A stretch of DNA of 64,000 bases from Thermotoga profunda AZM34c06 (GTDB taxonomy: Bacteria; Thermotogota; Thermotogae; Thermotogales; DSM-5069): positions 639,413 to 703,412 of the forward strand of contig NZ_AP014510.1 of NCBI RefSeq assembly GCF_000828675.1. Direction: 5' to 3'. The translations under genes were made by a program, and so were the position numbers. Below, piece after piece: positions 1 to 64,000 of the stretch. Numbering within the stretch: the first letter of the stretch is position 1; each line of letters starts with the position of its first letter. The notes beneath the pieces are model-generated. The model saw nothing but the letters and a program-made list of their open reading frames with translations, was not told the origin of the DNA and searched no databases.

Positions 1-2
1 CA

Positions 3-782
3 ATAATTGGATTTTTCATCATAGCTGTTTTGTTTGCCCTTAAGGTACCCGGAGCGATAATGATTGGAATACTTGCCAGCACCTTGATAGGTGCCTTACC
101 TATTTTTGGAGTCACGAATTATCAAGGTATAGTTGGTAGAATTCCAGATATTACTCCTACATTCATGAAGATGGATTTCAATCTCCAAGCCCTGGGTACT
201 GCGACATTCTGGATGGTTGTCTTCACTTTCTTCTTTGTCGATTTCTTCGATACTCTTGGAACACTCACGGGGTTGGCAGAGTCAGCGGGTTTTATGAAGA
301 ACGGAGATTTACCAAGGGCATCCAGAGCATATCTCGCCGACGCTGTAGGGACGTCCGTAGGTGCAATGTTTGGTACATCGACCGTCACAACATACATAGA
401 AAGTAGTGCAGGTATTGCTGAAGGAGGTAGAACGGGTTTAACAGCAGTTGTAGTAGCTATCTTAATGCTTTTGATGCTTTTCTTCTCTCCTCTTGCTTTG
501 ACGGTACCGTCTGCCGCAACTGCGCCAGCCTTAGTTTTTGTTGGTGTTCTCATGATCAAGACACTCAAAAAGATCAACTGGGATGATATCAGCGAGGCAG
601 TACCAGCTTTTGTGACTCTCTTGATGATGCCACTGACGTACTCAATTGCAAATGGTATAGCATTGGGAATTATAACCTATCCTGTTATCAAGCTTTTCAG
701 TGGGAAGGCAAAACAGGTTCATTGGTTGACTTGGATACTTGCCATACTCTTTATTTTGTATTTGATATTCTTAAGAGAGTGA
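3..782 (+). CDS. NCS2 family purine/uracil permease, C-terminal part (5' truncated by window edge)
   Basis: An inner-membrane nucleobase:cation symporter of the NCS2 (AzgA-like xanthine/guanine/hypoxanthine) family. The frame is open from base 3 and continues beyond the left edge, so the start is missing. What is visible is a run of hydrophobic helices and the family signature around FFVDFFDTLGTLTGLAESAG. This is followed by a GTSTVTTYIESSAGIAEGGRTG stretch and a final helix ending in LREstop. A TTG at 30 lies inside a helix and is not a credible start. The gene ends in a perfect 12-bp terminator hairpin and converges with an ABC ATPase gene. The exact nucleobase specificity cannot be read from the sequence; the AzgA-like motif favours purines. 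Confidence 0.88.
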   Translation: MIGFFIIAVLFALKVPGAIMIGILASTLIGALPIFGVTNYQGIVGRIPDITPTFMKMDFNLQALGTATFWMVVFTFFFVDFFDTLGTLTGLAESAGFMKNGDLPRASRAYLADAVGTSVGAMFGTSTVTTYIESSAGIAEGGRTGLTAVVVAILMLLMLFFSPLALTVPSAATAPALVFVGVLMIKTLKKINWDDISEAVPAFVTLLMMPLTYSIANGIALGIITYPVIKLFSGKAKQVHWLTWILAILFILYLIFLRE

Positions 783-805
783 AAGCGGGAATCTCCCGCT
801 TTCAC
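779..805. terminator. Perfect 12-bp bidirectional terminator hairpin
   Basis: Bases 779-790 (GTGAAAGCGGGA) pair perfectly with 794-805 around a 3-nt loop. The hairpin sits between convergent genes and includes the stop codons of both (780-782 and 802-804). T-runs beside the stem are short, so efficiency in each direction is inferred. Confidence 0.75.
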
Positions 806-1626
806 TTTAATGATAGAGATCTTTCGCGATGACCGGTTAAGTAGCCTATCACGATCTCATTCAATTTGGGAAATCTTCCAACATCGGATTTGGTTTTCAC
901 GAGTATACTGGAACCGACTAAACCGATTACATCTGTTGCCTGTAGATTTTCACCCTTCTCGACGATTCTGTGTGTTTCTTTCGCGTTGTCTATCGAGTCT
1001 GAATAGATAACCCTTCCTTCTTTGATTATCCCAAAATGAGTGGCGTATTCTTCGATTTCAAATATCTCATGTGAAGAAATCAATATCGTCCTTCCTAAAT
1101 TAGCGTATTCTTTAAGCATATTCATTATTTCAAGTCTTACCGTGGGATCAAGATGTTGTGTTGGCTCATCGAGCACTAACAATTCAGCCTGACTCGCTAC
1201 ACAAAGACCGACAAAGAAAAGAGTCTTCATTCCAATTGAGTATGATTCAACTTTTTGGGAGAGATCAAAACCGTATCTTGCAACAAAATTCGAAAATATC
1301 GCATCATCCCATTTTGGATAGAGCTTGGACCAGATCATCAAGTAATCCTTGGCTGTGAAATTTCGAAAAACAATTCTTTCTTCTGGAACAACCGCTATTT
1401 TTTCCTTCAAATGGATTTCATTCGAACCATTGCAACTTTCACCAAAAAGTTCTATCGAACCTCCATCAGGCATTAGTGCACCAGTTAGACATCTTATCGT
1501 TGTTGTCTTACCCGCTCCATTAGGTCCTACCAACGCAAACACACTTCCTTGATCAACGTTGAATGAAACATCACTTAATACTTGTTTATTACCTAACTGT
1601 TTTCTGAGATGTTCTACGCGAATCAT
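802..1626 (-). CDS. ABC transporter ATP-binding protein (exporter type)
   Basis: Cytoplasmic ATPase of an ABC transporter, 274 aa. Walker A is GPNGAGKTTT near residue 35, the Walker B region reads LLVLDEPTQHLDP, and an H-loop follows in ILISSHEIFEIEE. The signature motif is degenerate (SIGMKTL instead of LSGGQ), as in several YtrB/CcmA-like exporters. The ATG at 1626 has a GAGGTGG ribosome binding site and overlaps the stop of the upstream permease gene. It is the last gene of the operon orf307-gntR-permease-ATPase. The GntR partner resembles YtrA, whose relatives control ABC exporters of unknown or antibiotic-related substrates; no substrate can be inferred here. Confidence 0.88.
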   Translation of the reverse strand: MIRVEHLRKQLGNKQVLSDVSFNVDQGSVFALVGPNGAGKTTTIRCLTGALMPDGGSIELFGESCNGSNEIHLKEKIAVVPEERIVFRNFTAKDYLMIWSKLYPKWDDAIFSNFVARYGFDLSQKVESYSIGMKTLFFVGLCVASQAELLVLDEPTQHLDPTVRLEIMNMLKEYANLGRTILISSHEIFEIEEYATHFGIIKEGRVIYSDSIDNAKETHRIVEKGENLQATDVIGLVGSSILVKTKSDVGRFPKLNEIVIGYLTGHRERSLSLK

Positions 1627-2195
1627 CTTTCACCACCTCTTTGTATGAACAATTTATATGCAGCATAAATGAGTACAAAAGCAAAGGCAAGTGAAGCAAA
1701 GATATTGGCTTGGTATATTGGACTAATCAATTTGTATGGATTGAATGTAGGTCCAAGACGGCTCGATCCGATACCACCAAGTACGAGATCTGCTAACAAG
1801 AACAAAAATGCAGCACCGTAAGGATCAAACCCAACACTCACAGCGGATATCACTACTCCAAAGTAAGTCGATAAGAAAATAAATGCCCTAATGAGTATCA
1901 ACCAAGAATCTATAGACCTATCGGCAAAAGGTAACCCAACAAAGAATGTCACAGAAACTAACGTCAGAAGGAATGTATATTCCATCCAAAACAGCTGTTT
2001 TCTGGTGAAAGGCAAAAAGGTCATCAAATCAAGTCTTTTTTGTCTTATATCAGATGCGAGGGAAAAGAGTATTATGAAAAAAGCACCGAACGCCTTCACG
2101 CCGAAGCTGGGAAATAGCATTATAACCAAAAAGAAGAGCATACTTGAATATTTTTCAAGAAGTTGTTTTCTCACATATACATCAAAATTTTTCAT
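1623..2195 (-). CDS. ABC transporter membrane subunit (partner of the adjacent ATPase)
   Basis: A hydrophobic protein of about 190 aa with roughly six predicted transmembrane segments. It reads like the membrane half of an ABC-2-type exporter: an N-terminal amphipathic part (MKNFDVYVRKQLLEKYSS), then alternating hydrophobic stretches, and a basic tail. I chose the ATG at 2195 because GGAGGTG lies eight bases upstream; the longer frame from 2240 adds a Cys-rich leader with no such site. The start lies inside the end of gntR and the stop overlaps the ATPase start, so the three genes are translationally coupled. The family was not recognised precisely. Confidence 0.75.
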   Translation of the reverse strand: MKNFDVYVRKQLLEKYSSMLFFLVIMLFPSFGVKAFGAFFIILFSLASDIRQKRLDLMTFLPFTRKQLFWMEYTFLLTLVSVTFFVGLPFADRSIDSWLILIRAFIFLSTYFGVVISAVSVGFDPYGAAFLFLLADLVLGGIGSSRLGPTFNPYKLISPIYQANIFASLAFAFVLIYAAYKLFIQRGGER

Positions 2196-2544
2196 TTTTC
2201 CACACCTCCTCAAACAGTAACAAAGAAGTATACAGATCAAGTCCTTTTACCTTAAGCTCGCTTACCAGTTTTCTTATTTCGTCTGTGATTTGTGGATCGA
2301 TTGAAGTATTCTTAGCCACAAAATATCCTATACCCTGCTCTGAAACCAAAAACCCTTCGTTCTTCAATTTATCGAGAGCTTTCAGTATCGTGTTCACGTT
2401 AACATCGAAGATACTTTCAAGTTCTCTCACAGGTGGTAATTGTGATTCTGCTTTGAGATTTCCGAGTAATATTTCGGACTTGATTTGGTTCATGATCTGA
2501 AGATAAGCGGGTATACCACTGTGCTTATCTATTTTTCTCAGCAT
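2182..2544 (-). CDS. GntR family transcriptional regulator, YtrA-like
   Basis: A short GntR repressor of about 120 aa. The N-terminal winged helix-turn-helix is clear (IPAYLQIMNQIKSEILLGNL, then LPPVRELESIFDVNVNTILK and an EGFLVSEQGIGYFV wing). Only about 45 residues follow, as in the YtrA subfamily, which lacks a large ligand-binding domain. ATG 2544 is preferred; GTG 2553 is possible and would overlap the preceding stop. It is the second gene of a four-gene operon with an ABC exporter. An inverted repeat at 3492-3519, upstream of the first gene, is the likely operator, which suggests autoregulation. Confidence 0.88.
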   Translation of the reverse strand: MLRKIDKHSGIPAYLQIMNQIKSEILLGNLKAESQLPPVRELESIFDVNVNTILKALDKLKNEGFLVSEQGIGYFVAKNTSIDPQITDEIRKLVSELKVKGLDLYTSLLLFEEVWKNEKF

Positions 2545-2549
2545 ATGAA

Positions 2550-3473
2550 TCACTCTCTTACTATCTTGATGCCAGAGCTTTCGACTCGAATATCCGCGCT
2601 TGATCTATTTCTCAGTGTAATTTTGCCACCAGTTCCGTCGGCTCGTATGTAAAGTTCATCTACCCCAGTATAAACCAGGATTCCGTTTATTCCCGTTCCA
2701 TCTATAAAGAAAGATCTGCATTTTGAAAGTGTCATATCGATCGAGATACCAGTTCCGTTTATTTTGATGGTTTCAAATCCAAATTCACCTTTGAGATTTA
2801 TTCCTGTACCATCTGCGTAGAATGATTTACCAGTCAGCTCACCGTTGACATTTATACCTGTCCCGTTTATTGAAAAACGATCTGCTATGATCTTTCCCTT
2901 GACATTTACTGCCGTTCCATATATGTTCATAAAGGCTGTTTGGCATTCACCACTCAGCGATACCGCAGTACCATCAATTTCTAAATCTCTCAGATCAATA
3001 GTTCCAAGTTCGATAACATATCTTTTGTTTGGTTGACCTCCTGAGATTCTGATCTCGTCATCCATGATTCTCACATCTAATTCATCTGCCAATCGTATTG
3101 AGTTTGTGTTGGCAAAGTGTATATCTACATTTAACCCATCGATGACGACCCTTGGTTTGAGATCAACTGTTTTTGATGGTGGAACATCTTTTAACATGTC
3201 AATATAAGGAAAATGAAAGACATTCGGAAAACTTTGCAAGATAATGTGTGAATAACTGCTAATTGCAACTGGAATTAAGAAGATTATGATTGCCAGTACT
3301 AAGAAACCAGCCATGTGTCTCACGTAATTTTTGAACGTAAGTGCCAGGATTGTAATGGCGATGAAAGCAAGTATGATCTTCAAAGGGACAAATGGTAAAA
3401 ACCAACCAAGGATTCCCAAAATCGCTACGATCAGTACTACCTGAAGAAATTTAGAGTTTTTGACCCACTCCAC
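2550..3473 (-). CDS. Membrane-anchored protein with DGTGI-type beta repeats
   Basis: 307 aa, family not recognised. Residues about 8-80 form three hydrophobic segments. The rest is a polar domain made of short units of about 17-21 residues, each centred on (D/N)GTG(I/V/G): INGTGINVNG, ADGTGINLKG, INGTGISIDM, IDGTGINGIL and RADGTGGKI. This pattern suggests a right-handed beta-solenoid, like the DUF4097 or LiaF-type domains of cell-envelope stress proteins. The GTG at 3473 has GGAGGTG upstream. As first gene of the GntR-ABC exporter operon it may be a sensor or accessory protein of that exporter. This is inferred from position only. Confidence 0.65.
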   Translation of the reverse strand: MEWVKNSKFLQVVLIVAILGILGWFLPFVPLKIILAFIAITILALTFKNYVRHMAGFLVLAIIIFLIPVAISSYSHIILQSFPNVFHFPYIDMLKDVPPSKTVDLKPRVVIDGLNVDIHFANTNSIRLADELDVRIMDDEIRISGGQPNKRYVIELGTIDLRDLEIDGTAVSLSGECQTAFMNIYGTAVNVKGKIIADRFSINGTGINVNGELTGKSFYADGTGINLKGEFGFETIKINGTGISIDMTLSKCRSFFIDGTGINGILVYTGVDELYIRADGTGGKITLRNRSSADIRVESSGIKIVRE

Positions 3474-3491
3474 GATAACACCTCCAGTAAT

Positions 3492-3519
3492 ATAGTGTTC
3501 TACTTATATATAACACTAT
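3492..3519 (-). promoter_or_regulatory. Probable GntR/YtrA operator over the orf307-gntR-ABC promoter
   Basis: ATAGTGTT (3492-3499) and its exact complement AACACTAT (3512-3519) are separated by 12 bases. Published B. subtilis YtrA sites are, as I recall, AGTGTA-N13-TACACT, so the half-site and geometry are similar. On the minus strand the spacer contains TATATA, a candidate -10 about 30 bases before the GTG start. A repressor bound here would block transcription of its own operon. Confidence 0.6.
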
Positions 3520-3688
3520 TTTTGTAGAAATGATTTAAGATTGTGTAACATTATAATTTCTAAAAAGTTATAAACCAACAAGGAAGATATTCGATATAAC
3601 TCGAGGGATTGTCCTCGCATTTAATATTTTTCTAATCTCGTTGGTGTAATCAAAAATATCGGTGAGATTTTCCATTGGGGGGATTACT

Positions 3689-4738
3689 GTGAGGATCTCG
3701 GTGATAGCCGGTTTAATATTACTTGTTGCAACGTGTTTGTTTGCAAACACGGTTTTGATTAACGATCCTGATTTTGTCAAACTCACCGCTGTTCAGAATT
3801 TTTCTCACAACCTCTGGTGGGCAACGGACTATGTTCTTGAAATCCAGGCACTCAATCGCAATATGCCGGTAGAAGTTTCCTATTTGATACTCGATGGAGG
3901 TGGAACACCATCGGAACCATCTATAGGAGTTCAAGTAAAAGGAAACAACTTCATCGAAGGATGGGAAAAAACATCTTTCTTCCAAACTGAGGTTGGTGGA
4001 TGGGGCTCACCAGAATTCCAACAGAATCCAAAGTACTTGCCTTTACCGCACTATAGAACTTGTATTTTGATGCTCGCACGTTATGAAAAGATATATTTCG
4101 TAGTCATAAGAGAAAATGATGGACAAATCTCTTACAAAGTTTTGCAAGGAGGACCGTTCAAACCGTTAGAGATTCCATCGGTTGTACGTGTTACAAGGGA
4201 TGGGCCAAAGTTCACGGTGGCATCACTTGGTCAACCAGTTGAAGTTGGACTGTGGGCAAAGGGTAGTTACATGCATGACGAAGTAGGTGGATGGGCAAGT
4301 GCTGGCTATACTGCGAAGACAAAGCAGTACGACATACCACATTATGGGATGTTTATGATGATGGTCGGACGATATGACAAAATCGCACTCATAATAGGAA
4401 ACGAGAATGATGGAAAATTGGGCGCTATCACACTGTACGGAGGTCAGCAAAATACACATGTAGTCGCCGATCTTTGTGTTCTGACTACAGTTCGAACGGA
4501 TTTTTCAATTGAAGCTATATCTTCTGATCCTGTTGAGATAACACACTTTGGTTTTGACAACACCTGTTGGCAGTGGGAAGTCAATGGTTGGGGAAAACCA
4601 GAATACAGAGCATCAAAACAAACCTTCAGGTTGAAACACTATACACCGAGTTTGATATTCGTCAACAGGTACAACAAGGTTGGCCTCTTTTTTTACAATG
4701 AAAACGATGGCATACCTGGTTTCGTTTTCGTTCGTTGA
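3689..4738 (+). CDS. Secreted protein with three tandem ~97-residue repeats
   Basis: 349 aa, family not recognised. The GTG at 3689 follows a GGGGGGATT site and opens a clean signal peptide (basic start, ISVIAGLILLVATCLF core, cut near FANT). The mature protein holds three repeats beginning near residues 101, 198 and 297. Each has EV(G/N)GW(G/A), then (P/K)HY about 20 residues later, then (A/G/N)RY(E/D/N)K, and finally ENDG. The product is probably exported to the periplasm or the toga/outer surface. It stands alone, downstream of a divergent intergenic region and followed by a strong terminator. Its function is unknown. Confidence 0.75.
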   Translation: MRISVIAGLILLVATCLFANTVLINDPDFVKLTAVQNFSHNLWWATDYVLEIQALNRNMPVEVSYLILDGGGTPSEPSIGVQVKGNNFIEGWEKTSFFQTEVGGWGSPEFQQNPKYLPLPHYRTCILMLARYEKIYFVVIRENDGQISYKVLQGGPFKPLEIPSVVRVTRDGPKFTVASLGQPVEVGLWAKGSYMHDEVGGWASAGYTAKTKQYDIPHYGMFMMMVGRYDKIALIIGNENDGKLGAITLYGGQQNTHVVADLCVLTTVRTDFSIEAISSDPVEITHFGFDNTCWQWEVNGWGKPEYRASKQTFRLKHYTPSLIFVNRYNKVGLFFYNENDGIPGFVFVR

Positions 4739-4743
4739 TAAAT

Positions 4744-4767
4744 AAGATGCCCCTTTCGGGGCATCTT
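4744..4767 (+). terminator. Rho-independent terminator after the repeat protein
   Basis: Bases 4744-4753 (AAGATGCCCC) pair perfectly with 4758-4767 around TTTC, followed by a T-rich tract (GTGTTTTATATTTTTTT). It also lies just beyond the 3' end of the convergent OsmC-like gene and may serve both. Confidence 0.88.
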
Positions 4768-4772
4768 GTGTT

Positions 4773-5210
4773 TTATATTTTTTTGAAAGAGATCTTCAGT
4801 GGTGTTGGATTTGCAAGATTGTCTGAAACAGGACATCTTTCCTCAACTGTCTTTAACCATTTAGCAAGAGTTTTTTCGTCTGCATCAGTTTTGACATTTA
4901 TTAATACGTCGATTTGTTTGTAACCAGCTCTTTCTTGCTGAGATTTTCCTTGAAATTTTGCTGGATTTAATATGCCTTGAATTTCTATAGACAGTTCGCG
5001 CAAAACTATTCCCATTTCCTTTGCCACAAGATGGCCAACGACATTCAAACATCCTGCCAAAGCTGCAAGGACATACTCTACGGGGTTTGCGCCTTTGTCT
5101 TCTCCACCAAGTTGCGGTGGTTCATCCACATACATTGTGAAGTTTCTGGCCTTCACCATGACTCTCGTTTCGGTTTCGGCTTTAGCAGCCACAGAGAATT
5201 TAACATCCAT
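4773..5210 (-). CDS. OsmC/Ohr family protein
   Basis: About 145 aa with the OsmC fold: an N-terminal beta strand region, the GANPVEYVLAALAGCLNVV segment carrying one conserved cysteine, and a second cysteine in the VEERCPVSDNL motif. Family members reduce organic hydroperoxides with a Cys pair; many archaeal and thermophile YhfA-like members are less well characterised. GAGGTG stands before a GTG-ATC-ATG-ATG cluster. I chose the ATG at 5210 for spacing; the ATG at 5213 is equally possible. It is at the 3' end of the long minus-strand run, 57 bases after ispG. Confidence 0.88.
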   Translation of the reverse strand: MDVKFSVAAKAETETRVMVKARNFTMYVDEPPQLGGEDKGANPVEYVLAALAGCLNVVGHLVAKEMGIVLRELSIEIQGILNPAKFQGKSQQERAGYKQIDVLINVKTDADEKTLAKWLKTVEERCPVSDNLANPTPLKISFKKI

Positions 5211-5267
5211 CATGATCACCTCGAAAATATAGTAGCATTTATTTATTCCGACACAATTACTCTAATT

Positions 5268-6296
5268 TTACAAATGTGATTTTTTTATCAAATTCAGTAA
5301 TTCCTCACATATACTTTCTCTCTTTACCGTTTTTATTATCTGTCCTTTTTCGAAGATAACGGCTCCGTCTTTTGTACCTGCTATACCAATATCTGCATGT
5401 CTTCCTTCCCCGATGCCATTTACAACGCATCCCATGACAGCCACGACGAGATTTGTCCCCTCAACAATGGGCTCTATTGACCTTGCTACTTGTTCAACAT
5501 CAAACTCAGTTCTTGCACAAGTTGGACATGCTATAACTTGTCCACCTTTTCTCAGATGTAGAGATACGAGTAACTTACGTGCGGCATAGACCTCTTTTAT
5601 TGGATCACCTGCAATGGATACTCTGATAGTATCACCAATCTTTCGCAGCAAGAGATGCCCTATACCCACCGATGACTTTATGATGGATGTGTCATATGTA
5701 CCTGCTTCGGTGATACCAATATGGATTGGATAGATAATTTTTTGGGCGATATACTCATTTGCTTTAATTGTTTCGATTACATCACTACTTTTTACTGAGA
5801 CAACGATATCGTAAAACTCAAATTTTTCAAGTAGATAGACTTCATGTAGTGCTGATTCAGCCAGAGCTGTTGCGCGATCGTACTTAGATTCGAACTCTTT
5901 TCTCAATGAACCAACATTGGAGCCAACTCGAATTGGTATTTGAAACTCCTTAGCCACTTTTGAAAGTTCTTCTATCTTCCAGTCCTCTCCTATATTTCCT
6001 GGGTTTATTCTGATTTTGTCTGCACCATTTTTGATCGCTTCGATTGCTAAACGATGATCAAAGTGGATATCAGCTACGAGTGGTATGTTTATCTGTTCTT
6101 TGATCAATTTAATTGCTCTTGCACTCTCGAAATCTGGTACTGCAACCCTTACAATATCACAGCCGGCATCTTGTAACATCTTTATCTGTTGAACTGTTTG
6201 TTCTATATCAACGGTCTTTGTATTAGTCATGGATTGTATAGTTACAGGGTTGCCACCACCAACCAAAACCTTCCCAACTTTTACCACCTTGCTCAT
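5268..6296 (-). CDS. ispG: 4-hydroxy-3-methylbut-2-en-1-yl diphosphate synthase (IspG/GcpE)
   Basis: Penultimate enzyme of the MEP isoprenoid pathway. It reductively opens MEcPP to HMBPP using a [4Fe-4S] cluster. It is 342 aa, the normal length of the two-domain bacterial form. Visible are the TIM-barrel start [11 protein letters not shown], the DIVRVAVPD and PLVADIHFD motifs, and the C-terminal cluster ligands in [10 protein letters not shown] and GCVVNGIGE. The ATG overlaps the rseP stop (ATGA). It clusters with dxr two genes upstream, so two MEP enzymes flank the RseP protease. Confidence 0.97.
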
Positions 6297-7780
6297 TTGG
6301 ATATCAACCTACCCACATCGGAAAAAGTCACAAAAATCATTAAAACGATTAGTATAACAAAGCCTATTAAATGTATCAAGCTCTCTATTTTTGGGTCTAT
6401 CCTTTTTCTAAATATGATTTCCAAAAGCGAGAAGATGATCCTACCGCCATCGAGTGCTGGTAGTGGTAGCAGGTTGAACAAACCAATGCTCATTGTGATA
6501 AAAGCGACAAGTGTTAAAACTTGTTCAAGACCAACTTGTGCTGCTTCTCCAACCAATCCGACTAATCCAAGCGGTCCAACTACACCGCCTGACTCAGTAG
6601 ATTTGAAGATACCAAGTAATGATTTATACATCATGAGAAGTAAGTTGTTGCACCTATCAAATGAGACATAGATCATCTCCCACAAATTGTTGAATTTTAT
6701 GTTATTCACTTTTGGTTCAAATACACCTGCGCTTTCCATTATTTGTTTGATTAGAGCGCTTTGCACATTCACAAAAAGTTCCTGACCATCTCTCTGTATT
6801 CTGACTTCAACTTGATCTGAGAAACCTGAATGAGACCAAACTACCTGATCATCTGATACTTCGATGTAAATTCCACCATCACCAGCCATTATCAACTGAT
6901 ACACCCTTGAAAGGTCTACATTACTCTGGATCTGTAGTCCACCGATCGAGATCAGTCGATCTTTTTTCAAAAATGGTCCTACATCCTTTCTGAAGACATT
7001 TGATACACTTGCAAAATAAAATCCCAAAGCGAATCTGGGTTGATCGTATTGATATTGCTTAAGAAGCCCTTTCAGAGAGGTGGACTCAAATTCTATGGAA
7101 ATGTATTGATTGAGCATTGAGTTGATAACACTGGCTTCAAGTGGTTTACCAGAAATGGATTCTATCTTCTTGCCCAATTCACCAGATACGTCTCTCAGTA
7201 CAAAGAAATGATTACTTTTAAAAAGTTGAGGAGTGGCAAAAACAGTTAATCTTTTGCCATTTCTTGAAATTAACATCTTAACAGGTTTGCCTTGCCTGAT
7301 GATTTGACTGACTGTGTAAGTATCATACACACGTTTGTTGTTGATGGAGAGTATGACATCATCTGGCATTAAACCAGCCTCGAAGGCAGGTGTGTTGTTT
7401 TCAACAAGCGCTATAGAAACAGAAGGGACACCCCAAAAAGCAACTATCAAGGTGAAAAGTAAATAACCGGCGAGAATGGAAAAAAGTGGTCCAGCAAAGA
7501 ATATGAGGAGTCTCTGCCATGCTGGTTTACTGTATAAACCTATCACTCCTTCTTTTTGTTCCTCGGTGGGATCTTCTCCGGCGAGTTTTACATATCCACC
7601 GATGGGAATTGCATTTACCCTGAATGTTGTTTTCTTTCCTTTCTTCTCATACAATTTTGGTCCAAAGCCAATTGCAAATTCAAGAACATCTACGCCAAAG
7701 ATTCTGGCAAAAATGAAATGACCAAATTCATGGACACTGATTATTCCAACAAGTATGATTATGAAATAAACTATAGACAT
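6293..7780 (-). CDS. rseP: Site-2 intramembrane metalloprotease (RseP family)
   Basis: Membrane zinc protease that cleaves anti-sigma factors and remnant signal peptides within the membrane. HEFGH at residues 17-21 gives the two zinc histidines and the catalytic glutamate. The third ligand lies in [11 protein letters not shown] near the C-terminus. One PDZ domain is clear ([23 protein letters not shown]) and a second, more divergent one follows ([20 protein letters not shown]). At 495 aa it is somewhat longer than E. coli RseP. GAGGTGATCGA precedes the ATG. The dxr-rseP-ispG order is common in bacteria; no anti-sigma substrate for it is visible in the window. Confidence 0.95.
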
Positions 7781-8850
7781 TCGATCACCTCTATCGCTAA
7801 GCGCCTTGCTTTCTTGTCCACTTCAACAAGATCACTTAGATCTCTTGGTTTACCTTCGATCTTTTGTACCACCTTTTCAATCACTTTACTAATATCAGTG
7901 AATTTGATTTTATCAGACAAAAAATATTCAACTGCCACTTCATCCGAAGCATTGTAAGCCGTTCTTTTTGCATAATCGTTGGCAATATCGTATGCGAGGA
8001 AAAATGCAGGATATCTTTTCATGTCAACTGGATGGAAAGACAACCTACTTTGAGAAAGATCTGGCCATTCAGTCTTTTGATAATTTCTCTTTGGATAAGT
8101 AAGGGCATAAGCTATGGGAACTCTCATGTCTGGAAAACCCATGTGTAATTTCACTGTTCCATCTCTCAGAAATACAACCGCATGAACAAGACCTTCTCTA
8201 TGCAGAAGTACTTCGATTTTTGAAACATCGATATTGAACAACTCGTAGGCTTCAAGAATCTCAAAGCCTTTATTCACCATTGTAGCAGAATCAATGGTAA
8301 TCCTTTTACCCATTTGCCAAACAGGATGCTTGAGAACATCACATGGTTTTGCTTCATCTAATTTCTCTATATCCCAATCTCTCAATGCCCCTCCAGAAGA
8401 TGTAAGGAGTATCTTTTCAATCCCGTCTTCATAGAGTTGCATCAAGGCGCTGTGCTCGCTATCCACAGGTAATAACTGAGTTGATGTCTTTTTCAGTGCA
8501 CTTTTCACCATCCAACCACCACAGACGAGCGCTTCTTTACTGGCAAGAAGAACTCTTTTGGATGTTTCAATTGCTTTGAGAGTGAGTGGAAGACTTACAA
8601 AACCTGGTACAGCAACAAGTGTTATATCTGGCTTTGTTTGTTCGAGTTCATTGAAGATGTCATCATATCCATCACTTGTTCTTATTATCTTGACTACTTT
8701 GAATTTCAAAGATAATTCCTTGGCTAACTCTTGATTAGAATGATACGTTCCCGCTAATACTTCAAAATCTTGCATCTTTTGAATCACTTCGAGCGCTTGA
8801 ACCCCTATTGATCCTGTCATTCCAAGTATCACAACGGTTGTTTTATCCAT
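7771..8850 (-). CDS. dxr: 1-deoxy-D-xylulose 5-phosphate reductoisomerase
   Basis: Converts DXP to MEP with NADPH in the first committed step of the MEP pathway. It begins with the Rossmann motif ILGMTGSIGVQALEVI and contains LLASKEALVCGG, the metal-binding PVDSEHSALMQ and TSSGGALRD. It also has the substrate loop HPVWQMGKRITIDSATMVNKGFE. At 359 aa it is slightly shorter than most (about 380-400), the difference being in the C-terminal region. Both ends overlap neighbours (10 bases with rseP, 22 with the thiamine pyrophosphokinase gene). Confidence 0.97.
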   Translation of the reverse strand: MDKTTVVILGMTGSIGVQALEVIQKMQDFEVLAGTYHSNQELAKELSLKFKVVKIIRTSDGYDDIFNELEQTKPDITLVAVPGFVSLPLTLKAIETSKRVLLASKEALVCGGWMVKSALKKTSTQLLPVDSEHSALMQLYEDGIEKILLTSSGGALRDWDIEKLDEAKPCDVLKHPVWQMGKRITIDSATMVNKGFEILEAYELFNIDVSKIEVLLHREGLVHAVVFLRDGTVKLHMGFPDMRVPIAYALTYPKRNYQKTEWPDLSQSRLSFHPVDMKRYPAFFLAYDIANDYAKRTAYNASDEVAVEYFLSDKIKFTDISKVIEKVVQKIEGKPRDLSDLVEVDKKARRLAIEVIECL

Positions 8851-9470
8851 CTGAAATAGACCACCATCCCTTCTCTAACTTCTATCCTCACCTTTTCTGC
8901 CATAGCTATGTTGCTGACACCAAATGGCTCTTGACATGGCATGTCAGTCTCTTTTAATACATATTTGAACCCTTGCAAGGTTACATTCTTTGCATCACCA
9001 CATATTGGCAAGATCGACCACTTTTCACCTGAGATTGAATCGAGTTCTACTTGTGAGTGAACTACACCCATTTGAAGGTTATCATCTTTAGCATTAATAA
9101 TGATATCTGGATATTTACACATCAAATAGATAAGGGCGAGTATCATATCTATGCGTTCTCCCTGCCAACCTCGTATTACTATCTCATTCGCACCGAGTTC
9201 TATGGCTTTTTCAATTGCAAGTTGTGCATCGATTTTGTCTTTATCTTCAGGGTAAACAAAGAGCTCACAACCTGACACTTCGAGTTTTTTGAGCACATCG
9301 TTATCAATAGAATCGGCATCTCCAACAAATATATCGGGTATAACTCCATTACTGAGCAAGTATTTTGTTCCACCGTCTACGGCAATTATTAAGTCGTCAT
9401 TTTCGAATTGCTCAAGGCTTTGTTTTGAATAATCACCATTAAGAAAGATTATCGATCTCAATTGAATCAT
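8829..9470 (-). CDS. Thiamine pyrophosphokinase-like protein
   Basis: Transfers pyrophosphate from ATP to thiamine to make TPP. The family hallmarks AVDGGTKYLL and IPDIFVGDADSID are present, followed by FVYPEDKDKIDAQLAIEKAI and IRGWQGERIDMIL. The length of 213 aa is normal. The ATG at 9470 is only one base from AAGGGGA; the TTG at 9461 has better spacing and would remove three residues. Its start lies inside rpoN. No thiamine genes are nearby and I found no TPP riboswitch, so it looks like a scavenging or housekeeping kinase. Confidence 0.87.
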   Translation of the reverse strand: MIQLRSIIFLNGDYSKQSLEQFENDDLIIAVDGGTKYLLSNGVIPDIFVGDADSIDNDVLKKLEVSGCELFVYPEDKDKIDAQLAIEKAIELGANEIVIRGWQGERIDMILALIYLMCKYPDIIINAKDDNLQMGVVHSQVELDSISGEKWSILPICGDAKNVTLQGFKYVLKETDMPCQEPFGVSNIAMAEKVRIEVREGMVVYFRWIKQPL

Positions 9471-10410
9471 TCCCCTTCAAGATTTTCATGGTGAGTTGCC
9501 TGTATTTATTCACCGTTCTACGACTGATAAAGATTCCCTGCATTTTCAATTTTTGTACGATCTCGGCATCGGTTATGTTTTGAGATTTGTCAAGGATTTT
9601 GGCAATCTCTATCACGAGATATTCTTTTTCTACATTCCTGCCAAAAAAGATTCTGAATGGAAAGATACCAATCGGTGTTTTTATGAATTTGCTTGAGACA
9701 GCACGTGATATTGTAGAAACACTTACCCCAAGGTATTTCGCCGCATCGATCATTTTGATTTTCTGAGGATAGTTGATTTTCTTGGAAAGAAACAAGGTAT
9801 TTTCTCTCACAGACATCTGACCAAGAGACAAGAGCAGTTGTCTTCTACAATCGATTGCTTGACTCAGGAAAAGGTATATTTTCGTCTCGATTTTATTTGC
9901 ACTTCTGGGGATCGATAAATGAATTTCTTTGAGTGATATGCTTAGATCATGGTTGACTATTATATCTGGTTCAATATAAGATGATCTCACGCCATAACCT
10001 TTTACCTTACCCTCCAGAACTCCATCTGGTCCGACGTCTTTGATGGCTTCCATGGCTTTATAGACAACAGCTGCGTTGACTTTGAATCTTTCACAGATCT
10101 CTTTTACTGTGACATTCATGTGTCCATTTTGATCTAAATTGTACGCTATATACTCGGCTATCTTCTCAGTCTCATCATCGAGTCTGGCAAAAGCGAGATT
10201 TTCAACAATCTCTTCACAGAGACTCTTTTCATCATTTGCAATCAATTCAGCCATTGTCTCACTTTCATCGTTTAATTCTACATTCAAACTTAAACCAAAG
10301 GGGTTTTCCCTCAGATATTCCAGTAAAGCCGAGACTGGAAGCTCCAAGACTCGAAAAAAAGTTCTACGGTAAGAATTAATGGATGGTTCTAAACGTAAAT
10401 TCTGTTTCAT
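9439..10410 (-). CDS. rpoN: RNA polymerase sigma-54 factor, short form
   Basis: Directs RNA polymerase to -24/-12 promoters with AAA+ activators. The RpoN box is SRRTVNKYR near residue 300. The preceding helix-turn-helix region reads VSVSTISRAVSSKFIKTPIGIF, followed by the usual IFFGRN. The N-terminal activator-interaction region is recognisable but shortened and poor in glutamine (FRVLELPVSALLEYLRENPFG). At 323 aa it lacks roughly 100 residues relative to typical RpoN, mostly in regions I and II. The ATG at 10410 has AAGGTGG. No sigma-54 activator and no clear -24/-12 promoter was seen in the window. Confidence 0.92.
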   Translation of the reverse strand: MKQNLRLEPSINSYRRTFFRVLELPVSALLEYLRENPFGLSLNVELNDESETMAELIANDEKSLCEEIVENLAFARLDDETEKIAEYIAYNLDQNGHMNVTVKEICERFKVNAAVVYKAMEAIKDVGPDGVLEGKVKGYGVRSSYIEPDIIVNHDLSISLKEIHLSIPRSANKIETKIYLFLSQAIDCRRQLLLSLGQMSVRENTLFLSKKINYPQKIKMIDAAKYLGVSVSTISRAVSSKFIKTPIGIFPFRIFFGRNVEKEYLVIEIAKILDKSQNITDAEIVQKLKMQGIFISRRTVNKYRQLTMKILKGNDSIEIDNLS

Positions 10411-10422
10411 CAAACCACCTTT

Positions 10423-11412
10423 TTAAAGTATCAGCATTGCGTCACCAAAAGAATAGAAACGATATCTTTCCTTAATTGCTTCACGATAAGCTTGCATTGT
10501 GAAATCATGTCCTGCGAATGCACTCACCAACATCAACAAAGTCGACTTTGGGAGATGAAAATTGGTTACCATAGCATCGATTAATTTGAATTCAAAAGGA
10601 GGATATATGTATAACGACGTTTCTCCATCGGTATTGCCATCTATTGCATATTGCTCAAGTGCACGGACCACGGTTGTCCCAACGGCTATTACTCTTGCCT
10701 TCATTTGCTTAGTATATTTTATCAAATCTACAGTTTGAGGGGGTATGTGATAAGTTTCTGCATGTATTTTGTGTTGAGTTATATCTTGTGTTTTAACTGG
10801 TCTGAATGTTCCAATTCCAACATGTAATGTGATTTCTGCGATGTTTATTCCGAGGTTTTTTATTTGATTTATTAATTCCTCGGTGAAATGAAGTCCAGCC
10901 GTTGGCGCCGCGACGGCACCATCTACTTTCGCATATACTGTTTGATATCTGTCAAGAGATACCTTACTGTGAATATACGGTGGAAGCGGTGTGTTACCTT
11001 TGCTGAGAATTTTCTCGTCTGTCACGTTGAATTTGAGAATTCGTGTCCCTTGCTGTGTTTTTTCTATGCAAATTGCCATAAAATCATCAAAAAATAACTC
11101 ATCTCCGGGTTTAACTTTTTTACCGGGCTTTACCATACATTCCCATAAAGATTCATTTATCTTCCTGAGCAAGAAAACTTCTATAACAGATTCATTTTTC
11201 TTTGCAAACAATCTGGCTGGTATGACACGCGTGTTGTTGAGTACTAAAAGATCATTTGGTCTCAAATAGTCAATGATTTGCCGAAAAATTCGGTGTTCTA
11301 TTGTTTTAGTCTTTCTGTGTAGGATCATCAATCTTGACATATCTCTTGGTTCAATGGGTGTTTGCGCTATCAATTCTTCAGGTAATTCGTAGTCGAAATC
11401 TGATAACTTCAT
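10423..11412 (-). CDS. queA: S-adenosylmethionine:tRNA ribosyltransferase-isomerase (QueA)
   Basis: Transfers and isomerises the ribose of SAM onto preQ1-modified tRNA to form epoxyqueuosine. The start MKLSDFDYELPEELIAQTP is canonical and has AAGGAGG nine bases upstream of ATG 11412; the longer frame to 11457 is not needed. Also visible are DMSRLM, LVLNNTRVIPARL, GAVAAPTAGLHFTEEL, HVGIGTFRPV and NFHLPKSTLLMLVSAF. Length is about 329 aa. A probable queuosine-precursor (VUT) transporter lies far away at 62.2 kb. Confidence 0.97.
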   Translation of the reverse strand: MKLSDFDYELPEELIAQTPIEPRDMSRLMILHRKTKTIEHRIFRQIIDYLRPNDLLVLNNTRVIPARLFAKKNESVIEVFLLRKINESLWECMVKPGKKVKPGDELFFDDFMAICIEKTQQGTRILKFNVTDEKILSKGNTPLPPYIHSKVSLDRYQTVYAKVDGAVAAPTAGLHFTEELINQIKNLGINIAEITLHVGIGTFRPVKTQDITQHKIHAETYHIPPQTVDLIKYTKQMKARVIAVGTTVVRALEQYAIDGNTDGETSLYIYPPFEFKLIDAMVTNFHLPKSTLLMLVSAFAGHDFTMQAYREAIKERYRFYSFGDAMLIL

Positions 11413-12365
11413 TCGAAAAACCTCCTTGGGTCGATTCTTGGTATTGTCGTGTTCCATTGTCTGAACCTGTCACTGCTCACAACAACGGCATCTTTCTCCT
11501 TAGCAAGCCGCAGTATGAGTTCATCTGCCGGTGAATACAAAAATACCGATGGACTCTCAAACCAAGTCGAATAATCTTTCTCTTCAACAAGGTGAATTAT
11601 ATTTTTGTCAAAGACTATCCAGAATGGATAGTAAAATGGATCGTTCTCCGCTATCTTTTCCAATACAAATTCCAGATCTGAGAATCTCTTTCTGAACATG
11701 AATATATTGTTTCCATCAAGGACTATACCTTGTTTAGCTTTACGTATCAATGCTGCTTTGACGTATGCATGACATCTCAATTTTGAAATCAACTCAGCAC
11801 GCTCGACCACATTCAAATCTAAATAAAGCTCTTTGTATGATTCTATTTCTGAGCAGTTTTGCAAAGTTATATCGTTGATTTCGCTGGCAAGCCATTCCAT
11901 GTCGCTTTCATCGGTAGTCATCAACGCAGCCTGTAACTCGATGAAATCCTTAAGCATAGATTCTTTCAATATTTTTCGTGCATTCTGTATGAACAAAATC
12001 AAATCATTTTCTTTGATCAACGAAATCATCTCGTCGGTCGGAGGTGGATAAAAAGATGGTTTGACCCAGAACGGGATTTCAAGGCATTCAAAGGCTGGTA
12101 CGGAAAATTCTTTGGATAGATTCTCCAATTTCTTGATTAATGGAAAGCCTTTTTCAAAAAATCTCAAAAGACCGTTTTGTAAAAGATCCAATTTTCTTTC
12201 CTTCAAAGATCTTTTCAATGGTCCTATCAGATTATCGATAAAGGTTTGTGCATCTTCCCTTGACCAACTCTTGAGTTTTCCAATCAGGTGAATGATATTA
12301 TCCTTTTTTATTTGAAGCCTACGCACTCTAATTAAATAATTGGAATCGTAGATATTCAGGACCAT
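11409..12365 (-). CDS. Protein with C-terminal NYN/Zc3h12a-type ribonuclease domain
   Basis: 318 aa. The last ~130 residues match the PIN-like NYN (Zc3h12a) nuclease pattern: GIVLDGNNIFMF (first acidic residue), PFWIVFDKNI, SPADELILRLAKEKDAVVVSSDRF (second acidic pair) and a final RRFFE. Such domains cleave RNA with a metal ion. The N-terminal ~190 residues are helical, acidic and unfamiliar. The ATG overlaps the upstream membrane-protein stop and its own stop overlaps queA, so it is co-translated within the run. The cellular target is unknown. Confidence 0.65.
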   Translation of the reverse strand: MVLNIYDSNYLIRVRRLQIKKDNIIHLIGKLKSWSREDAQTFIDNLIGPLKRSLKERKLDLLQNGLLRFFEKGFPLIKKLENLSKEFSVPAFECLEIPFWVKPSFYPPPTDEMISLIKENDLILFIQNARKILKESMLKDFIELQAALMTTDESDMEWLASEINDITLQNCSEIESYKELYLDLNVVERAELISKLRCHAYVKAALIRKAKQGIVLDGNNIFMFRKRFSDLEFVLEKIAENDPFYYPFWIVFDKNIIHLVEEKDYSTWFESPSVFLYSPADELILRLAKEKDAVVVSSDRFRQWNTTIPRIDPRRFFE

Positions 12366-13648
12366 CTCAAACGCCTCACGATATAATAAGCGATATAGCC
12401 AAGCAGAATCGAGAAGACCGATCTATAGAGTGAGACAACGAGAGGTGTCTTTATGTGGCAGAATGTATTGAAAGTCGATACCAGTGCTATGGAACCGAGT
12501 ATTTCGAGCACGAAGTTCCATTTGAAGTTTATAAATCTAAGAGAAATGAAATATACAGGATAGAATAATACTTCTTTGAATCTTGGCCTGACCCAAAGTA
12601 GACCTTCAATAAGATCTCTTAATTTTCTTTCCATATCCGGAACGAATGCGATATTTCCCGATCTGGAAATATAATAGAACCCAAAAAAACCACCAGCAAC
12701 AAGAAGGTATGGTATATATCTCTTAAGCCACTTCCAATGTCTTATAAGAATTATTATCACTAAGGTAGCAGGGAGTGCTATCAGTGATAATTTCACGCCC
12801 CTGAATTGATCTAAATCGTTCATATGGTTGAAGTCCGATAATGTTGCATAGGTCAGTAGACCTAAAAGAAGATAGAACAGAGGAAGCAATTCTCTCTTTC
12901 GGATTGAGAAATGAAGTGTTACCGTTGCCATTATCGAAGCCACCGAAACAGAGATAGAAAAACCAAATGGTAGCGCTGCTATGGAAGGCAATACGGCTAC
13001 TATTTTATAAGATGTTAATGCAAACAAAATTGCGAGAAATGGAATAAAACGCAGTGCCTGGAAATCTTTTTGTGGCATTGGGGAAGGTACAGGTTTTCCA
13101 AATTGCCTTTCCAATTTTTCCAGAACTGTTTGCATATTCACATTGTTTAAAGGTTGTATCCAAAGTAGATCAATGCTTCTTTCCAAAATTGCCCTGCGCA
13201 ATCTGTAATATATCATCGTTTCATCAAGACCGAGTTTGTCGACTTCTTCTTGTCTGACTGTGTGAACCCGAAAGATGAGATCTTTCAGAGATCTCTGGCT
13301 TGCCAATCTTTTTGCAAAAGGAAGGCTCTCGTTGAATTCAAGTATTCCAACAAAGATTTTGTATCTATCAATATCCTGAATATAACTTGCTGGATCTATT
13401 TGGCTGAAATCGCCTTTGAAGATGACATACTTCATATAATCTTCCAATTTCTCTCCTGGCTCAATGACCCAAACGATTTCATCATTTTGTAGTACGATTC
13501 TTTTATCATCCAAAGTAAAACCCACGCTGTAATTCATAGCTTTTCTGTCGCTGTTGATTCTCACAGGTATGAAGAATATGAGATAAGTAATGGAAATCAA
13601 TAGAAACAACCAACTACTAATACGTTTCAATCGTGTAACCATATCCAT
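12356..13648 (-). CDS. Polytopic membrane protein, DUF5693-like
   Basis: 430 aa. One N-terminal transmembrane helix (WLFLLISITYLIFFIPV) is followed by an extracytoplasmic domain of about 170 residues. About eight more helices follow, and a conserved-looking RPRFKEVLFYPVYFISLRF segment lies between helices. This architecture resembles the DUF5693 family found in Firmicutes and Thermotogota, often near polysaccharide export or cell-surface genes. AGGTGATAACAG precedes ATG 13648. The upstream gene encodes a secreted protein whose 3' end overlaps, so the pair may act together in the envelope. Function unknown. Confidence 0.6.
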   Translation of the reverse strand: MDMVTRLKRISSWLFLLISITYLIFFIPVRINSDRKAMNYSVGFTLDDKRIVLQNDEIVWVIEPGEKLEDYMKYVIFKGDFSQIDPASYIQDIDRYKIFVGILEFNESLPFAKRLASQRSLKDLIFRVHTVRQEEVDKLGLDETMIYYRLRRAILERSIDLLWIQPLNNVNMQTVLEKLERQFGKPVPSPMPQKDFQALRFIPFLAILFALTSYKIVAVLPSIAALPFGFSISVSVASIMATVTLHFSIRKRELLPLFYLLLGLLTYATLSDFNHMNDLDQFRGVKLSLIALPATLVIIILIRHWKWLKRYIPYLLVAGGFFGFYYISRSGNIAFVPDMERKLRDLIEGLLWVRPRFKEVLFYPVYFISLRFINFKWNFVLEILGSIALVSTFNTFCHIKTPLVVSLYRSVFSILLGYIAYYIVRRLRWS

Positions 13649-14873
13649 CTGTTATCACCTTTGCCGATACATCTTTCGCCATCCACCATTTTATGTATGG
13701 TGAAATGAAACTGAATCCCAGAATATTTATATACAACTCTTGTTGCTTGACAATTATCCCACTTTTACTCAATTCGCGATTACTGGTTATTTGCAGAATG
13801 GCGTACGATTTATTTTCAAAACTGTCCTGTGCTATTGCAACTATTGTATGATCTTTGTCAGAAAGGCTCAATAAACCTTTTGTAATTTCAAGGCTTTGAC
13901 CGTCGAGAAATACCTGAACAGTACAAGCAGTCATGTCCTTCACAGAAGTAGAAAATTCAAAGATACCTGGGGCTTTTTGAGAAACATCAATATCAAGAGT
14001 AGGACAAGTGCTGTCCTGGACAGTTGCTTTGACGAGTTTTATCTGATCTGGTTGAATTTGTAGAAAGGTGAAGGTACCTGGGATCATCAAAGGATCAGAG
14101 TCTAACCCACTCAAAGAGATAAAATTTTCATTCAACTGTTCTCCAATTTCAAAGATTTCCTGTGTTCTGAAGCTCTTCTGGTTTGAAACAGATACCTCGA
14201 AATTATACAATTTACCGTTGATTTGCGCACCAATCAAATGTTCACCCACGGGAAAAGTACCACAGATGTCTTTGTAATGTGCCCCATCGATAACCCATTC
14301 GATCGAGGTTGGTTCACTTTTGTAAATTGGTATAATCGCTCCACCAAAGCCAGGATAACTCGTAATAACCCAATCTACATCCAAAACAGGTGGTTCAAGT
14401 GAATACTTTCCTGGTTTGGTGATCTTCGACAGGTCATAATCAACAAAGCGCGGTAGAAATTCCTTGATCTTTTCTCTGTCAAATTCGAATATTACAACGT
14501 GATCAGAATAAACTTCTATGGGATATCTGTCTATTGTCACTTGAATCTGTATGCCTGATTTGAATAATTCAACGAGTTTTTCATATACAAAATCCGGGAC
14601 AACTACATCGGTCATCACAACACCAATTGTTTTTCCAGACGATGTAACCAAGAAATCTTGTTTGGGAAGTGGAATATATTCGACAGAAATCTTTGGAGGT
14701 ATGTAATGTTCAACTATATAATCTTTGAGACTAATCTGAGTATTAACCTGAAAGGTGAATACCATTTCTACTTTATCGTTAAAAAAAAGATATCCAGTTT
14801 TATCGTAGGTGTTCATGAGTAACTCTTGAGAAAAGCACAAACACGCAATAAGCAGGAATGGGAGGACTTTCAC
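13617..14873 (-). CDS. Secreted protein of unknown function
   Basis: 418 aa. The GTG at 14873 has GGAGG eight bases upstream and opens a signal peptide ([14 protein letters not shown]). The remainder is beta-rich and appears to hold two or three immunoglobulin-like modules (for example PTSIEWVIDGAHYKDICG and TACTVQVFLDGQSLEITKG). No catalytic motif was seen. It lies between an RluD-like gene and a DUF5693-like membrane protein, overlapping both by a few to about 30 bases, so coupling with the membrane protein is likely. I do not recognise a family. Confidence 0.65.
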   Translation of the reverse strand: MKVLPFLLIACLCFSQELLMNTYDKTGYLFFNDKVEMVFTFQVNTQISLKDYIVEHYIPPKISVEYIPLPKQDFLVTSSGKTIGVVMTDVVVPDFVYEKLVELFKSGIQIQVTIDRYPIEVYSDHVVIFEFDREKIKEFLPRFVDYDLSKITKPGKYSLEPPVLDVDWVITSYPGFGGAIIPIYKSEPTSIEWVIDGAHYKDICGTFPVGEHLIGAQINGKLYNFEVSVSNQKSFRTQEIFEIGEQLNENFISLSGLDSDPLMIPGTFTFLQIQPDQIKLVKATVQDSTCPTLDIDVSQKAPGIFEFSTSVKDMTACTVQVFLDGQSLEITKGLLSLSDKDHTIVAIAQDSFENKSYAILQITSNRELSKSGIIVKQQELYINILGFSFISPYIKWWMAKDVSAKVITDGYGYTIETY

Positions 14874-15760
14874 TGCCTGAGCCTCCTCAGGACTTCCTCC
14901 AAATCCTCACCGAGAGGAGCCTTGATCTGCAACTTTCCAGGTTCCGATGGGTTAGTGAAACTAACACGTATGCAGTGAAGGAATTGTCTCCTCAGGCCAT
15001 ATCTTTGCCTGTACAGTGCGTTTATTGCTTTGTCTCCATAGAGAGTGTCTCCAATCACTGGGTTCCCGATCGAAGCAAAATGCCTTCTTATTTGATGAGT
15101 ACGGCCAGTGTGAAGAATCACACTCACAAGTGTCGCATCGTGGAAATTTTCCAGAGTCCTGTACTCGGTAATTGCCTCTGAATTATCAAGTGGGGTATCT
15201 ATTATTCCAGAATTTTTCAATCTTCCACGAACAAGTGATATGTATTCCTTTTCAACAAGTCTCTCTTTGAACATTCGACTCAATGTTCTGGCGGTGCGTA
15301 AATTTTTTGCCACTATCAACACACCAGATGTATCTCTGTCAAGTCTATGCACCAGATGTGGTTGAAAGCCTTCTTTGTTTCCATAAAAGATTAATCCTTG
15401 GATTAACGTAGTACTTTTAGTCCTATCACCAGGATGTAATGCTATACCTGCTTTCTTGTTCAAGATCAGTATATTTTCATCTTCATAAAGAACATCGAGC
15501 TTCAAGGGAACGGGAACGACTTCGTTTGATCTTCTTTTGTAAATGGAAAGATCAACCAGTACGTCGATTTTGTCTCCCGCATCGATTTCATAATGGGGTT
15601 TTCTGACGACCTTATCGTTTACCAGGATTTTACCGGTACGTATGAACTTGTATATCTCGGAAAGCGGGACGTTTTTTAACTGATTTCTGAGAAATTTGTC
15701 GATCCTTCTGTACTGATTGTTCTCTTGCACTAAGAATTCCAATTTTCTATCTTCCTCCAT
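14870..15760 (-). CDS. RluA/RluD family pseudouridine synthase
   Basis: Isomerises specific uridines of rRNA (or tRNA) to pseudouridine. An N-terminal S4 RNA-binding domain ([29 protein letters not shown] in two halves) precedes the catalytic domain with [15 protein letters not shown], where the first Asp is the nucleophile. The substrate-binding [22 protein letters not shown] motif follows. Length about 296 aa is normal. The ATG at 15760 lies within smpB and has no ribosome binding site. The TTG at 15742, eleven bases after GGAGGA, may be the true start. RluD versus RluC specificity cannot be decided. Confidence 0.92.
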
Positions 15761-16196
15761 ATTTCATGAAAGATTTGATTTTCTTATCGATTTCCTTTTT
15801 CTTTATTTCCTCACGCTTGTCATACTGTTTTCTACCCTTTGCCAATGCTACCTCAATTTTAGCGATGCCTTTATCGTTGAAATAAATCTTGGTCGGTATG
15901 AGAGTTAAACCAGTTGTGCTGAGTTTACCAGTCAGTTTTTTAATCTCTTTCTTATGAAGTAGGAGTTTCCTTGGTCTTTCTGGGTCATGGTTGAACCTGT
16001 TCGCAAATCTGTAGGGACTGATGTGCAAGTTCAGAAGATATATTTCACCATCTTTAATGCGGCAGAAAGAGTCCTTAAAGGACACATTTTTCTCTCTGAG
16101 TGATTTCACTTCCGTACCTTTCAATTCTATTCCGGCTTCGTATGTTTCTAATATCTCATAGTCCCGTGCTTTTTTGTTGATGGCAACTATTTGCAG
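15747..16196 (-). CDS. smpB: SsrA-binding protein SmpB, probably starting at CTG
   Basis: Partner of tmRNA in trans-translation. It carries SsrA RNA to stalled ribosomes. The conserved N-terminal region ([23 protein letters not shown], split here as [10 protein letters not shown] and [13 protein letters not shown]) is followed by [30 protein letters not shown] and the basic tail [15 protein letters not shown]. The only ATG/GTG/TTG upstream in frame is the TTG at 16124, which would remove the first 24 residues. AAGGAGG lies seven bases before CTG 16196, and an in-frame TAA lies just before that site. Starting at CTG gives 149 aa, the usual length. Confidence 0.9.
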
Positions 16197-16208
16197 AAAA
16201 ATTCCTCC

Positions 16209-16535
16209 TTATGGCTGTACACCTTCAAAATGTTCTATACCCTTTTCAGTTACTTCTATCACATCTATTCTATACCCAGAGTACTCTTGGGGATTATTCA
16301 TGATGTAGTCATTTGCAGCGAGTTGAATGTTTTGCATTTTTCTAAGGTCTACTCTTGTTCTTGGTAGGTAATCACTCAATCCGCTCTTAACCTCAACAAA
16401 AACGAGGTATTTTCTATACCTCGCTATGATGTCTATTTCGCCAAACCTGGTTCTGTAATTGCGTTCCAGTATCTTGAAACCCTTTCGACGTAGGTATGAA
16501 ACTGCTCTCTCTTCTGCTTGTTTCCAGTTAAGCAT
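16209..16535 (-). CDS. UPF0102 (YraN) family protein
   Basis: About 108 aa with a restriction-endonuclease-like fold. The family signature is RRKGFKILERNYRTRFGEIDIIA, here seen as KGFKILERNYR, FGEIDIIA and LVFVEVKS, giving the E/D..D..ExK nuclease-like motif. The biochemical role is not established. I chose ATG 16535 (MLNWKQAEE); it overlaps the gatC stop and has a GGGGA sequence upstream. The longer frame to 16550 lacks a ribosome binding site. It sits between gatC and smpB in the long minus-strand run. Confidence 0.9.
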   Translation of the reverse strand: MLNWKQAEERAVSYLRRKGFKILERNYRTRFGEIDIIARYRKYLVFVEVKSGLSDYLPRTRVDLRKMQNIQLAANDYIMNNPQEYSGYRIDVIEVTEKGIEHFEGVQP

Positions 16536-16818
16536 GTATCCCCGGAACAACTATATGTCCCGACCGCTCTTTTGGAAAATTGGATTTTATCAGATCTACA
16601 CAATCTGATTCCCTGGCGATATCTTCGCGCAATTCAACAGGATTCTCTATTGGTGTATACATTGGTTCAGTAAGGCTCACATTTACTTCATTCAAAAGTT
16701 CCATGTAAGCGAGAATCTCACGCATATCTTTCTCGATAGATTTACGTTGTTCAGGTGTCAATTCAATAGCTGCCAAAGCTTCGAGATGTTTTATCAAAGT
16801 TTCATCGATCTTAATCAC
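16528..16818 (-). CDS. gatC: Aspartyl/glutamyl-tRNA amidotransferase subunit C
   Basis: Small stabilising subunit of the GatCAB complex, which converts misacylated Glu-tRNA(Gln) or Asp-tRNA(Asn) to the amide form. It is 96 aa, the normal size. Typical features are [21 protein letters not shown], an [14 protein letters not shown] helix, EPMYTPIE with LREDIARES, and a final [11 protein letters not shown] start at 16818 with AAGGAG upstream, overlapping the csrA stop. The gatA and gatB genes are not in this window. Confidence 0.93.
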
Positions 16819-17038
16819 CCGGTATCACTCCTTTGAGGTTGTCGACATTTGTCTGAGCTGCGATTTTGTTTTCCTGCACGATCTTTTGATATATTTCAGA
16901 CCTGTATATTTTAACATATAAAGGAGCACTGATACCGATCTTCACCTCTGCTCCTTCTATCTTCAATATTTTGATTTCTATATCATCACCAACCATGAAA
17001 CTTTCACCAATTTTTCTGGATATGACTAACAGAATCAT
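16811..17038 (-). CDS. csrA: Carbon storage regulator CsrA
   Basis: Homodimeric RNA-binding protein that blocks or stabilises mRNAs at GGA sites; with FliW it times flagellin synthesis. It has [21 protein letters not shown] and VKIGISAP, the canonical five-strand core, plus a longer than usual C-terminal tail of about 25 residues. The ATG at 17038 overlaps the fliW stop (ATGA) but is only three bases from GGGAG. A CTG at 17032 has ideal nine-base spacing and would give the canonical start M-L-V-I-S-R-K. It is coupled to fliW as in many bacteria. Confidence 0.95.
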
Positions 17039-17505
17039 CCACTCCCTGTCTTGCTATTTTCAATTATCTTTTTGCTTTTTTCCACCTCGTCTTTAACAAG
17101 ATGTCTTACTGAGTAATTGCTCTCCTCCTGGATGATCTGTTTGGCTTTTCTGTTTTTTAAGTTTACCACAATTGGGGCAAGTAAGTTGATCGTAGCCTGA
17201 CTTGGATCATCCTTTATCGTCAATATCGCCCAGATGTTGAGATCTGATTGATTTTCGATATTCAGTTCTTGGATATCTAAATGAGAAAGATTCAGCGAAT
17301 AATCTACACACACAATCCATGGATTCACAATAGGAAATGCCACAAATTCATTTTCTAAAGACACAAGCCAATGGATTGGATTATCACTTTCGCGAGCCAA
17401 GAGTATGAATTTTCTCAGGTTTGGAAAACCCGGTATACCATTTTCAAAAGTAATAATCTGGTCGTCGTTGATATCCATATCACCGAATTTGGTTTTGTAT
17501 AACAT
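17035..17505 (-). CDS. fliW: Flagellar assembly factor FliW
   Basis: Binds flagellin and, when free, sequesters CsrA, which couples flagellin export to translation. It is 156 aa. The start [20 protein letters not shown] and the motifs [39 protein letters not shown] and [18 protein letters not shown] are typical. The ATG at 17505 has GAGGTGACTGAAA. Placed between flgL and csrA, the standard order for the FliW-CsrA switch. No hag/fliC flagellin gene lies in the window. Confidence 0.95.
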
Positions 17506-17526
17506 TTTCAGTCACCTCTTAATTAT

Positions 17527-18417
17527 TCAATCGATAAAATCGACCAATGTCGCGGTCAGAACATTCGCAGCTGACTTTAAAGCAGCCGTTAAAGCAGCTT
17601 GTTGTGTTGATAGGTCTGTCAAAACTTTTGGTAGGTCTGTATCTATTTGATTTGAGATATATTCATTCATGAAGGTGTCTAAATCGTCTATTCTCGAAGA
17701 GACCATCTCGACCATTTTTTGATTCGCTCCAACTTGAGCTAAACTCTTGGCAACAGAATCTTCAAGCAAATCCAAACTCATTAGAGAACCCTTAGCAAGC
17801 ATCTGTTGATCGTTATTTTCAAGTGCATTCACTGTCATATCGATCAATTTGAATACGCTAACACCGCTTTTTGTCAAGAAGACGTCATTAACCGTTAGAC
17901 CGTAATTGATTTTATAGCCAAGCACATTCACAAAACGAGACTTTGCAGAATCAGGATTGAGTACGATATTGCCATCTTCATCCACCGGTGCCTTGTTGCT
18001 TTCATAACCACCAAATACGTAATCGGTACCAACTTGGGTATTTGCTATTTGGATGAGATGATCTTTGATTTCCTGGATTTCTTTGGATATAGCCTGTCTT
18101 TGGTCTGCGGTGAGAACTCCGTTGGCACTCTGGACGATCAACTCTCTGAGTCTTTGATAAACACTGCTGACTTCTTGAAGAGAAGCATCATAGGATTGGA
18201 GAATATTTTGAGCATAATCTACGTTTCCTTTGTATTGTTCGAGTTCTCGTAATCGGCTTTCAATCTTGGCTGCTCTTGTCGCAACAACGGCATTATCGCT
18301 CGGGTATCTGACCATCTTACCAGAGGAGAGTTGATCATGGAGTTTTGCGATTCTCTTAATACTGCCTTGGATGTTGTTCAAAACCCTGTCACTTATCATC
18401 TTATCTGTGATTCTCAT
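17527..18417 (-). CDS. flgL: Flagellar hook-associated protein 3 (FlgL)
   Basis: Hook-filament junction protein related to flagellin. 296 aa. The coiled-coil N-terminus (MRITDKMISDRVLNNIQGSI, then LHDQLSSGKMVRYPSDN) and the C-terminal helix (LSTQQAALTAALKSAANVL) that packs against it are both visible. The middle holds the variable domain with GTDYVFGGYESNKAP. GGTGATTTAA precedes the ATG. It follows flgK by five bases. Confidence 0.95.
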   Translation of the reverse strand: MRITDKMISDRVLNNIQGSIKRIAKLHDQLSSGKMVRYPSDNAVVATRAAKIESRLRELEQYKGNVDYAQNILQSYDASLQEVSSVYQRLRELIVQSANGVLTADQRQAISKEIQEIKDHLIQIANTQVGTDYVFGGYESNKAPVDEDGNIVLNPDSAKSRFVNVLGYKINYGLTVNDVFLTKSGVSVFKLIDMTVNALENNDQQMLAKGSLMSLDLLEDSVAKSLAQVGANQKMVEMVSSRIDDLDTFMNEYISNQIDTDLPKVLTDLSTQQAALTAALKSAANVLTATLVDFID

Positions 18418-18422
18418 TTAAA

Positions 18423-21002
18423 TCACCTTCCCACTACTCCCATGTTGTCTATTACCCTACCAATCATTTCATCTATACTTGTGATTACCCTTGCTGCAGC
18501 ATTGAAAGCATGTTGATATTTGATCATGTTTGTCATCTCTTCGTCTAAGGAAACTCCCTTTATACTTTCCCTTGATTGGTCTATCTCGCTTCTGAGAAGT
18601 TCGGTATTACTCTTGAGATTTGAAGCTGTCTCGGATTCAACACCCAACTCCGCAATGATTCCAGTCATAAACTCATAAAAGCTTTCCTTACCATCAGCCA
18701 AAAGAGTTTCATATCTGGATGAAGATATCAGATTCATTATCTGTGTGTTGCTCTCACCTGTTGGTAAGAAACTAACGGCATTCCACGTAGTATTTGCTAA
18801 GGTCTTTCCAATATCGACTGCGAGAGACTCAGCATTGCTCAAAAGCGCATTTGAAACTGACCATTGATCAACAAAAAAGTAAGGTTCATAACTCTCGCGC
18901 TTATCGACGGTTAAAAGTTCGCTCAAAGATAGCCTGTCTCTAACAGTTTCAAAATCTTCATTTCTCGATATGAGTGTGTAATTGGTTGTCCAATCGGCAT
19001 TGAAATTTGTTGGATCATTATTTGTATCTATGAAACCAAGGGCTTCGAACAATCCCTGCGGTCCAGTTATGTTGAACGATTTCAGATCGAATTCGTAACT
19101 ACGGCCGGCTCTCAGTACGAATGCGCCGTGTGGGGTTAAGTCTGCGACAATACCTGTACTTGCGGAATTTATTTTAGTTACGAAATCCTGCAATGTATCT
19201 ACAGTGGGATCGACGTGAATAGATGTGTTATTTATCACAAGATCAAAGCCCATCGTTGGGTCGAAATTGGTTGTGCCTGCAAAGATGTTTTCCAATGTTT
19301 CAGACACATCAAGTGCGGAATATGTAATCTTATTTGCCTGTGCCTGTACGAGAAAACCACCTTCATCTGTAATACTGATTCTATCGATATTGAATTCGAG
19401 ATTACTGTTCGGAATGAGTACAAGCGTGTTGTTTGTAATCGCTGCTTTTATATTTATCAACTGTGAATTGATTTGATCTACTAAATCATTCAAAGTTGTT
19501 GATCCATCTATTGTCAAATCAAGTGTCTCTGTGAGTTTACTGCCATCGGCAAGGGTCTCTTGAAATGACAGTGTATAGTTACCGGACTCAATTTTTGATA
19601 GATCGGATATTGTCAATAATTGAAGTTCTTTTGTCTTGAACCCCATTCTTGTCAAGACATTACCGTTGTCAATTACCAGGGCATCTCTTAAATTAATTGT
19701 GCTGTCAAAATAGAGCCTGTAAGTTGTATTAATCCCGTCTGAGCTGTGTTGTCCCACATTCAAGGAAAGCCATGTACTTGATAGGTTCAAGATCAGATCT
19801 TGTACCATACTTCCATTGCTCACGGTCACCGATGTTGTATTACTACCATCAAAAAGTGTCAGTTCTCCATCCGAAGTGAAGGTGATATTCTCAAGCTGTG
19901 AGATATCTGAGTAACCTGTCAAACCTGTTGCGTAATAGATAGGACCATTCATCATCTTTCTGCTTCCAAGAATTCGATATATGGCAGGATCATCTGCACT
20001 ATATGTTGAGGTTATGGGATTAAAGAGATTCAAACCAGTGATATTACCGGAAGAATCAAAACCTTCTCTGTGTATGAGATTCAATTTATCACTAAGGGTG
20101 AGTGCAAATTCATCAAGATAGCTCATGTACTTGACTATGGTATTATCTCTGAGATCGAGTAGGGCTTTAATCTTTCCATCGGCTACTGTTACCCTTGAAT
20201 TTCCAACAAAGAGTTCATAAAAACCTTTTGCATAAGGTCTTTCGAGCGCTCTTATTTCTGTTTGGACAGAGCCTGATAACACAACCTGATCTCCAAACAT
20301 CAATATCGTCTGGCCATCTTTTGTCTCATAATGAGAGATATTTGCATATTGAGAAAGTTCGTCCAAAATTCTGTCACGTTCATCGAGTAGATCATTTGGA
20401 GTTGATTTTAAAGCAGTTGCTATCCGCACTTGTTCGTTGATCTTTGCAAGATTAGCGACGAGTGAATTGACTTTATCAACCGTTTGAGATATTTCATTAT
20501 TTATATCTTCTCTGAGTTGTTGAAGTCGAAGGTAAAAATCTTTTATGTTGGTTACCATTTGCTGAGCAGAAGTTACGAATTCTCTTTTGGCTGCTACATT
20601 GGTAGGATCGGTTATTATTTCTTCTGCCGTTGACATGAAGTAATCATACAAACTGGTGATCCCAGATTCGCTCGATCCTGTGAGAAGTTGCTCGATATAA
20701 TGGAGATTCGAATAGGTTGTATCAAAATAGGTGTACCTATTGGTGACTTGTCTGTACTGGAGATCGAGAAAAAGATCTCTGACCCGCTGAATATCCTTTA
20801 CCTGTGAGCCGGTACCGATTGTCAAAATATTGGAAAATTGTAAAGTCAAAGGTGGTGTTGTGACGATAATAGGTCTTTGTCGTGAGTATCCTTCTGTACT
20901 GGCATTTGCAATGTTGTGACCCACGACATTCATTGCAAGCTTGTGTGTGTAAATACCTAAAAGAGCTGTGTTCAAAGAACCAAAGAGACTGAGGTTTGCC
21001 AA
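18423..21002 (-). CDS. flgK: Flagellar hook-associated protein 1 (FlgK), long form
   Basis: Forms the first ring of the hook-filament junction. The N-terminal FGSLNTALLGIYTHKLAMNV, HNIANASTEGYSRQRP and the C-terminal GVSLDEEMTNMIKYQHAFNAAARVI are diagnostic. At 859 aa it is 200-300 residues longer than common FlgK proteins. The extra mass lies between about residues 330 and 700. It contains several beta-rich repeats such as NYTLSFQETLADGSKLTETL and DLVINNTSIHVDPTVDTLQDF, which resemble flagellin/FliD hypervariable modules. The TTG at 21002 has AAGGAGG nine bases upstream; a nearer ATG is out of frame. Confidence 0.95.
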   Translation of the reverse strand: MANLSLFGSLNTALLGIYTHKLAMNVVGHNIANASTEGYSRQRPIIVTTPPLTLQFSNILTIGTGSQVKDIQRVRDLFLDLQYRQVTNRYTYFDTTYSNLHYIEQLLTGSSESGITSLYDYFMSTAEEIITDPTNVAAKREFVTSAQQMVTNIKDFYLRLQQLREDINNEISQTVDKVNSLVANLAKINEQVRIATALKSTPNDLLDERDRILDELSQYANISHYETKDGQTILMFGDQVVLSGSVQTEIRALERPYAKGFYELFVGNSRVTVADGKIKALLDLRDNTIVKYMSYLDEFALTLSDKLNLIHREGFDSSGNITGLNLFNPITSTYSADDPAIYRILGSRKMMNGPIYYATGLTGYSDISQLENITFTSDGELTLFDGSNTTSVTVSNGSMVQDLILNLSSTWLSLNVGQHSSDGINTTYRLYFDSTINLRDALVIDNGNVLTRMGFKTKELQLLTISDLSKIESGNYTLSFQETLADGSKLTETLDLTIDGSTTLNDLVDQINSQLINIKAAITNNTLVLIPNSNLEFNIDRISITDEGGFLVQAQANKITYSALDVSETLENIFAGTTNFDPTMGFDLVINNTSIHVDPTVDTLQDFVTKINSASTGIVADLTPHGAFVLRAGRSYEFDLKSFNITGPQGLFEALGFIDTNNDPTNFNADWTTNYTLISRNEDFETVRDRLSLSELLTVDKRESYEPYFFVDQWSVSNALLSNAESLAVDIGKTLANTTWNAVSFLPTGESNTQIMNLISSSRYETLLADGKESFYEFMTGIIAELGVESETASNLKSNTELLRSEIDQSRESIKGVSLDEEMTNMIKYQHAFNAAARVITSIDEMIGRVIDNMGVVGR

Positions 21003-21083
21003 TTCATTTTTCCTCCTTCTCTTGATTTTTCTACCGATTGATTTTACAGTCCTAAATGATTATCGTCACAAACAAGAACAAGA

Positions 21084-21545
21084 TTAGCTTTCTACTTCAA
21101 ATCGGTGGGATGCATCTTTTCTCAAAGAGGCTTTTTCATTGTATGTGGGAGATTCCTGAGGATTTAAGAGTTTTATCAAAACGTCCATATAACGAAGCTG
21201 AAAATCTGATAATTGTTTAAGTCTTTCAATCTCAAATGCCATATTGTTCAATTGCTCAGTTACTTTGAAGAGTTTTTCCAAAAGTAAGCCACCCGTGGTT
21301 TTTGCAAAATTGTAGAAAGATAAATCCTGGGGCAGGTTCATGGTGGTTTTCAAATTTTGGAAGATATCTTTTCTTTTCTCGTCTATATTTTCAAAAATAT
21401 GCAACATCTCTTCCAAATTACTTATCGTCGAGGAAAGTTGTGATATATTTTTTGATATCACAGCCTGCTCATGCTCTTTTAAGATATTGTTTATTTGCAA
21501 CAACAAATTTTCCTCTTGAGAGAGGATATCGATTAACTCATTCAT
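21084..21545 (-). CDS. flgN: FlgN-like flagellar export chaperone
   Basis: 153 aa, almost entirely helical and rich in Leu, Glu and Lys, with FlgN-like spacing (LIDILSQEENLLLQINNILKE split as LIDILSQEENLL and QINNILKEHEQAV). Chaperones of this family bind FlgK and FlgL before export. Identification relies mainly on its place between flgM and flgK, because FlgN proteins share little sequence. It starts two bases after the flgM stop. About 80 bases separate it from flgK with no gene; no terminator was seen there. Confidence 0.8.
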   Translation of the reverse strand: MNELIDILSQEENLLLQINNILKEHEQAVISKNISQLSSTISNLEEMLHIFENIDEKRKDIFQNLKTTMNLPQDLSFYNFAKTTGGLLLEKLFKVTEQLNNMAFEIERLKQLSDFQLRYMDVLIKLLNPQESPTYNEKASLRKDASHRFEVES

Positions 21546-21547
21546 AT

Positions 21548-21814
21548 TCAGAGCTCTCTGAGTATGTGCTTTGCCACGCGCTCGGGATCTATATTATAAA
21601 TGTTTTGTTCAATCGCTTTTTTGATCTCTTCAACAAATTTCTCTCTGACTTCCGGTGCTTCTTTCGCACCTTTTATGAGTTCTGCGATATTTATAAAGGT
21701 ACCAGATCTCTCTGTTGAGGCTAAGGACTCAGATTTTGTCTTCTTTTCTGTTTTTTCAACACTACTGGGTTGTTGGAAGGGAACCGGGCCACCAACCTTA
21801 CCTATTTCCTGCAT
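21548..21814 (-). CDS. flgM: Anti-sigma-28 factor FlgM
   Basis: Holds the flagellar sigma factor (FliA/sigma-28) inactive until the hook is complete, then leaves the cell through the export channel. 88 aa with the disordered polar N-terminus (KVGGPVPFQQPSSVEKTEKK) and the C-terminal sigma-binding helices (SGTFINIAELIKGAKEAPE, EEIKKAIEQNIYNIDPERVA). AGGAGGG lies seven bases before the ATG. A sigma-28-type promoter is located directly upstream, so the gene would be under the control of the factor it inhibits. Confidence 0.92.
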   Translation of the reverse strand: MQEIGKVGGPVPFQQPSSVEKTEKKTKSESLASTERSGTFINIAELIKGAKEAPEVREKFVEEIKKAIEQNIYNIDPERVAKHILREL

Positions 21815-21834
21815 TTGTTAACCCTCCTTTTGTA

Positions 21835-21861
21835 TAATCGTCAATATGAGAGAAAACTTTA
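21835..21861 (-). promoter_or_regulatory. Sigma-28 (flagellar) promoter of the flgM run
   Basis: On the minus strand TAAAGTTT (21861-21854) is followed after exactly 11 bases by GACGATTA (21842-21835). The sigma-28 consensus is TAAAGTTT-N11-GCCGATAA, so the -35 box is perfect and the -10 box matches six of eight bases. The expected start point, near 21828, is about 14 bases ahead of the flgM ATG and keeps its AGGAGGG site in the mRNA. Confidence 0.82.
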
Positions 21862-22637
21862 GTGGAGGTGTTGTTTCACTGTACAGAAATATCGGTAGAT
21901 ATGTTGAAAATGACTCATTCATTCACAAAAGTACCTGTTTATCAAAACTCTTACTGATATTATGCACCACATTGAGTGTATTTATCACCAGCAACTATTT
22001 TTATTTTACCATATTAATAACTATGCTGTGGTGTTTGGCCATTCTTTCAAAAGTACGCCTTTCGTATTTTCTCAGAGATATTCAAAGTGCGTGGTTTCTA
22101 ATGTTACTCGCTTTTTTATTTCAAATTATCTATGGCGTCAATTTGCATGTTCTTGAAACTGCCATTACAAATGTTCTGAGAATTTTCTCTATAATCTTTG
22201 TTGTATCGGTGTTCACAAGATCAACCAGACCAACTGAAATATCCCATTGTCTGGAAAAGTTACTCAGACTGTTTGGATTCAACGATAGAAAAGCAAGGGA
22301 TTTTTCAATCACTGTGATTTTGGTTTTGAGATTTTTCCCATTGATGATGAACGAAATAGATCGAATTCGAGTTTCGCAAACATTGAGAGGTGTGGATATA
22401 TCCCAAGGTGGAATTATAAAGAGATTATCGAGTTTGACATCGATAATCATACCAGTTGTCGTTTCGACTATTAACAGAGCAGAACAACTTGCATTGGCAA
22501 TGGATGCCAGAAGATATGGTTTGTTCGAAAAAACGAGTAGTTATTATGACATAAAATTGAAAACCGCCGATGTTCTAATTATTATTCTGTCAACGTTACT
22601 GATTTGTTTTGCGTTGATATTTCGATTGATTCGTTGA
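21846..22637 (+). CDS. EcfT-like transmembrane component of an ECF transporter
   Basis: About 260 aa CbiQ/EcfT family membrane protein. The N-terminus NIGRYVENDSFIHKS matches the usual NIxxGxYxxxDSxxH pattern. Several membrane helices follow, and the coupling motif near the C-terminus reads ALAMDARRYG (family: AMxARGY-like). T-components link S-proteins to the ATPases. Two starts are possible: ATG 21846, which sits seven bases after a TATAAT and could be leaderless, or CTG 21879, preceded by GGAGGTG and giving the family-typical start. No EcfA ATPase or S-component is adjacent; the following genes encode an unrelated BMP-type ABC importer. Confidence 0.82.
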   Translation: MRENFSGGVVSLYRNIGRYVENDSFIHKSTCLSKLLLILCTTLSVFITSNYFYFTILITMLWCLAILSKVRLSYFLRDIQSAWFLMLLAFLFQIIYGVNLHVLETAITNVLRIFSIIFVVSVFTRSTRPTEISHCLEKLLRLFGFNDRKARDFSITVILVLRFFPLMMNEIDRIRVSQTLRGVDISQGGIIKRLSSLTSIIIPVVVSTINRAEQLALAMDARRYGLFEKTSSYYDIKLKTADVLIIILSTLLICFALIFRLIR

Positions 22638-22674
22638 GTCAAGATATGAGAAAATTAATTTGGGAGGTGTTATT

Positions 22675-23664
22675 GTGCGAAAGATGTTTCTTGTATTGTT
22701 AATTGTCATAGGAATATCGATCTTGGGAGCACCGAAGAAAGTGGCATATGTCATCAATGGCTCTTTGGGTGATCAGTCTTTTTATGATTCTGGATATGCT
22801 GGAATTCAACAATTAGAAAAAGATTTTGGTGCCCAGACAAGGGTAATCGAGTGCAATTTCGATCCATCACTGTATTATCCGAGTTTGACAACTGCGGCTC
22901 AGTGGGCAGATGTGATATTTGTTATCTCATACGGTTTTGAGGAAGAATTGAAAGAGATCGCCATGAAATTCCCAAATAAGGTATGGGTTAATATCGACAC
23001 GGTTGTCCAAGACGAGAAAGGTATTATTTCAAGTGTTGATTACAGAGAAGAAGAAGGGGCATTTCTTGCAGGTGCAGTAGCTGCGATGGTGACGACCATG
23101 ACACAACTGCCTGGTATAAACCCGCAGAAGATCATAGGCGCAGTAGGTGGAGACGATGATATAGTCATAAGATCTTTTGTCTACGGTTATGAACAGGGTG
23201 CAAAGTACATCGACCCAGAAGTTCAGATCAAAGTTATATACGTGGGTACTTGGGATGATCCAGCCAAAGGTAAGCAAGCGGCACTTCAATTGTATGCCCA
23301 AGGGGCCGATGTGGTCTTTCAAATCGCTGCTCTGACTGGTTTTGGTGTTTTGCAAGCTGCACAAGAAGTTGGCAAGTATGCTATAGGGGTTGATTCAAAT
23401 CAAAATCCATTGGTTCCTGGTCATGTCATAACGAGTGATTTGAAAGAAGTCGGTAAATCCATTTACAGAATATTCAAAATGATTTTGGATGGAACATTTG
23501 AAAAAGGCAAGATATACAGTTTTGGTGTCAAGGAAGAGGCTGTAGGTTTGGCAGTGGATGAATACACCAGGAAAATCCTTCCACAGGAAGTAGTGGAAAA
23601 AATATTGAAATTACAGGAAATGGTAGCTAATGGCACAATATTAGTCAAACCATACGTACCATGA
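22675..23664 (+). CDS. BMP family ABC transporter substrate-binding protein
   Basis: Secreted binding protein of the basic membrane protein (Med/PnrA) family, whose members bind nucleosides or, in some spirochaetes, riboflavin. GTG 22675 follows GGGAGGTGT and opens a signal peptide (KMFLVLLIVIGISILGAP) with no clear lipobox cysteine. Family motifs include KVAYVINGSLGDQSFYDSGY (start), WVNIDTVVQD, EEGAFLAGAVAAMVT, GAVGGDDDIVIRSFVYGYEQGA and a late YAIGVDSNQNPLVPGHV. It is the first gene of the transporter set, followed 18 bases later by the ATPase. Confidence 0.92.
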   Translation: MRKMFLVLLIVIGISILGAPKKVAYVINGSLGDQSFYDSGYAGIQQLEKDFGAQTRVIECNFDPSLYYPSLTTAAQWADVIFVISYGFEEELKEIAMKFPNKVWVNIDTVVQDEKGIISSVDYREEEGAFLAGAVAAMVTTMTQLPGINPQKIIGAVGGDDDIVIRSFVYGYEQGAKYIDPEVQIKVIYVGTWDDPAKGKQAALQLYAQGADVVFQIAALTGFGVLQAAQEVGKYAIGVDSNQNPLVPGHVITSDLKEVGKSIYRIFKMILDGTFEKGKIYSFGVKEEAVGLAVDEYTRKILPQEVVEKILKLQEMVANGTILVKPYVP

Positions 23665-23682
23665 TCTGTGGAGGTTTGTAGT

Positions 23683-25194
23683 TTGGTATATATTCAGATG
23701 AAGAAAATATACAAGATTTATCCACCAAATGTAGTTGCACTCAATCGAGTGGATCTCTCACTCGAAAAAGGGGAGATCCACTCGATCATTGGTGAGAACG
23801 GTGCAGGTAAATCAACGTTAATGCGAATTCTTTATGGAATGATCAAGCCTTCCTCTGGTGAAATAATAGTTGATGGAAAAAGAGTTCAGATATCAACACC
23901 ATCGGAAGCTATAAAACTTGGTATAGGAATGGTTCATCAAGAATTCATGTTGATACCATCATTCACAGTCTTTGAAAATGTAATTCTTGGTCAAGAAATA
24001 TCAACTTTTGGATTCATTAACAAGAAAAAAGCAGCAGAGAGCGTACAAGAAATCATTGATAAATATGGGTTCAAAATAGATTCAAATTCACCTGTGTCTC
24101 AATTGTCAGTAGCAGGACAACAAAAGGTGGAAATAATAAAACAACTTTATAGGAAAGCAGATGTTCTTATACTTGACGAACCGACTGCTGTGCTAACACC
24201 CCAGGAAAGCGATGAGCTTTTTAGACAGATTTTGGAGTTGAAGAATAAAGGAAAAACAATAGTCTTCATAAGTCACAAACTCGATGAGGTATTGAAGATC
24301 TCTGATAGAATAACTGTCTTAAGAAAGGGTCAAAACATCGCAACGATTGAAAATAAAAACGTGAGTGCAGTTGAACTTTCAAAGATGATGATCGGTAGGC
24401 CTGTATTTTCAGAGATCAAGAAAGAAAAGTCACAACCAAAAAAGCAAGTTCTTCTGGTGAAAGGTTTGTCTATCAAGTCGAAAAAGACCAACAAAGAACT
24501 TTTGAGTGATGTGAATTTGTCGGTGAGGGCTGGTGAAATCGTTGGTATAGCCGGTATTGAGGGAAATGGTCAGTATGAACTCGTTCAAAGTATCATCGGT
24601 ACGATAAAACCCGATAGTGGCACAATAATCGTCAATGATGTTGATGTGACATATCTTCCAATAAGAGAAAGAAGAAAACTCATCTGTTATGTTCCGCAGG
24701 ATAGAAAATACATCGGTCTTGCTCTCAAGGCAAATATACTCGAAAATTTGATCATGACACATCATTTGAAAAAAGAATTTAAGAAGGGTTTGTTGTCAAT
24801 AGATTTTAAGAAAGCTCGTTCCCACGCAAAGTATATAACCGAACGATTTGAGATTGTTCATAGGAGTTTAGATGAGCAGCCAATGGTGTTGTCTGGGGGC
24901 AATCAGCAAAAAATAGTTGTTGCAAGAGAATTTTCGCTTGGATATGATTTGATCGTACTCGATCAACCAACACGTGGTTTGGATGTTGCTTCTACAGAAT
25001 ATATTAGACATTTGATATTGCAAATGAGAGATGCCAATAAAGGCATTTTGCTTGTTTCAGCAGATCTCGATGAACTGATACAATTATCTGACAGGATCTA
25101 TGTTATTAGGAATGGAAAGATCGTAGCGCACCTTGATCCAAGCAAAACCGATATTCATACAATTGGGAATTACATGTTGGGGGCAGTAAGTTGA
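23683..25194 (+). CDS. Double-domain sugar/nucleoside ABC transporter ATPase
   Basis: About 503 aa with two nucleotide-binding domains in one chain, as in RbsA, NupO or YufO. The first has Walker A GENGAGKST, an LSVAGQQKVEIIK signature and VLILDEPTAVLTP. The second has a degenerate Walker A (GIEGNGQYEL), LSGGNQQKIVVARE and LIVLDQPTRGLD. TTG 23683 is chosen because GGAGG stands eight bases upstream; the longer frame from 23668 starts in the ribosome binding site. It powers the two permeases that follow. Confidence 0.93.
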   Translation: MVYIQMKKIYKIYPPNVVALNRVDLSLEKGEIHSIIGENGAGKSTLMRILYGMIKPSSGEIIVDGKRVQISTPSEAIKLGIGMVHQEFMLIPSFTVFENVILGQEISTFGFINKKKAAESVQEIIDKYGFKIDSNSPVSQLSVAGQQKVEIIKQLYRKADVLILDEPTAVLTPQESDELFRQILELKNKGKTIVFISHKLDEVLKISDRITVLRKGQNIATIENKNVSAVELSKMMIGRPVFSEIKKEKSQPKKQVLLVKGLSIKSKKTNKELLSDVNLSVRAGEIVGIAGIEGNGQYELVQSIIGTIKPDSGTIIVNDVDVTYLPIRERRKLICYVPQDRKYIGLALKANILENLIMTHHLKKEFKKGLLSIDFKKARSHAKYITERFEIVHRSLDEQPMVLSGGNQQKIVVAREFSLGYDLIVLDQPTRGLDVASTEYIRHLILQMRDANKGILLVSADLDELIQLSDRIYVIRNGKIVAHLDPSKTDIHTIGNYMLGAVS

Positions 25195-26246
25195 AGATAT
25201 TTCAAAGAATTGCAGTGTCAATTATTTCTATAATATCTGCTTTTATAATCTGTGCTGTCTTAATCAAGATACAAAACAATTCACCTATAGACACATATAA
25301 AGCGTTATATACGTATGGTTTAGGATCGTGGTTCTCCTTTTCTTCCACTCTGAACACGGCAACACCACTGATCTTTACTGGTATCTCGGCTGCCGTTGCT
25401 TTTGCTTCTGGTGTGGTCAACCTTGGACAACACGGTCAACTTCTAATGGGAGCCATAATAACTGCTATACTCGGAGTTTACCTGAATCTACCAAGCTCAA
25501 TTGGAATATCGGTTTTGGTAATTATTGGAGGTCTTGTAGGTGCATTATGGGCTGGTATTGCGGCTATACTCAAGAGATTTTACAAAATGGATGAGTTCAT
25601 ATCGACGTTGATGTTGAATTTCATTGCAGAGTATTTTACCGTTTATCTTGCAACCTATCCTTTTTTGGATAAAAAAGCTTATGTTCCGGCGACAAGACTC
25701 ATAAAGCGTATTTATTTTATGCCGGACGTTAATGGTTTGAATTTTGCTTTCTTTGTTGCCGTATTCACCATCTTGATCTCATACTGGTATATCAAAAAGA
25801 CATGGCATGGTTATGAATTCAGGATGATGGGATACAATTTTAATTTTGCAAAAGTGGGTGGTTGCTCTGTTGAATCAAATACAACACTTGTCTTGCTTTT
25901 CACAGGATTTCTCTCTGGCCTTGCTGGATCCCTGCTAATTCTTGGTGGTACACAACATCGATTTATGAAAGGCATAGGAGCAAATTTCGGCTGGGATGGT
26001 GTGATGATAGCAATCATTGCGAACAACAGTGTGATTGAGACATTTTTTTACAGTCTTTTCTTTGGTGTTTTGAAAAATGGTGCTATTGGAATGGAATTTG
26101 AAACATCAGTTCCATCGGAATTCATTTTGTTTATGGAAGCGGTAATTGTTTTGGCAGTTGTTGGTACGAGAAGTGCCGTTGAGCATTATACACAGTGGAT
26201 GAGATCTATGGCAAAACTGAGGAAGGTTGTGTCTAAAAATGACTGA
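25191..26246 (+). CDS. Nucleoside-type ABC transporter permease (NupP/YufP-like)
   Basis: 351 aa polytopic protein of the BPD_transp_2 (RbsC/LivH) superfamily. The central LGQHGQLLMGAIITAILGVY and DEFISTLMLNFIAEY segments and FSGLAGSLLILGG-like FLSGLAGSLLILGGTQH are characteristic, as is the longer N-terminus found in nucleoside/BMP transporters. TTG start overlaps the ATPase stop by four bases. It pairs with the following shorter permease to form a heterodimeric channel. Confidence 0.9.
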   Translation: MKIFQRIAVSIISIISAFIICAVLIKIQNNSPIDTYKALYTYGLGSWFSFSSTLNTATPLIFTGISAAVAFASGVVNLGQHGQLLMGAIITAILGVYLNLPSSIGISVLVIIGGLVGALWAGIAAILKRFYKMDEFISTLMLNFIAEYFTVYLATYPFLDKKAYVPATRLIKRIYFMPDVNGLNFAFFVAVFTILISYWYIKKTWHGYEFRMMGYNFNFAKVGGCSVESNTTLVLLFTGFLSGLAGSLLILGGTQHRFMKGIGANFGWDGVMIAIIANNSVIETFFYSLFFGVLKNGAIGMEFETSVPSEFILFMEAVIVLAVVGTRSAVEHYTQWMRSMAKLRKVVSKND

Positions 26247-27132
26247 ATTGGTTTTACACATGTTTAGAGCCACATTGAGTAGCGCAACTCCCATTATGCT
26301 TGCTGCTCTGGGCGGTATGTTTACATATTACGCTAATATCTTCAACATCGCCATGGAAGGTATGATGCTCACAGGTGCTTTTTTTGCGGTTTATGGCAGT
26401 TATTTCTTTGGTAGTTGGGTTATAGGGATAGTCTTCGCGTTACTCAGTGGTCTATTCATGGCTGGACTGTTTGCGTTCTTTGCGATATATCTGCGTTGTG
26501 ATGAGTTCATAACGGGCATAGGAATAAATATGCTTGCATTGGGGTGGACAACTTACGCACTGAGAAGTACCTTTAAAGTTAAAGGAGCACTTATATCACC
26601 CAAGATCGTACCTCTACCAAAATGGAATATACCGTTTTTGGATCGCTTAGGTTCTGTTGGAAACATTTTTTCTGGACATCCATTTCTACTTTATTTGGCT
26701 TTCATATCAGTATTCATTCTGGAAATATTGATCTTCAACAGCAAATTTGGTTTACACCTGAGAGCAACAGGTGAAGATCCAGAGACTTCAAGATCGGCTG
26801 GTATCAACCCAATTAAGGTCAAATTGGTTGCAACTGTATTGTGTGGATTGTTATCTGCTTTGTCTGGTGTATATCTTTCTTTGGGTTATGTCACACTATT
26901 TAGTGAGAACATGTCAAATGGTCGTGGTTGGATTTCTTTAGCCATAATCATACTCGTAAAGGGAAGACCATTAGCGATACTCGGATTGTCACTGATTTTT
27001 GGATTGTTTGAAAGTGTCGGACTGATATTGCAACATTATAAACTGGCACCACAATTTGCCGCGATGGTTCCTTACATAGCTACTCTGTTTGTCCTTTATT
27101 TCTATGGAAAAGAAAAAAGGAAGCAGGGGTGA
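26239..27132 (+). CDS. Nucleoside-type ABC transporter permease (NupQ/YufQ-like)
   Basis: About 297 aa, second permease of the BMP-type importer. The family signature is visible in the first third (GGMFTYYANIFNIAMEGMML) and in the middle (GEDPETSRSAGINPIKVKL). A final LVKGRPLAILGLSLIFG segment follows. ATG 26239 overlaps the previous stop by eight bases; GTG 26227 is an alternative. Together with the binding protein and the double ATPase it completes a full importer, most likely for nucleosides. Confidence 0.9.
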   Translation: MTELVLHMFRATLSSATPIMLAALGGMFTYYANIFNIAMEGMMLTGAFFAVYGSYFFGSWVIGIVFALLSGLFMAGLFAFFAIYLRCDEFITGIGINMLALGWTTYALRSTFKVKGALISPKIVPLPKWNIPFLDRLGSVGNIFSGHPFLLYLAFISVFILEILIFNSKFGLHLRATGEDPETSRSAGINPIKVKLVATVLCGLLSALSGVYLSLGYVTLFSENMSNGRGWISLAIIILVKGRPLAILGLSLIFGLFESVGLILQHYKLAPQFAAMVPYIATLFVLYFYGKEKRKQG

Positions 27133-28514
27133 TGATTTTGAAGGCATGGGAATATGAAGCGCAGATGAGAGTCAACGCAGAACCATCGTTGGATGAAAAA
27201 GGTTCGTGGACAGAATCGATTGATCTTGGTATTTTTCCCAGAAAGTTGGTTGAATTATTTTGGAAAAGTCGTGTTCCCGGGTCAAAGGCACCAGAATGTC
27301 TGGTAGCTGGAGCGATACAGTCAGTCGAAAACATGGGTAGAGATGTTCAAAAAGCAGAGTCGCTCTTTGAAGATGGTTTACAGCTTCTCCATCATGGCCA
27401 TATAGATCAGTTAAAACCTATCACCAGTTTGATATTCAAAAATCTCAGAGAAGCACCCATTGATAAAGATCATCCTTATCACAAATACAATAGACCACTG
27501 GACTGGGAAACCATATCAAAGGATTTTCCAGAAGATCAAACAAGGCAAAAAGTCTATTTTCACGACAAAATACTCGGTGGATGGCTTGGACAGATCGCCG
27601 GTGCTTCAATGGGAACGAGATTCGAAGGTTATAGAGGAGAAGTACTCGAAAAATCTTTTGGGAACGATTTGGGTTATTACATTGGAACGCCAGATACGTA
27701 CAACGATGACATAACTTATGAGATAGCATTTTTGCAAGCATTGAAAGAAAACGATGTGCTAACGTCAGACAAAATTGCATTGAAATGGCTTGAGTTAATT
27801 CCATTCGGTTGGAGTGCCGAATACATTGCACTGGAAAATCTAAAGATGGGGATCTTCCCACCAGAATCTGGTTGGTTTAACAATCCATTTCAAGAATGGA
27901 TAGGCGCTCAGATGAGATGTATGGTTCATGGTTTAGTGTGTCCTGGACAACCAAGAAAGGCTGCTTATCTCGCTTATCTTGATTCCTGCATTTCACATTC
28001 GGGGAATGGAGTATACGGTGGGATACACAGCGCGGTCATGACTTCACTTGCTTTCGTTCAAGATAATGTGAGAAAACTCGTTGAAGAATCTATAAAATAC
28101 GTCCCGAAAAACACTGAGTTTGAACACATCTTAATCGATATCATAGAAAAATGTAAGAAGAATAATTCATGGCGATATGTCAGGTCGTTGATAGAAGAGA
28201 ATTTCAAGAAGTACAACTGGATACATTTGTATCCCAATCTTTGTTGTGTTATAACCTCTCTATGGTATGGCGAAGGTGATTTCGATGAAACCATGCGTAT
28301 AGTTTCCGCCTTGGGATATGACGTCGATTGTAATGCTGGTGAGGTAGGAACGATCCTTGGTGTGATGAAAGGAGCGCGTGAACTACCGGATAGATGGATA
28401 TCGCCACTCGGTGATGTCCTGTATACTTATGTTAATGGCTTTGAGAAAGTTAGGATCACAGACCTTGCACAATTCACAGCAGAAATGGTGTCAAAGATAG
28501 ATATTATTCAGTGA
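27132..28514 (+). CDS. ADP-ribosylglycohydrolase family protein
   Basis: About 460 aa. The core (residues about 150-450) matches the DraG/ARH superfamily: KILGGWLGQIAGASMGTRFEG, the metal-binding TYNDDITYEIAFLQAL, GNGVYGGIHSAVMTSLAF and late DVDCNAGEVGTILGVMKG carrying the second metal-binding acidic pair. The N-terminal ~140 residues are an unfamiliar helical extension. Start is ATG 27132 or GTG 27129, overlapping the permease stop; TTG 27138 also fits the ribosome binding site. Being last in a nucleoside-importer operon suggests it cleaves a ribosyl bond of the imported compound. This is inference. Confidence 0.85.
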   Translation: MILKAWEYEAQMRVNAEPSLDEKGSWTESIDLGIFPRKLVELFWKSRVPGSKAPECLVAGAIQSVENMGRDVQKAESLFEDGLQLLHHGHIDQLKPITSLIFKNLREAPIDKDHPYHKYNRPLDWETISKDFPEDQTRQKVYFHDKILGGWLGQIAGASMGTRFEGYRGEVLEKSFGNDLGYYIGTPDTYNDDITYEIAFLQALKENDVLTSDKIALKWLELIPFGWSAEYIALENLKMGIFPPESGWFNNPFQEWIGAQMRCMVHGLVCPGQPRKAAYLAYLDSCISHSGNGVYGGIHSAVMTSLAFVQDNVRKLVEESIKYVPKNTEFEHILIDIIEKCKKNNSWRYVRSLIEENFKKYNWIHLYPNLCCVITSLWYGEGDFDETMRIVSALGYDVDCNAGEVGTILGVMKGARELPDRWISPLGDVLYTYVNGFEKVRITDLAQFTAEMVSKIDIIQ

Positions 28515-28542
28515 TTCAAAGGTTAAATGGTCTGCCACAAAC

Positions 28543-28571
28543 TTGATTTTTCAATGTGCTGACTGTATAAT
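28543..28571 (+). promoter_or_regulatory. Sigma-A promoter of tRNA-Thr(CGU)
   Basis: TTGATT (28543-28548) and TATAAT (28566-28571) are separated by 17 bases. The expected start is near 28578, about 19 bases before the tRNA. Confidence 0.75.
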
Positions 28572-28596
28572 TTTATTGCAAAGCACGTCTATGTGA

Positions 28597-28672
28597 GCCA
28601 GCGTAGCTCAATCGGCAGAGCGGCGCATTCGTAATGCGTAGGTCGGGGGTTCGAATCCCTTCGCTGGCTCCA
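28597..28672 (+). tRNA. tRNA-Thr (anticodon CGU)
   Basis: 76 bases with CCA encoded. Acceptor arms GCCAGCG/CGCTGGC pair perfectly. The D arm is GCTC...GAGC, the anticodon arm is GCGCA-TTCGTAA-TGCGT with anticodon CGT, and the T loop is TTCGAAT. The anticodon reads ACG codons. Confidence 0.95.
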
Positions 28673-28696
28673 TATTTTTATTTAGAAGGTGTTGAT

Positions 28697-30034
28697 GTGC
28701 CTCTTGACCAATTTGAACTTAAAGTTCTCAAGTTTATTGAAAATCACCAACTGATTACACCCAATTCGAGAGTTTTAGTAGCCCTTTCTGGTGGTATAGA
28801 TTCTGTAAGCCTCTTACATGTGCTGATAAAACTTCGCAAGTTTCTAAAGATCGAGTTATGTGCGGCTCATTTAAATCATATGATTCGCGAGAGTGCCTTA
28901 AGAGACGAAGAGTTTGTAAAGGATCTTTGCAACAAATTGAGTGTGAAACTTTACATAGATAGGGTAGATGTGCCAGCTTTTTGTGCCAAAAAAAAGATCG
29001 GCATAGAAGAAGGAGCCAGAATTCTACGCTACGAGTTCTTTGAAAGGGTTTTGCGAGAATCCGGCTCTGATCTTCTGGCTCTTGGTCACAACTTGAACGA
29101 TCTTGCTGAGACTATCTTATATAGATTGGCAAGAGGTACGAGTTTCACAGGTCTTGTGTGCATGTATCCAAAAGATGGGTATAAAATCAGGCCGTTTTTG
29201 TATTTCAAAAGACAGCAAATTGAGTCGTATGCAAAACAAAATTTTATCTCACACGTTGAAGATGAGACAAATCTCGATACATCATACACGAGAAATTATA
29301 TACGCCACAGAATACTACCACTGCTGAAGAACTTGAATGATGACGTAGAAAATACACTTAGACAAATCCATTTTTCCGCCATTTTGCTTAAAGATCACAT
29401 TTCTGGTATCTTGGAAAGATACGCAGATAGAATACATAACTTTCAAAATAGGATTATTCTCGACTTAGATGGGATGGACAAATTTGAAATAGTGGAGATG
29501 ATCAAATTTTGTCTTGAAAAATTTCATGTACAGATTAATTACAGGCAAATAGATCGGATAGTATCGAGTTTAGATAAGAGTTCATGGGCCGTTGATTTAA
29601 CCAAAGAGATCAGAGTGAGCAAAGGTTTTGAATTCATCAGTATTGAGACAAAACGCCCCTTTGTTGAGGAGCTACAAATTTCATTCGAGGGAACGTACAA
29701 TTTCAATGGATGGATCTTTGAACTTTCAAGAGAGATCAAATCAGATGATTATATCTTTGTCGATCCACATTATACGATCATAAGAACGCGCAAGAAAGGA
29801 GACAGGGTATTCAACGAGAAACTGAAAGACATTTTTATAGATTCAAGAGTACCACAATTTTTGAGGGATGAAATACCTATAGTTTGTATCCAAAACCAGA
29901 TAATTTGGGTTCCTGGTGTTTATCTAAACAATAGTTTTAGAGAAAAGAAAAATAATCTTCTTGTTTTGAATTTGCTGAATGATCCATACAGTTGTATACT
30001 TAAAGAGAGAAGTGAAAGGAGGAAAAAAGTTTGA
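28697..30034 (+). CDS. tilS: tRNA(Ile)-lysidine synthase
   Basis: Converts C34 of tRNA-Ile(CAU) to lysidine using ATP, which allows AUA decoding. The PP-loop SGGIDSVSLLHVL is near the N-terminus, followed by HLNHMIRESALRDEEFV and LGHNLNDLAETILYRLARGT. The C-terminal TilS domain reads TRKKGDRVF and IPIVCIQNQIIWVPGV. About 445 aa. GTG 28697 with AAGGTG upstream is the likely start; the longer frame from 28634 runs back into the tRNA-Thr gene. It may be co-transcribed with that tRNA and with ftsH. Confidence 0.95.
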   Translation: MPLDQFELKVLKFIENHQLITPNSRVLVALSGGIDSVSLLHVLIKLRKFLKIELCAAHLNHMIRESALRDEEFVKDLCNKLSVKLYIDRVDVPAFCAKKKIGIEEGARILRYEFFERVLRESGSDLLALGHNLNDLAETILYRLARGTSFTGLVCMYPKDGYKIRPFLYFKRQQIESYAKQNFISHVEDETNLDTSYTRNYIRHRILPLLKNLNDDVENTLRQIHFSAILLKDHISGILERYADRIHNFQNRIILDLDGMDKFEIVEMIKFCLEKFHVQINYRQIDRIVSSLDKSSWAVDLTKEIRVSKGFEFISIETKRPFVEELQISFEGTYNFNGWIFELSREIKSDDYIFVDPHYTIIRTRKKGDRVFNEKLKDIFIDSRVPQFLRDEIPIVCIQNQIIWVPGVYLNNSFREKKNNLLVLNLLNDPYSCILKERSERRKKV

Positions 30035-31911
30035 ACGGAAATCGTCCAAATTATATATCGTTGATATTCGCAGCATTGGTTATACTCTCGCTTTTCTGGC
30101 TTGTAAGATCTTTTTATTTTGAGAGCTCAACACCTTCGAAAATGAGTTTCAGTGATTTCATACAAATGTCATATGAAGAACCCACAAAGATCGCTGAAGT
30201 GGTTATAAGGGATGACGGTATGCTTAGAGTAACGACTAAACGTGGTGAGTATTACGAAATATACGCACCTTGGTTCAGCCAAGATTCCGCGACCATAAAA
30301 GTTCTCAGTGAAAAAGGCGTACGGGTGACTGGTGAAAAAGGTGTAAGTAGCTCTTTCTGGATCAATGTCGTTGGAAATGTGATTTTTATCGGTTTTCTGC
30401 TGTTTATGTTCTTTTTCATGATGAGGACAATCTCTGGCAGGAATAATCAAGCTTTCACTTTTACAAAGAGTAGAGCCCAGATGAGTAGACCCGGTCAAGG
30501 TCGTGTCACTTTTAACGATGTTGCTGGCGTAGATGAAGCGATAGAAGAGTTAAAAGAAACCGTTCTATTTTTAAAGGATCCCAACCGATTTGCAAAGATT
30601 GGAGCGAGGATGCCTAAGGGTATACTTTTAGTTGGGCCACCTGGTACGGGTAAGACCTTGCTTGCCAGAGCCGTTGCAGGAGAAGCCAACGTCCCATTTT
30701 TCCACATAAGCGGCTCTGACTTCGTAGAACTCTTTGTTGGAGTAGGTGCGGCTCGTGTTCGTGACTTATTTAGTCAAGCTAAGATGAATTCACCCTGCAT
30801 AGTATTCATAGACGAAATAGATGCCGTTGGAAGACACAGAGGCGCAGGTCTCGGTGGGGGCCATGATGAAAGAGAGCAAACCCTGAACCAGTTGCTCGTA
30901 GAAATGGATGGATTTGATATTAGACAGGGAATAGTTGTAATGGCTGCCACAAATAGACCAGACATCCTTGACCCTGCTCTGCTGAGACCTGGGAGATTTG
31001 ATAAAAAAGTGGTTTTGGACACGCCGGATGTGAAAGGAAGAGAGGCGATTCTCAAGATTCACATAAGAAACAAGCCTTTGGCAGAAGATGTAGATGTGAA
31101 AGTTTTAGCACAGAGGACAACGGGATTTGTTGGCGCAGATCTTGAAAATCTTGTAAATGAAGCCGCACTATTAGCCGCAAGAGATGGCAGGGAAAAGATA
31201 GCAATGGCTGATTTCGAAGAAGCCATAGATCGAGTCATAGCTGGTCCAGCGAGAAAATCACGTGTGATAAGTCAAAGAGAGAAAAGAATAGTTGCATATC
31301 ATGAAGTTGGACATGCTATTGTGTCAAGCCTATTACCAAATGCCGATCCTGTTCATAGAATATCCATCATTCCGAGAGGCTACAGGGCGCTTGGTTATAC
31401 ACTTCAATTGCCTGCAGAAGATCGTTATCTTGTCACCAAACAAGAACTTCTGGATCAGATAACCAGTCTCCTTGGAGGAAGGGCCGCTGAAGAACTCATT
31501 TTTCAAGAAGTCACAACTGGCGCAGCTTCAGACATTGAAAGGGCAACAGAACTTGCAAGAAGGATGGTTTGTCAGTTTGGTATGAGCGACAGACTTGGAC
31601 CATTGGCATGGGGCAAATCCGAGCAAGAGATATTTCTTGGCAAAGAACTCACGAGAATGAGAAACTACAGTGAAGAAGTGGCAAGCGAGATTGATGACGA
31701 AGTGAGAAAGATGGTCAGCGAGTGCTATGACAAGGCAAAGGAGATGTTAACTAAGTATCGTAAACAACTCGATGAATTGGTTGAACTCCTTCTTGAGCGT
31801 GAAGTTCTTGAAGGTGAGGAATTGAGGAGAATCTTGAAGAGCGAACTTGGGGAGGAAATGATGAACCATGACGAACTTGGAGCAGCTACGCGGAAAGAGC
31901 AAAACAGTTGA
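30031..31911 (+). CDS. ftsH: ATP-dependent zinc metalloprotease FtsH
   Basis: Membrane-bound AAA+ protease for quality control of membrane and regulatory proteins. 626 aa. Two transmembrane helices (about residues 8-28 and 108-132) flank a small extracytoplasmic domain. Walker A is GPPGTGKT, Walker [12 protein letters not shown], the SRH region ends RPGRFDKK, and the zinc site is HEVGH with a downstream Asp in [17 protein letters not shown] start with AGGAGG overlaps the tilS stop. The tilS-ftsH pairing is widespread in bacteria. Confidence 0.98.
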
Positions 31912-32269
31912 TATAGTAGTCGACGAGTCATGCCATTGGGATGAAGATCGAGAAATGAGTTTGCTTTCTCTTGCCAGTACTTCTGGTTTGAGCGCTTTGT
32001 TGTTCCACATCGCATACGATTTGATACAACCATTTTTATCCCAAGACGAGATTTCGGTTGTTGTAGAAGCAAATATTCGTCACATCACGCCAATACATGT
32101 TTCAGAAAGGCTCGCAGTTGGTGTCAAGGTGATTGATGTTGTAGATAACAAGATCAAGCTGCGTGGGGTTATCATGAAGGGCGAGACGAAGATATTGGAA
32201 GCAGAATTTATCAGAGCAGTAATCTCCAGGAACTATCTCAGGAGGACTTCTATTGAGAAGACCTCGTGA
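31868..32269 (+). CDS. Hotdog-fold thioesterase (FlK-like)
   Basis: 133 aa with a single hotdog domain. Recognisable parts are the helix SLASTSGLSALLFHIAYDLIQ, then VVVEANIRHITPIHVSERL and a strand-rich end (IKLRGVIMKGETKILEAEF). It resembles the fluoroacetyl-CoA thioesterase-like family common in anaerobes, which probably hydrolyse short acyl-CoAs. The start lies inside ftsH (44-base overlap) about 12 bases from GGGGAGG; TTG 31877 is another option. The end overlaps the radical SAM gene. Substrate not known. Confidence 0.75.
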   Translation: MTNLEQLRGKSKTVDIVVDESCHWDEDREMSLLSLASTSGLSALLFHIAYDLIQPFLSQDEISVVVEANIRHITPIHVSERLAVGVKVIDVVDNKIKLRGVIMKGETKILEAEFIRAVISRNYLRRTSIEKTS

Positions 32270-33716
32270 TGCAAAATCCTTCAGTGAATTCAATGCTGTT
32301 AGGGAATTCAAACTGAGCGAAAAAGTTGTAGAGCACATAAATCTTGAGGGCGACCTAAGGGTTGCCCTTATTTTTCCAAATACATACCAAGTTGCAGCTT
32401 CGAGCCTTGGCTTTAATCTGGTATGGAAGTGGTTCAACAAAATCCCACAGGTGAGGTGTGAAAGGTTTTTTCTCCACAAGAGCTTCAGCAAGTTTTATTC
32501 ATTGGACACACAAACACCACTCGATGAATTTCCCATCTGGGCTTTTGTGATGCACTTTGAAAATGACTTTCTCAATGTACTCTGGCTTTTGAAAAAGAAA
32601 GCTGTACCCATCTTCAATACTGAGAGGAGAAGCTTTGACCCTCTGATTGTTTTTGGAGGAGCCTTGACATACACCGATCTTCCTATCTTCAGGGTTGTGG
32701 CAGATGTTATTTTGCATGGTGATTTTGAAGCCATGATGAAAGATTTGCAGGAAATCCTCGCATACAAAGATCGAGAAAGATTAATTGAAAGAATCTCGAA
32801 GCTCAATTTTGCCACTGTACCAGTTTATGGAATAATGCCAAAGAATATCGCAATATCTGATAATATAAACATTTTAGTTCCATCAAGCCCATTGATTTGT
32901 TCAGAAGGAGAATTTGCAAATCGTCTGCTCATAGAGATAGAACGTGGATGTCCTTGGAGTTGCAATTTTTGTATGATGAGTGCGTTGAAAAAGCCAGTGA
33001 GATTTCTTGATCCTAAAATTTTCAAGGAAACACTTAAAGGTTCTAATTTTGTTGGATTGATTGCTTCCAATGTAACAGATTATCCGTGGATAGATGAAAT
33101 GATACCTTTGTTCGAGGAAATGAAGTTGAAAGTTTCCTTTTCCTCACTCAGATTGGATAGATTGAACGATAGGTTCTTGAGATTCCTGAAATTGAATCAG
33201 CAGAGTTTTACGATAGCACCTGAATCATTCAATGACAAGATTCGAAGGATACTTGGTAAAAACTTCACAGACCAGCAAATATTAGACGTTCTTTTGCGAG
33301 CAAAAAAAGTGGGGTTTGATGAAGTCAAGATGTACATGATCTACGGATTAGATGAAGAGAATGAGCAAGAACTAAATCAAATTGCAGATTTTGTTGATGA
33401 CGTTAAGAAAATGGGGTACAGACAGATTAAGTTGTCGTTCAATCCATTGGTTCCAAAGCGAGGCACAAAAATGGCATCACGCAAGATGCAAGATCTCAAA
33501 ATTCTCAAAAGCAAGATGAGAATTCTAAGAAAACTCGTTGGTCAGAATGCCAAAATTGTTTTTGAAGATCTAATGTCATCCTACTTGCAATACCAGATAA
33601 ACGGTGCAGATGAATGTAATTCCCCCGAGTTAGTAGAAAAATTCAATCTTGCATTGACCAACGATGAAAATTTTTTAAAAAATCATGGAGTAACTTCCTG
33701 CGAATGGGGTATATGA
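32253..33716 (+). CDS. Radical SAM protein, B12-binding-like N-terminus
   Basis: 487 aa. The cluster motif is CPWSCNFC (CX3CX2C) near residue 229. Before it lies a domain reminiscent of cobalamin-binding folds (VALIFPNTYQVAASSLGFN ... PLIVFGGALTYTD). After it come the usual barrel elements (PESFNDKIRRILGK, VKMYMIYGLDEENEQEL). The layout resembles TIGR03960/YgiQ-like proteins of unknown reaction. TTG 32253 has GGAGG upstream. The 3' end overlaps the convergent patatin gene by 34 bases. Confidence 0.88.
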   Translation: MRRPRDAKSFSEFNAVREFKLSEKVVEHINLEGDLRVALIFPNTYQVAASSLGFNLVWKWFNKIPQVRCERFFLHKSFSKFYSLDTQTPLDEFPIWAFVMHFENDFLNVLWLLKKKAVPIFNTERRSFDPLIVFGGALTYTDLPIFRVVADVILHGDFEAMMKDLQEILAYKDRERLIERISKLNFATVPVYGIMPKNIAISDNINILVPSSPLICSEGEFANRLLIEIERGCPWSCNFCMMSALKKPVRFLDPKIFKETLKGSNFVGLIASNVTDYPWIDEMIPLFEEMKLKVSFSSLRLDRLNDRFLRFLKLNQQSFTIAPESFNDKIRRILGKNFTDQQILDVLLRAKKVGFDEVKMYMIYGLDEENEQELNQIADFVDDVKKMGYRQIKLSFNPLVPKRGTKMASRKMQDLKILKSKMRILRKLVGQNAKIVFEDLMSSYLQYQINGADECNSPELVEKFNLALTNDENFLKNHGVTSCEWGI

Positions 33717-34918
33717 CTGTTTTTGTACAAAAAGATTAGAAAATCAATTAGTTTTCTGTATCTGGTCTTATACATGATGGTATCCAAAAAGCCTGAAGGG
33801 GATGAAGCGCTCACTATAGCTTTTAGTAAATCATAAGATGTATAAACCTTTAATCTTTCAACTTTGAGAAATTTTGCCACATCTTCGAGTAACTTTCTAC
33901 AGACTAACGCTGGTTCCGCAAAGGGAGATAATGTTTCCAATCTCAATCTTGGTAGAATATATTCTTCGTATTGAGCTTGTGCTGACAGGTTAACTGGTAA
34001 ACGAATTCCAAGTAATGACGCTGCTATGTCTCTTTCGACCGACCTTAGATTTATGAATAATTTTTGTATAAGATCCTCATTGTCACTTATGTAATAACTC
34101 TCACCAAAGAGTTTTCCAAAATGGGCAAGAGTGTCTAAGTAACCTTCCGTTAGGTATTTTTTTGAAACCTGAGAATCAAAGGTGAGCACTGTTCCAAAAT
34201 GTTCTCTTGGTCGTATGTATTCTATCCTACCCTGATTACTGAATATTCTTATGTATTCAAGTATATCGGCCACACCTATTGTACCTATATCTACCACTAT
34301 GATATTCTCATAACCTCTTTCTATGGCCATCTTGACTGGTATATTACTGTACACACCACCGTCAACAAAGAGTCTACCCCCAATTTCTTCTCTTTTAAAA
34401 AGTGGAAAATTGGCACTTGATAGAATATAATCAGCCAGCATTCCTTGTGGGATTTCTTCTATGTAAAGCATATAAGGTTTCAATTCAGAAAGAGAATAAG
34501 CAACAAGACCATAGTGTACCTTTGAGGTACGTATCTTTTCTTCAGGGAGTAGGTTTTTCATTTTTTCTCTCAGAGGTGTTATATCTATTCCCCCCTCACT
34601 TATCAGTTGTTTAGCTGCATCTATTGCTTCTGGGATCGTCAGATCGGTGAATCTACCAGTTATTATTTTCTTCACGCTCTCGGGTATATCCATCACGTCT
34701 TCAAAAGTAATATCAAGCCAACTTTTCTCGGCAAATTCAAAATCACCAATTGCGATCAAAGCACCGTTGATGGCTCCAACCGATGTACCGTAAACGGCTG
34801 CAATCTCGATTCCAAGTTCATTTAGAGCCTTCCAAACCCCTATCTGATAGGCTCCTCTTCCTCCTCCACCAGAAAGAACAAGCGCCACACTTGTTGCAGC
34901 GGCAAGAACCACATTCAT
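33683..34918 (-). CDS. Patatin-like phospholipase
   Basis: About 411 aa RssA-type lipid acyl hydrolase. The oxyanion hole is GGGGRGAYQIG, the catalytic Ser is in GTSVGAING and the catalytic Asp in FVDGGVYSNIP. The N-terminal hydrophobic stretch is the first strand of the domain rather than a signal. The ATG at 34918 is chosen because GGTGGGTGA lies eight bases upstream. The C-terminal ~150 residues are unfamiliar and largely helical. It stands divergent from the tRNA-Thr(GGU) gene. Confidence 0.9.
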   Translation of the reverse strand: MNVVLAAATSVALVLSGGGGRGAYQIGVWKALNELGIEIAAVYGTSVGAINGALIAIGDFEFAEKSWLDITFEDVMDIPESVKKIITGRFTDLTIPEAIDAAKQLISEGGIDITPLREKMKNLLPEEKIRTSKVHYGLVAYSLSELKPYMLYIEEIPQGMLADYILSSANFPLFKREEIGGRLFVDGGVYSNIPVKMAIERGYENIIVVDIGTIGVADILEYIRIFSNQGRIEYIRPREHFGTVLTFDSQVSKKYLTEGYLDTLAHFGKLFGESYYISDNEDLIQKLFINLRSVERDIAASLLGIRLPVNLSAQAQYEEYILPRLRLETLSPFAEPALVCRKLLEDVAKFLKVERLKVYTSYDLLKAIVSASSPSGFLDTIMYKTRYRKLIDFLIFLYKNSHIPHSQEVTP

Positions 34919-34952
34919 ATTTTTCACCCACCAGGATAATTATATAAGGCTC

Positions 34953-34981
34953 TTGAAAAGAAAGTGTATTTCTGTTATACT
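34953..34981 (+). promoter_or_regulatory. Sigma-A promoter of tRNA-Thr(GGU)
   Basis: TTGAAA (34953-34958), 17-base spacer, TATACT (34976-34981). Start expected about 5 bases before the tRNA. Confidence 0.78.
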
Positions 34982-34992
34982 GAACACTGTAA

Positions 34993-35069
34993 GCAGGCGT
35001 AGCTTCAAGAGGTGGAGCGCCGCCTTGGTAAGGCGGAGGGTGTGGGTTCGAGTCCCACCGCCTGCTCCA
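34993..35069 (+). tRNA. tRNA-Thr (anticodon GGU)
   Basis: 77 bases with CCA encoded. Acceptor arms GCAGGCG/CGCCTGC pair perfectly. The anticodon arm is CCGCC-TTGGTAA-GGCGG with anticodon GGT, and the T loop is TTCGAGT. It reads ACC/ACU codons and complements the CGU isoacceptor at 28.6 kb. Confidence 0.95.
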
Positions 35070-35070
35070 T

Positions 35071-36420
35071 TTATTTTTTCCAGACGAGTTCACCTGAAAC
35101 GTAAACTGCAATAGGATCATCTTCCAGTTTGAGAGGGTTTCTTTCATATATTGCAAAGTCAGCGAGATATCCTTGTTCGATCCTGCCTATATTATCAAAC
35201 CCAGCGGCTTTTGCCCCGGCAACTGTGTAAAGTTCAATCGCTTCTCTCAAGTTGAACCCCATTTTCAAAGCCTTTTCAATCACATACTTTGGATCTTCTG
35301 GTGAGACAGGTGCATCGGTGGAAAAACTGATTTTGTAACCTTCCTTGAAAAATCTGAGAAAATCATATTTGAGGACATCGAGATCTTGAGGAATTCTTTT
35401 TTTGATTAACTCTTGGTCTTCAAAGGCAAAATGAGGTTGGATACTAAAATAACTTTTCTTCAGTAAAGGTAGATCACTTTTCCTGACAAGCTGTGCGTGA
35501 ATAATCCTATTACCTGGATACTTTTGGTACACTTCAGCGACTTCGTGAACAGCAGCATCACCAATCGCATGAACAGAAAGTTGAAGATTTTTTTGACTAC
35601 TTACTCTCGCAAAATTTTCTATCTGGTCGGAGTCAAGTAATTTAACACCTCTGTATTGCACTTCATCTGGATAGGGTAGACTCAAGTAGGCTGTTTTGCC
35701 ACCAAGAGAACCATCTGCAAAGATTTTCACACCCTTCACATAAACTTTTTCTGTGAGGTCGCCAAAATCATCAAATTCTATTAGGTCATTTATTGTAGGA
35801 AAATAGAGTTTCTCAAAGATTCTAATTCTTGAGTTCATGAGTATTTTCTTTAATTGATCCCAGCTGATTCCATGAAGATCATCGGAATGGACAAAGGTCA
35901 CTCCATGTTCGAGAAATTTCTGTTCACCTATTTTGAAAAACTTTTCGGGATTTTCATCTTTCAATTTTTCTTCTATCAGATCTAATTCATTTTCTTTGAA
36001 GATTCCGTCGTTCTTGTATATTCCAACAACACTCATCGCAGCTTTGTTCAACACCGCTATATGGCCACATCTTCTTTTGAGTATTACAGGTTTATTTATT
36101 TGATCCAATAAATTTTTATCAGGGTATCCTCCAAGAATTTGCTCACTCCAACCTCTACCTTTGATAACTGCATCGTTGCAGTTTTTTATCAGATTCAACA
36201 ATTTTTCCTGCGAATCTATTTGCTCAAGATTTAGATAACCATACTTGTGACCTACACCCAATATGTGAGCATGGGAATCTACAAAACCAGGCATTAAATA
36301 CATGCCCGAGAAGTCAAAAATAAGTCCAGAGGAATTTGAAACGAAGAACTTTCCTTCCACATGCAGATCTTTTTTTACAAATTCACCATTCTGGTAGACT
36401 AATACGTTTTTTAGTACCAT
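35071..36420 (-). CDS. Amidohydrolase (YtcJ-like metal-dependent hydrolase)
   Basis: 449 aa of the amidohydrolase superfamily. It shows the metal motif GFVDSHAHI, a GRGWSEQ signature, LSVHAIGDAAVHEV, HAQLVRKSDLPLL and FSTDAPVSPEDP, ending in the usual beta-sandwich strand (GYLADFAIYERNPL). YtcJ-like enzymes are mostly uncharacterised, with N-acyl or amide substrates. Start ATG 36420 with GGGTGATAGAGA. It lies six bases after the HerA-like gene and ends two bases from the convergent tRNA. Confidence 0.9.
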   Translation of the reverse strand: MVLKNVLVYQNGEFVKKDLHVEGKFFVSNSSGLIFDFSGMYLMPGFVDSHAHILGVGHKYGYLNLEQIDSQEKLLNLIKNCNDAVIKGRGWSEQILGGYPDKNLLDQINKPVILKRRCGHIAVLNKAAMSVVGIYKNDGIFKENELDLIEEKLKDENPEKFFKIGEQKFLEHGVTFVHSDDLHGISWDQLKKILMNSRIRIFEKLYFPTINDLIEFDDFGDLTEKVYVKGVKIFADGSLGGKTAYLSLPYPDEVQYRGVKLLDSDQIENFARVSSQKNLQLSVHAIGDAAVHEVAEVYQKYPGNRIIHAQLVRKSDLPLLKKSYFSIQPHFAFEDQELIKKRIPQDLDVLKYDFLRFFKEGYKISFSTDAPVSPEDPKYVIEKALKMGFNLREAIELYTVAGAKAAGFDNIGRIEQGYLADFAIYERNPLKLEDDPIAVYVSGELVWKK

Positions 36421-36426
36421 TCTCTA

Positions 36427-38304
36427 TCACCCATAAAGTTTTCCTTCTATTTGTTTGATTTTCTCTTCGCTAAGGGTGTAATATCCATCTTCTCTTGTAC
36501 ACCAAGCAGGTAGAGGGAAGCTAACGGTTATTGGTATTCTCATAAATGGCTGATCAACGATCATCTCTCCTTGTTGTAGCAACGCTGCGCGTTCTTTTTG
36601 CTCAACAGTCAGGTGTGCATATTCGGGCTTCTCTAACTCTGCTCCTTTTTGCCTTCCAACAACTGTTGTTGATGACTGAGTTATTATTCTGTAATCGACT
36701 TCGGAGGCCGTCTGTTCTGCGCCGATCATTATCACCCTGAAAGAGCGACCACGTTCTGCTATATCTCTGAACAGATTCCCAAGTGGTCCCCCACCGTGCC
36801 TTGGAGCGTATTTGTTCAGTTCATCGAGGAATATGAAGACGGGATCTTGGTCGGTTTTTTCTTCACGAGAACGCATCACTTCAACGAGTACCGCCCCAAC
36901 AACAAATGATTGAACTCTTGGTCTGAGTTTTGAAATGTCTATCACGGTAACCTGGCCGGGATGATCCCAATTTATCTTGTGTTCTTCAGTGGTTCCAACT
37001 TTTGCCGAGAGAAAACTCGTAGGAATCCAAATAAGGTCCATACCAATGTTCTTGATCGATTTGAGTCTTCTTATCATAGCCATAATGGTTGATTTTCCCT
37101 TCAGCTCCTGCATCATTTTATCTGAAAATTCTTTATCTGAATCTTCTGAGAACATTTTTATCAGATCATCTATTCCTTCAGGAAGTTTGCCTTGTGCTAC
37201 AATATCAAATCCATTTGCAATCGCAGTTCGAAGAATTATTTCATCGTCTGTTGTGGAAGGAAAACAAGAATTTTTATGACAAAATTTCGCTGCCTCTTCA
37301 ACAGCTTTTTCAAGTCTTTCGTAGAGAAATTCTTGTACGGTGGTCACAGCAAGTTGAAGGTTTTGGTTGATCTCAAGTTCCTGTGGATCGAACATGAGTT
37401 CAAATAATCCCATTTTGAAGATATCTATACAATCCCAACCGTATGAGAAGATGTTGTCATATCTTTTATTTGACCATGGTGCCATGTTTTTCTTAGATCT
37501 TCTTGGTGCGTAAAACAAGACTTTCTCAAATGGTTTTGGTTCGATACCCATTGATTCATACATCTTTTTCCAGTGTTTTCCCTGTTCTTCCTTTTCAAGG
37601 TTTTTCCAGTCTTTTGACCATTTATCTAAGAAAAGTAACCCTTCTCCTTTGACATTGAAGATGATAAATCTCGAGCGTGATAGATATCCCATGAGTTCAT
37701 TCTTTTCTCTTAACTTTTTACCTGTATCGAGGAATGATCTGACCAAAAACGTCGCATAAGAGGTTTTCGAAGCCACACCAGATTGTCCAGAGATATTTAT
37801 ATGTGCACCGTTTTCTCCAAGGATATATCTCACATCTACATAGGCTGGCCTTCCGTTTCTAAAAGTACCTATTGGAACAGCCATATTCTGTTTGATTAGA
37901 TCGTCAAATCCAAGAGCAATGTCTATTTCTTCACCTTCAGCTATCAACACTTCCGTACCTGGTGGTGGGGGTACTTGTGGAGCGTCTGATGTCACTTTAC
38001 CTTTTTCAACTCTCAACATACGCGTTGTTGTTACTGTAGCTATGTAAATTGGAAAGGCTGGTAACAAACCTTTAAGTGCTATCTCTTCTTCATAACCTGA
38101 AACAAGGCCAAAGTCCCATCGTGCATTGATTTCTGTAACTATGCCATAATAGATTATTTCACCATAAGGTTTGTACGAAAAAATGACTTTAACGACATCA
38201 TCTATCTGGACCATGTGGATGGGTCGATTATTTTCTTGGTGGAGTCTGACAAAAAAATTGTACGGACTCGAACTACTTGTACCAGTTACAACTCCAATTG
38301 TCAT
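36427..38304 (-). CDS. HerA-like P-loop ATPase (HAS-barrel plus DUF87)
   Basis: 625 aa. An N-terminal beta barrel of about 130 residues precedes a FtsK/HerA-type ATPase. Walker A is atypical: GQSGVASKT at about residues 173-181, with Ser in place of the last Gly. Walker B is FIFLDELNKYAP, followed by FRDIAERGRSFRVIMIGAEQT and the sensor STTVVGRQ. HerA hexamers translocate on DNA with the nuclease NurA in archaea, or with defence effectors in bacteria. No NurA or Sir2 gene adjoins it here; neighbours are a RibF-like gene and an amidohydrolase. Confidence 0.85.
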   Translation of the reverse strand: MTIGVVTGTSSSSPYNFFVRLHQENNRPIHMVQIDDVVKVIFSYKPYGEIIYYGIVTEINARWDFGLVSGYEEEIALKGLLPAFPIYIATVTTTRMLRVEKGKVTSDAPQVPPPPGTEVLIAEGEEIDIALGFDDLIKQNMAVPIGTFRNGRPAYVDVRYILGENGAHINISGQSGVASKTSYATFLVRSFLDTGKKLREKNELMGYLSRSRFIIFNVKGEGLLFLDKWSKDWKNLEKEEQGKHWKKMYESMGIEPKPFEKVLFYAPRRSKKNMAPWSNKRYDNIFSYGWDCIDIFKMGLFELMFDPQELEINQNLQLAVTTVQEFLYERLEKAVEEAAKFCHKNSCFPSTTDDEIILRTAIANGFDIVAQGKLPEGIDDLIKMFSEDSDKEFSDKMMQELKGKSTIMAMIRRLKSIKNIGMDLIWIPTSFLSAKVGTTEEHKINWDHPGQVTVIDISKLRPRVQSFVVGAVLVEVMRSREEKTDQDPVFIFLDELNKYAPRHGGGPLGNLFRDIAERGRSFRVIMIGAEQTASEVDYRIITQSSTTVVGRQKGAELEKPEYAHLTVEQKERAALLQQGEMIVDQPFMRIPITVSFPLPAWCTREDGYYTLSEEKIKQIEGKLYG

Positions 38305-39053
38305 TTCTCATCCCCCTTTTGCTGACCGAGTATGACCACTTCCAAAATACTACCAGGAGCTGCATGGAGATCTTTTGAGATAAAGACTATCTCATCGTCG
38401 AATTTCACCATGCCATTCACCTGAAAATTTTTTTCGAATGCTTTGAAAGTACCCATTGATGGTCTTGTTATTTTCTCGTCGGTTTTAACAACAAAACTTT
38501 CCAAGGCTTCTTCATTTGCTTTTTCCACAAATCCATAGATCGAAAGATTTCTACCGAGTAGTCTTGAAACTTCCCCAATTTCACCTTCTCGTATGAGTTT
38601 CCTTATCAGAGAACTACTTATTCGTCTGTTCTTTGAATCAAAAACCTCCGGGAAAACCTCGAGTTGGATTTCGCTTTCTTTGCACATTTCTCTCAATCTC
38701 GTTATATCGGCTGAAGCATTTTTTCCAAACTTGAAATCCTCCCCTACTATTAAAAAAGAGCAGTTCTTTGCTATGTATTTGTCAAAAAAAACATCCGCTG
38801 GCATGTCTTTGATTTGAAGAAGGTCGAGCACATCGACTTCATCGACATATTTCGATATCTGTAGGACTCTGTCAGTCAATGGCATTATAAGACCATCAAA
38901 ATCATCAAGAAAATATTCAAAGGGATAAGAAATGACATAAACTTTGCTTTTATAACCATGCTCTACCGAAGTTTTTTTCACCTTATTGAGTAGTTGTTGA
39001 TGTCCTATGTGGACACCGTCAAATACTCCTATGGTTATAACGTATTCCTTCAT
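38301..39053 (-). CDS. RibF-like FAD synthetase with degenerate kinase domain
   Basis: 250 aa. The N-terminal nucleotidyltransferase is intact: ITIGVFDGVHIGHQQLL, FLIVGEDFKFGKNASA and the RRISSSLIRKLIREGEI loop, so FMN adenylylation is likely. The C-terminal ~85 residues replace the riboflavin kinase domain, but the family motif G-R-x-x-G-F-P-T-A-N is missing and the protein is about 40 residues short. ATG 39053 has GGAG eight bases upstream. It may depend on another flavokinase elsewhere. It follows truB, the usual place for ribF. Confidence 0.85.
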   Translation of the reverse strand: MKEYVITIGVFDGVHIGHQQLLNKVKKTSVEHGYKSKVYVISYPFEYFLDDFDGLIMPLTDRVLQISKYVDEVDVLDLLQIKDMPADVFFDKYIAKNCSFLIVGEDFKFGKNASADITRLREMCKESEIQLEVFPEVFDSKNRRISSSLIRKLIREGEIGEVSRLLGRNLSIYGFVEKANEEALESFVVKTDEKITRPSMGTFKAFEKNFQVNGMVKFDDEIVFISKDLHAAPGSILEVVILGQQKGDEK

Positions 39054-39055
39054 CG

Positions 39056-39982
39056 TCAATTCTCCTTTAGAACTTTGATCGGTTTGAGTAATGGTTCATT
39101 CCGATTCTGTTCAATTAGAGTTCTCACAAATGTAGAATTGCGCTGTGTTTTTGCTATGCTGATTAATTGACCTTGGTAAATCACTTGTACCAAGGAGTCT
39201 TTGGGAAAGTCTTCAAAGCTTTTCAAATCTTTAACTTTGAGTGTGTTACCATGGATAATTTTTTCATAACCACAATCTCTCAGATAAACCCTTGGCATAT
39301 CTAATACTCTCGACAAATCCAACAAGTTGTTGAGTATTTCTTGTTGATCGGCTTTCAAAATATCGATAGCTTTGTCGACCGTGAATGGTCCTATGGAGAT
39401 CCTCCTGAGTTTCAATGTTGTTGCACCGCAACCGAGTACATAACCGATGTCCATGCATAGTGAACGTATATACGTACCAGCAGAAACATCTGCTGTGAAA
39501 GAGATGTCGTTTCCATCTATTGAGATATCTTCTATCTTGTATATCGTCACCTGTTTTGGAGGTAACCTTATTATCTTGCCTTGTCTTGCAAGTTCGTAAA
39601 GTCTTTCTCCTTTGTATTTTCTGGCACAATAAGCAGGGGGAACCTGTTTATATGTTCCAACAAAGGACTTGATTACATTCAATATTTGCTCGGTTGAACA
39701 ATCAACTGATCTTTCTTCCATGACTTGCCCGGTGATATCGAAAGTATCTGTGATGATACCTAAGCGCATCTTCACACGATAGATCTTGTTGTGGTTCATC
39801 AAATATTCAAGAATTCTGGTTCCATTGCCAATTCCAATTATCAACAATCCGCTTGCAAATGGATCGAGAGTTCCTGCGTGCCCAATTTTTTCGATTTTCA
39901 ATCTCTTTCTGACCTCATTAACGATGTCATGTGAAGTTGGGCCTTCGGGTTTGTCCACCAGCAGGACTCCAGATTTGTTCAC
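39056..39982 (-). CDS. truB: tRNA pseudouridine-55 synthase
   Basis: Makes the T-loop pseudouridine 55 in tRNAs. 308 aa with GVLLVDKPEGPTSHDIV, KIGHAGTLDPFASGLLIIG (catalytic Asp in the second motif), the PPAYCARKYKGERLYELAR loop and a C-terminal PUA-like domain. GTG 39982 with GGAGGAGAAAACCGA; it overlaps the rbfA stop. The order rbfA-truB-ribF is widely conserved in bacteria. Confidence 0.97.
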   Translation of the reverse strand: MNKSGVLLVDKPEGPTSHDIVNEVRKRLKIEKIGHAGTLDPFASGLLIIGIGNGTRILEYLMNHNKIYRVKMRLGIITDTFDITGQVMEERSVDCSTEQILNVIKSFVGTYKQVPPAYCARKYKGERLYELARQGKIIRLPPKQVTIYKIEDISIDGNDISFTADVSAGTYIRSLCMDIGYVLGCGATTLKLRRISIGPFTVDKAIDILKADQQEILNNLLDLSRVLDMPRVYLRDCGYEKIIHGNTLKVKDLKSFEDFPKDSLVQVIYQGQLISIAKTQRNSTFVRTLIEQNRNEPLLKPIKVLKEN

Positions 39983-40338
39983 TCGGTTTTCTCCTCCTTG
40001 ATTTTGTTCAAAATCTCTTGTATTCTCACACTTGCTTCTATACCAGGATCTTCTTTGAATCTCACCTGAGGAGCTGTGTACAAATCTAAGTTGTTGGCTA
40101 AATACGTTCTGAAATATCCTTTGATCTTGTTCAGGTACTCGACAGTTTTGATGCGCTCATCTTTGTCTCCCATAACACTCACATAGACATCGGCAAATCT
40201 TTTGTCATTTGATAATTCTGAGCGAGAGATAGTTATCAACAAATCTTTCAATTTGGGATCTTTTGCTTCACGAAGTGCTTCGGTTATGAGTTTTGTGATT
40301 TCAGATTCCAACATAGCCTTTCTGTAGTCAGGTCTCAT
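39979..40338 (-). CDS. rbfA: Ribosome-binding factor A
   Basis: Binds the 30S subunit during 16S rRNA 5'-end maturation. 119 aa KH-fold protein: ISRSELSNDKRFADVYVSVMG, LNKIKGYFRTYLANNLDLYTAPQVRF and EASVRIQEILNKI are typical. The ATG at 40338 has GGAGGTGTCCTAA. It is followed at once by truB. Confidence 0.95.
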   Translation of the reverse strand: MRPDYRKAMLESEITKLITEALREAKDPKLKDLLITISRSELSNDKRFADVYVSVMGDKDERIKTVEYLNKIKGYFRTYLANNLDLYTAPQVRFKEDPGIEASVRIQEILNKIKEEKTE

Positions 40339-41202
40339 TTAGGACACCTCCTGTTCTATTTTCAAGAAATCTTCGGCTTCTGCTAAGCGAATTTTTAGCT
40401 TATCTGCCAAATTTGTCAAGAAGCTTGGTTTTATTCCCAATACATTCAACGCGAAAGGTGAGAGCGTTAAGCCACCATATGTGTAAGAATCGCCATATCT
40501 CATCAAATTCACGAGAAAGTCAACTATATGAACAATTGCTACTACATCTGAGTAAACAGATTCTGAAAAATTATTTGGTGTATGATGACCACTCGCCGAA
40601 TGAACAACGATCTCGGGAAGGTTCCACTTTTCTATCATTTTGCCACTGATGATAGAATGATTTGGCAAGTTCAGTCTATCTTCTGCCTGTGTGAAAGAAA
40701 TCTGCAAAGTCTTTGTGAGCTTTGTAACAGCACCAAAGGCTTCAGGAAATATATAGTCAAGTGCTACTTTTCCTATATCGTGTAACAATCCCGATATGAA
40801 CAGTTCTTCTTTGTTGGGATATCCCACCATCTGTGCCAGAAGTTCACATCCTACTGCGGCACCTATGAAATGTTTCCACAGTTGATAATGATCGATGGTA
40901 GAACGTCTCTTGTTCTTGAGAACAGAATTGTATGTGAAAACACTCAAAGCTATGTTTCTCACAGTTTTGAAACCAAGGATCATTATAGCCTCGTTCAGTA
41001 CAGCTATTTTGCGTGGAAGACCATAATAAGCTGAATTCACTAACTTCAATATGCGAACCGTTAGACTCGCATCCAATTTGATGACTTCTGCGAGATCTTT
41101 CGCAGACGCATCTGGATCTGATGCGACTGATACAATTCTTTGAACAATTGGATCTGGTGTTGGAAGTTCATCTATCTTTACCAAGATATCCTGTAACTCC
41201 AT
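40339..41202 (-). CDS. HDOD domain signal-transduction protein
   Basis: 287 aa, a single HDOD domain (a metal-free or partly degenerate HD relative). It contains DASLTVRILKLVNSAYYGLPRKI, AIMILGFKTVRNIALS, FISGLLHDIGKVALD with HD present, PNHSIISGKMIEKWNLPE and VHSASGHHTP. HDOD proteins commonly act as scaffolds in regulation of motility, virulence or c-di-GMP signalling. It starts four bases after the histidine kinase stop and GGGAG lies upstream of its ATG, so the two are co-expressed. Confidence 0.9.
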   Translation of the reverse strand: MELQDILVKIDELPTPDPIVQRIVSVASDPDASAKDLAEVIKLDASLTVRILKLVNSAYYGLPRKIAVLNEAIMILGFKTVRNIALSVFTYNSVLKNKRRSTIDHYQLWKHFIGAAVGCELLAQMVGYPNKEELFISGLLHDIGKVALDYIFPEAFGAVTKLTKTLQISFTQAEDRLNLPNHSIISGKMIEKWNLPEIVVHSASGHHTPNNFSESVYSDVVAIVHIVDFLVNLMRYGDSYTYGGLTLSPFALNVLGIKPSFLTNLADKLKIRLAEAEDFLKIEQEVS

Positions 41203-41205
41203 TTT

Positions 41206-42672
41206 TCACTCTCCCAAGGGTAACTGAACATAGAACACACTTCCATCGTTGACTTTACTCTCTAACCAAATCCTTCCACCGTGTAACTCAACGATTTCTT
41301 TTGTTATCGTCAATCCTATTCCAGCACCTTCCGTTCTATAATCGAGTGCCGAGCCCACCCTGAAGAATTTCTCAAAAACCTTTTGTTGGTATTCCTCTGG
41401 TATACCTATTCCATTATCAGAGATTGAAATTATAACAAACGCATTATCAATTTTCGTCGAGATCTTCACAAATTTGTCATTTCCATTTTCTTTAGAATAT
41501 TTCACACCATTGCTTACAAGGTTGATCAGCACCTGTCTGATTCTCTTTCTATCTGCGAGTATGAAGATCGGTTCACTTACATCGCATTCAAGTCTTACAT
41601 TTTTGCTTTTTGCAAATTCTGTCATCGACTGTATAACTTCTTGGATGAGTTCTGCCAAGTTGAATTTTGTTTTTTCAAGGCTCATGGCTTTCTGTTCGAT
41701 CTTGGCAAAATCAAGGAGTTCGTCGAGTAAACTCTCCAAGTGCAAACTCTCTTTGTACACAATCTGAAGAAAGTCATTGAGAATGTCTTTATCAAGATCG
41801 CTCAAACTCGAGAGCATTGTTTCTGAATAGGCTTTAATTGCTGCGAGTGGTGTTCTGAGTTCATGGGATATACTTGCAACGAAATCTGTTTTTAGTTTGT
41901 CGATCGCTTTGAGCCGTTCCAGTTCTTTGGTATTTGTCACATCCGTAATGGACAACAGTACCTGTGTCTCACCTTCATATTCGATCTTCTCTGCGATTAA
42001 TGAGTAAAAAGTTCCTTCTGATTCAATCTCGCTCACCTGTCGAGAATTAGTTGCTAACACATTTTTTGCAACTTTTTCTATCGCATCAGTTAATTTTGAT
42101 TCCTTTTCACGTTGTAAGTACTGTATATTTGAAAAGATTGGTTTTAGCTGAGAATCGAGAACGACTACTATCTGTGGAAAGGAATTGAATATCCGCTGCA
42201 TGTAATTCATGGTTTCTTCAACTACTGCATGTTGTTTTTCAAGTGATTTGTACAGATCGAGGTTTTCAAGTACTACTGATGAAAGAAACGCAAGGGTACG
42301 GATTAGTTCAAAAATTTCAAAGACCGGCTCTTCATTTGTCGCTGCAAGCAAGACACCAAGAACTCTATTGGTTTTTACTAATGGGAATATCAAGATCGTT
42401 GATTGGCCCTTTACCAAGGAAGTTGGCGACATTTTCTCAACAGACCATTTGATCATGTCGAGTAAATCCTGTTCAAGTGATATGTTGCTCGAATCGGATT
42501 TTCTCAAATTAAAATCCTTATCCAGTATAGCCACCCATTGACAATTGACGAATTTCTGGACAATCTTTATGAGAGAAAGAAGGAGTGACTCTGGGTCCTT
42601 TGCATTGCTCGATTCTCTTATAAAACTCGAAATAAATGTGTGAATTCTATTTGTGGACATCTGTGGCATCAT
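41206..42672 (-). CDS. Sensor histidine kinase with GAF and PAS domains
   Basis: 488 aa without obvious transmembrane helices, so probably cytoplasmic. A GAF-like domain covers about residues 10-140. A PAS-like region (FNSFPQIVVVLDSQLKPIFS) is at about 170-240. The HisKA H-box is FVASISHELRTPLAAIKAYSETM (His near residue 265), and the ATPase domain has VLINLVSNGVKYSKEN, ISDNGIGIPEEYQQKVFEKFFR and GAGIGLTITKEIVELHGG. No response regulator is adjacent; the HDOD protein downstream may be its output partner. GGGAGG stands some 14 bases before ATG 42672. Confidence 0.93.
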   Translation of the reverse strand: MMPQMSTNRIHTFISSFIRESSNAKDPESLLLSLIKIVQKFVNCQWVAILDKDFNLRKSDSSNISLEQDLLDMIKWSVEKMSPTSLVKGQSTILIFPLVKTNRVLGVLLAATNEEPVFEIFELIRTLAFLSSVVLENLDLYKSLEKQHAVVEETMNYMQRIFNSFPQIVVVLDSQLKPIFSNIQYLQREKESKLTDAIEKVAKNVLATNSRQVSEIESEGTFYSLIAEKIEYEGETQVLLSITDVTNTKELERLKAIDKLKTDFVASISHELRTPLAAIKAYSETMLSSLSDLDKDILNDFLQIVYKESLHLESLLDELLDFAKIEQKAMSLEKTKFNLAELIQEVIQSMTEFAKSKNVRLECDVSEPIFILADRKRIRQVLINLVSNGVKYSKENGNDKFVKISTKIDNAFVIISISDNGIGIPEEYQQKVFEKFFRVGSALDYRTEGAGIGLTITKEIVELHGGRIWLESKVNDGSVFYVQLPLGE

Positions 42673-42812
42673 TGTGGATTGTTCATCCTCCCTATATTGA
42701 AAAACAGTCAGAGATACTGATATTTATTATAACTCAGAATTCAGATCAAATGAGATTCAAGATTCCATATAGTACAATTTAATAGATAATAAGACTAAGG
42801 AGGATCAAGAAA

Positions 42813-43592
42813 ATGTCCAAGGAATTTATTCTACGAGTCGTTAATTCTGTGATATCAGTTGCAATCAGTTACATTGTTTATCGTGTTTTATATGGAATGA
42901 TAATCAAGAGTACTGAAAAGCTTGGTAAAGAGTTCAAGATGAAGAACACTGTCAAGTTGATCCTTGGAACAATTATAACACTGATTGTTCTAATGGTTCT
43001 TTTGAATATCTGGCACATAAGTTTGTTACCTTACCTGACAGCTTTTGGTGTGACTGGATTTATAGTTGGTCTGGCTTTTCAAGAACCTTTGTCAAATCTC
43101 ATGTCAGGAATCTTAGTGTTAATCACGAGAAAATTGAAAGAAGGGGATGTAATAGAAATAGACGGTACAATCGGGATAGTGGAAGTTGTTAATTACAATC
43201 ACACCATCTTGAAGACTTTTGACGGGAAGAGTGTTATCATTCCTAACAGGCAGGTCTGGAGTGAGAAAGTAACCAATTATTGGCCTGGACCGGTCAGAAG
43301 GCTGTCGATGAAGGTCTCGGTGGCATACAATTCGGATTTAACGAAGGTACTTGAAATACTCAAAAAATGTGTTGACGAAGAGCCATTTGTTGAAAAACAA
43401 AATGTCAGTAATTCCATAGTTTTCAGTGGATTTAATAGTTCTTCAATTGATTTTGAGTTACTTTTTTGGGTCAAAAGGGAGAATTATTTTGATGCTTTGA
43501 ACGCACTCGCACAAAGAATAAAGAAAGAATTCGAAATGCAGGGAATTACCATTCCATTTCCACAGATTGATGTACACGTGAAAGGAAGGTAA
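42813..43592 (+). CDS. Small-conductance mechanosensitive channel (MscS family)
   Basis: 259 aa, close to minimal MscS size. Three N-terminal membrane segments are followed by the pore-lining pattern AFGVTGFIVGLAFQEPLSNLMSGILVLITRK. A beta domain follows (EGDVIEIDGTIGIVEVVNYNHT, with IIPNRQVWSEKVTNYW) and an alpha-beta C-terminal cage. It opens under hypo-osmotic stress. ATG 42813 with AAGGAGGATCAAGAAA. Divergent from the histidine kinase; the 140-base gap shows no strong promoter by eye. Confidence 0.93.
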   Translation: MSKEFILRVVNSVISVAISYIVYRVLYGMIIKSTEKLGKEFKMKNTVKLILGTIITLIVLMVLLNIWHISLLPYLTAFGVTGFIVGLAFQEPLSNLMSGILVLITRKLKEGDVIEIDGTIGIVEVVNYNHTILKTFDGKSVIIPNRQVWSEKVTNYWPGPVRRLSMKVSVAYNSDLTKVLEILKKCVDEEPFVEKQNVSNSIVFSGFNSSSIDFELLFWVKRENYFDALNALAQRIKKEFEMQGITIPFPQIDVHVKGR

Positions 43593-43594
43593 AC

Positions 43595-44161
43595 TTGAAC
43601 CTACGTGATAGACTTTTTTGTGTGATGGATACTGAAACAACTGGTACTGATCCTTTGGGTGGCGACAGGATTATTGAAATTGCCATAGTTCCTGTTTACA
43701 AGCAGAAAATTTTGTACAGATCTATATATAGTTCGCTTGTCAATCCAAAGATAAAAATACCTGCTGTTGTTGAGAGGGTTCATAAAATAAGCAATCAAGA
43801 TATAGAAAATGCCCCTGTGATCGATGAGGTATTTGAAAAAATGAGAACCTTCATGAGAAAATCCATTATGGTTTTTCACAGAGCCGAATTTGATCTGACT
43901 TTTGTAGATATCTCAGCCAAAGAGATAGGTATTTTCCCTCCTACAGTTAACTACATAGACACACGCGAGATGTCAATGGTTTTGTTCGGAGAGAAAAAAA
44001 CCCTTGGTTGGCTTGCGCAGAAATTTGGATATGAAAAACCAACTCACAGAGCTTTGGACGATGCACTTGTGACTGCTAAGGTATTTATAAAGATGCTGAA
44101 TCAACTCACCGAGCCACAGGTTTTAGAACTTCTTCATAATTGGAGGGGACAGGAATGGTGA
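43595..44161 (+). CDS. DEDDh 3'-5' exonuclease (DnaQ/PolC-like)
   Basis: 188 aa RNase T/DnaQ superfamily protein. Exo I is VMDTETTGTDP, Exo II is VFHRAEFDLTFVD and Exo III is HRALDDALVTAKV, giving the DEDDh acidic set and general-base His. It could be a proofreading subunit or a free exonuclease. TTG 43595 with AAGGAAGG, two bases after the MscS stop. Its 3' end overlaps the PIN-PhoH gene by seven bases. Confidence 0.92.
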   Translation: MNLRDRLFCVMDTETTGTDPLGGDRIIEIAIVPVYKQKILYRSIYSSLVNPKIKIPAVVERVHKISNQDIENAPVIDEVFEKMRTFMRKSIMVFHRAEFDLTFVDISAKEIGIFPPTVNYIDTREMSMVLFGEKKTLGWLAQKFGYEKPTHRALDDALVTAKVFIKMLNQLTEPQVLELLHNWRGQEW

Positions 44162-45393
44162 AGAACTTTGTTCTTGATACCAACGTTTTGATCCATGATC
44201 CTCATGCTATATATTCCTTTGAAGATAACAACATCGTACTGCCTTTGCCGGTACTGGAAGAGTTGGACAAACTCAAAAGAAGGTCCGATTCTGTTGGTAG
44301 ATCAGCAAGAGAAGTTATAAGAGAGTTGGACAAACTCAGGACGATGGGCGATCTTTCAAAGGGTATAAAACTGTCGAGTGGTGGTTCTATCAGTGTAATG
44401 ACGATAACAGACGGTCGCAGGGAAGCACCAGAATTTTTGTTTGAAAAATATCTTGATAACTGGATCTTAGCTTATGTTTTGAGACTTGGAAGAACTTCCT
44501 CTATACCAACTATTCTTGTCAGTAAGGATATAAGTCTCAGAGTGAAGGCTTCGGCACTCGGTATATTAGCTCAGGATTATTTAACAGATAGATCAGATCT
44601 CGCTTCTCTGCCTACGGGATACAGAGAGTTGAATCAGCAAATCGAAGAAGGTCAAACAGTTGATACAAGAGAAAATGAATACATCAAGGCAGTTAATGGA
44701 TATTTCAAAGTGAAAAACAAATCTGCGAAAAGGCTCTCGATAGATCAATCTACTGTTGTATGGGGGATAAGCCCTTTGAATGAGCAACAGTTGTTTGCAA
44801 TGGATGCTTTGCTTGATGATGAAGTGAATCTGGTAACACTCGTTGGGATAGCAGGTACCGGTAAAACTTTAATAACTCTTGCCTGCGCACTTGAGAAAAC
44901 TTTGAAGGAAAAGAAATATAAAAAAATCATAGTTACACGTGCCTTGATTCCGATGGGTAAAGATGTTGGATACCTTCCAGGTTCATTGGAAGAAAAACTC
45001 GAGCCATGGATGCAACCAGTTATGGACAATCTTGAGTTTCTTTTTGACTGTGTTCAAATGAGTCTCAAAGAATTTCTGAAGAGAGAAATAATGGAATTGA
45101 GCGCACTGAGTTTCATAAGAGGACGGAGTATACCGGATCAATATATCATCGTTGATGAGGCACAAAACTTGACACCACATGAGGTAAAAACAATACTCAC
45201 AAGAGCCGGGAAAGATACAAAAATCGTACTCCTTGGTGATCCATACCAAATCGACACGCCATATCTTGACAAAGACAGCAATGGACTTGTCTATGCTGCT
45301 TCTAAATTGATTGGAGATCCATTGGTCGCACACATCACCCTTACCAAGGGAGAAAGATCGAAGCTCGCGACTTTGGCAGCGGAGAGATTATAG
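44155..45393 (+). CDS. PIN domain - PhoH-like ATPase
   Basis: About 412 aa. The N-terminal PIN nuclease domain starts VKNFVLDTNVLIHDP and contains LPVLEELDKLK and LVSKDISLRVKA, with the expected acidic residues. The C-terminal PhoH ATPase has GIAGTGKTLITLACAL (Walker A), YIIVDEAQNLTPHEVKTILTR (Walker B) and LLGDPYQIDTP. The known family combination is an RNA helicase plus ribonuclease (PhoH2/VapC-like or YlaK). The ATG at 44155 follows GGAGGGGACAGGA; the longer frame to 44140 is less likely. Confidence 0.93.
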   Translation: MVKNFVLDTNVLIHDPHAIYSFEDNNIVLPLPVLEELDKLKRRSDSVGRSAREVIRELDKLRTMGDLSKGIKLSSGGSISVMTITDGRREAPEFLFEKYLDNWILAYVLRLGRTSSIPTILVSKDISLRVKASALGILAQDYLTDRSDLASLPTGYRELNQQIEEGQTVDTRENEYIKAVNGYFKVKNKSAKRLSIDQSTVVWGISPLNEQQLFAMDALLDDEVNLVTLVGIAGTGKTLITLACALEKTLKEKKYKKIIVTRALIPMGKDVGYLPGSLEEKLEPWMQPVMDNLEFLFDCVQMSLKEFLKREIMELSALSFIRGRSIPDQYIIVDEAQNLTPHEVKTILTRAGKDTKIVLLGDPYQIDTPYLDKDSNGLVYAASKLIGDPLVAHITLTKGERSKLATLAAERL

Positions 45394-45404
45394 GAGGCAA
45401 TGAC

Positions 45405-46166
45405 ATGAGTATTACTATTGAAGCAAGGAATTTGGTCAAGGAATTTGGTAATTTCAGAGCAGTTAATGGTGTGAATCTGTCGATAAATCAAGGTGAAATC
45501 TACGGCTTTCTGGGACCAAATGGTGCTGGAAAAACAACGACGATAAGAATGCTTACAGGTACACTAAAACCAACCTATGGGGAGATCAAGATACTTGGTC
45601 TTGATCTGAGTAAAAAAGAGATAGAGATAAAAAGTCGAATTGGCGTTGTTCCAGATGAACCAAGGATATATCCGAATTTAAGAGGATTTGAATTCCTTGA
45701 TTTTGTAATTGAGATCTACAAGTTGAATAGGAAAAAGATCAAAGAGCGAATCAACGAATTGTGTGAAGTATTTGGAGTGAATTATCTTGATAAAACAATC
45801 TCTGACATGTCACATGGTATGAAGCAAAAACTCTATCTGGTGAGTGTTTTGATGAGAAAACCGGAAATATTATTTCTTGACGAACCAACGGTAGGGTTAG
45901 ATGCGAAATCGGCAAAGATTTTAAAAATGCTTCTACAAAAATATTCTTCTGAGGGCAGTACAGTTTTCATGACTACTCATGTTCTTGAGATTGCAGAAAA
46001 GATGTGTACAAGAATAGGAATAATCAACAAAGGTACGCTCATAGCAGAGGGGACCTTAGCCGAATTGAGAAGTGTCGCAAACAAAACTCAAGCAAGCCTT
46101 GAAGACATCTTTCTCCAGTTAACTGCCGATGGCGAAGATATCGAAGCTATCGTAAAGGAGCTTTGA
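45405..46166 (+). CDS. ABC transporter ATP-binding protein (ABC-2 exporter)
   Basis: 253 aa. Walker A GPNGAGKTTTIRML, Q-loop region IGVVPDEPRIYPNL, signature MSHGMKQKLYLVSVLM (variant of LSGGQ), Walker B ILFLDEPTVGLD, and the H-loop MTTHVLEIAEKM. Followed three bases later by its membrane partner. The type resembles exporters of the CcmA/NatA group. Substrate unknown. Confidence 0.92.
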   Translation: MSITIEARNLVKEFGNFRAVNGVNLSINQGEIYGFLGPNGAGKTTTIRMLTGTLKPTYGEIKILGLDLSKKEIEIKSRIGVVPDEPRIYPNLRGFEFLDFVIEIYKLNRKKIKERINELCEVFGVNYLDKTISDMSHGMKQKLYLVSVLMRKPEILFLDEPTVGLDAKSAKILKMLLQKYSSEGSTVFMTTHVLEIAEKMCTRIGIINKGTLIAEGTLAELRSVANKTQASLEDIFLQLTADGEDIEAIVKEL

Positions 46167-46169
46167 AAG

Positions 46170-47717
46170 ATGAGACAATTGATAGTACTTTTGAAATATG
46201 GTTTAGCGGGATCGACAAATTTTTCAAGTAAATCACGTGGTAGGATGAAAAAACCAATCTCCAATTTATTTTTCCCTGTAGTAGCTGTGGCCGCATACGG
46301 TTTACCACTTGGGCTTTTCTTGGCTGATTTTTTCAAAATGGCAAAAGATGTAGTTGTTGATCAAAGCGATCTTGCCACAATCTTTGTTGCTAACTGGTCT
46401 GTTTTAATGGCTGGTATGTTTATTCTCTCTTTTGTACCGAGTTTGGTGAATTCTTTTGTCAAAAATGAAGAGATACAGCTTCTTTTAACTATGCCTGTGA
46501 GGCGATCAACGATAGTGTTGTACCAAACGGTTCTTACTTTTATTGTACAGTCTTTTACAGTAGTGATGTATCTCTTTGTCATACCGGCATATGCCGTGGC
46601 TACTGGAAAGAATCTTTTCATGTCGATATTTCTCTCTTTTGCGATGTGTTTCATGCTCCTTTTGATCTCAATCTTTATCGCCTCCTTTTTGGGTCTTTGG
46701 ATGCAAAGATCAACGGCACGAAAAATGAATGTCTTTTCACTCTTGCTCACGGTGGTTCTCTTTCTCGTTGTTACTCAATCTTTACCCAGTATGAAAAGCA
46801 TGAATGCCAACACTCTATCTCTCTTGATAAAAACCGGACTGAAGGTTTTCTCTGGGTTTAATCCATTTGTTTGGCCGATACTTGCTCTGGACAACTTTTT
46901 ATATGTGATATTACTTTTTGCCGCGATTTTTGTGTTGTGGTTTATTTCGCTGAAAATATCAGAGAGAATTACCTTTGAAAATAGAGAGATAACACATCTC
47001 AGGAGACGCGAAAACACAACTCATCGACCCGGTGTTTTTTCAAAGGATCTCAAGCTTCTTTTTAGATATGAACAAGGTATATTCATGCTGATTTATCCAA
47101 TAGCTGTGAGTTTGATTTTTGTCTTCACAACAAGGTCTTTTGTGAGTCCCCTTTTCATATCGATAGTTATAAGCACTATGTATGTTTCAATGAGTTCAGC
47201 GATGCTTATGAAGCAAGAATTTATGGCTTGGCCACTTGCAAAGATCATGCCATTGACTAATTCGCAAATTTTGATGCCCAAGATGATCATACCGGCAGGT
47301 CTCTATTCATTGATAACAGTTATTTTGGCTCTTTTTTTGCAACTTTACTTCAAACTTTCATTGACGTTTTATCTCATCGTTCCTATTATATTTGTGATGT
47401 ATGCGTTTGCATCGATTTTAGGCATCGGTTTTTTCATGAAAGAAAAGGAGAAAAATACGATTAGTAATCCAGCCAGGATATTGAACACTTCCCACATCTT
47501 TGCCATTGAAGGCATTGTTCTTGCTATGGCTGCCGGGTCTGTTCTACCGTTGATCATGTATATGTACAACAGACAATCACTCTTAACTATTCTCAGAAAA
47601 GAGATATTGGTTGATTTGGTTGGTATTTGCCTTCCGATTTCATTGACTGTTATTCTGATCTTTCTTATTCGAAAGTATTTCAGGCGTTCATTTCTAACCA
47701 TCGAGAAAATGGAATAA
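46170..47717 (+). CDS. ABC-2 type exporter membrane protein
   Basis: 515 aa with about 12 hydrophobic segments. The N-terminal part resembles large ABC-2 permeases (KKPISNLFFPVVAVAAYGLP, then FVPSLVNSFVKNEEIQLLLTMPVRRSTIVLYQ, whose last stretch is typical of the family's coupling helix). The C-terminal half repeats the theme (EFMAWPLAKIMPLTNSQILMPKM). It forms an exporter with the preceding ATPase. No ligand can be inferred. Confidence 0.82.
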   Translation: MRQLIVLLKYGLAGSTNFSSKSRGRMKKPISNLFFPVVAVAAYGLPLGLFLADFFKMAKDVVVDQSDLATIFVANWSVLMAGMFILSFVPSLVNSFVKNEEIQLLLTMPVRRSTIVLYQTVLTFIVQSFTVVMYLFVIPAYAVATGKNLFMSIFLSFAMCFMLLLISIFIASFLGLWMQRSTARKMNVFSLLLTVVLFLVVTQSLPSMKSMNANTLSLLIKTGLKVFSGFNPFVWPILALDNFLYVILLFAAIFVLWFISLKISERITFENREITHLRRRENTTHRPGVFSKDLKLLFRYEQGIFMLIYPIAVSLIFVFTTRSFVSPLFISIVISTMYVSMSSAMLMKQEFMAWPLAKIMPLTNSQILMPKMIIPAGLYSLITVILALFLQLYFKLSLTFYLIVPIIFVMYAFASILGIGFFMKEKEKNTISNPARILNTSHIFAIEGIVLAMAAGSVLPLIMYMYNRQSLLTILRKEILVDLVGICLPISLTVILIFLIRKYFRRSFLTIEKME

Positions 47718-47740
47718 AAACGTTCCTTGAGCGAACAAAT

Positions 47741-47749
47741 TGGTATAAT
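47741..47749 (+). promoter_or_regulatory. Extended -10 element before the M42 peptidase gene
   Basis: TGGTATAAT (47741-47749), an extended -10 (TGnTATAAT), lies about 20 bases before GTG 47769. No good -35 is present, which is common for extended -10 promoters. Start point would be about 47756, just before the ribosome binding site. Confidence 0.5.
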
Positions 47750-47768
47750 ATTTTTTGAGGTGATCTGT

Positions 47769-48761
47769 GTGCAAGAAAACGACTTTTTAAAAGAATTAAT
47801 CGAATTTTGCTCGGCAAGAGGTATATCAGGTAGAGAAGAAAAGATTAGAGAACTTGTCATTTCACATCTTCCTGAGAATATCAACTATACCGTGGACAAC
47901 ATAGGAAATCTCATCGTTGAAATAGGTCATGGAGAAGAAAACATTGCTTTGATGGCCCATATGGATGAAATCGGTTTGATGATCACAGGCATCACATCCG
48001 ATGGTTTACTCATGTTCAGGAAAATAGGTGGATTCGATGACAGACTGCTTTTGGGCGCACATCTTGATGTTGTGACAGAGAGAGGCGTTATCGATGGTGT
48101 AATTGGAGTAACACCGCCACATCTTGGAATGAATCAATCAACGGACAATCTTCGTATAGATATTGGTGCACACAGTAAACAAGAAGCAGAGGAACTCGGT
48201 GTGAAGGTGATGGATTTTGCTGTCTTCAAAAAACATATGAGCATTTTGAACAACAAATATTTGTCAATGCGATCTCTTGATGATAGATTTGGCTGTGTTG
48301 CACTATTACGTGTTCTTAACAATGTGGTCAAAGAAGATCTCAAGAAAAGAGTATTTTTCGTTTGGACCGTTCAAGAAGAGATAGGTCTAAAAGGTGCGAA
48401 GGCATTTGTGTCTAAACACGATATAGATCTTTGTTATGCGATAGATTCTTTTGCTTGCTGTTCATCTCTAACGGGTGATGTTGCATGTGGAAGAGGGCCT
48501 GTCCTTAGAATGGTCGATAACAGTGCGATAGCAAGCTACGATATGATGAAAAAGATTCTCGGTGTGGCACGGGAATACGGTATACCTGTTCAAGTTGGTA
48601 TCACCGGTGGTGGAACGGATGGATCTGTAGCGATTGAAAACAATGCAAAAATGGTGCCAATAGCATTGGCAGTGAAATATCTACATTCTCAGGCGGAGTA
48701 TATATCTCTAAACGACTTTGAAAAACTCGTAGAACTTCTCACAGTTCTTGTGAAGCAGTAG
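47769..48761 (+). CDS. M42 family metalloaminopeptidase/endoglucanase-like
   Basis: About 330 aa, TET/PepA-like dinuclear zinc aminopeptidase forming large dodecameric shells in thermophiles. Metal ligands and catalytic residues lie in LMAHMDEIGLMIT, RSLDDRFGCVALLRVL, VWTVQEEIGLKGAKAF, YAIDSFACC and IPVQVGITGGGTDGS. GTG 47769 follows GAGGTGATCT; the longer frame from 47727 lacks a ribosome binding site. Confidence 0.93.
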   Translation: MQENDFLKELIEFCSARGISGREEKIRELVISHLPENINYTVDNIGNLIVEIGHGEENIALMAHMDEIGLMITGITSDGLLMFRKIGGFDDRLLLGAHLDVVTERGVIDGVIGVTPPHLGMNQSTDNLRIDIGAHSKQEAEELGVKVMDFAVFKKHMSILNNKYLSMRSLDDRFGCVALLRVLNNVVKEDLKKRVFFVWTVQEEIGLKGAKAFVSKHDIDLCYAIDSFACCSSLTGDVACGRGPVLRMVDNSAIASYDMMKKILGVAREYGIPVQVGITGGGTDGSVAIENNAKMVPIALAVKYLHSQAEYISLNDFEKLVELLTVLVKQ

Positions 48762-48769
48762 GTGATATT

Positions 48770-49498
48770 ATGTTGTATTTCCTCATTTTCTTGTCGGGCA
48801 TAGCATCTGGTTTTTTGAATGTTGTAGCTGGCGGTGGTAGCCTTTTGACGCTCCCACTTCTTACTCTTTTGGGAATGGGGATAGATGTTGCGAATGGCAC
48901 AAATAGAATAGCAATTCTTCTTCAAAATATAGTGGCGGTGAGGAATTTCCAGAAAGGTAAGGTACTTCCCGTGAAGCTCTCACTTTTGTGTGGAATACCA
49001 GCCGCTGTAGGTTCAATTGTTGGCACGATGATCGTGGTTGACCTGGATCAGAACCTTCTCAAAAAAATTGTTGGAGTTTTGCTTTTGATTATGGGATTGT
49101 TTTTCTTCATCAAGCCGAAAATGTGGAGTGGAGAGCCTAATAAAAAGATCAATCCCTTTTTAGCAGCCATTGCATTCTTTGGTATAGGTGTCTACGGAGG
49201 TTTTATACAAGCTGGTGTTGGATTCTTTTTCATATTTTTCACTGCGGCACTTTTGGGTTTGGATTTGGTAAAGAATAATGCACTGAAGGTCTTCATTGTT
49301 CTTTTATATACACCTATATCATTGATCATCTTCTTGCTGAATGGAAAGGTCATGTTCTTGGCGGGTTTGATTCTTGGATTGGGTAGCATGGTAGGGGCAT
49401 ATCTTGGAGTTAAATTCGCCTTGAAAAAGGGTATTAATTGGTTGAGGTATATTGTCTTTGCCACAATCCTTGTGAGTGGTGTTAGTTATTTGATCTGA
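48770..49498 (+). CDS. TauE/SafE family membrane transporter
   Basis: 242 aa with about eight helices. Two internally repeated segments, FLSGIASGFLNVVAGGGSLLTLPLLTLLG at the start and FFGIGVYGGFIQAGVGFFFIFF in the middle, are the hallmark of the TSUP/TauE family, thought to export sulfite, sulfonates or related anions. Starts eight bases after the M42 peptidase. Its stop overlaps the convergent MFS gene by 17 bases. Confidence 0.92.
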   Translation: MLYFLIFLSGIASGFLNVVAGGGSLLTLPLLTLLGMGIDVANGTNRIAILLQNIVAVRNFQKGKVLPVKLSLLCGIPAAVGSIVGTMIVVDLDQNLLKKIVGVLLLIMGLFFFIKPKMWSGEPNKKINPFLAAIAFFGIGVYGGFIQAGVGFFFIFFTAALLGLDLVKNNALKVFIVLLYTPISLIIFLLNGKVMFLAGLILGLGSMVGAYLGVKFALKKGINWLRYIVFATILVSGVSYLI

Positions 49499-50711
49499 GA
49501 TTCTCAGGTTTATTGTTTAAGCATATTTTGAGGATAAAGTACGTTATCATGGCAACACCGAGTATAGTGTATGAGTTTTTGATACCTATGATATTCCCAA
49601 CAAGACCAAAAATGAATGCGCCTGTTGGTGATCCACCGTTGTTTATCAAAGCGTACAATGACATCGTCCTGCCTCGCATACTCTGTGGTGATAGAAATTG
49701 AGTTCTGCTATTGGTGATATTGAAGAATATCGTTTGCCCTGCACCATTCACAAAGGACATCACGTATGCTGCTGGGGGATATATGGAACTGATCAATGTA
49801 CTCATGCCAATGATCAATATGAAATATTCTTCTCTAATGGATATGACATGTTCTGGTTCCATTCCGCCTGCAACCAAGGCTCCGATAAGTGCTCCTAATC
49901 CCATAGATCCCATCATCAAACCATAACCTACAAGACCTGTTTTTGCAGCACTTTTTGCGAAGGCTTGCATCAACATGCTGTAAGGCATACCAAAGAGTGC
50001 ATAAACGATCAACGAATAGAAAGTCAAACTCATTGTTCTGTTCTTAGAGACAAAGCGTACACCTTCCACAAGGTCTTTGAAAAATGATTTGTCATTGTTG
50101 TTGATGGTCTCATGTTTTGATGGTATCATTGGCAATACTATCAGTAGTGGTACGAATGAAATCGCATTGATTAAAAAACCAAAGCTAAGACCATAATATT
50201 TCACGACAAAGCCCGCTATCGATGGACCTATCATTCTTGCCATGTTGAATATCATTGAATGAAGAGCAAGGGCATTTGGAAGATAATTCTTTGGAACTAT
50301 ATTTCCAATAAAGGTATTTCTGGAAGGAAGATAGAAAGAAGCAGAAACCCCCATAAGAGTACTGAGTATGAGTAGTTGAAATGGTGTTAGGATATTTTTA
50401 TAGACGAGATAAGCCATAAAGCAAGCATTGATCGTATCAGCCAATTGTGTCAAGAAAAGTACTTCTCTTGGTCCAAACCAGTCGATGAGAACTCCGCTCA
50501 CTGGAGAGAGTATCACAGTGGGAAACCCTTTCAAGAAGGCTATCAGACCGATGAACCCCGACGCTTTGCTCTCTGGCAAAATATTCACACCGACCCAGCC
50601 ACGCAACGTCGTATCGATCCATGTTCCGATCAATGATATACTCTGTGGTACCCAGAACATTAGATAATTTCTGTTCTTCAGTGCTCTGAAAGGATTCGAA
50701 TATTTCGCCAT
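49482..50711 (-). CDS. MFS transporter (enterobactin-exporter-like subgroup)
   Basis: 409 aa with 12 hydrophobic segments. The start MAKYSNPFRALKNRNYLMFW and the ISLIGTWIDTTLRGW and GVLIDWFGPREVLFLTQ segments match the MFS_3/EntS type, often used for export of small molecules. The ATG at 50711 has no clear ribosome binding site. A TATAAA at 50719-50724 on the minus strand ends seven bases before the ATG, so the mRNA may be leaderless. Confidence 0.9.
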   Translation of the reverse strand: MAKYSNPFRALKNRNYLMFWVPQSISLIGTWIDTTLRGWVGVNILPESKASGFIGLIAFLKGFPTVILSPVSGVLIDWFGPREVLFLTQLADTINACFMAYLVYKNILTPFQLLILSTLMGVSASFYLPSRNTFIGNIVPKNYLPNALALHSMIFNMARMIGPSIAGFVVKYYGLSFGFLINAISFVPLLIVLPMIPSKHETINNNDKSFFKDLVEGVRFVSKNRTMSLTFYSLIVYALFGMPYSMLMQAFAKSAAKTGLVGYGLMMGSMGLGALIGALVAGGMEPEHVISIREEYFILIIGMSTLISSIYPPAAYVMSFVNGAGQTIFFNITNSRTQFLSPQSMRGRTMSLYALINNGGSPTGAFIFGLVGNIIGIKNSYTILGVAMITYFILKICLNNKPENLRSNN

Positions 50712-50768
50712 ACAAACTTTTATACACCAGATGTGTTAAGTATCCTGGTACGAATCTTTGACAAAATG

Positions 50769-50796
50769 AAAAAAGCGGGAGTGTCACATCCCCGCC
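50769..50796 (-). terminator. Rho-independent terminator of the 541-aa secreted protein gene
   Basis: On the minus strand GCGGG (50795-50791) pairs with CCCGC near 50779-50775 around ATGTGACACT, followed by a run of six T (50774-50769). It lies 31 bases after the stop at 50827. Confidence 0.75.
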
Positions 50797-50826
50797 CATT
50801 TTGTCATTTCTTGAAGTCTTTGGCTT

Positions 50827-52452
50827 TCAAAAAGTGTATGTGCCACTCGCAAGTGTTCTGCTCCATTCCCAAAAATCGTAACTGATTGATGGTATATTTC
50901 CACAAAGATCTTTCAGCCAACCTGCCATCTGAACACCACCAGAGGCTGTTAATCCGCCTGTTATCGTATAGCCTACCTGATTCGAACTACCGACAGATGC
51001 CGATGTTGCCCCTTTTATCCAAGGGGTGAGTTTCACAAATGGTCCTGCAACATAATAAACGTACGCAGACAAAGTGAAAGGCAATTTTCCTTCTGCTTCA
51101 GCTCCAATCTTTGCGTTTGCTTGGAAATTCACGCCAGAATAACTGGTTGAATAACTTGGGGTTTTACTCCAAGAACCATTTTGATAGGTAACTTTGAGCG
51201 ATGTCGTTACACTGAATGTAGCCCAAGTGGTGAAGCCTATCGAGCCATAGATCTTCGCGGTTGCTTCGGCATCGAGTTTTGCTTCAAGATAGAGTACAAC
51301 AGGTACATAGCCAACCCAAAATGTCACGGTCTTTCCTCGTGTAAAAAGATTTTTAGACCATTGTTTTTCAACGGTTCCACCAGATGATACCTGTAAAGAA
51401 GGAGTGAGAGAAGGAGTGAGAGATACGACACTTTCAAATTTTTTAAACCTATAACTCCAACTGAGCCAACCCGTTCTCACCCATTCGTGTTCCCATAACA
51501 ACGATGCCGTAAAAGATAGGGTAACAGTTATCTTTGGTGTCACTGAGAGTGTCTGGTAGGTGAAGGTATAGGATAACAATTCTCCAGTAGAGACGCTGAA
51601 ACTCCAAGATCCAGAAAAATCACTTGAGATTTTGTGTGCAACAGGTTGGGTCAAATTCTTTTCACTCATATCTTTGTTAGAGAAAACCAAACTAAAAGCA
51701 GTGTAGTCCCTAAGAGCCTGTAAAACCTCTATACTTCTTTTTTCATCAAGGAGGTTCTTGGGTATGCCACCATTTGTTACTATTTTTTCTGAGATTAAGA
51801 TACCTGTCTCTGTTTTTTTAAGTTCAGCTTTGTAAGTTGTGCCCCCTCCCATGTCTACAGACCAACTGTCTGATAAAGATTTTGAGAAGAAATTAGGTTT
51901 TATGTCTTCCAATTGTGAGCCACTTGGTAGTACAATTTCGACTTTTCGTTCTGTCAAAAGAGAATTCTTTTCTGATTGCAGGAAAGCTGATTCAAAGATT
52001 TTTCCATCGATTTCGTTCTCGAAATACTTTGGCATCAGTTTCTCTGCGAGTTTTTCATTTTCAAAACCTTTACGAATGATGAGAAATGAACCACCTTGTG
52101 ATCTGACAATACCTGGTACTTTCATTGTTATAGTGCAAGTGTAACCCTTCGAATCTCGAGTGATTTTCATATCATTCATTGTGAAAGAAGGAGTTGTGCC
52201 GTATAGTAAGTAATAGTGTTTGGTGAGCTCATTCAAAAAATTGTTGAAAACATCTTTGTTTTTTTGCATCTCTTCATAGTGGGTTATGTATGGCTTTGTT
52301 AACTCTGACTCTGGAATAAATTCCGTTCTTTTGATAATCGCAGAACCATCGCGCATAACTTCAATACGCTCTTCGATATTCCTTTTAAACTGTATACCAT
52401 AACTGACAACAGCCAGCAACACAAGCAAAACCAATATAAATCTTTTGGTCAT
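50827..52452 (-). CDS. Large secreted protein of unknown function
   Basis: 541 aa with a signal peptide (KRFILVLLVLLAVVSYG). Residues 25-300 carry alternating polar and hydrophobic strands with a helix-rich portion (YITHYEEMQKNKDVFNNFLNEL). The C-terminal half is rich in Ser/Thr/aromatic strands, for example FTYQTLSVTPKITVTLSF and GSIGFTTWATFSVTTSL, suggesting a large beta structure such as an envelope or toga protein. No lipobox was seen. It has its own terminator. No family recognised. Confidence 0.7.
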   Translation of the reverse strand: MTKRFILVLLVLLAVVSYGIQFKRNIEERIEVMRDGSAIIKRTEFIPESELTKPYITHYEEMQKNKDVFNNFLNELTKHYYLLYGTTPSFTMNDMKITRDSKGYTCTITMKVPGIVRSQGGSFLIIRKGFENEKLAEKLMPKYFENEIDGKIFESAFLQSEKNSLLTERKVEIVLPSGSQLEDIKPNFFSKSLSDSWSVDMGGGTTYKAELKKTETGILISEKIVTNGGIPKNLLDEKRSIEVLQALRDYTAFSLVFSNKDMSEKNLTQPVAHKISSDFSGSWSFSVSTGELLSYTFTYQTLSVTPKITVTLSFTASLLWEHEWVRTGWLSWSYRFKKFESVVSLTPSLTPSLQVSSGGTVEKQWSKNLFTRGKTVTFWVGYVPVVLYLEAKLDAEATAKIYGSIGFTTWATFSVTTSLKVTYQNGSWSKTPSYSTSYSGVNFQANAKIGAEAEGKLPFTLSAYVYYVAGPFVKLTPWIKGATSASVGSSNQVGYTITGGLTASGGVQMAGWLKDLCGNIPSISYDFWEWSRTLASGTYTF

Positions 52453-52536
52453 TTTGATCCCCCCTTAGATGAATTGGACTAAATACATTATCTGAACACA
52501 GATATTAAAAATATATTAGAACTCTCAACGTTTTAT

Positions 52537-54225
52537 TTATTTGGGTAACAAGATCTCCACTATACCATTCAGATCCACGGATTTGGATTGTTCCAGGTTA
52601 CTATCCAAGACCTTGATACCACTCTGTGTTGCCACATAGATATAACTCCCACTCACTACAAGGGACTTACCATTACTCAGGTCGATCTCTTTTATTTTGG
52701 AAAGATCTTCGTCGAATTTGGTAAGTTTTTGATCGCTCAATACATAAACAAAACCTGAATCAAAATAGATCTTTTTTCCATCATCGAAATCTGTTGATTT
52801 GATCTCTGATAAATCAATACTGTTGAGCTTGATTATTTTCGAATCAGTCAACAAATATGCTATATCATCAACAACAAAGACATCTTTTGCTGTACATGAA
52901 TAACTCTTTCTCAACACAGGATTAGCTGGATCTACAGCATCGATTTTTTTCAATCCATCGTTGTCACAGAGATAGATGTATTGTCCAAGGACGAATAATG
53001 AAGATGGTTGATTCAATTGCACAGATGATTCTTCATAAGCGTTTTGATTTGTTACTCTTAAGATGAGTAAACTTGCATCATTTGTTATACAAGCAAACGC
53101 TTCTCCTGCAACGATCTTTTGAATAGGAGCAAGTGTATCAACCCAGATATTTTCTCCAGCAAAAGAAGCCGTTGCCACAGTTGAATCACTTATAATCGAG
53201 AGTTCATTACCTATCACGAAAATAGTCTTATCGTAATAGAAAAAGTCATTCCCAGTTATGGTAGATATATTCTTCGGTGAAACAGTCGTTTGTGTGAAAT
53301 CAACTTCATAGATGCCATTCGCTAAAGCTAATAATTTACTGAAGGACGTCTGAAAACCTGTGTAGAAACTCCAAACAGGTCCTTCAGTCGAACTATTTCC
53401 ATCTTTTGCCACGACCTTCCAGTAGTATTTCTTGTTCATCTCAAGGTTTTGTATCAACATCTTTTGAGTTGTCAAATTCTCTCTTATTCGAGGTGGGTTT
53501 GAACTCTCTCCAAAATACAGATCATAGAAAAGTGCATCTCCATCATCGTCTGAGCATTCCCAACTCAAAGTCACACTTGTTTCAGAGATCGATGATTTAT
53601 CGCTTGGATTAGGATTGGTAGGTGTTGATGGAGGAGAGTTTGGTATACCTTTTGTGGTAAATGTCCAAGTTGGTCCCGTTGTTGTGTTGGTTCCATCAAA
53701 AGCTTTGATGTACCATCTGTAGGTTGTGTTGGGTGAAAGAGCACTCAGTTCAAAACTTGATTGTGTGGTAGTTGTTTTTTTCTCATCGTTCAAATAGACT
53801 TCATAACTCAATGTATCATTGTCGGGATCTGAGCATTCCCATTGTAGTGTCACAGGTATGTTCACAGATTGGGCTCCATCTGGAGGTGAAATGAGTTTTG
53901 GGACAGTCGGTGCTCTGTTTTGACCACTTTGAGCTGTCGTGAATGTTGCTTGATCACTTTGAACAATGTATTGACTATCAAAGGCTTTGACAAACCATGT
54001 ATAAGTTTTTCCTGGCGTAAGATTGTATTTTGTGTATTGATAATTTGTAGTCGTTGCCAAAAGAGAGCCATCCAGATATACTTCGAATTTCAGCACATCT
54101 TTGTCAGGGTCTGTACATCTCCATTGAAAAACAACTTGTGCATAATCGATATTCTCTGAGGATGGAACAGGTGATATGAGTTCTGGTTTGTTGGGCTGTC
54201 TGTTCACTTTAAGAGTAGAAAACAC
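52537..54225 (-). CDS. C-terminal part of a fibronectin-III lipoprotein (reached by -1 frameshift)
   Basis: Open frame of 562 aa with no signal peptide and no ribosome binding site of its own. It contains three further FN3-like domains (motifs VVFQWRCTDPDKD, VTLQWECSDPDND and VTLSWECSDDDGD, each followed by a YxWxxKAxD/VAKD strand). About 260 residues of short beta repeats follow (KKIDAVDPANPVLR, GSYIYVATQSGIKVLD), which look like an LVIVD/beta-propeller. It continues the product of the overlapping gene 54204-54572 if the ribosome shifts -1 at the A_AAA_AAC sequence at 54246-54252. If no shift occurs it would be a broken gene. Confidence 0.75.
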   Translation of the reverse strand: MFSTLKVNRQPNKPELISPVPSSENIDYAQVVFQWRCTDPDKDVLKFEVYLDGSLLATTTNYQYTKYNLTPGKTYTWFVKAFDSQYIVQSDQATFTTAQSGQNRAPTVPKLISPPDGAQSVNIPVTLQWECSDPDNDTLSYEVYLNDEKKTTTTQSSFELSALSPNTTYRWYIKAFDGTNTTTGPTWTFTTKGIPNSPPSTPTNPNPSDKSSISETSVTLSWECSDDDGDALFYDLYFGESSNPPRIRENLTTQKMLIQNLEMNKKYYWKVVAKDGNSSTEGPVWSFYTGFQTSFSKLLALANGIYEVDFTQTTVSPKNISTITGNDFFYYDKTIFVIGNELSIISDSTVATASFAGENIWVDTLAPIQKIVAGEAFACITNDASLLILRVTNQNAYEESSVQLNQPSSLFVLGQYIYLCDNDGLKKIDAVDPANPVLRKSYSCTAKDVFVVDDIAYLLTDSKIIKLNSIDLSEIKSTDFDDGKKIYFDSGFVYVLSDQKLTKFDEDLSKIKEIDLSNGKSLVVSGSYIYVATQSGIKVLDSNLEQSKSVDLNGIVEILLPK

Positions 54226-54572
54226 GAGCCAACTTGAGTCGGGGTGTTTTTTCCATCATATGCTATTATTTTCCAGTAATAAGTCTTAGATGGTTCAAGA
54301 TTTGGTTTATAAGAGTTGCTATAACCTTTGTATATCGATGGAGCGGTGTTCTTGTTCTCTCCAAAAAACAATTCATATGTCAAAGAGTCGTTTTCAGGAT
54401 CGTTGAATGTCCAACTCAGGGTTGTATCTGTACTGACATCGGTAGCGTTATTTAAAGGATTTGATGAAACAAATTGTGGAGCTTTGTTAGTTGAAACCGA
54501 TGGACTTCCACATGCAAATAGGAATAATATGAAAGCAAAAGATGCGATTATTAACACAGCAGTGAATTTCAT
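54204..54572 (-). CDS. N-terminal part of the fibronectin-III lipoprotein (zero frame)
   Basis: 122-aa frame with a lipoprotein signal (IIASFAFILFLFAC, lipobox LFAC) and AGGGGAGGG before the ATG at 54572. One FN3-like domain follows (TTLSWTFNDPENDSLTYELFF ends in YYWKIIAYDGK), but the frame then runs out into SCFLLLK-stop. In the -1 frame the same DNA reads H-P-D-S-S-W-L-V-F-S-T, which is the missing last strand of the FN3 domain, compare GPTWTFTT and GPVWSFYT later. The full product would be about 670 aa, anchored to a membrane. Confidence 0.85.
   Translation of the reverse strand: MKFTAVLIIASFAFILFLFACGSPSVSTNKAPQFVSSNPLNNATDVSTDTTLSWTFNDPENDSLTYELFFGENKNTAPSIYKGYSNSYKPNLEPSKTYYWKIIAYDGKNTPTQVGSCFLLLK
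54246..54252 (-). other. Slippery heptamer A_AAA_AAC, candidate -1 frameshift site
   Basis: Minus-strand A_AAA_AAC in the zero frame (codons GGA AAA AAC), a classic X_XXY_YYZ signal. A -1 slip continues with CAC CCC GAC TCA AGT TGG and joins the 562-aa frame. No obvious downstream pseudoknot or upstream Shine-Dalgarno stimulator was seen. A missing base in the A6 or C4 run would look the same. Confidence 0.55.
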
Positions 54573-54669
54573 AAAAATCCCTCCCCTTGTGCGGTTAAAC
54601 AGACATTAACTTTGACCTCTTTGATGTTATTATATACCATGAGAGATTCCAAGCATGGGAGGAGTAAAA

Positions 54670-55242
54670 ATGGACGAGAGAGAGGATTTGTTGAAAAAGA
54701 TCAAAATTCTCGAGGACCAACTCGAGTATTATCGAATGCGTGATGCACAAATGGAGCAAATGCTTCAGGAGTACAATCAATTCATAAAAAAACAATTCGA
54801 ATTGTATGACGACTTTGTTAAAGACATAGGCACCAGTAGGATAATAGATCCAGTCACACGAGTTTATTCTCAAGAGCACATGAGTCGTTTGATATCTTAT
54901 TATCACCAAAAAGCTTTTGAAGAAAACAGAGGTTATGCGATTGTCATGATCAAATTGTGTAAGCAAAACGAGGAATTTGAGAAACATCTCGTATCGATTG
55001 GGAGACTTTTGAAGAATGTCGTACGAGTTCCAATGGACAGTGTGGGAAAGATCTCCGATGATACATTTGTCGTTCTCTTAACAGATGTCAACAAAGAAAA
55101 TGCACAAAGAGTTTTTGAGAGAATCAAAGATTCGCTCAAGAAAAGTGTAGGAGTTGACACAAAGGTATCTTTCAAAGTCTACCCGAACGATGGAGAAGAT
55201 CTGGAGAAGATGATTCAACAACTTCAATCGGAGGTATCATAA
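54670..55242 (+). CDS. Coiled-coil protein with degenerate GGDEF domain
   Basis: About 190 aa. Residues 1-50 form a charged coiled coil (EDLLKKIKILEDQLEYYRMR). The rest follows a GGDEF fold: DPVTRVYSQEHMSRLI matches the D-LT-LyNr start, YAIVMIKL matches the first metal strand, and GKISDDTFVVLLTDVNKENA is where GG(D/E)EF should stand but reads S-D-D-T-F. It is therefore unlikely to make c-di-GMP and may bind nucleotides or partners. ATG 54670 has GGGAGGAG. It lies just before murA. Confidence 0.75.
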   Translation: MDEREDLLKKIKILEDQLEYYRMRDAQMEQMLQEYNQFIKKQFELYDDFVKDIGTSRIIDPVTRVYSQEHMSRLISYYHQKAFEENRGYAIVMIKLCKQNEEFEKHLVSIGRLLKNVVRVPMDSVGKISDDTFVVLLTDVNKENAQRVFERIKDSLKKSVGVDTKVSFKVYPNDGEDLEKMIQQLQSEVS

Positions 55243-56502
55243 GTGGGTAAATTGATCGTTGAAGGACCCGTCAGGTTGACTGGTTCAGTTAGAGTTTCTG
55301 GTTCTAAGAATTCTGCCTTACCTATTCTTGCCGCTGCTCTTTTATGTGATGAAAGGGTTGTTTTGGAAAATGTACCTAATTTGATGGATATTCACACGAT
55401 GATAGAGATACTCAGTGCGGCTGGATGTAGAGTTTTTTTCGAGAATGGAGTAGCCATAATCGATCCCCCAACCAATCCATGCACTGATATACCATACGAA
55501 CTCGTTAGAAAAATGAGGGCGTCTTTCAATGTCTTGGGTCCCTTGGCGGCGAAATTTCAAAAGGCTTCGGTTTCATTACCTGGTGGTTGTTCGATAGGTG
55601 TCAGACCAGTGGATTATCACCTTGAAGGTTTACAGAAACTTGGTTTTTCAATCAAGATTGAACACGGTATTGTCACTGCTGAGATGGAGAAAAAGATAGA
55701 TGAAGCAATTATATCTCTGCCATTTCCAAGCGTTGGAGCTACAGAACACATAATGACAACCGCGGCAATTTTGGATGGGACTCACACAGTCATAGAAAAT
55801 GCAGCAATGGAGCCAGAAATAGAAGATCTGGCGATTTTTCTGAATCGAGCAGGTTGCAGAGTCTTGGGGGCTGGAACAAAGCGAATAGAAGTTTTTGGAG
55901 TCAAGAAGGCGCATGGCTGCATACACAAGATAATACCCGATCGAATTGAAGCAGGTACCTACATAATAGCAATAGCGGCTACAATGGGGGATGCTATAGT
56001 AGAAGGTTTAGATGTTTCACATTTAATATCATTATTCGATGTACTCAAAAATTCTGGTGTGAGTCTATCGCAGTTAGATAGAGACAAGGTAAGAGTTTCG
56101 ATGGACCGAAGACCAGATCCAATAAAAATTCAGGTAACTCCATACCCAGGTTTTCCGACTGATTTGCAACCACAAATCATAGTATTTCTTTCAAAAGCAC
56201 AGGGCACATCAACTGTGATTGAAACTGTTTTTAAATCAAGGTTTCAACACGTCGATGAACTGAGACGCTTTGGAGCAAAGATCGAAGTCAGTGATGGGAC
56301 TGCCATTGTTTATGGAGTTGAGAGACTCAGTGGCGCTCAGGTGAGTGCAACTGATTTAAGGGCAGCTGCTGCGCTTGTAATCGCAGGTTTAATCGCAAAT
56401 GGTACAACATCTGTCAACGAAGTAGATCAAATATTCAGAGGATATGAAGACATTGTTCAAAAACTCTCAAATCTTTCGGCGGTGATCGAGTATCAAAAAT
56501 AA
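55243..56502 (+). CDS. murA: UDP-N-acetylglucosamine 1-carboxyvinyltransferase (MurA)
   Basis: First committed step of peptidoglycan synthesis: transfer of enolpyruvate from PEP to UDP-GlcNAc. 419 aa with GPVRLTGSVRVSGSKNSALPILAA, the catalytic loop LPGGCSIGVRPVDYHL (active-site Cys present, so fosfomycin-sensitive type), FPSVGATEHIMTTAAIL and a late FQHVDELRRFGA. GTG 55243 with GGAGG upstream, directly abutting the GGDEF-like gene. No other mur gene is in the window. Confidence 0.97.
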   Translation: MGKLIVEGPVRLTGSVRVSGSKNSALPILAAALLCDERVVLENVPNLMDIHTMIEILSAAGCRVFFENGVAIIDPPTNPCTDIPYELVRKMRASFNVLGPLAAKFQKASVSLPGGCSIGVRPVDYHLEGLQKLGFSIKIEHGIVTAEMEKKIDEAIISLPFPSVGATEHIMTTAAILDGTHTVIENAAMEPEIEDLAIFLNRAGCRVLGAGTKRIEVFGVKKAHGCIHKIIPDRIEAGTYIIAIAATMGDAIVEGLDVSHLISLFDVLKNSGVSLSQLDRDKVRVSMDRRPDPIKIQVTPYPGFPTDLQPQIIVFLSKAQGTSTVIETVFKSRFQHVDELRRFGAKIEVSDGTAIVYGVERLSGAQVSATDLRAAAALVIAGLIANGTTSVNEVDQIFRGYEDIVQKLSNLSAVIEYQK

Positions 56503-56536
56503 ATTTTCAGAGATCATTCATAAACTGAGAGAAAAG

Positions 56537-57430
56537 ATGTATCATTGTGATCTGTGTCCTGTTCAATGTGGAGTTAATCGATATCAAAGTGTGGGCAAGT
56601 GCAAGATCGGTAATCTGCCAAAGTTGATGAGTGTGGTTCTACATTTTGGAGAGGAGCCACCTATTAGTGGAGAAAATGGTGCCGGTACAATCTTTTTCAG
56701 CGGGTGTAATCTTCGTTGTATTTATTGCCAGAATATGAATTTCAGCCAATTGGCAAACGGTGTGGAAATAACTTCTCAAGAACTTGCCGAGATTTTCTTG
56801 GATTTACAGAATCATGGTGCAGAGACACTGAATCTTGTCACTCCAACACCACATATCTTGTCAATAGTGGAAGCTCTTGAGATTGCCAGTGAAAAAGGAT
56901 TTAGTTTGCCTGTTGTTTACAACACGAGTAGTTATGAATCCGTTGAGACTTTAAAGCTTCTTGATGGGATTGTTGATGTGTATTTGGCTGATCTGAAATA
57001 TGCGGACGATGAATCGGGTTATATTTATTCTGGTGTAAAAGATTACTATACAGTAGCTACCAAGGCGCTCATAGAGATGCATAGACAAGTTGGAGCATTT
57101 AAAGAAGATAGCAAAAAAGGTCTTATAGTTAGACATCTTGTACTTCCAAACAATGTAGGAGGTACTCAAAAGGTTCTTGATTTTGTTTTTTATTCTCTGT
57201 CACCCACTGTACCAATTTCTTTGATGTCTCAATACAATCCACTGTTCAATGCCAGATTTGATAAATTGATTGCGAGAAAGCTCACCAAAGAAGAATATGA
57301 AGTGTCTGTACAGAGAGCACTTCAACTCGGTATGAATGGCTGGATTCAAACCGATGAAAAAAAGAGGGTCACAGCCAAACCAATTACATCAACTTACAAG
57401 ATCATAGACCTGATGAGATCAAGAACATGA
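56537..57430 (+). CDS. Radical SAM protein of the PflA-like (AmmeMemoRadiSam-type) group
   Basis: 297 aa. The cluster motif is SGCNLRCIYCQN (CX3CX2C) near residue 56. An N-terminal CDLCPVQCGVNR motif with two extra Cys, and the conserved LADLKYADDESG, fit uncharacterised pyruvate-formate-lyase-activase-like proteins. The ATG at 56537 has only a weak GAGAG upstream. The open frame extends back 45 bases to 56492 without ATG, GTG or TTG, so a non-standard earlier start is possible. Converges with, and overlaps by 29 bases, the PEGA-type gene. Confidence 0.87.
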   Translation: MYHCDLCPVQCGVNRYQSVGKCKIGNLPKLMSVVLHFGEEPPISGENGAGTIFFSGCNLRCIYCQNMNFSQLANGVEITSQELAEIFLDLQNHGAETLNLVTPTPHILSIVEALEIASEKGFSLPVVYNTSSYESVETLKLLDGIVDVYLADLKYADDESGYIYSGVKDYYTVATKALIEMHRQVGAFKEDSKKGLIVRHLVLPNNVGGTQKVLDFVFYSLSPTVPISLMSQYNPLFNARFDKLIARKLTKEEYEVSVQRALQLGMNGWIQTDEKKRVTAKPITSTYKIIDLMRSRT

Positions 57431-58283
57431 AAACCAATGCTCCAACCGCTATGAACGTGGTTGTCAGGATTATTTCTTTGGTGTTGGTGTAATGAGATCT
57501 ATCTATTCTCACAGAATCGGTCGCGATGAAGCTCTCTTTTTCTGTCTGAGCAATTGCTTTGACTGTGTAGTCACCATCCGGTATGTCTTTTCCATCCCAA
57601 GAGATCTGGTTCGAGCCAGGTTTACCTTTTCCGCTCCATTGCCAGACGGTGTTTTGATTGATATCAACGATATTGATTGTCAACTGGGCAGGTTTTGAAA
57701 GATACACGTAAAAAGTTGTAGTATCGTTATACCAATCGCCATTTGGAGAAAATTCTTTTGGTTCCACCTTCAAACTGACAGATAAGACTTCTTCTATCAG
57801 GTTTATATTGACACTCGTTTCCTTCAAATATGAAATGTTCAGCAATCTTGTTTCTGGTATATATCCACTTGCTTTGAAGGTGATATAGACACTCCCTTCG
57901 GGAACATAAACGGTGTCTTTCACGCTGTTAACTTTTCCAAGGAATCTATTCTCTGAATACACCTCGACCGGATAAACATTTGAATATACTCTCAAACTAC
58001 CAGCTCTGCTGAGAGGCGCATAAACGACAACTTGGCCAGGTTGAGATACATATACAAGGCCATCAAAAACAAGATACCAACTCTTACTCACAGTTATTCT
58101 GTGTTCTCCAGATGAACTCAGGGTTATCTGTAAAAAACCATTTATATCAGATATACCTGCGTATATTCCGTTCACATAGACATTGGCAAAGGGCTCCGTT
58201 CTGACTACAACAACATAACTTGCACATGCCAATATAGAAATAAATAGAATAAATAGAGAGACCAAAATGGTTAACTTTCTCAT
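57402..58283 (-). CDS. Secreted/membrane protein with PEGA-like and FlgD-Ig-like domains
   Basis: About 293 aa. ATG 58283 follows GGAGGTATTCT and opens a signal peptide (TILVSLFILFISILACAS; a lipobox-like ILAC is present). Residues about 25-100 and 110-160 look like two PEGA domains (VRTEPFANVYVNGIYAGIS, then VPEGSVYITFKASGYI). Residues 185-260 resemble a FlgD Ig-like module (PKEFSPNGDWYNDTTTFYVY then ISWDGKDIPDGDYTVKA). A C-terminal membrane helix (LTTTFIAVGALVFMFLI) follows. Probably a surface anchor or adaptor. First membrane-facing gene after two other secreted proteins on the same strand. Confidence 0.78.
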   Translation of the reverse strand: MRKLTILVSLFILFISILACASYVVVVRTEPFANVYVNGIYAGISDINGFLQITLSSSGEHRITVSKSWYLVFDGLVYVSQPGQVVVYAPLSRAGSLRVYSNVYPVEVYSENRFLGKVNSVKDTVYVPEGSVYITFKASGYIPETRLLNISYLKETSVNINLIEEVLSVSLKVEPKEFSPNGDWYNDTTTFYVYLSKPAQLTINIVDINQNTVWQWSGKGKPGSNQISWDGKDIPDGDYTVKAIAQTEKESFIATDSVRIDRSHYTNTKEIILTTTFIAVGALVFMFLISSGL

Positions 58284-58299
58284 AGAATACCTCCAATTC

Positions 58300-59001
58300 T
58301 CACCATTTTGTCGTTGTGTACCAATCAACGATATTTTCTATCATCCAAATTTCATCACTTTGATAATACTCTATACCAATCACAATTGGCTCGGTAGATC
58401 TGATGTCTATCACACCAGAGGTTTGACTGTTCAACTCTTTTGTCAAATCCACATAAGCCGAAGCCTTAGCAGAAATGTTACCCGATAACTCTTTTATGAC
58501 ATTCCCCGCATAATCGTACACCCAAAGATATATATCATTTGTTTTGTTGGAAGTATTCATCAAAGCGAAAGCAGTTTCGGCGTTGCCAAAGTTCGTATAA
58601 TTAATGCCGTACCAGTAATATTTTGCATCCGAGGAAACCTGAACAGGTTCTATAACGTGGTTCCGAGAAAAGAGCATTTCTCTATCTTTATAGAGAACAG
58701 AGATGTAGAGTAATTGATCACATTGAACGAGTACCAATCCCCAGTTTTTATCACTCTGTGGTATTTTCTGTGCAAGATCTATATGAACTGTTTCGTAAGG
58801 TTTCGACTTGAAGGTATCTTTCCATATTTCCTTTCCCTCATAGTCATAAACCACAACTCTGAAGTACGCGTTTTCATCGCTTAAATTCGAGACCACTATG
58901 GCAGTGTTCCTACCAGGTGTTGAGTCATGATATAACCCATAATTGGACGCAAAGAGGATTGTAGAAAGAATTATCACAAAAAATATTAAAGCTTTCTTCA
59001 T
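58300..59001 (-). CDS. Secreted protein of unknown function
   Basis: About 233 aa with a signal peptide (KKALIFFVIILSTILFAS). Two similar halves are suggested by AIVVSNLSDENAYFRVVVYDYEGKEIWK and AFALMNTSNKTNDIYLWVYDYAGNVIKE, each a beta-sandwich-like unit with VYDY(E/A)G. This resembles the DUF5719 or cohesin-like sandwich type, but no family was recognised. Start ATG 59001 has GGGAG ten bases upstream. It lies between a lipoprotein gene and the PEGA gene on the same strand. Confidence 0.68.
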   Translation of the reverse strand: MKKALIFFVIILSTILFASNYGLYHDSTPGRNTAIVVSNLSDENAYFRVVVYDYEGKEIWKDTFKSKPYETVHIDLAQKIPQSDKNWGLVLVQCDQLLYISVLYKDREMLFSRNHVIEPVQVSSDAKYYWYGINYTNFGNAETAFALMNTSNKTNDIYLWVYDYAGNVIKELSGNISAKASAYVDLTKELNSQTSGVIDIRSTEPIVIGIEYYQSDEIWMIENIVDWYTTTKW

Positions 59002-59006
59002 AAACA

Positions 59007-59480
59007 TCACTCTCCCAACAAAGGATAAGAGACGATCTCTGTACCAGAAGCGTAAACAGTCAATAAGTAAGGTTTACCATCAATTAAAAGCATTGGACAT
59101 GAGTTTGGTTGAAGTCCGTTAGCAGTTTTCATGAGCAAGTTCAAAACATACACCTTTTCAACCCAACTTGGAGGCTGTTTTAGTTCAAAAGATTTGAGTC
59201 CAGTATCACCATAAGAAATAAGACTGATCTCGCTCGCGTTTTTATCGAAGAAATCGAGTAATTTATTACAGTAATATAGCGCATCTGTAGTTGTTGCTGG
59301 TTCATTTATATGCACATAATAAGCCGTTAGGTAATTTGCATCTACATTGTTTTTCAGATAATCGTTGATGTTTTTGACAACCTTTTCGGAGAATTCTCCA
59401 ACATCTGGTTCAAACAAAGAGAGACAACCAGTGAGTGCAAAAATGGCAATAATAAAAAACAGATATAACATTCTGCGCAT
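59007..59480 (-). CDS. Small lipoprotein
   Basis: About 157 aa with a lipobox LTGC after YLFFIIAIFALTG; the mature part starts CLSLFEPDVGEF. The body is helical then mixed (FSEKVVKNINDYLKNNVDANY; CPMLLIDGKPYLLTVYASG). ATG 59480 has AAGGGGG eight bases upstream. Its stop overlaps the frame of the next secreted protein. Function unknown. Confidence 0.7.
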   Translation of the reverse strand: MRRMLYLFFIIAIFALTGCLSLFEPDVGEFSEKVVKNINDYLKNNVDANYLTAYYVHINEPATTTDALYYCNKLLDFFDKNASEISLISYGDTGLKSFELKQPPSWVEKVYVLNLLMKTANGLQPNSCPMLLIDGKPYLLTVYASGTEIVSYPLLGE

Positions 59481-59514
59481 ATACAATACCCCCTTAAATA
59501 TTTTACACCTTCAT

Positions 59515-59958
59515 TTACTTTGTATGACGGTGTGCTATCTTTGTTGCGGCAAAGGCCCAAGGTTTTAATTTATAAGGATATCCCATTCCTTTGACATAGC
59601 CCACTACTGTCGAGAGAACATCTCTGCTTGCACCGTCATAACCGATATCTATGTGTATCTCTGGACTCGTCAAATTGAGCATCTCTCTGGCAAAATTAGC
59701 CATTTCCAAACTCAGATAGGTTTCTTGGAATAATCGTGTGAACATGTCATAGTGTTTATATTCTCTCTTGAGAGTATACAGATAAGTTGCACCAACGCCG
59801 ATTTTGTAGACTATTAAAACAGTCGCAAAAGTGACAACACCATCTCGTGCATCACTATCAGTTCCAATATATATCTTGAATGGACTGTGTTCTTTGAAAT
59901 CGTAGATGATTTTCTTAGCTGTTTCAACATCTACAATGCCATAAGTTGGACTCTTCAG
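59515..59958 (-). CDS. DUF458/YkuK-like RNase H-fold protein with non-standard start
   Basis: About 147 aa. The family core is visible: PFKIYIGTDSDA (metal-binding Asp), YLYTLKREYKHYDMFTRLFQE, IHIDIGYDGASRDV and a final KPWAFAATKIAHRHT. The first ATG in frame is at 59745, after the GTDS motif, so it cannot be the true start. Upstream there is no ATG, GTG or TTG; after an in-frame TAA the codons are TTC TTA CTG AAG. AGGAGGTGAT stands just before, and CTG 59958 is the best candidate. A lost or mutated start is also possible. Confidence 0.75.
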   Translation of the reverse strand: MKSPTYGIVDVETAKKIIYDFKEHSPFKIYIGTDSDARDGVVTFATVLIVYKIGVGATYLYTLKREYKHYDMFTRLFQETYLSLEMANFAREMLNLTSPEIHIDIGYDGASRDVLSTVVGYVKGMGYPYKLKPWAFAATKIAHRHTK

Positions 59959-59968
59959 TAAGAATTAA

Positions 59969-61153
59969 TCACCTCCTAAAAACAACAAGAGGAACTACTA
60001 ATTCATCGAAACTCAGCCCACCATGCTTTGATTTCAAACTCTCTTCCCTACCTGTAAATTTGAAATAAAAAGAGTAGTTCGATCTTGCTATTAAAACGAC
60101 ATCACCTATTCTCTCAAGACTTTCTTTCTTTGAGTAAGAACCACCAAATAACCCCATCTGTATGGTCTGGTCTCTGGTCAAAACCATCGCCTGGTTTGTG
60201 TATGTCTTTTGAATGTATTCTATCACTTCTCTTGGCTGGCGAGTATATATGTGCATCATTCGCATCTCGCCACCAGGTGGAACCATTAAAAATGATGAGA
60301 TCTCGTCCTTCCAAGACCACCAAATTTCGTTTTCCCAAGGTGTTGCAATTTGTCCATGATCTCCCATTATCATCAAAAGAGTATCATTTCCCAAAACAGG
60401 GATCACCTCTTTATGAATCATTTTTAAAAGCCAATAGAGCTCGCTTTCAAATGCTTGTGAATCCACTCCCATTTTATGTCCGATTGAATCGAGCAACCCC
60501 CAGTAGACAAACCCAAAAACCTTGCCATCTTCTTGGAGCATCTCTCTGAGTTTAGAGAACAAGTCTCCAAAACTTTGATAACTTCTCACCGAAGCTCCTG
60601 TATGAATCAGATTTGAAAACCCAGAGCCACGTATATTCTTTGACGTGAGTACACATCCCTTGACTCCAATGTTGAGAATCTTTTCAAAGATCGTTTCTGA
60701 AAAAAGAATCTCCTTTGATGAAAAATTCGATGATACTTTGCCAAGTGTTGGTGAGGATAACTCTATCATATTTACGAGAGCACCAAGTTCTTTGAGGTAT
60801 AGGATGTATCCTAAGATACCGTGTTCAATAGGAGTAGATGCTGTCAATAATGAAGAAATGGCGGCACTTGTCGTTGTTGGGAAAACAGAAGTGGCATATA
60901 AGATATTTTTTTGGTCGAAAAGTTCTTCTTTCTGAAGGACTTTTTTCAAACTGTTTAGCCCAAGTGCGTCTATCAGAAATATGATGATTTTATCTATATT
61001 TTCGAACAAACCAGGTGCCAATTCTTCAAATGGATAGATGGGATGAAGAATCTTGCAACCAAAATGAGCCAGAATTGAGTTTGATACATTCACAAGAGAC
61101 AACTTCTCATAGTCAGGTTTGAGGAGGTCATCAGTGATCTTGTCTATTTGCAT
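59969..61153 (-). CDS. Alkaline-phosphatase-superfamily phosphodiesterase/nucleotide pyrophosphatase-like
   Basis: 394 aa. Metal and nucleophile motifs are IIIFLIDALGLNSL (metal Asp), SVFPTTTSAAISSLLT (catalytic Thr region), WGLLDSIGHKMG (Asp and His ligands), LLMIMGDHGQIA (Asp-His pair) and SKHGGLSFDELVVPL (final His). It therefore looks active as a type I phosphodiesterase or nucleotide pyrophosphatase, but substrate is unknown. No signal peptide, so cytoplasmic. Ten bases lie between its end and the start of the DUF458 gene. Confidence 0.9.
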   Translation of the reverse strand: MQIDKITDDLLKPDYEKLSLVNVSNSILAHFGCKILHPIYPFEELAPGLFENIDKIIIFLIDALGLNSLKKVLQKEELFDQKNILYATSVFPTTTSAAISSLLTASTPIEHGILGYILYLKELGALVNMIELSSPTLGKVSSNFSSKEILFSETIFEKILNIGVKGCVLTSKNIRGSGFSNLIHTGASVRSYQSFGDLFSKLREMLQEDGKVFGFVYWGLLDSIGHKMGVDSQAFESELYWLLKMIHKEVIPVLGNDTLLMIMGDHGQIATPWENEIWWSWKDEISSFLMVPPGGEMRMMHIYTRQPREVIEYIQKTYTNQAMVLTRDQTIQMGLFGGSYSKKESLERIGDVVLIARSNYSFYFKFTGREESLKSKHGGLSFDELVVPLVVFRR

Positions 61154-61323
61154 TTTTCATCACCAATTAAAGTATAAAACCAAAAAATCCTTTTGAGAAG
61201 AATTCGATAAAGCAAATAAAGATGATAGAATTGTTGTACAAAACACGTATATTGACATCGAGATTGCAAAAATTCATTGTTAAAAGTTTCTATTTATGAG
61301 TATCTACTATTAAATTTTGAATA

Positions 61324-61332
61324 TGGTACAAT
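61324..61332 (+). promoter_or_regulatory. Extended -10 element before rubredoxin
   Basis: TGGTACAAT (61324-61332) fits an extended -10. No good -35 is seen. It would start transcription about 50 bases ahead of the rubredoxin ATG. Confidence 0.45.
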
Positions 61333-61388
61333 TTTATTGTGAGATCTTCAAAGTGCATAAACCACTTACCTTTAAAGGGGGAATGAAG

Positions 61389-61553
61389 ATGCAAAAGTAC
61401 AGATGTATAATTTGTGGGTATGTCTATGATCCGGCTGAGGGGGATCCAGATAACGATATCCCAGCAGGAACACCATTTGAAGATCTCCCTGATGACTGGG
61501 TGTGTCCCGTTTGTGGTGCTTCTAAGGAGGATTTCGAACCGGTAGAAGAGTGA
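61389..61553 (+). CDS. Rubredoxin
   Basis: 54 aa one-iron electron carrier of anaerobes. Both iron ligand pairs are present: [10 protein letters not shown] near the start and [11 protein letters not shown] near the end, with the usual ENDxP-type middle reading [23 protein letters not shown] 61389 has AAGGGGG eight bases upstream; ATG 61383 is also in frame. Likely partners are superoxide- or peroxide-reducing proteins or flavoproteins, none of which is adjacent. Confidence 0.96.
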
Positions 61554-61571
61554 ACCCCCTATGGGGTTCAC
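61550..61571. terminator. Hairpin between rubredoxin and bioY
   Basis: GTGAACCCC (61550-61558) pairs perfectly with GGGGTTCAC (61563-61571) around CTAT. It covers the stops of both convergent genes. There is no T-run on the plus side, so terminator strength is uncertain. Confidence 0.55.
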
Positions 61572-62137
61572 CTTGTGATCTTTCTAAAAGCAAAATAAGT
61601 CGCACTGACCAACATGATTTTTATCAAGTCACCGGGAATGAATGGCAATAATCCCATCGAAAGTAATTTTGGAAGACTCAGCTGAACCTGCTTGAACGAA
61701 AACCACAAGTACAATTGTGTTAAACCAAAACTGTATATAATGCCAAAATTGGCAACAAGAAGTATTGTCACAGTGTTAAACACTTTGAACCTATTTGGCT
61801 TGAAAATTTGGCTTATGAACAGCGATGCAAAGATAAAACCTATGAGATAACCTCCCGTTGGTCCGATGAGAGTATGAAAACCAGAATTATTTCCAGAGAA
61901 CCATGGAATGCCAAGCACACCTAATAGTACATAGAGTATCTGACTGAACACTGCCAATTTGTTTATAAACAACGGAGCGAGCAAAATCACAAAGGTTTGA
62001 CCAGTTACTGGCACGGGACTGAATGGAAGAGGAATTCTGATCTGAGCTGCAATGCCCGTTAGGAAAGTGAAAACAAGTGTTACCAAAACCTTGTACCACA
62101 GATTTTCTCGTGAGAGTATTTCTTCGCGAGTTATCAC
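61568..62137 (-). CDS. bioY: Biotin transporter S-component BioY
   Basis: 189 aa membrane protein of the BioY family. Recognised by IRIPLPFSPVPVTGQTFVILLA, LYVLLGVLGIPWFSG, GPTGGYLIGFIFASLFI and FIPGDLIKIMLVS. It may import biotin alone or with an ECF module, whose T-component candidate is at 21.8 kb; no EcfA ATPases are nearby. The ATG at 62137 starts 23 bases after the VUT transporter gene. Confidence 0.95.
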   Translation of the reverse strand: MITREEILSRENLWYKVLVTLVFTFLTGIAAQIRIPLPFSPVPVTGQTFVILLAPLFINKLAVFSQILYVLLGVLGIPWFSGNNSGFHTLIGPTGGYLIGFIFASLFISQIFKPNRFKVFNTVTILLVANFGIIYSFGLTQLYLWFSFKQVQLSLPKLLSMGLLPFIPGDLIKIMLVSATYFAFRKITR

Positions 62138-62160
62138 CTTATCACCTCCAAATTAGGCAA

Positions 62161-62841
62161 TCAGTTTTTGCCAAGTATATCTTTTTTTAGCATATTGACC
62201 CCAGCATACACAACCCACGTATCGACATAATCCAGTGCAAACTCAATAACTGTGGTTGTAAGGTATATATTTAGCAGTGTTCTGAAATCGTATATTCCTA
62301 CGAATGCCAAACTCACGAAAACGAAATTGTCCAAGATTTGTCCAAGTTTTGTCGCGATATTGTTTCTCATCCACAATTTTGTTTTAGTTCTCAGTCTATC
62401 GTGTATCCAGACGGCAAAATAGCCCGAGAGTATATAAGCAATCCAACTGGCAAGAGCTATTCTCGGTGTGAAGGCAAAGGCATTTGAAAGATAACCCTGA
62501 GCTACATCGTTTGAAGAAGGTATATATCCTACATAAACAAGTCCAAGTAATACGAAAATGAATTGAGCAAAAAAACCTATCCAGATGGCTTTTCTCCCCT
62601 CTCTTTGTCCATAGATCTCTGTGATGATCGAATAGACAGCGAAAGCCATACCCATGCTCATATTTGCAGCCGTCACTTCAAGACCAAGGAGGTTAAAGAG
62701 TTTTGCCACTCCTAAATTTGATGCAACTATCAGAGTAGCAAGGGCTACGTATAATCCTTCTTTTTTCAGAAATCGTATGGCAAACAATACTGTCAGACAT
62801 GAAACTATATACTCAAGTCCCAAAAAGAGAAAGTTAGTCAG
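62161..62841 (-). CDS. VUT family (YhhQ-like) putative queuosine precursor transporter, probably starting at CTG
   Basis: About 226 aa with six helices. The YhhQ/COG1738 pattern is visible: KKEGLYVALATLIVASNLGVAK, AFAVYSIITEIYGQREGRKAI, LASWIAYILSGYFAVWIHDRL, and LGQILDNFVFVSLAFVG. Known members take up queuosine precursors. CTG 62841 lies seven bases after GAGGTG and gives an N-terminus of MTNFLFLGLEYIVSC, which fits the family; TTG 62823 has no ribosome binding site. queA at 10.4 kb uses the same pathway. I saw no preQ1 riboswitch upstream. Confidence 0.9.
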   Translation of the reverse strand: MTNFLFLGLEYIVSCLTVLFAIRFLKKEGLYVALATLIVASNLGVAKLFNLLGLEVTAANMSMGMAFAVYSIITEIYGQREGRKAIWIGFFAQFIFVLLGLVYVGYIPSSNDVAQGYLSNAFAFTPRIALASWIAYILSGYFAVWIHDRLRTKTKLWMRNNIATKLGQILDNFVFVSLAFVGIYDFRTLLNIYLTTTVIEFALDYVDTWVVYAGVNMLKKDILGKN

Positions 62842-63002
62842 TAGACATCACCTCTTTGAAGATTATCGCATTGAAATTTTTTCGAAAGTACTAAGAGAAA
62901 GAAAAGTCTTTTGAAAAAACATATACTCAAAGAAAAATCAATCGAGCTTTGTGCTGCATTATTTTTTACCTTTCAAAAATAAAGGTGTAATTTTCTGATA
63001 GA

Positions 63003-63008
63003 TATAAT
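63003..63008 (+). promoter_or_regulatory. -10 box of the methionine synthase leader transcript
   Basis: TATAAT (63003-63008); the expected start is near 63015, 20 bases before the leader GTG. No clear -35 at 16-18 bases. The 160 bases between here and the VUT start (62842-63002) are AT-rich; I see nothing else in them. Confidence 0.5.
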
Positions 63009-63035
63009 AAGAAAAATGAAGATGGAGGTTTTGCA

Positions 63036-63128
63036 GTGAAAAGTCTTGGTATATTTATTCACTTTGAGAACAACGTGATAGTTATGATAATGTGCATTCA
63101 TGCCCCTGGAGGTGCTCCAGGCATTTAA
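63036..63128 (+). CDS. Leader peptide (30 codons) upstream of the methionine synthase genes
   Basis: GTG 63036 follows GGAGGTTTTGCA and opens a 30-codon frame ending at TAA 63126-63128. The peptide is MKSLGIFIHFENNVIV then MIMCIHAPGGAPGI. It has two internal ATG codons and a TGC close together, then a Pro/Gly-rich end. The last codons lie inside RNA hairpins that precede a strong terminator, the usual layout of transcription attenuation. Two Met codons are few for a classic Met attenuator, so the peptide itself might stall the ribosome. Confidence 0.6.
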   Translation: MKSLGIFIHFENNVIVMIMCIHAPGGAPGI

Positions 63129-63154
63129 TCGTGCTTGGAGGTACTAAAAGGGGC
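63102..63154 (+). promoter_or_regulatory. Alternative hairpins (putative attenuator) before the terminator
   Basis: Hairpin A: CCTGGAG (63105-63111) with CTCCAGG (63115-63121). Hairpin B: CTCCAGGCA (63115-63123) with TGCTTGGAG (63132-63140, one G-U pair), which excludes A. Outer pairing: GCCCCT (63102-63107) with AGGGGC (63149-63154), which uses part of the terminator's 5' arm and can enclose B. So B plus the outer stem would be an antiterminator, and A would favour termination. Confidence 0.55.
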
Positions 63155-63183
63155 GTTTCCAAAAATGGGAACGCCCTTTTTTT
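63146..63183 (+). terminator. Strong rho-independent terminator in the methionine synthase leader
   Basis: GGGCGTTTCC (63151-63160) pairs with GGGAACGCCC (63167-63176, one G-U) around AAAAAT. It is extended by A-T pairs to 63146 and followed by a run of seven T (63177-63183). It stands between the leader peptide and the first structural gene, with 30 bases to the next GTG. Confidence 0.9.
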
Positions 63184-63212
63184 AACCAAAGATCAATCAT
63201 GGAGGGAAAAAA

Positions 63213-63779
63213 GTGAGTGAGGTTTTTTACCCAGGAAAACTCGATTGCATGCCAGATAAGAAAATCTTTTTGGCGAGAGCAGGGGCAAGATATGGTAAGC
63301 TCGATGAAGATTTCATACATCGTGTCAATGAACTGTTTTTGATCGCACTTGAGAAAATAGAACCTGTTGTTTATTACAGAACATCAGATCTTTCTATACT
63401 GCCAAAAGAAATCATTCCATCGAGTTTTGGTAATATCAAGAAAATGACGATATTTTTATCCACACTTGGTTCAGCGGTAGATACACTGATATCACAGTTA
63501 TCTGAGCAAGGAAAAACCTTTGATGCTTTTATAATTGATTCTTGGGCATCTGAGGCACTTGAAACCCTCAACGAGAATTTTGATCAATCACTCAGGGAAA
63601 GATTTGGTATGGGTACGATGAGGTTTTCTCCAGGTTATGGGAATGTTGATCTGAGGATTAATAAGTACATAGTTAAAGAATTTTTGGGAGTTGATCAAGT
63701 GACGGTTTTAGACAGTGGCGTTATGGTTCCAAGAAAAACCACGACGTGCATGGTGGGGTGGTTCAATGAAGAGAAGTGA
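63213..63779 (+). CDS. Free-standing methionine synthase reactivation-domain protein (TM0269-like)
   Basis: 188 aa. It matches the C-terminal activation domain of cobalamin-dependent MetH, which binds S-adenosylmethionine to remethylate inactive cob(II)alamin. The core motif RFSPGYGNVDLRINKYIVKEF corresponds to RxSPGYG-DLPL-x-Q in MetH. The late RKTTTCMVGWF corresponds to the SAM-contacting end. In Thermotoga maritima the equivalent protein is TM0269. GTG 63213 with GGAGGG. The next gene is metH itself, overlapping by 14 bases, so the normal MetH is split. Confidence 0.9.
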   Translation: MSEVFYPGKLDCMPDKKIFLARAGARYGKLDEDFIHRVNELFLIALEKIEPVVYYRTSDLSILPKEIIPSSFGNIKKMTIFLSTLGSAVDTLISQLSEQGKTFDAFIIDSWASEALETLNENFDQSLRERFGMGTMRFSPGYGNVDLRINKYIVKEFLGVDQVTVLDSGVMVPRKTTTCMVGWFNEEK

Positions 63780-64000
63780 ATTTTTGCAGATGTTGAGGGA
63801 AAAGGTTTTATTCTTAGATGGCGCTTATGGCACGGAGTTTTTCAAGAGGGGATACAAAGGTTTGATAGAGTTGCTCAATATAAGTAAACCAGAGATCGTT
63901 GAAAGACTTCAAAGCGATTATATCCAAGCTGGCGCAAACATCCTGCTTACAAATACTTTCAGCGCCAATAGAATGAAATTGAGAGCGCATGGCTTTGAAT
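63766..64000 (+). CDS. metH: Cobalamin-dependent methionine synthase, N-terminal fragment (cut by window edge)
   Basis: ATG 63766 opens a frame still open at the window end (78 codons shown). It starts with the homocysteine-binding domain: LREKVLFLDGAYGTEFFKRG, KPEIVERLQSDYIQAGANIL and TNTFSANRMKL, the standard S-methyltransferase barrel start (DGAMGT-like and NTFxAN). It transfers a methyl group from methyltetrahydrofolate via cobalamin to homocysteine. Overlap with the preceding reactivation gene suggests translational coupling. The zinc Cys ligands lie beyond the edge. Confidence 0.93.
   Translation, partial: MKRSEFLQMLREKVLFLDGAYGTEFFKRGYKGLIELLNISKPEIVERLQSDYIQAGANILLTNTFSANRMKLRAHGFE

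Follow-up and report, generated by a model that had tools for sequence, protein, structure and literature searches.

How methionine synthesis is controlled in Thermotogales is a question for which no explanation was found in the searchable literature, and it is raised by the end of the 64,000-nt stretch of Thermotoga profunda DNA analysed here (the window): what is the role of the short frame and the alternative hairpins that precede the methionine genes actD-metH?

The leader and the operon downstream

The presence of a leader at 63003-63183 was confirmed. A first-pass annotation of this DNA had described a promoter, a ribosome binding site, a 30-codon frame, hairpins, an outer pairing and a terminator with seven T, and on checking the sequence every one of these elements was found at the position named beforehand (Table 1). 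The encoded peptide ends in VMIMCIHAPGGAPGI, and the stop codon lies directly 3' of the protector hairpin 1:2, in which 63100-63104 pair with 63120-63124, and 63107-63111 with 63115-63119. The two Met codons of the frame, ATG at 63084-63086 and ATG at 63090-63092, are followed by a Cys codon, TGC, at 63093-63095. The leader region folded below all of 200 dinucleotide shuffles (-58.9 vs -42.5 kcal/mol, z = -4.0). An Rfam riboswitch covering the region, which would have refuted the first-pass reading, was not encountered: no family reached its curated threshold, and permissive thresholds gave only weak, terminator-like matches and no riboswitch.

Table 1 Elements of the leader and the first genes of the operon (positions in the window)
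Feature	Position	Strand	Basis or remark
-10 box of the leader promoter, TATAAT	63003-63008	+	sequence
Shine-Dalgarno of the leader frame, GGAGG	63024-63028	+	sequence
Leader peptide frame, GTG start, 30 codons, MKSLGIFIHFENNVIVMIMCIHAPGGAPGI, then stop	63036-63128	+	kept in four genus members
Control codons Met-Ile-Met (ATG ATA ATG)	63084-63092	+	Met cluster in leaders of seven families
Segment A, GUGC, base of the protector stem, directly 3' of the Met codons	63092-63095	+	pairs with 63131-63134
Protector hairpin 1:2, hides B	63100-63124	+	sequence; folding of relatives
Segment B, GCCCCU	63102-63107	+	complementary to terminator 5' arm AGGGGC, 63149-63154
Antiterminator core hairpin 2:3	63112-63144	+	63112-63123 with 63132-63144
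Segment C, GUGC, 3' of the stop codon, partner of A	63131-63134	+	A:C complementarity
Intrinsic terminator	63148-63183	+	stem 63148-63179, seven T 63177-63183; 5' arm 63149-63154 can pair with B instead
actD, separate activation domain of methionine synthase, 188 aa, first gene	63213-63779	+	1J6R match
metH (start), activation domain missing, extends past the window	63766-64000	+	domain content

The actD product has no Pfam match, and it matches chain A of the T. maritima structure 1J6R, 'methionine synthase' (E = 1e-20), which we take to be the separate activation domain of this enzyme. MetH contains only the S-methyl_trans, Pterin_bind and B12-binding domains and ends after the last of them. 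The two genes are followed, in this order, by those for aspartate kinase, HcyBio (DUF39, homocysteine formation), an ApbE-like protein, metF and asd, and this gene content means that a single leader precedes a near-complete methionine pathway.

Two further observations concern the upstream side. Genes for transporters of the BioY family (61568-62137) and the Vut_1 family (62161-62823) lie on the - strand, divergent from the methionine operon. Directly upstream of the leader promoter, at 62965-62990, there is an imperfect inverted repeat, TTTACCTTT-caaaaat-AAAGGTGTAA, which is possibly the site of a regulator; a TTTAC...GTAA arrangement is found upstream of the leader promoter in all four members of the genus, even where the upstream gene is a different one, and is loosely present at the metQ leader of genome G002.

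Conservation of the leader in the genus and across Thermotogota

The T. profunda genome (2.19 Mb, one contig) has three companions of its genus among the 103 Thermotogota genomes used, and in all four actD-metH is preceded by the leader; a homology scan of genome contigs returned only one close relative, an uncultured Pseudothermotoga, which was already in this set. Promoter, ribosome site, Met-Ile-Met, stop position, hairpins and terminator are common to the genus, the string TATAATA being invariant in its four members as well as in the G002 metQ leader. Hairpin 2:3 shows compensatory changes among relatives, most of which also have a ribosome site ahead of the start codon. The N-terminal half of the peptide is divergent among the four members with the frame intact, and its length (28-30 codons) changes by whole codons, a pattern that looks like that of a translated frame whose N-terminus is unimportant.

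Leaders were searched for in the phylum Thermotogota only. The pattern TATGATAATGYGCAYN{1,4}GCCCC also matched a distant family, ahead of metQ-metN, and a covariance model built from five leaders (the four of the genus and this distant one) was run over the 103 genomes. Its matches fell in six families and most were directly ahead of metQ (in genus g27, which we take to be Mesotoga, and in G033), HcyBio/DUF39 (G002, G011), metF (G016) or aspartate kinase (G006, G007); in seven Thermotoga-like genomes (genus g13) they preceded an uncharacterised gene. Four matches (L057, L060, L069, L070) were discarded as terminators only, without a Met cluster or a methionine gene. For leaders found by model or pattern, it should be considered that the shared motif is in part a consequence of the search. 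Since the covariance search favours its own motif, metQ genes were also taken by protein homology alone and their upstream regions were read without any motif. Leaders were found in this way in G018, in seven genomes (G038-G041, G043, G054 and G055) of family f10, which we take to be Petrotogaceae, and at the second metQ of four Mesotoga genomes. All had a short frame, a Met cluster (MMM, MMMM, MCM or MVM) and a terminator, and their RNA sequence was unrelated.

By our own count the combined searches gave 39 leaders, spread over 34 genomes of 12 genera and 7 families, and they precede genes of the methionine pathway (metH, metQ, HcyBio/DUF39, metF, aspartate kinase); the exception is Thermotoga, in which no function is known for the gene that follows. 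The short pattern ATGATRATGYRYN6GCCC gave 17 matches in the 103 genomes, all at leaders, and none when reversed as a control. No leaders were found in Fervidobacteriaceae, nor ahead of actD-metH in sister genera of the same family; the HcyBio genes of Fervidobacteriaceae and the sister genera had no terminator directly upstream, and in several genomes they are inside operons. Lack of conservation of the frame or the hairpins in relatives, the other outcome that would have refuted the first-pass reading, did not occur. Judged from these comparisons, the leader is more than chance, its layout recurring in the four genus members and across the phylum.

Clusters of two to four in-frame Met codons are present in every one of the 39 leaders, also in those known from metQ homology alone, and take the form M[I/M/V/C]M or MMMM in leaders of seven families. 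The concern that two Met codons would be too few for an attenuator is therefore met by the relatives, which carry two to four, and by E. coli trpL, which has two Trp control codons. Segment B starts 5-11 nt after the last Met codon (16-17 in g13) and is complementary to the terminator 5' arm, for example in T. profunda (GCCCCU:AGGGGC), G039 (GGUCUUCUC:GAGAAGGCC), G054 (GCAACCGA:UCGGUUGC) and g13 (GCCGGCCCCUCGA:UCGAGGGGCCGGC), the pairing in the latter lying further downstream and being 13 bp long. When compared with dinucleotide shuffles, complementarity in the B zone had p < 0.05 in 12 of the 14 lineages and 0.066 in one more (Fisher 3e-15), with p = 0.003 for the T. profunda leader; g13 failed the test, as most of its B is not within the zone. 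The five lineages known by metQ homology only gave p = 0.066, 0.002, 0.026, 0.011 and 0.006, which combine to ~3e-6 by our own arithmetic. Complementarity between A and C (Fisher p = 2e-6 over 14 lineages) is weak in the T. profunda leader (p = 0.14) and strong in relatives, and involves sequences that are wholly different between leaders (GCGCAC/GUGUGC, GUAC/GUAC, UGCG/CGCA, UGGCAUU/AAUGCCA). A terminator was present in 31 of the 31 leaders analysed, and the C-terminal ends of the peptides and the RNA sequences differ between families. The conserved frame, the Met cluster, the complementarity of B to the terminator and the target genes have in this way been established computationally.

A second internal promoter at TATGATAAT was also considered and was rejected, as it cannot account for Met codons that persist where those bases change.

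Proposed mechanism and competing explanations

We consider it very probable that the leader is a ribosome-mediated transcription attenuator which senses charged Met-tRNA and controls the operon from actD to asd, a proposal for which there are no expression data. With plentiful methionine, the ribosome would pass Met-Ile-Met, reach the stop at 63126 and cover parts of the antiterminator, whereupon the terminator would form and transcription would end. When Met-tRNA is short, the ribosome would wait at the Met codons, where it would cover the base of the protector hairpin as well as segment A and leave B free or nearly free (the first base of B falls inside the assumed footprint when the A site holds the last Met codon); 2:3 would form, B would pair with the terminator 5' arm and RNA polymerase would read into the operon. 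Ribosome stalling, its timing and the direction of the response are inferences from sequence and folding. What attenuation demands of the leader itself is present, namely a frame with its own ribosome site, conserved codons for the amino acid of the pathway, and an antiterminator and a terminator that are mutually exclusive. The first-pass annotation had already suggested attenuation by leader translation, with stalling at the Met codons and an outer pairing that captures the terminator 5' arm, and this suggestion is supported by the phylum-wide conservation of the Met cluster and the pairing.

The RNA preceding the terminator was folded either unmasked or with its 5' side masked as far as a ribosome waiting at the last Met codon extends. 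The unmasked RNA of most leaders formed the A:C/1:2 protector and the masked RNA formed hairpin 2:3. T. profunda and G065, whose protector stems are weak, favour 2:3 with and without masking, and therefore it may be the arrival of the ribosome at the stop, and not the protector, that brings about the OFF state of these two leaders. The mean occupancy of the terminator 5' arm by the antiterminator was 0.72 with the ribosome at the first Met codon, 0.48 at the last Met codon, 0.19 at the stop and 0.75 without a ribosome (0.69, 0.45, 0.09 and 0.72, respectively, at 60 C). This modelled order, high at the Met codons and low at the stop, fits classical attenuation, and the expected change of fold between a ribosome at the control codons and one at the stop was obtained in silico, except in T. 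profunda and G065. It should be noted that the stop-codon case drops all RNA upstream of the ribosome, which is a simplification, and that B sits at the rear edge of the ribosome. Given that unmasked RNA favours the antiterminator in the occupancy model, an untranslated leader might read through; equilibrium folding cannot settle its behaviour.

An alternative also raised beforehand is that the nascent peptide acts by itself; in the form considered here, a C-terminal MIM[CR]xxAPxxxPG would arrest the ribosome in response to methionine or SAM, as TnaC or SpeFL do. This idea was attractive from the genus alone, the end APxxxPG[IVF] before the stop codon being conserved there and in G002, and was abandoned after reading the Mesotoga and Petrotogaceae leaders. 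In other families the peptide ends in NALVSSGA, MMMWHVRSS... or MCMPWQPTL..., and only the Met codons persist. Moreover, the Ala-Pro and Pro-Gly codons that are conserved fall on RNA segments B and 2, and residues outside the helices (GG, KD, QN) vary. Arrest would call for residues conserved near the stall site beyond the constraint on the RNA, and this is not met, the C-terminal residues differing between families. Only close relatives have the Pro/Gly-rich end, and its residues follow from the RNA helices; the peptide is not needed as an explanation, and we regard its involvement as very unlikely.

It is scarcely credible that the leader is instead a small-molecule riboswitch (for SAM, SAH, methionine or cobalamin) that contains an open frame by coincidence. 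Strong alternative structures with a terminator ahead of metH and metQ would agree with such an RNA, as would the large amount of primary sequence common to close relatives, but the leader has no Rfam match, its members across the phylum share no aptamer sequence, only complementarity and Met codons, and the length of the frame is kept in multiples of three despite the divergent N-terminus. We give equally little credit to a translation-coupled attenuator that would sense the overall rate of translation, or an amino acid such as Cys or Ile, and not methionine specifically. TGC and ATA codons do lie in or beside the T. profunda cluster, and TGC had been put forward as a control codon, which it is not: relatives have Arg, Tyr, Trp or Pro in place of Cys, and Met, Val or Cys in place of Ile, while the Met codons stay and the target genes are methionine genes. 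Finally, a plain upstream terminator with an accidental frame and no regulation, which a terminator strong by itself would allow, can be practically dismissed in view of conservation ahead of methionine genes in 12 genera and of the near-constant distance from the Met cluster to B.

Known attenuators and the SAM-I riboswitch

Like the classical attenuators (trpL, hisL, leuL, thrL, pheL), the Met-tRNA attenuator proposed here has a short frame, control codons for the pathway, alternative hairpins and a terminator ahead of the operon. It differs from them in its signal, methionine, in its phylum, Thermotogota, and in the way the terminator is prevented: the terminator 5' arm is captured directly by B, a segment close to the control codons, around the inner 2:3, whereas in the classical layout 2:3 shares segment 3 with the 3:4 terminator. 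The principle is ordinary; the specificity, the phylum and the layout are new as far as the searchable literature shows. Leader-peptide attenuators have been described for Trp, His, Leu, Thr, Phe, Ile/Val and others in Proteobacteria, Actinobacteria and Firmicutes, and a survey from 2013 listed His, Leu, Thr and Trp attenuators in Rfam, Ile/Val and Phe attenuators elsewhere, and none for Met (PMC3766115). A Met leader of 29 aa, MSTTSDRTPATEATTTPGARCMCRRMCAF, has been predicted in Streptomyces lividans (metL); it is likewise short, with Met codons, and precedes a methionine transporter operon, metNIQ, on a leaderless transcript with no typical terminator (PMC8079986). It differs from the present leader in having no recognised terminator and in being known from one species, and the sequence likeness is limited to the Met codons. 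Within the searchable literature, which leaves out most subscription papers, we found no other methionine leader peptide and no earlier report of leader-peptide control in Thermotogota.

Two other RNA devices work without a translated frame. A Met-specific T-box also answers tRNA-Met shortage by preventing termination, but it senses uncharged tRNA-Met, which it reads directly; RF00230 had no match in the window at either the gathering or a permissive threshold. The SAM-I riboswitch (RF00162), an RNA that binds SAM without translation, is found in Petrotogaceae ahead of the same metQ and HcyBio operons. Its covariance model had no match in the leader, and no SAM-I riboswitch was found in genomes of the order of T. 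profunda. Among 30 genomes with metQ, 19 have a leader ahead of it and 9 a SAM-I riboswitch, located 170-690 nt ahead of the gene and on its strand, so that one or the other was present in 28 of the 28 genomes with upstream sequence; the two left out are G046, whose contig ends 190 nt away, and G034, in which the gene is cut. As far as genome comparison can tell, the leader and the SAM-I riboswitch replace each other on orthologous operons, which provides a natural comparison of two sensors of one pathway, charged tRNA and SAM.

We think it likely that the leaders represent a phylum-wide attenuator of its own design, in which the Met cluster and the arm-capturing B have been kept, or have evolved repeatedly, while nearly all else changed, and which moves between metH, metQ, HcyBio, metF and aspartate kinase and trades places with SAM-I riboswitches. 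If true, this would be a first on two counts within the searchable literature, as a complete methionine leader-peptide attenuator and as leader-peptide control in Thermotogota. It would offer Thermotogales a mechanism for methionine control and bring methionine, as well as a deep-branching and largely thermophilic phylum, within the range of leader-peptide attenuation.

Some individual loci deserve mention. Orthologous metQ or HcyBio operons of family f10 have a SAM-I riboswitch in the place of the leader in G035-G037, G046-G053 and G055. In four Mesotoga genomes (L140, L141, L142, L090) a second copy of metQ has a leader of its own, with the cluster ATG GTG ATG (Met-Val-Met). In the seven Thermotoga-like genomes (L072:338-853, L061-L068) the leader, FEQGILSDMIMC..., lies ahead of an uncharacterised gene of ~171 aa, which had no Pfam, NCBIfam or PDB match and adjoins a gene that we take to encode an encapsulin; for this ~171-aa protein, the leader predicts a methionine-related role.
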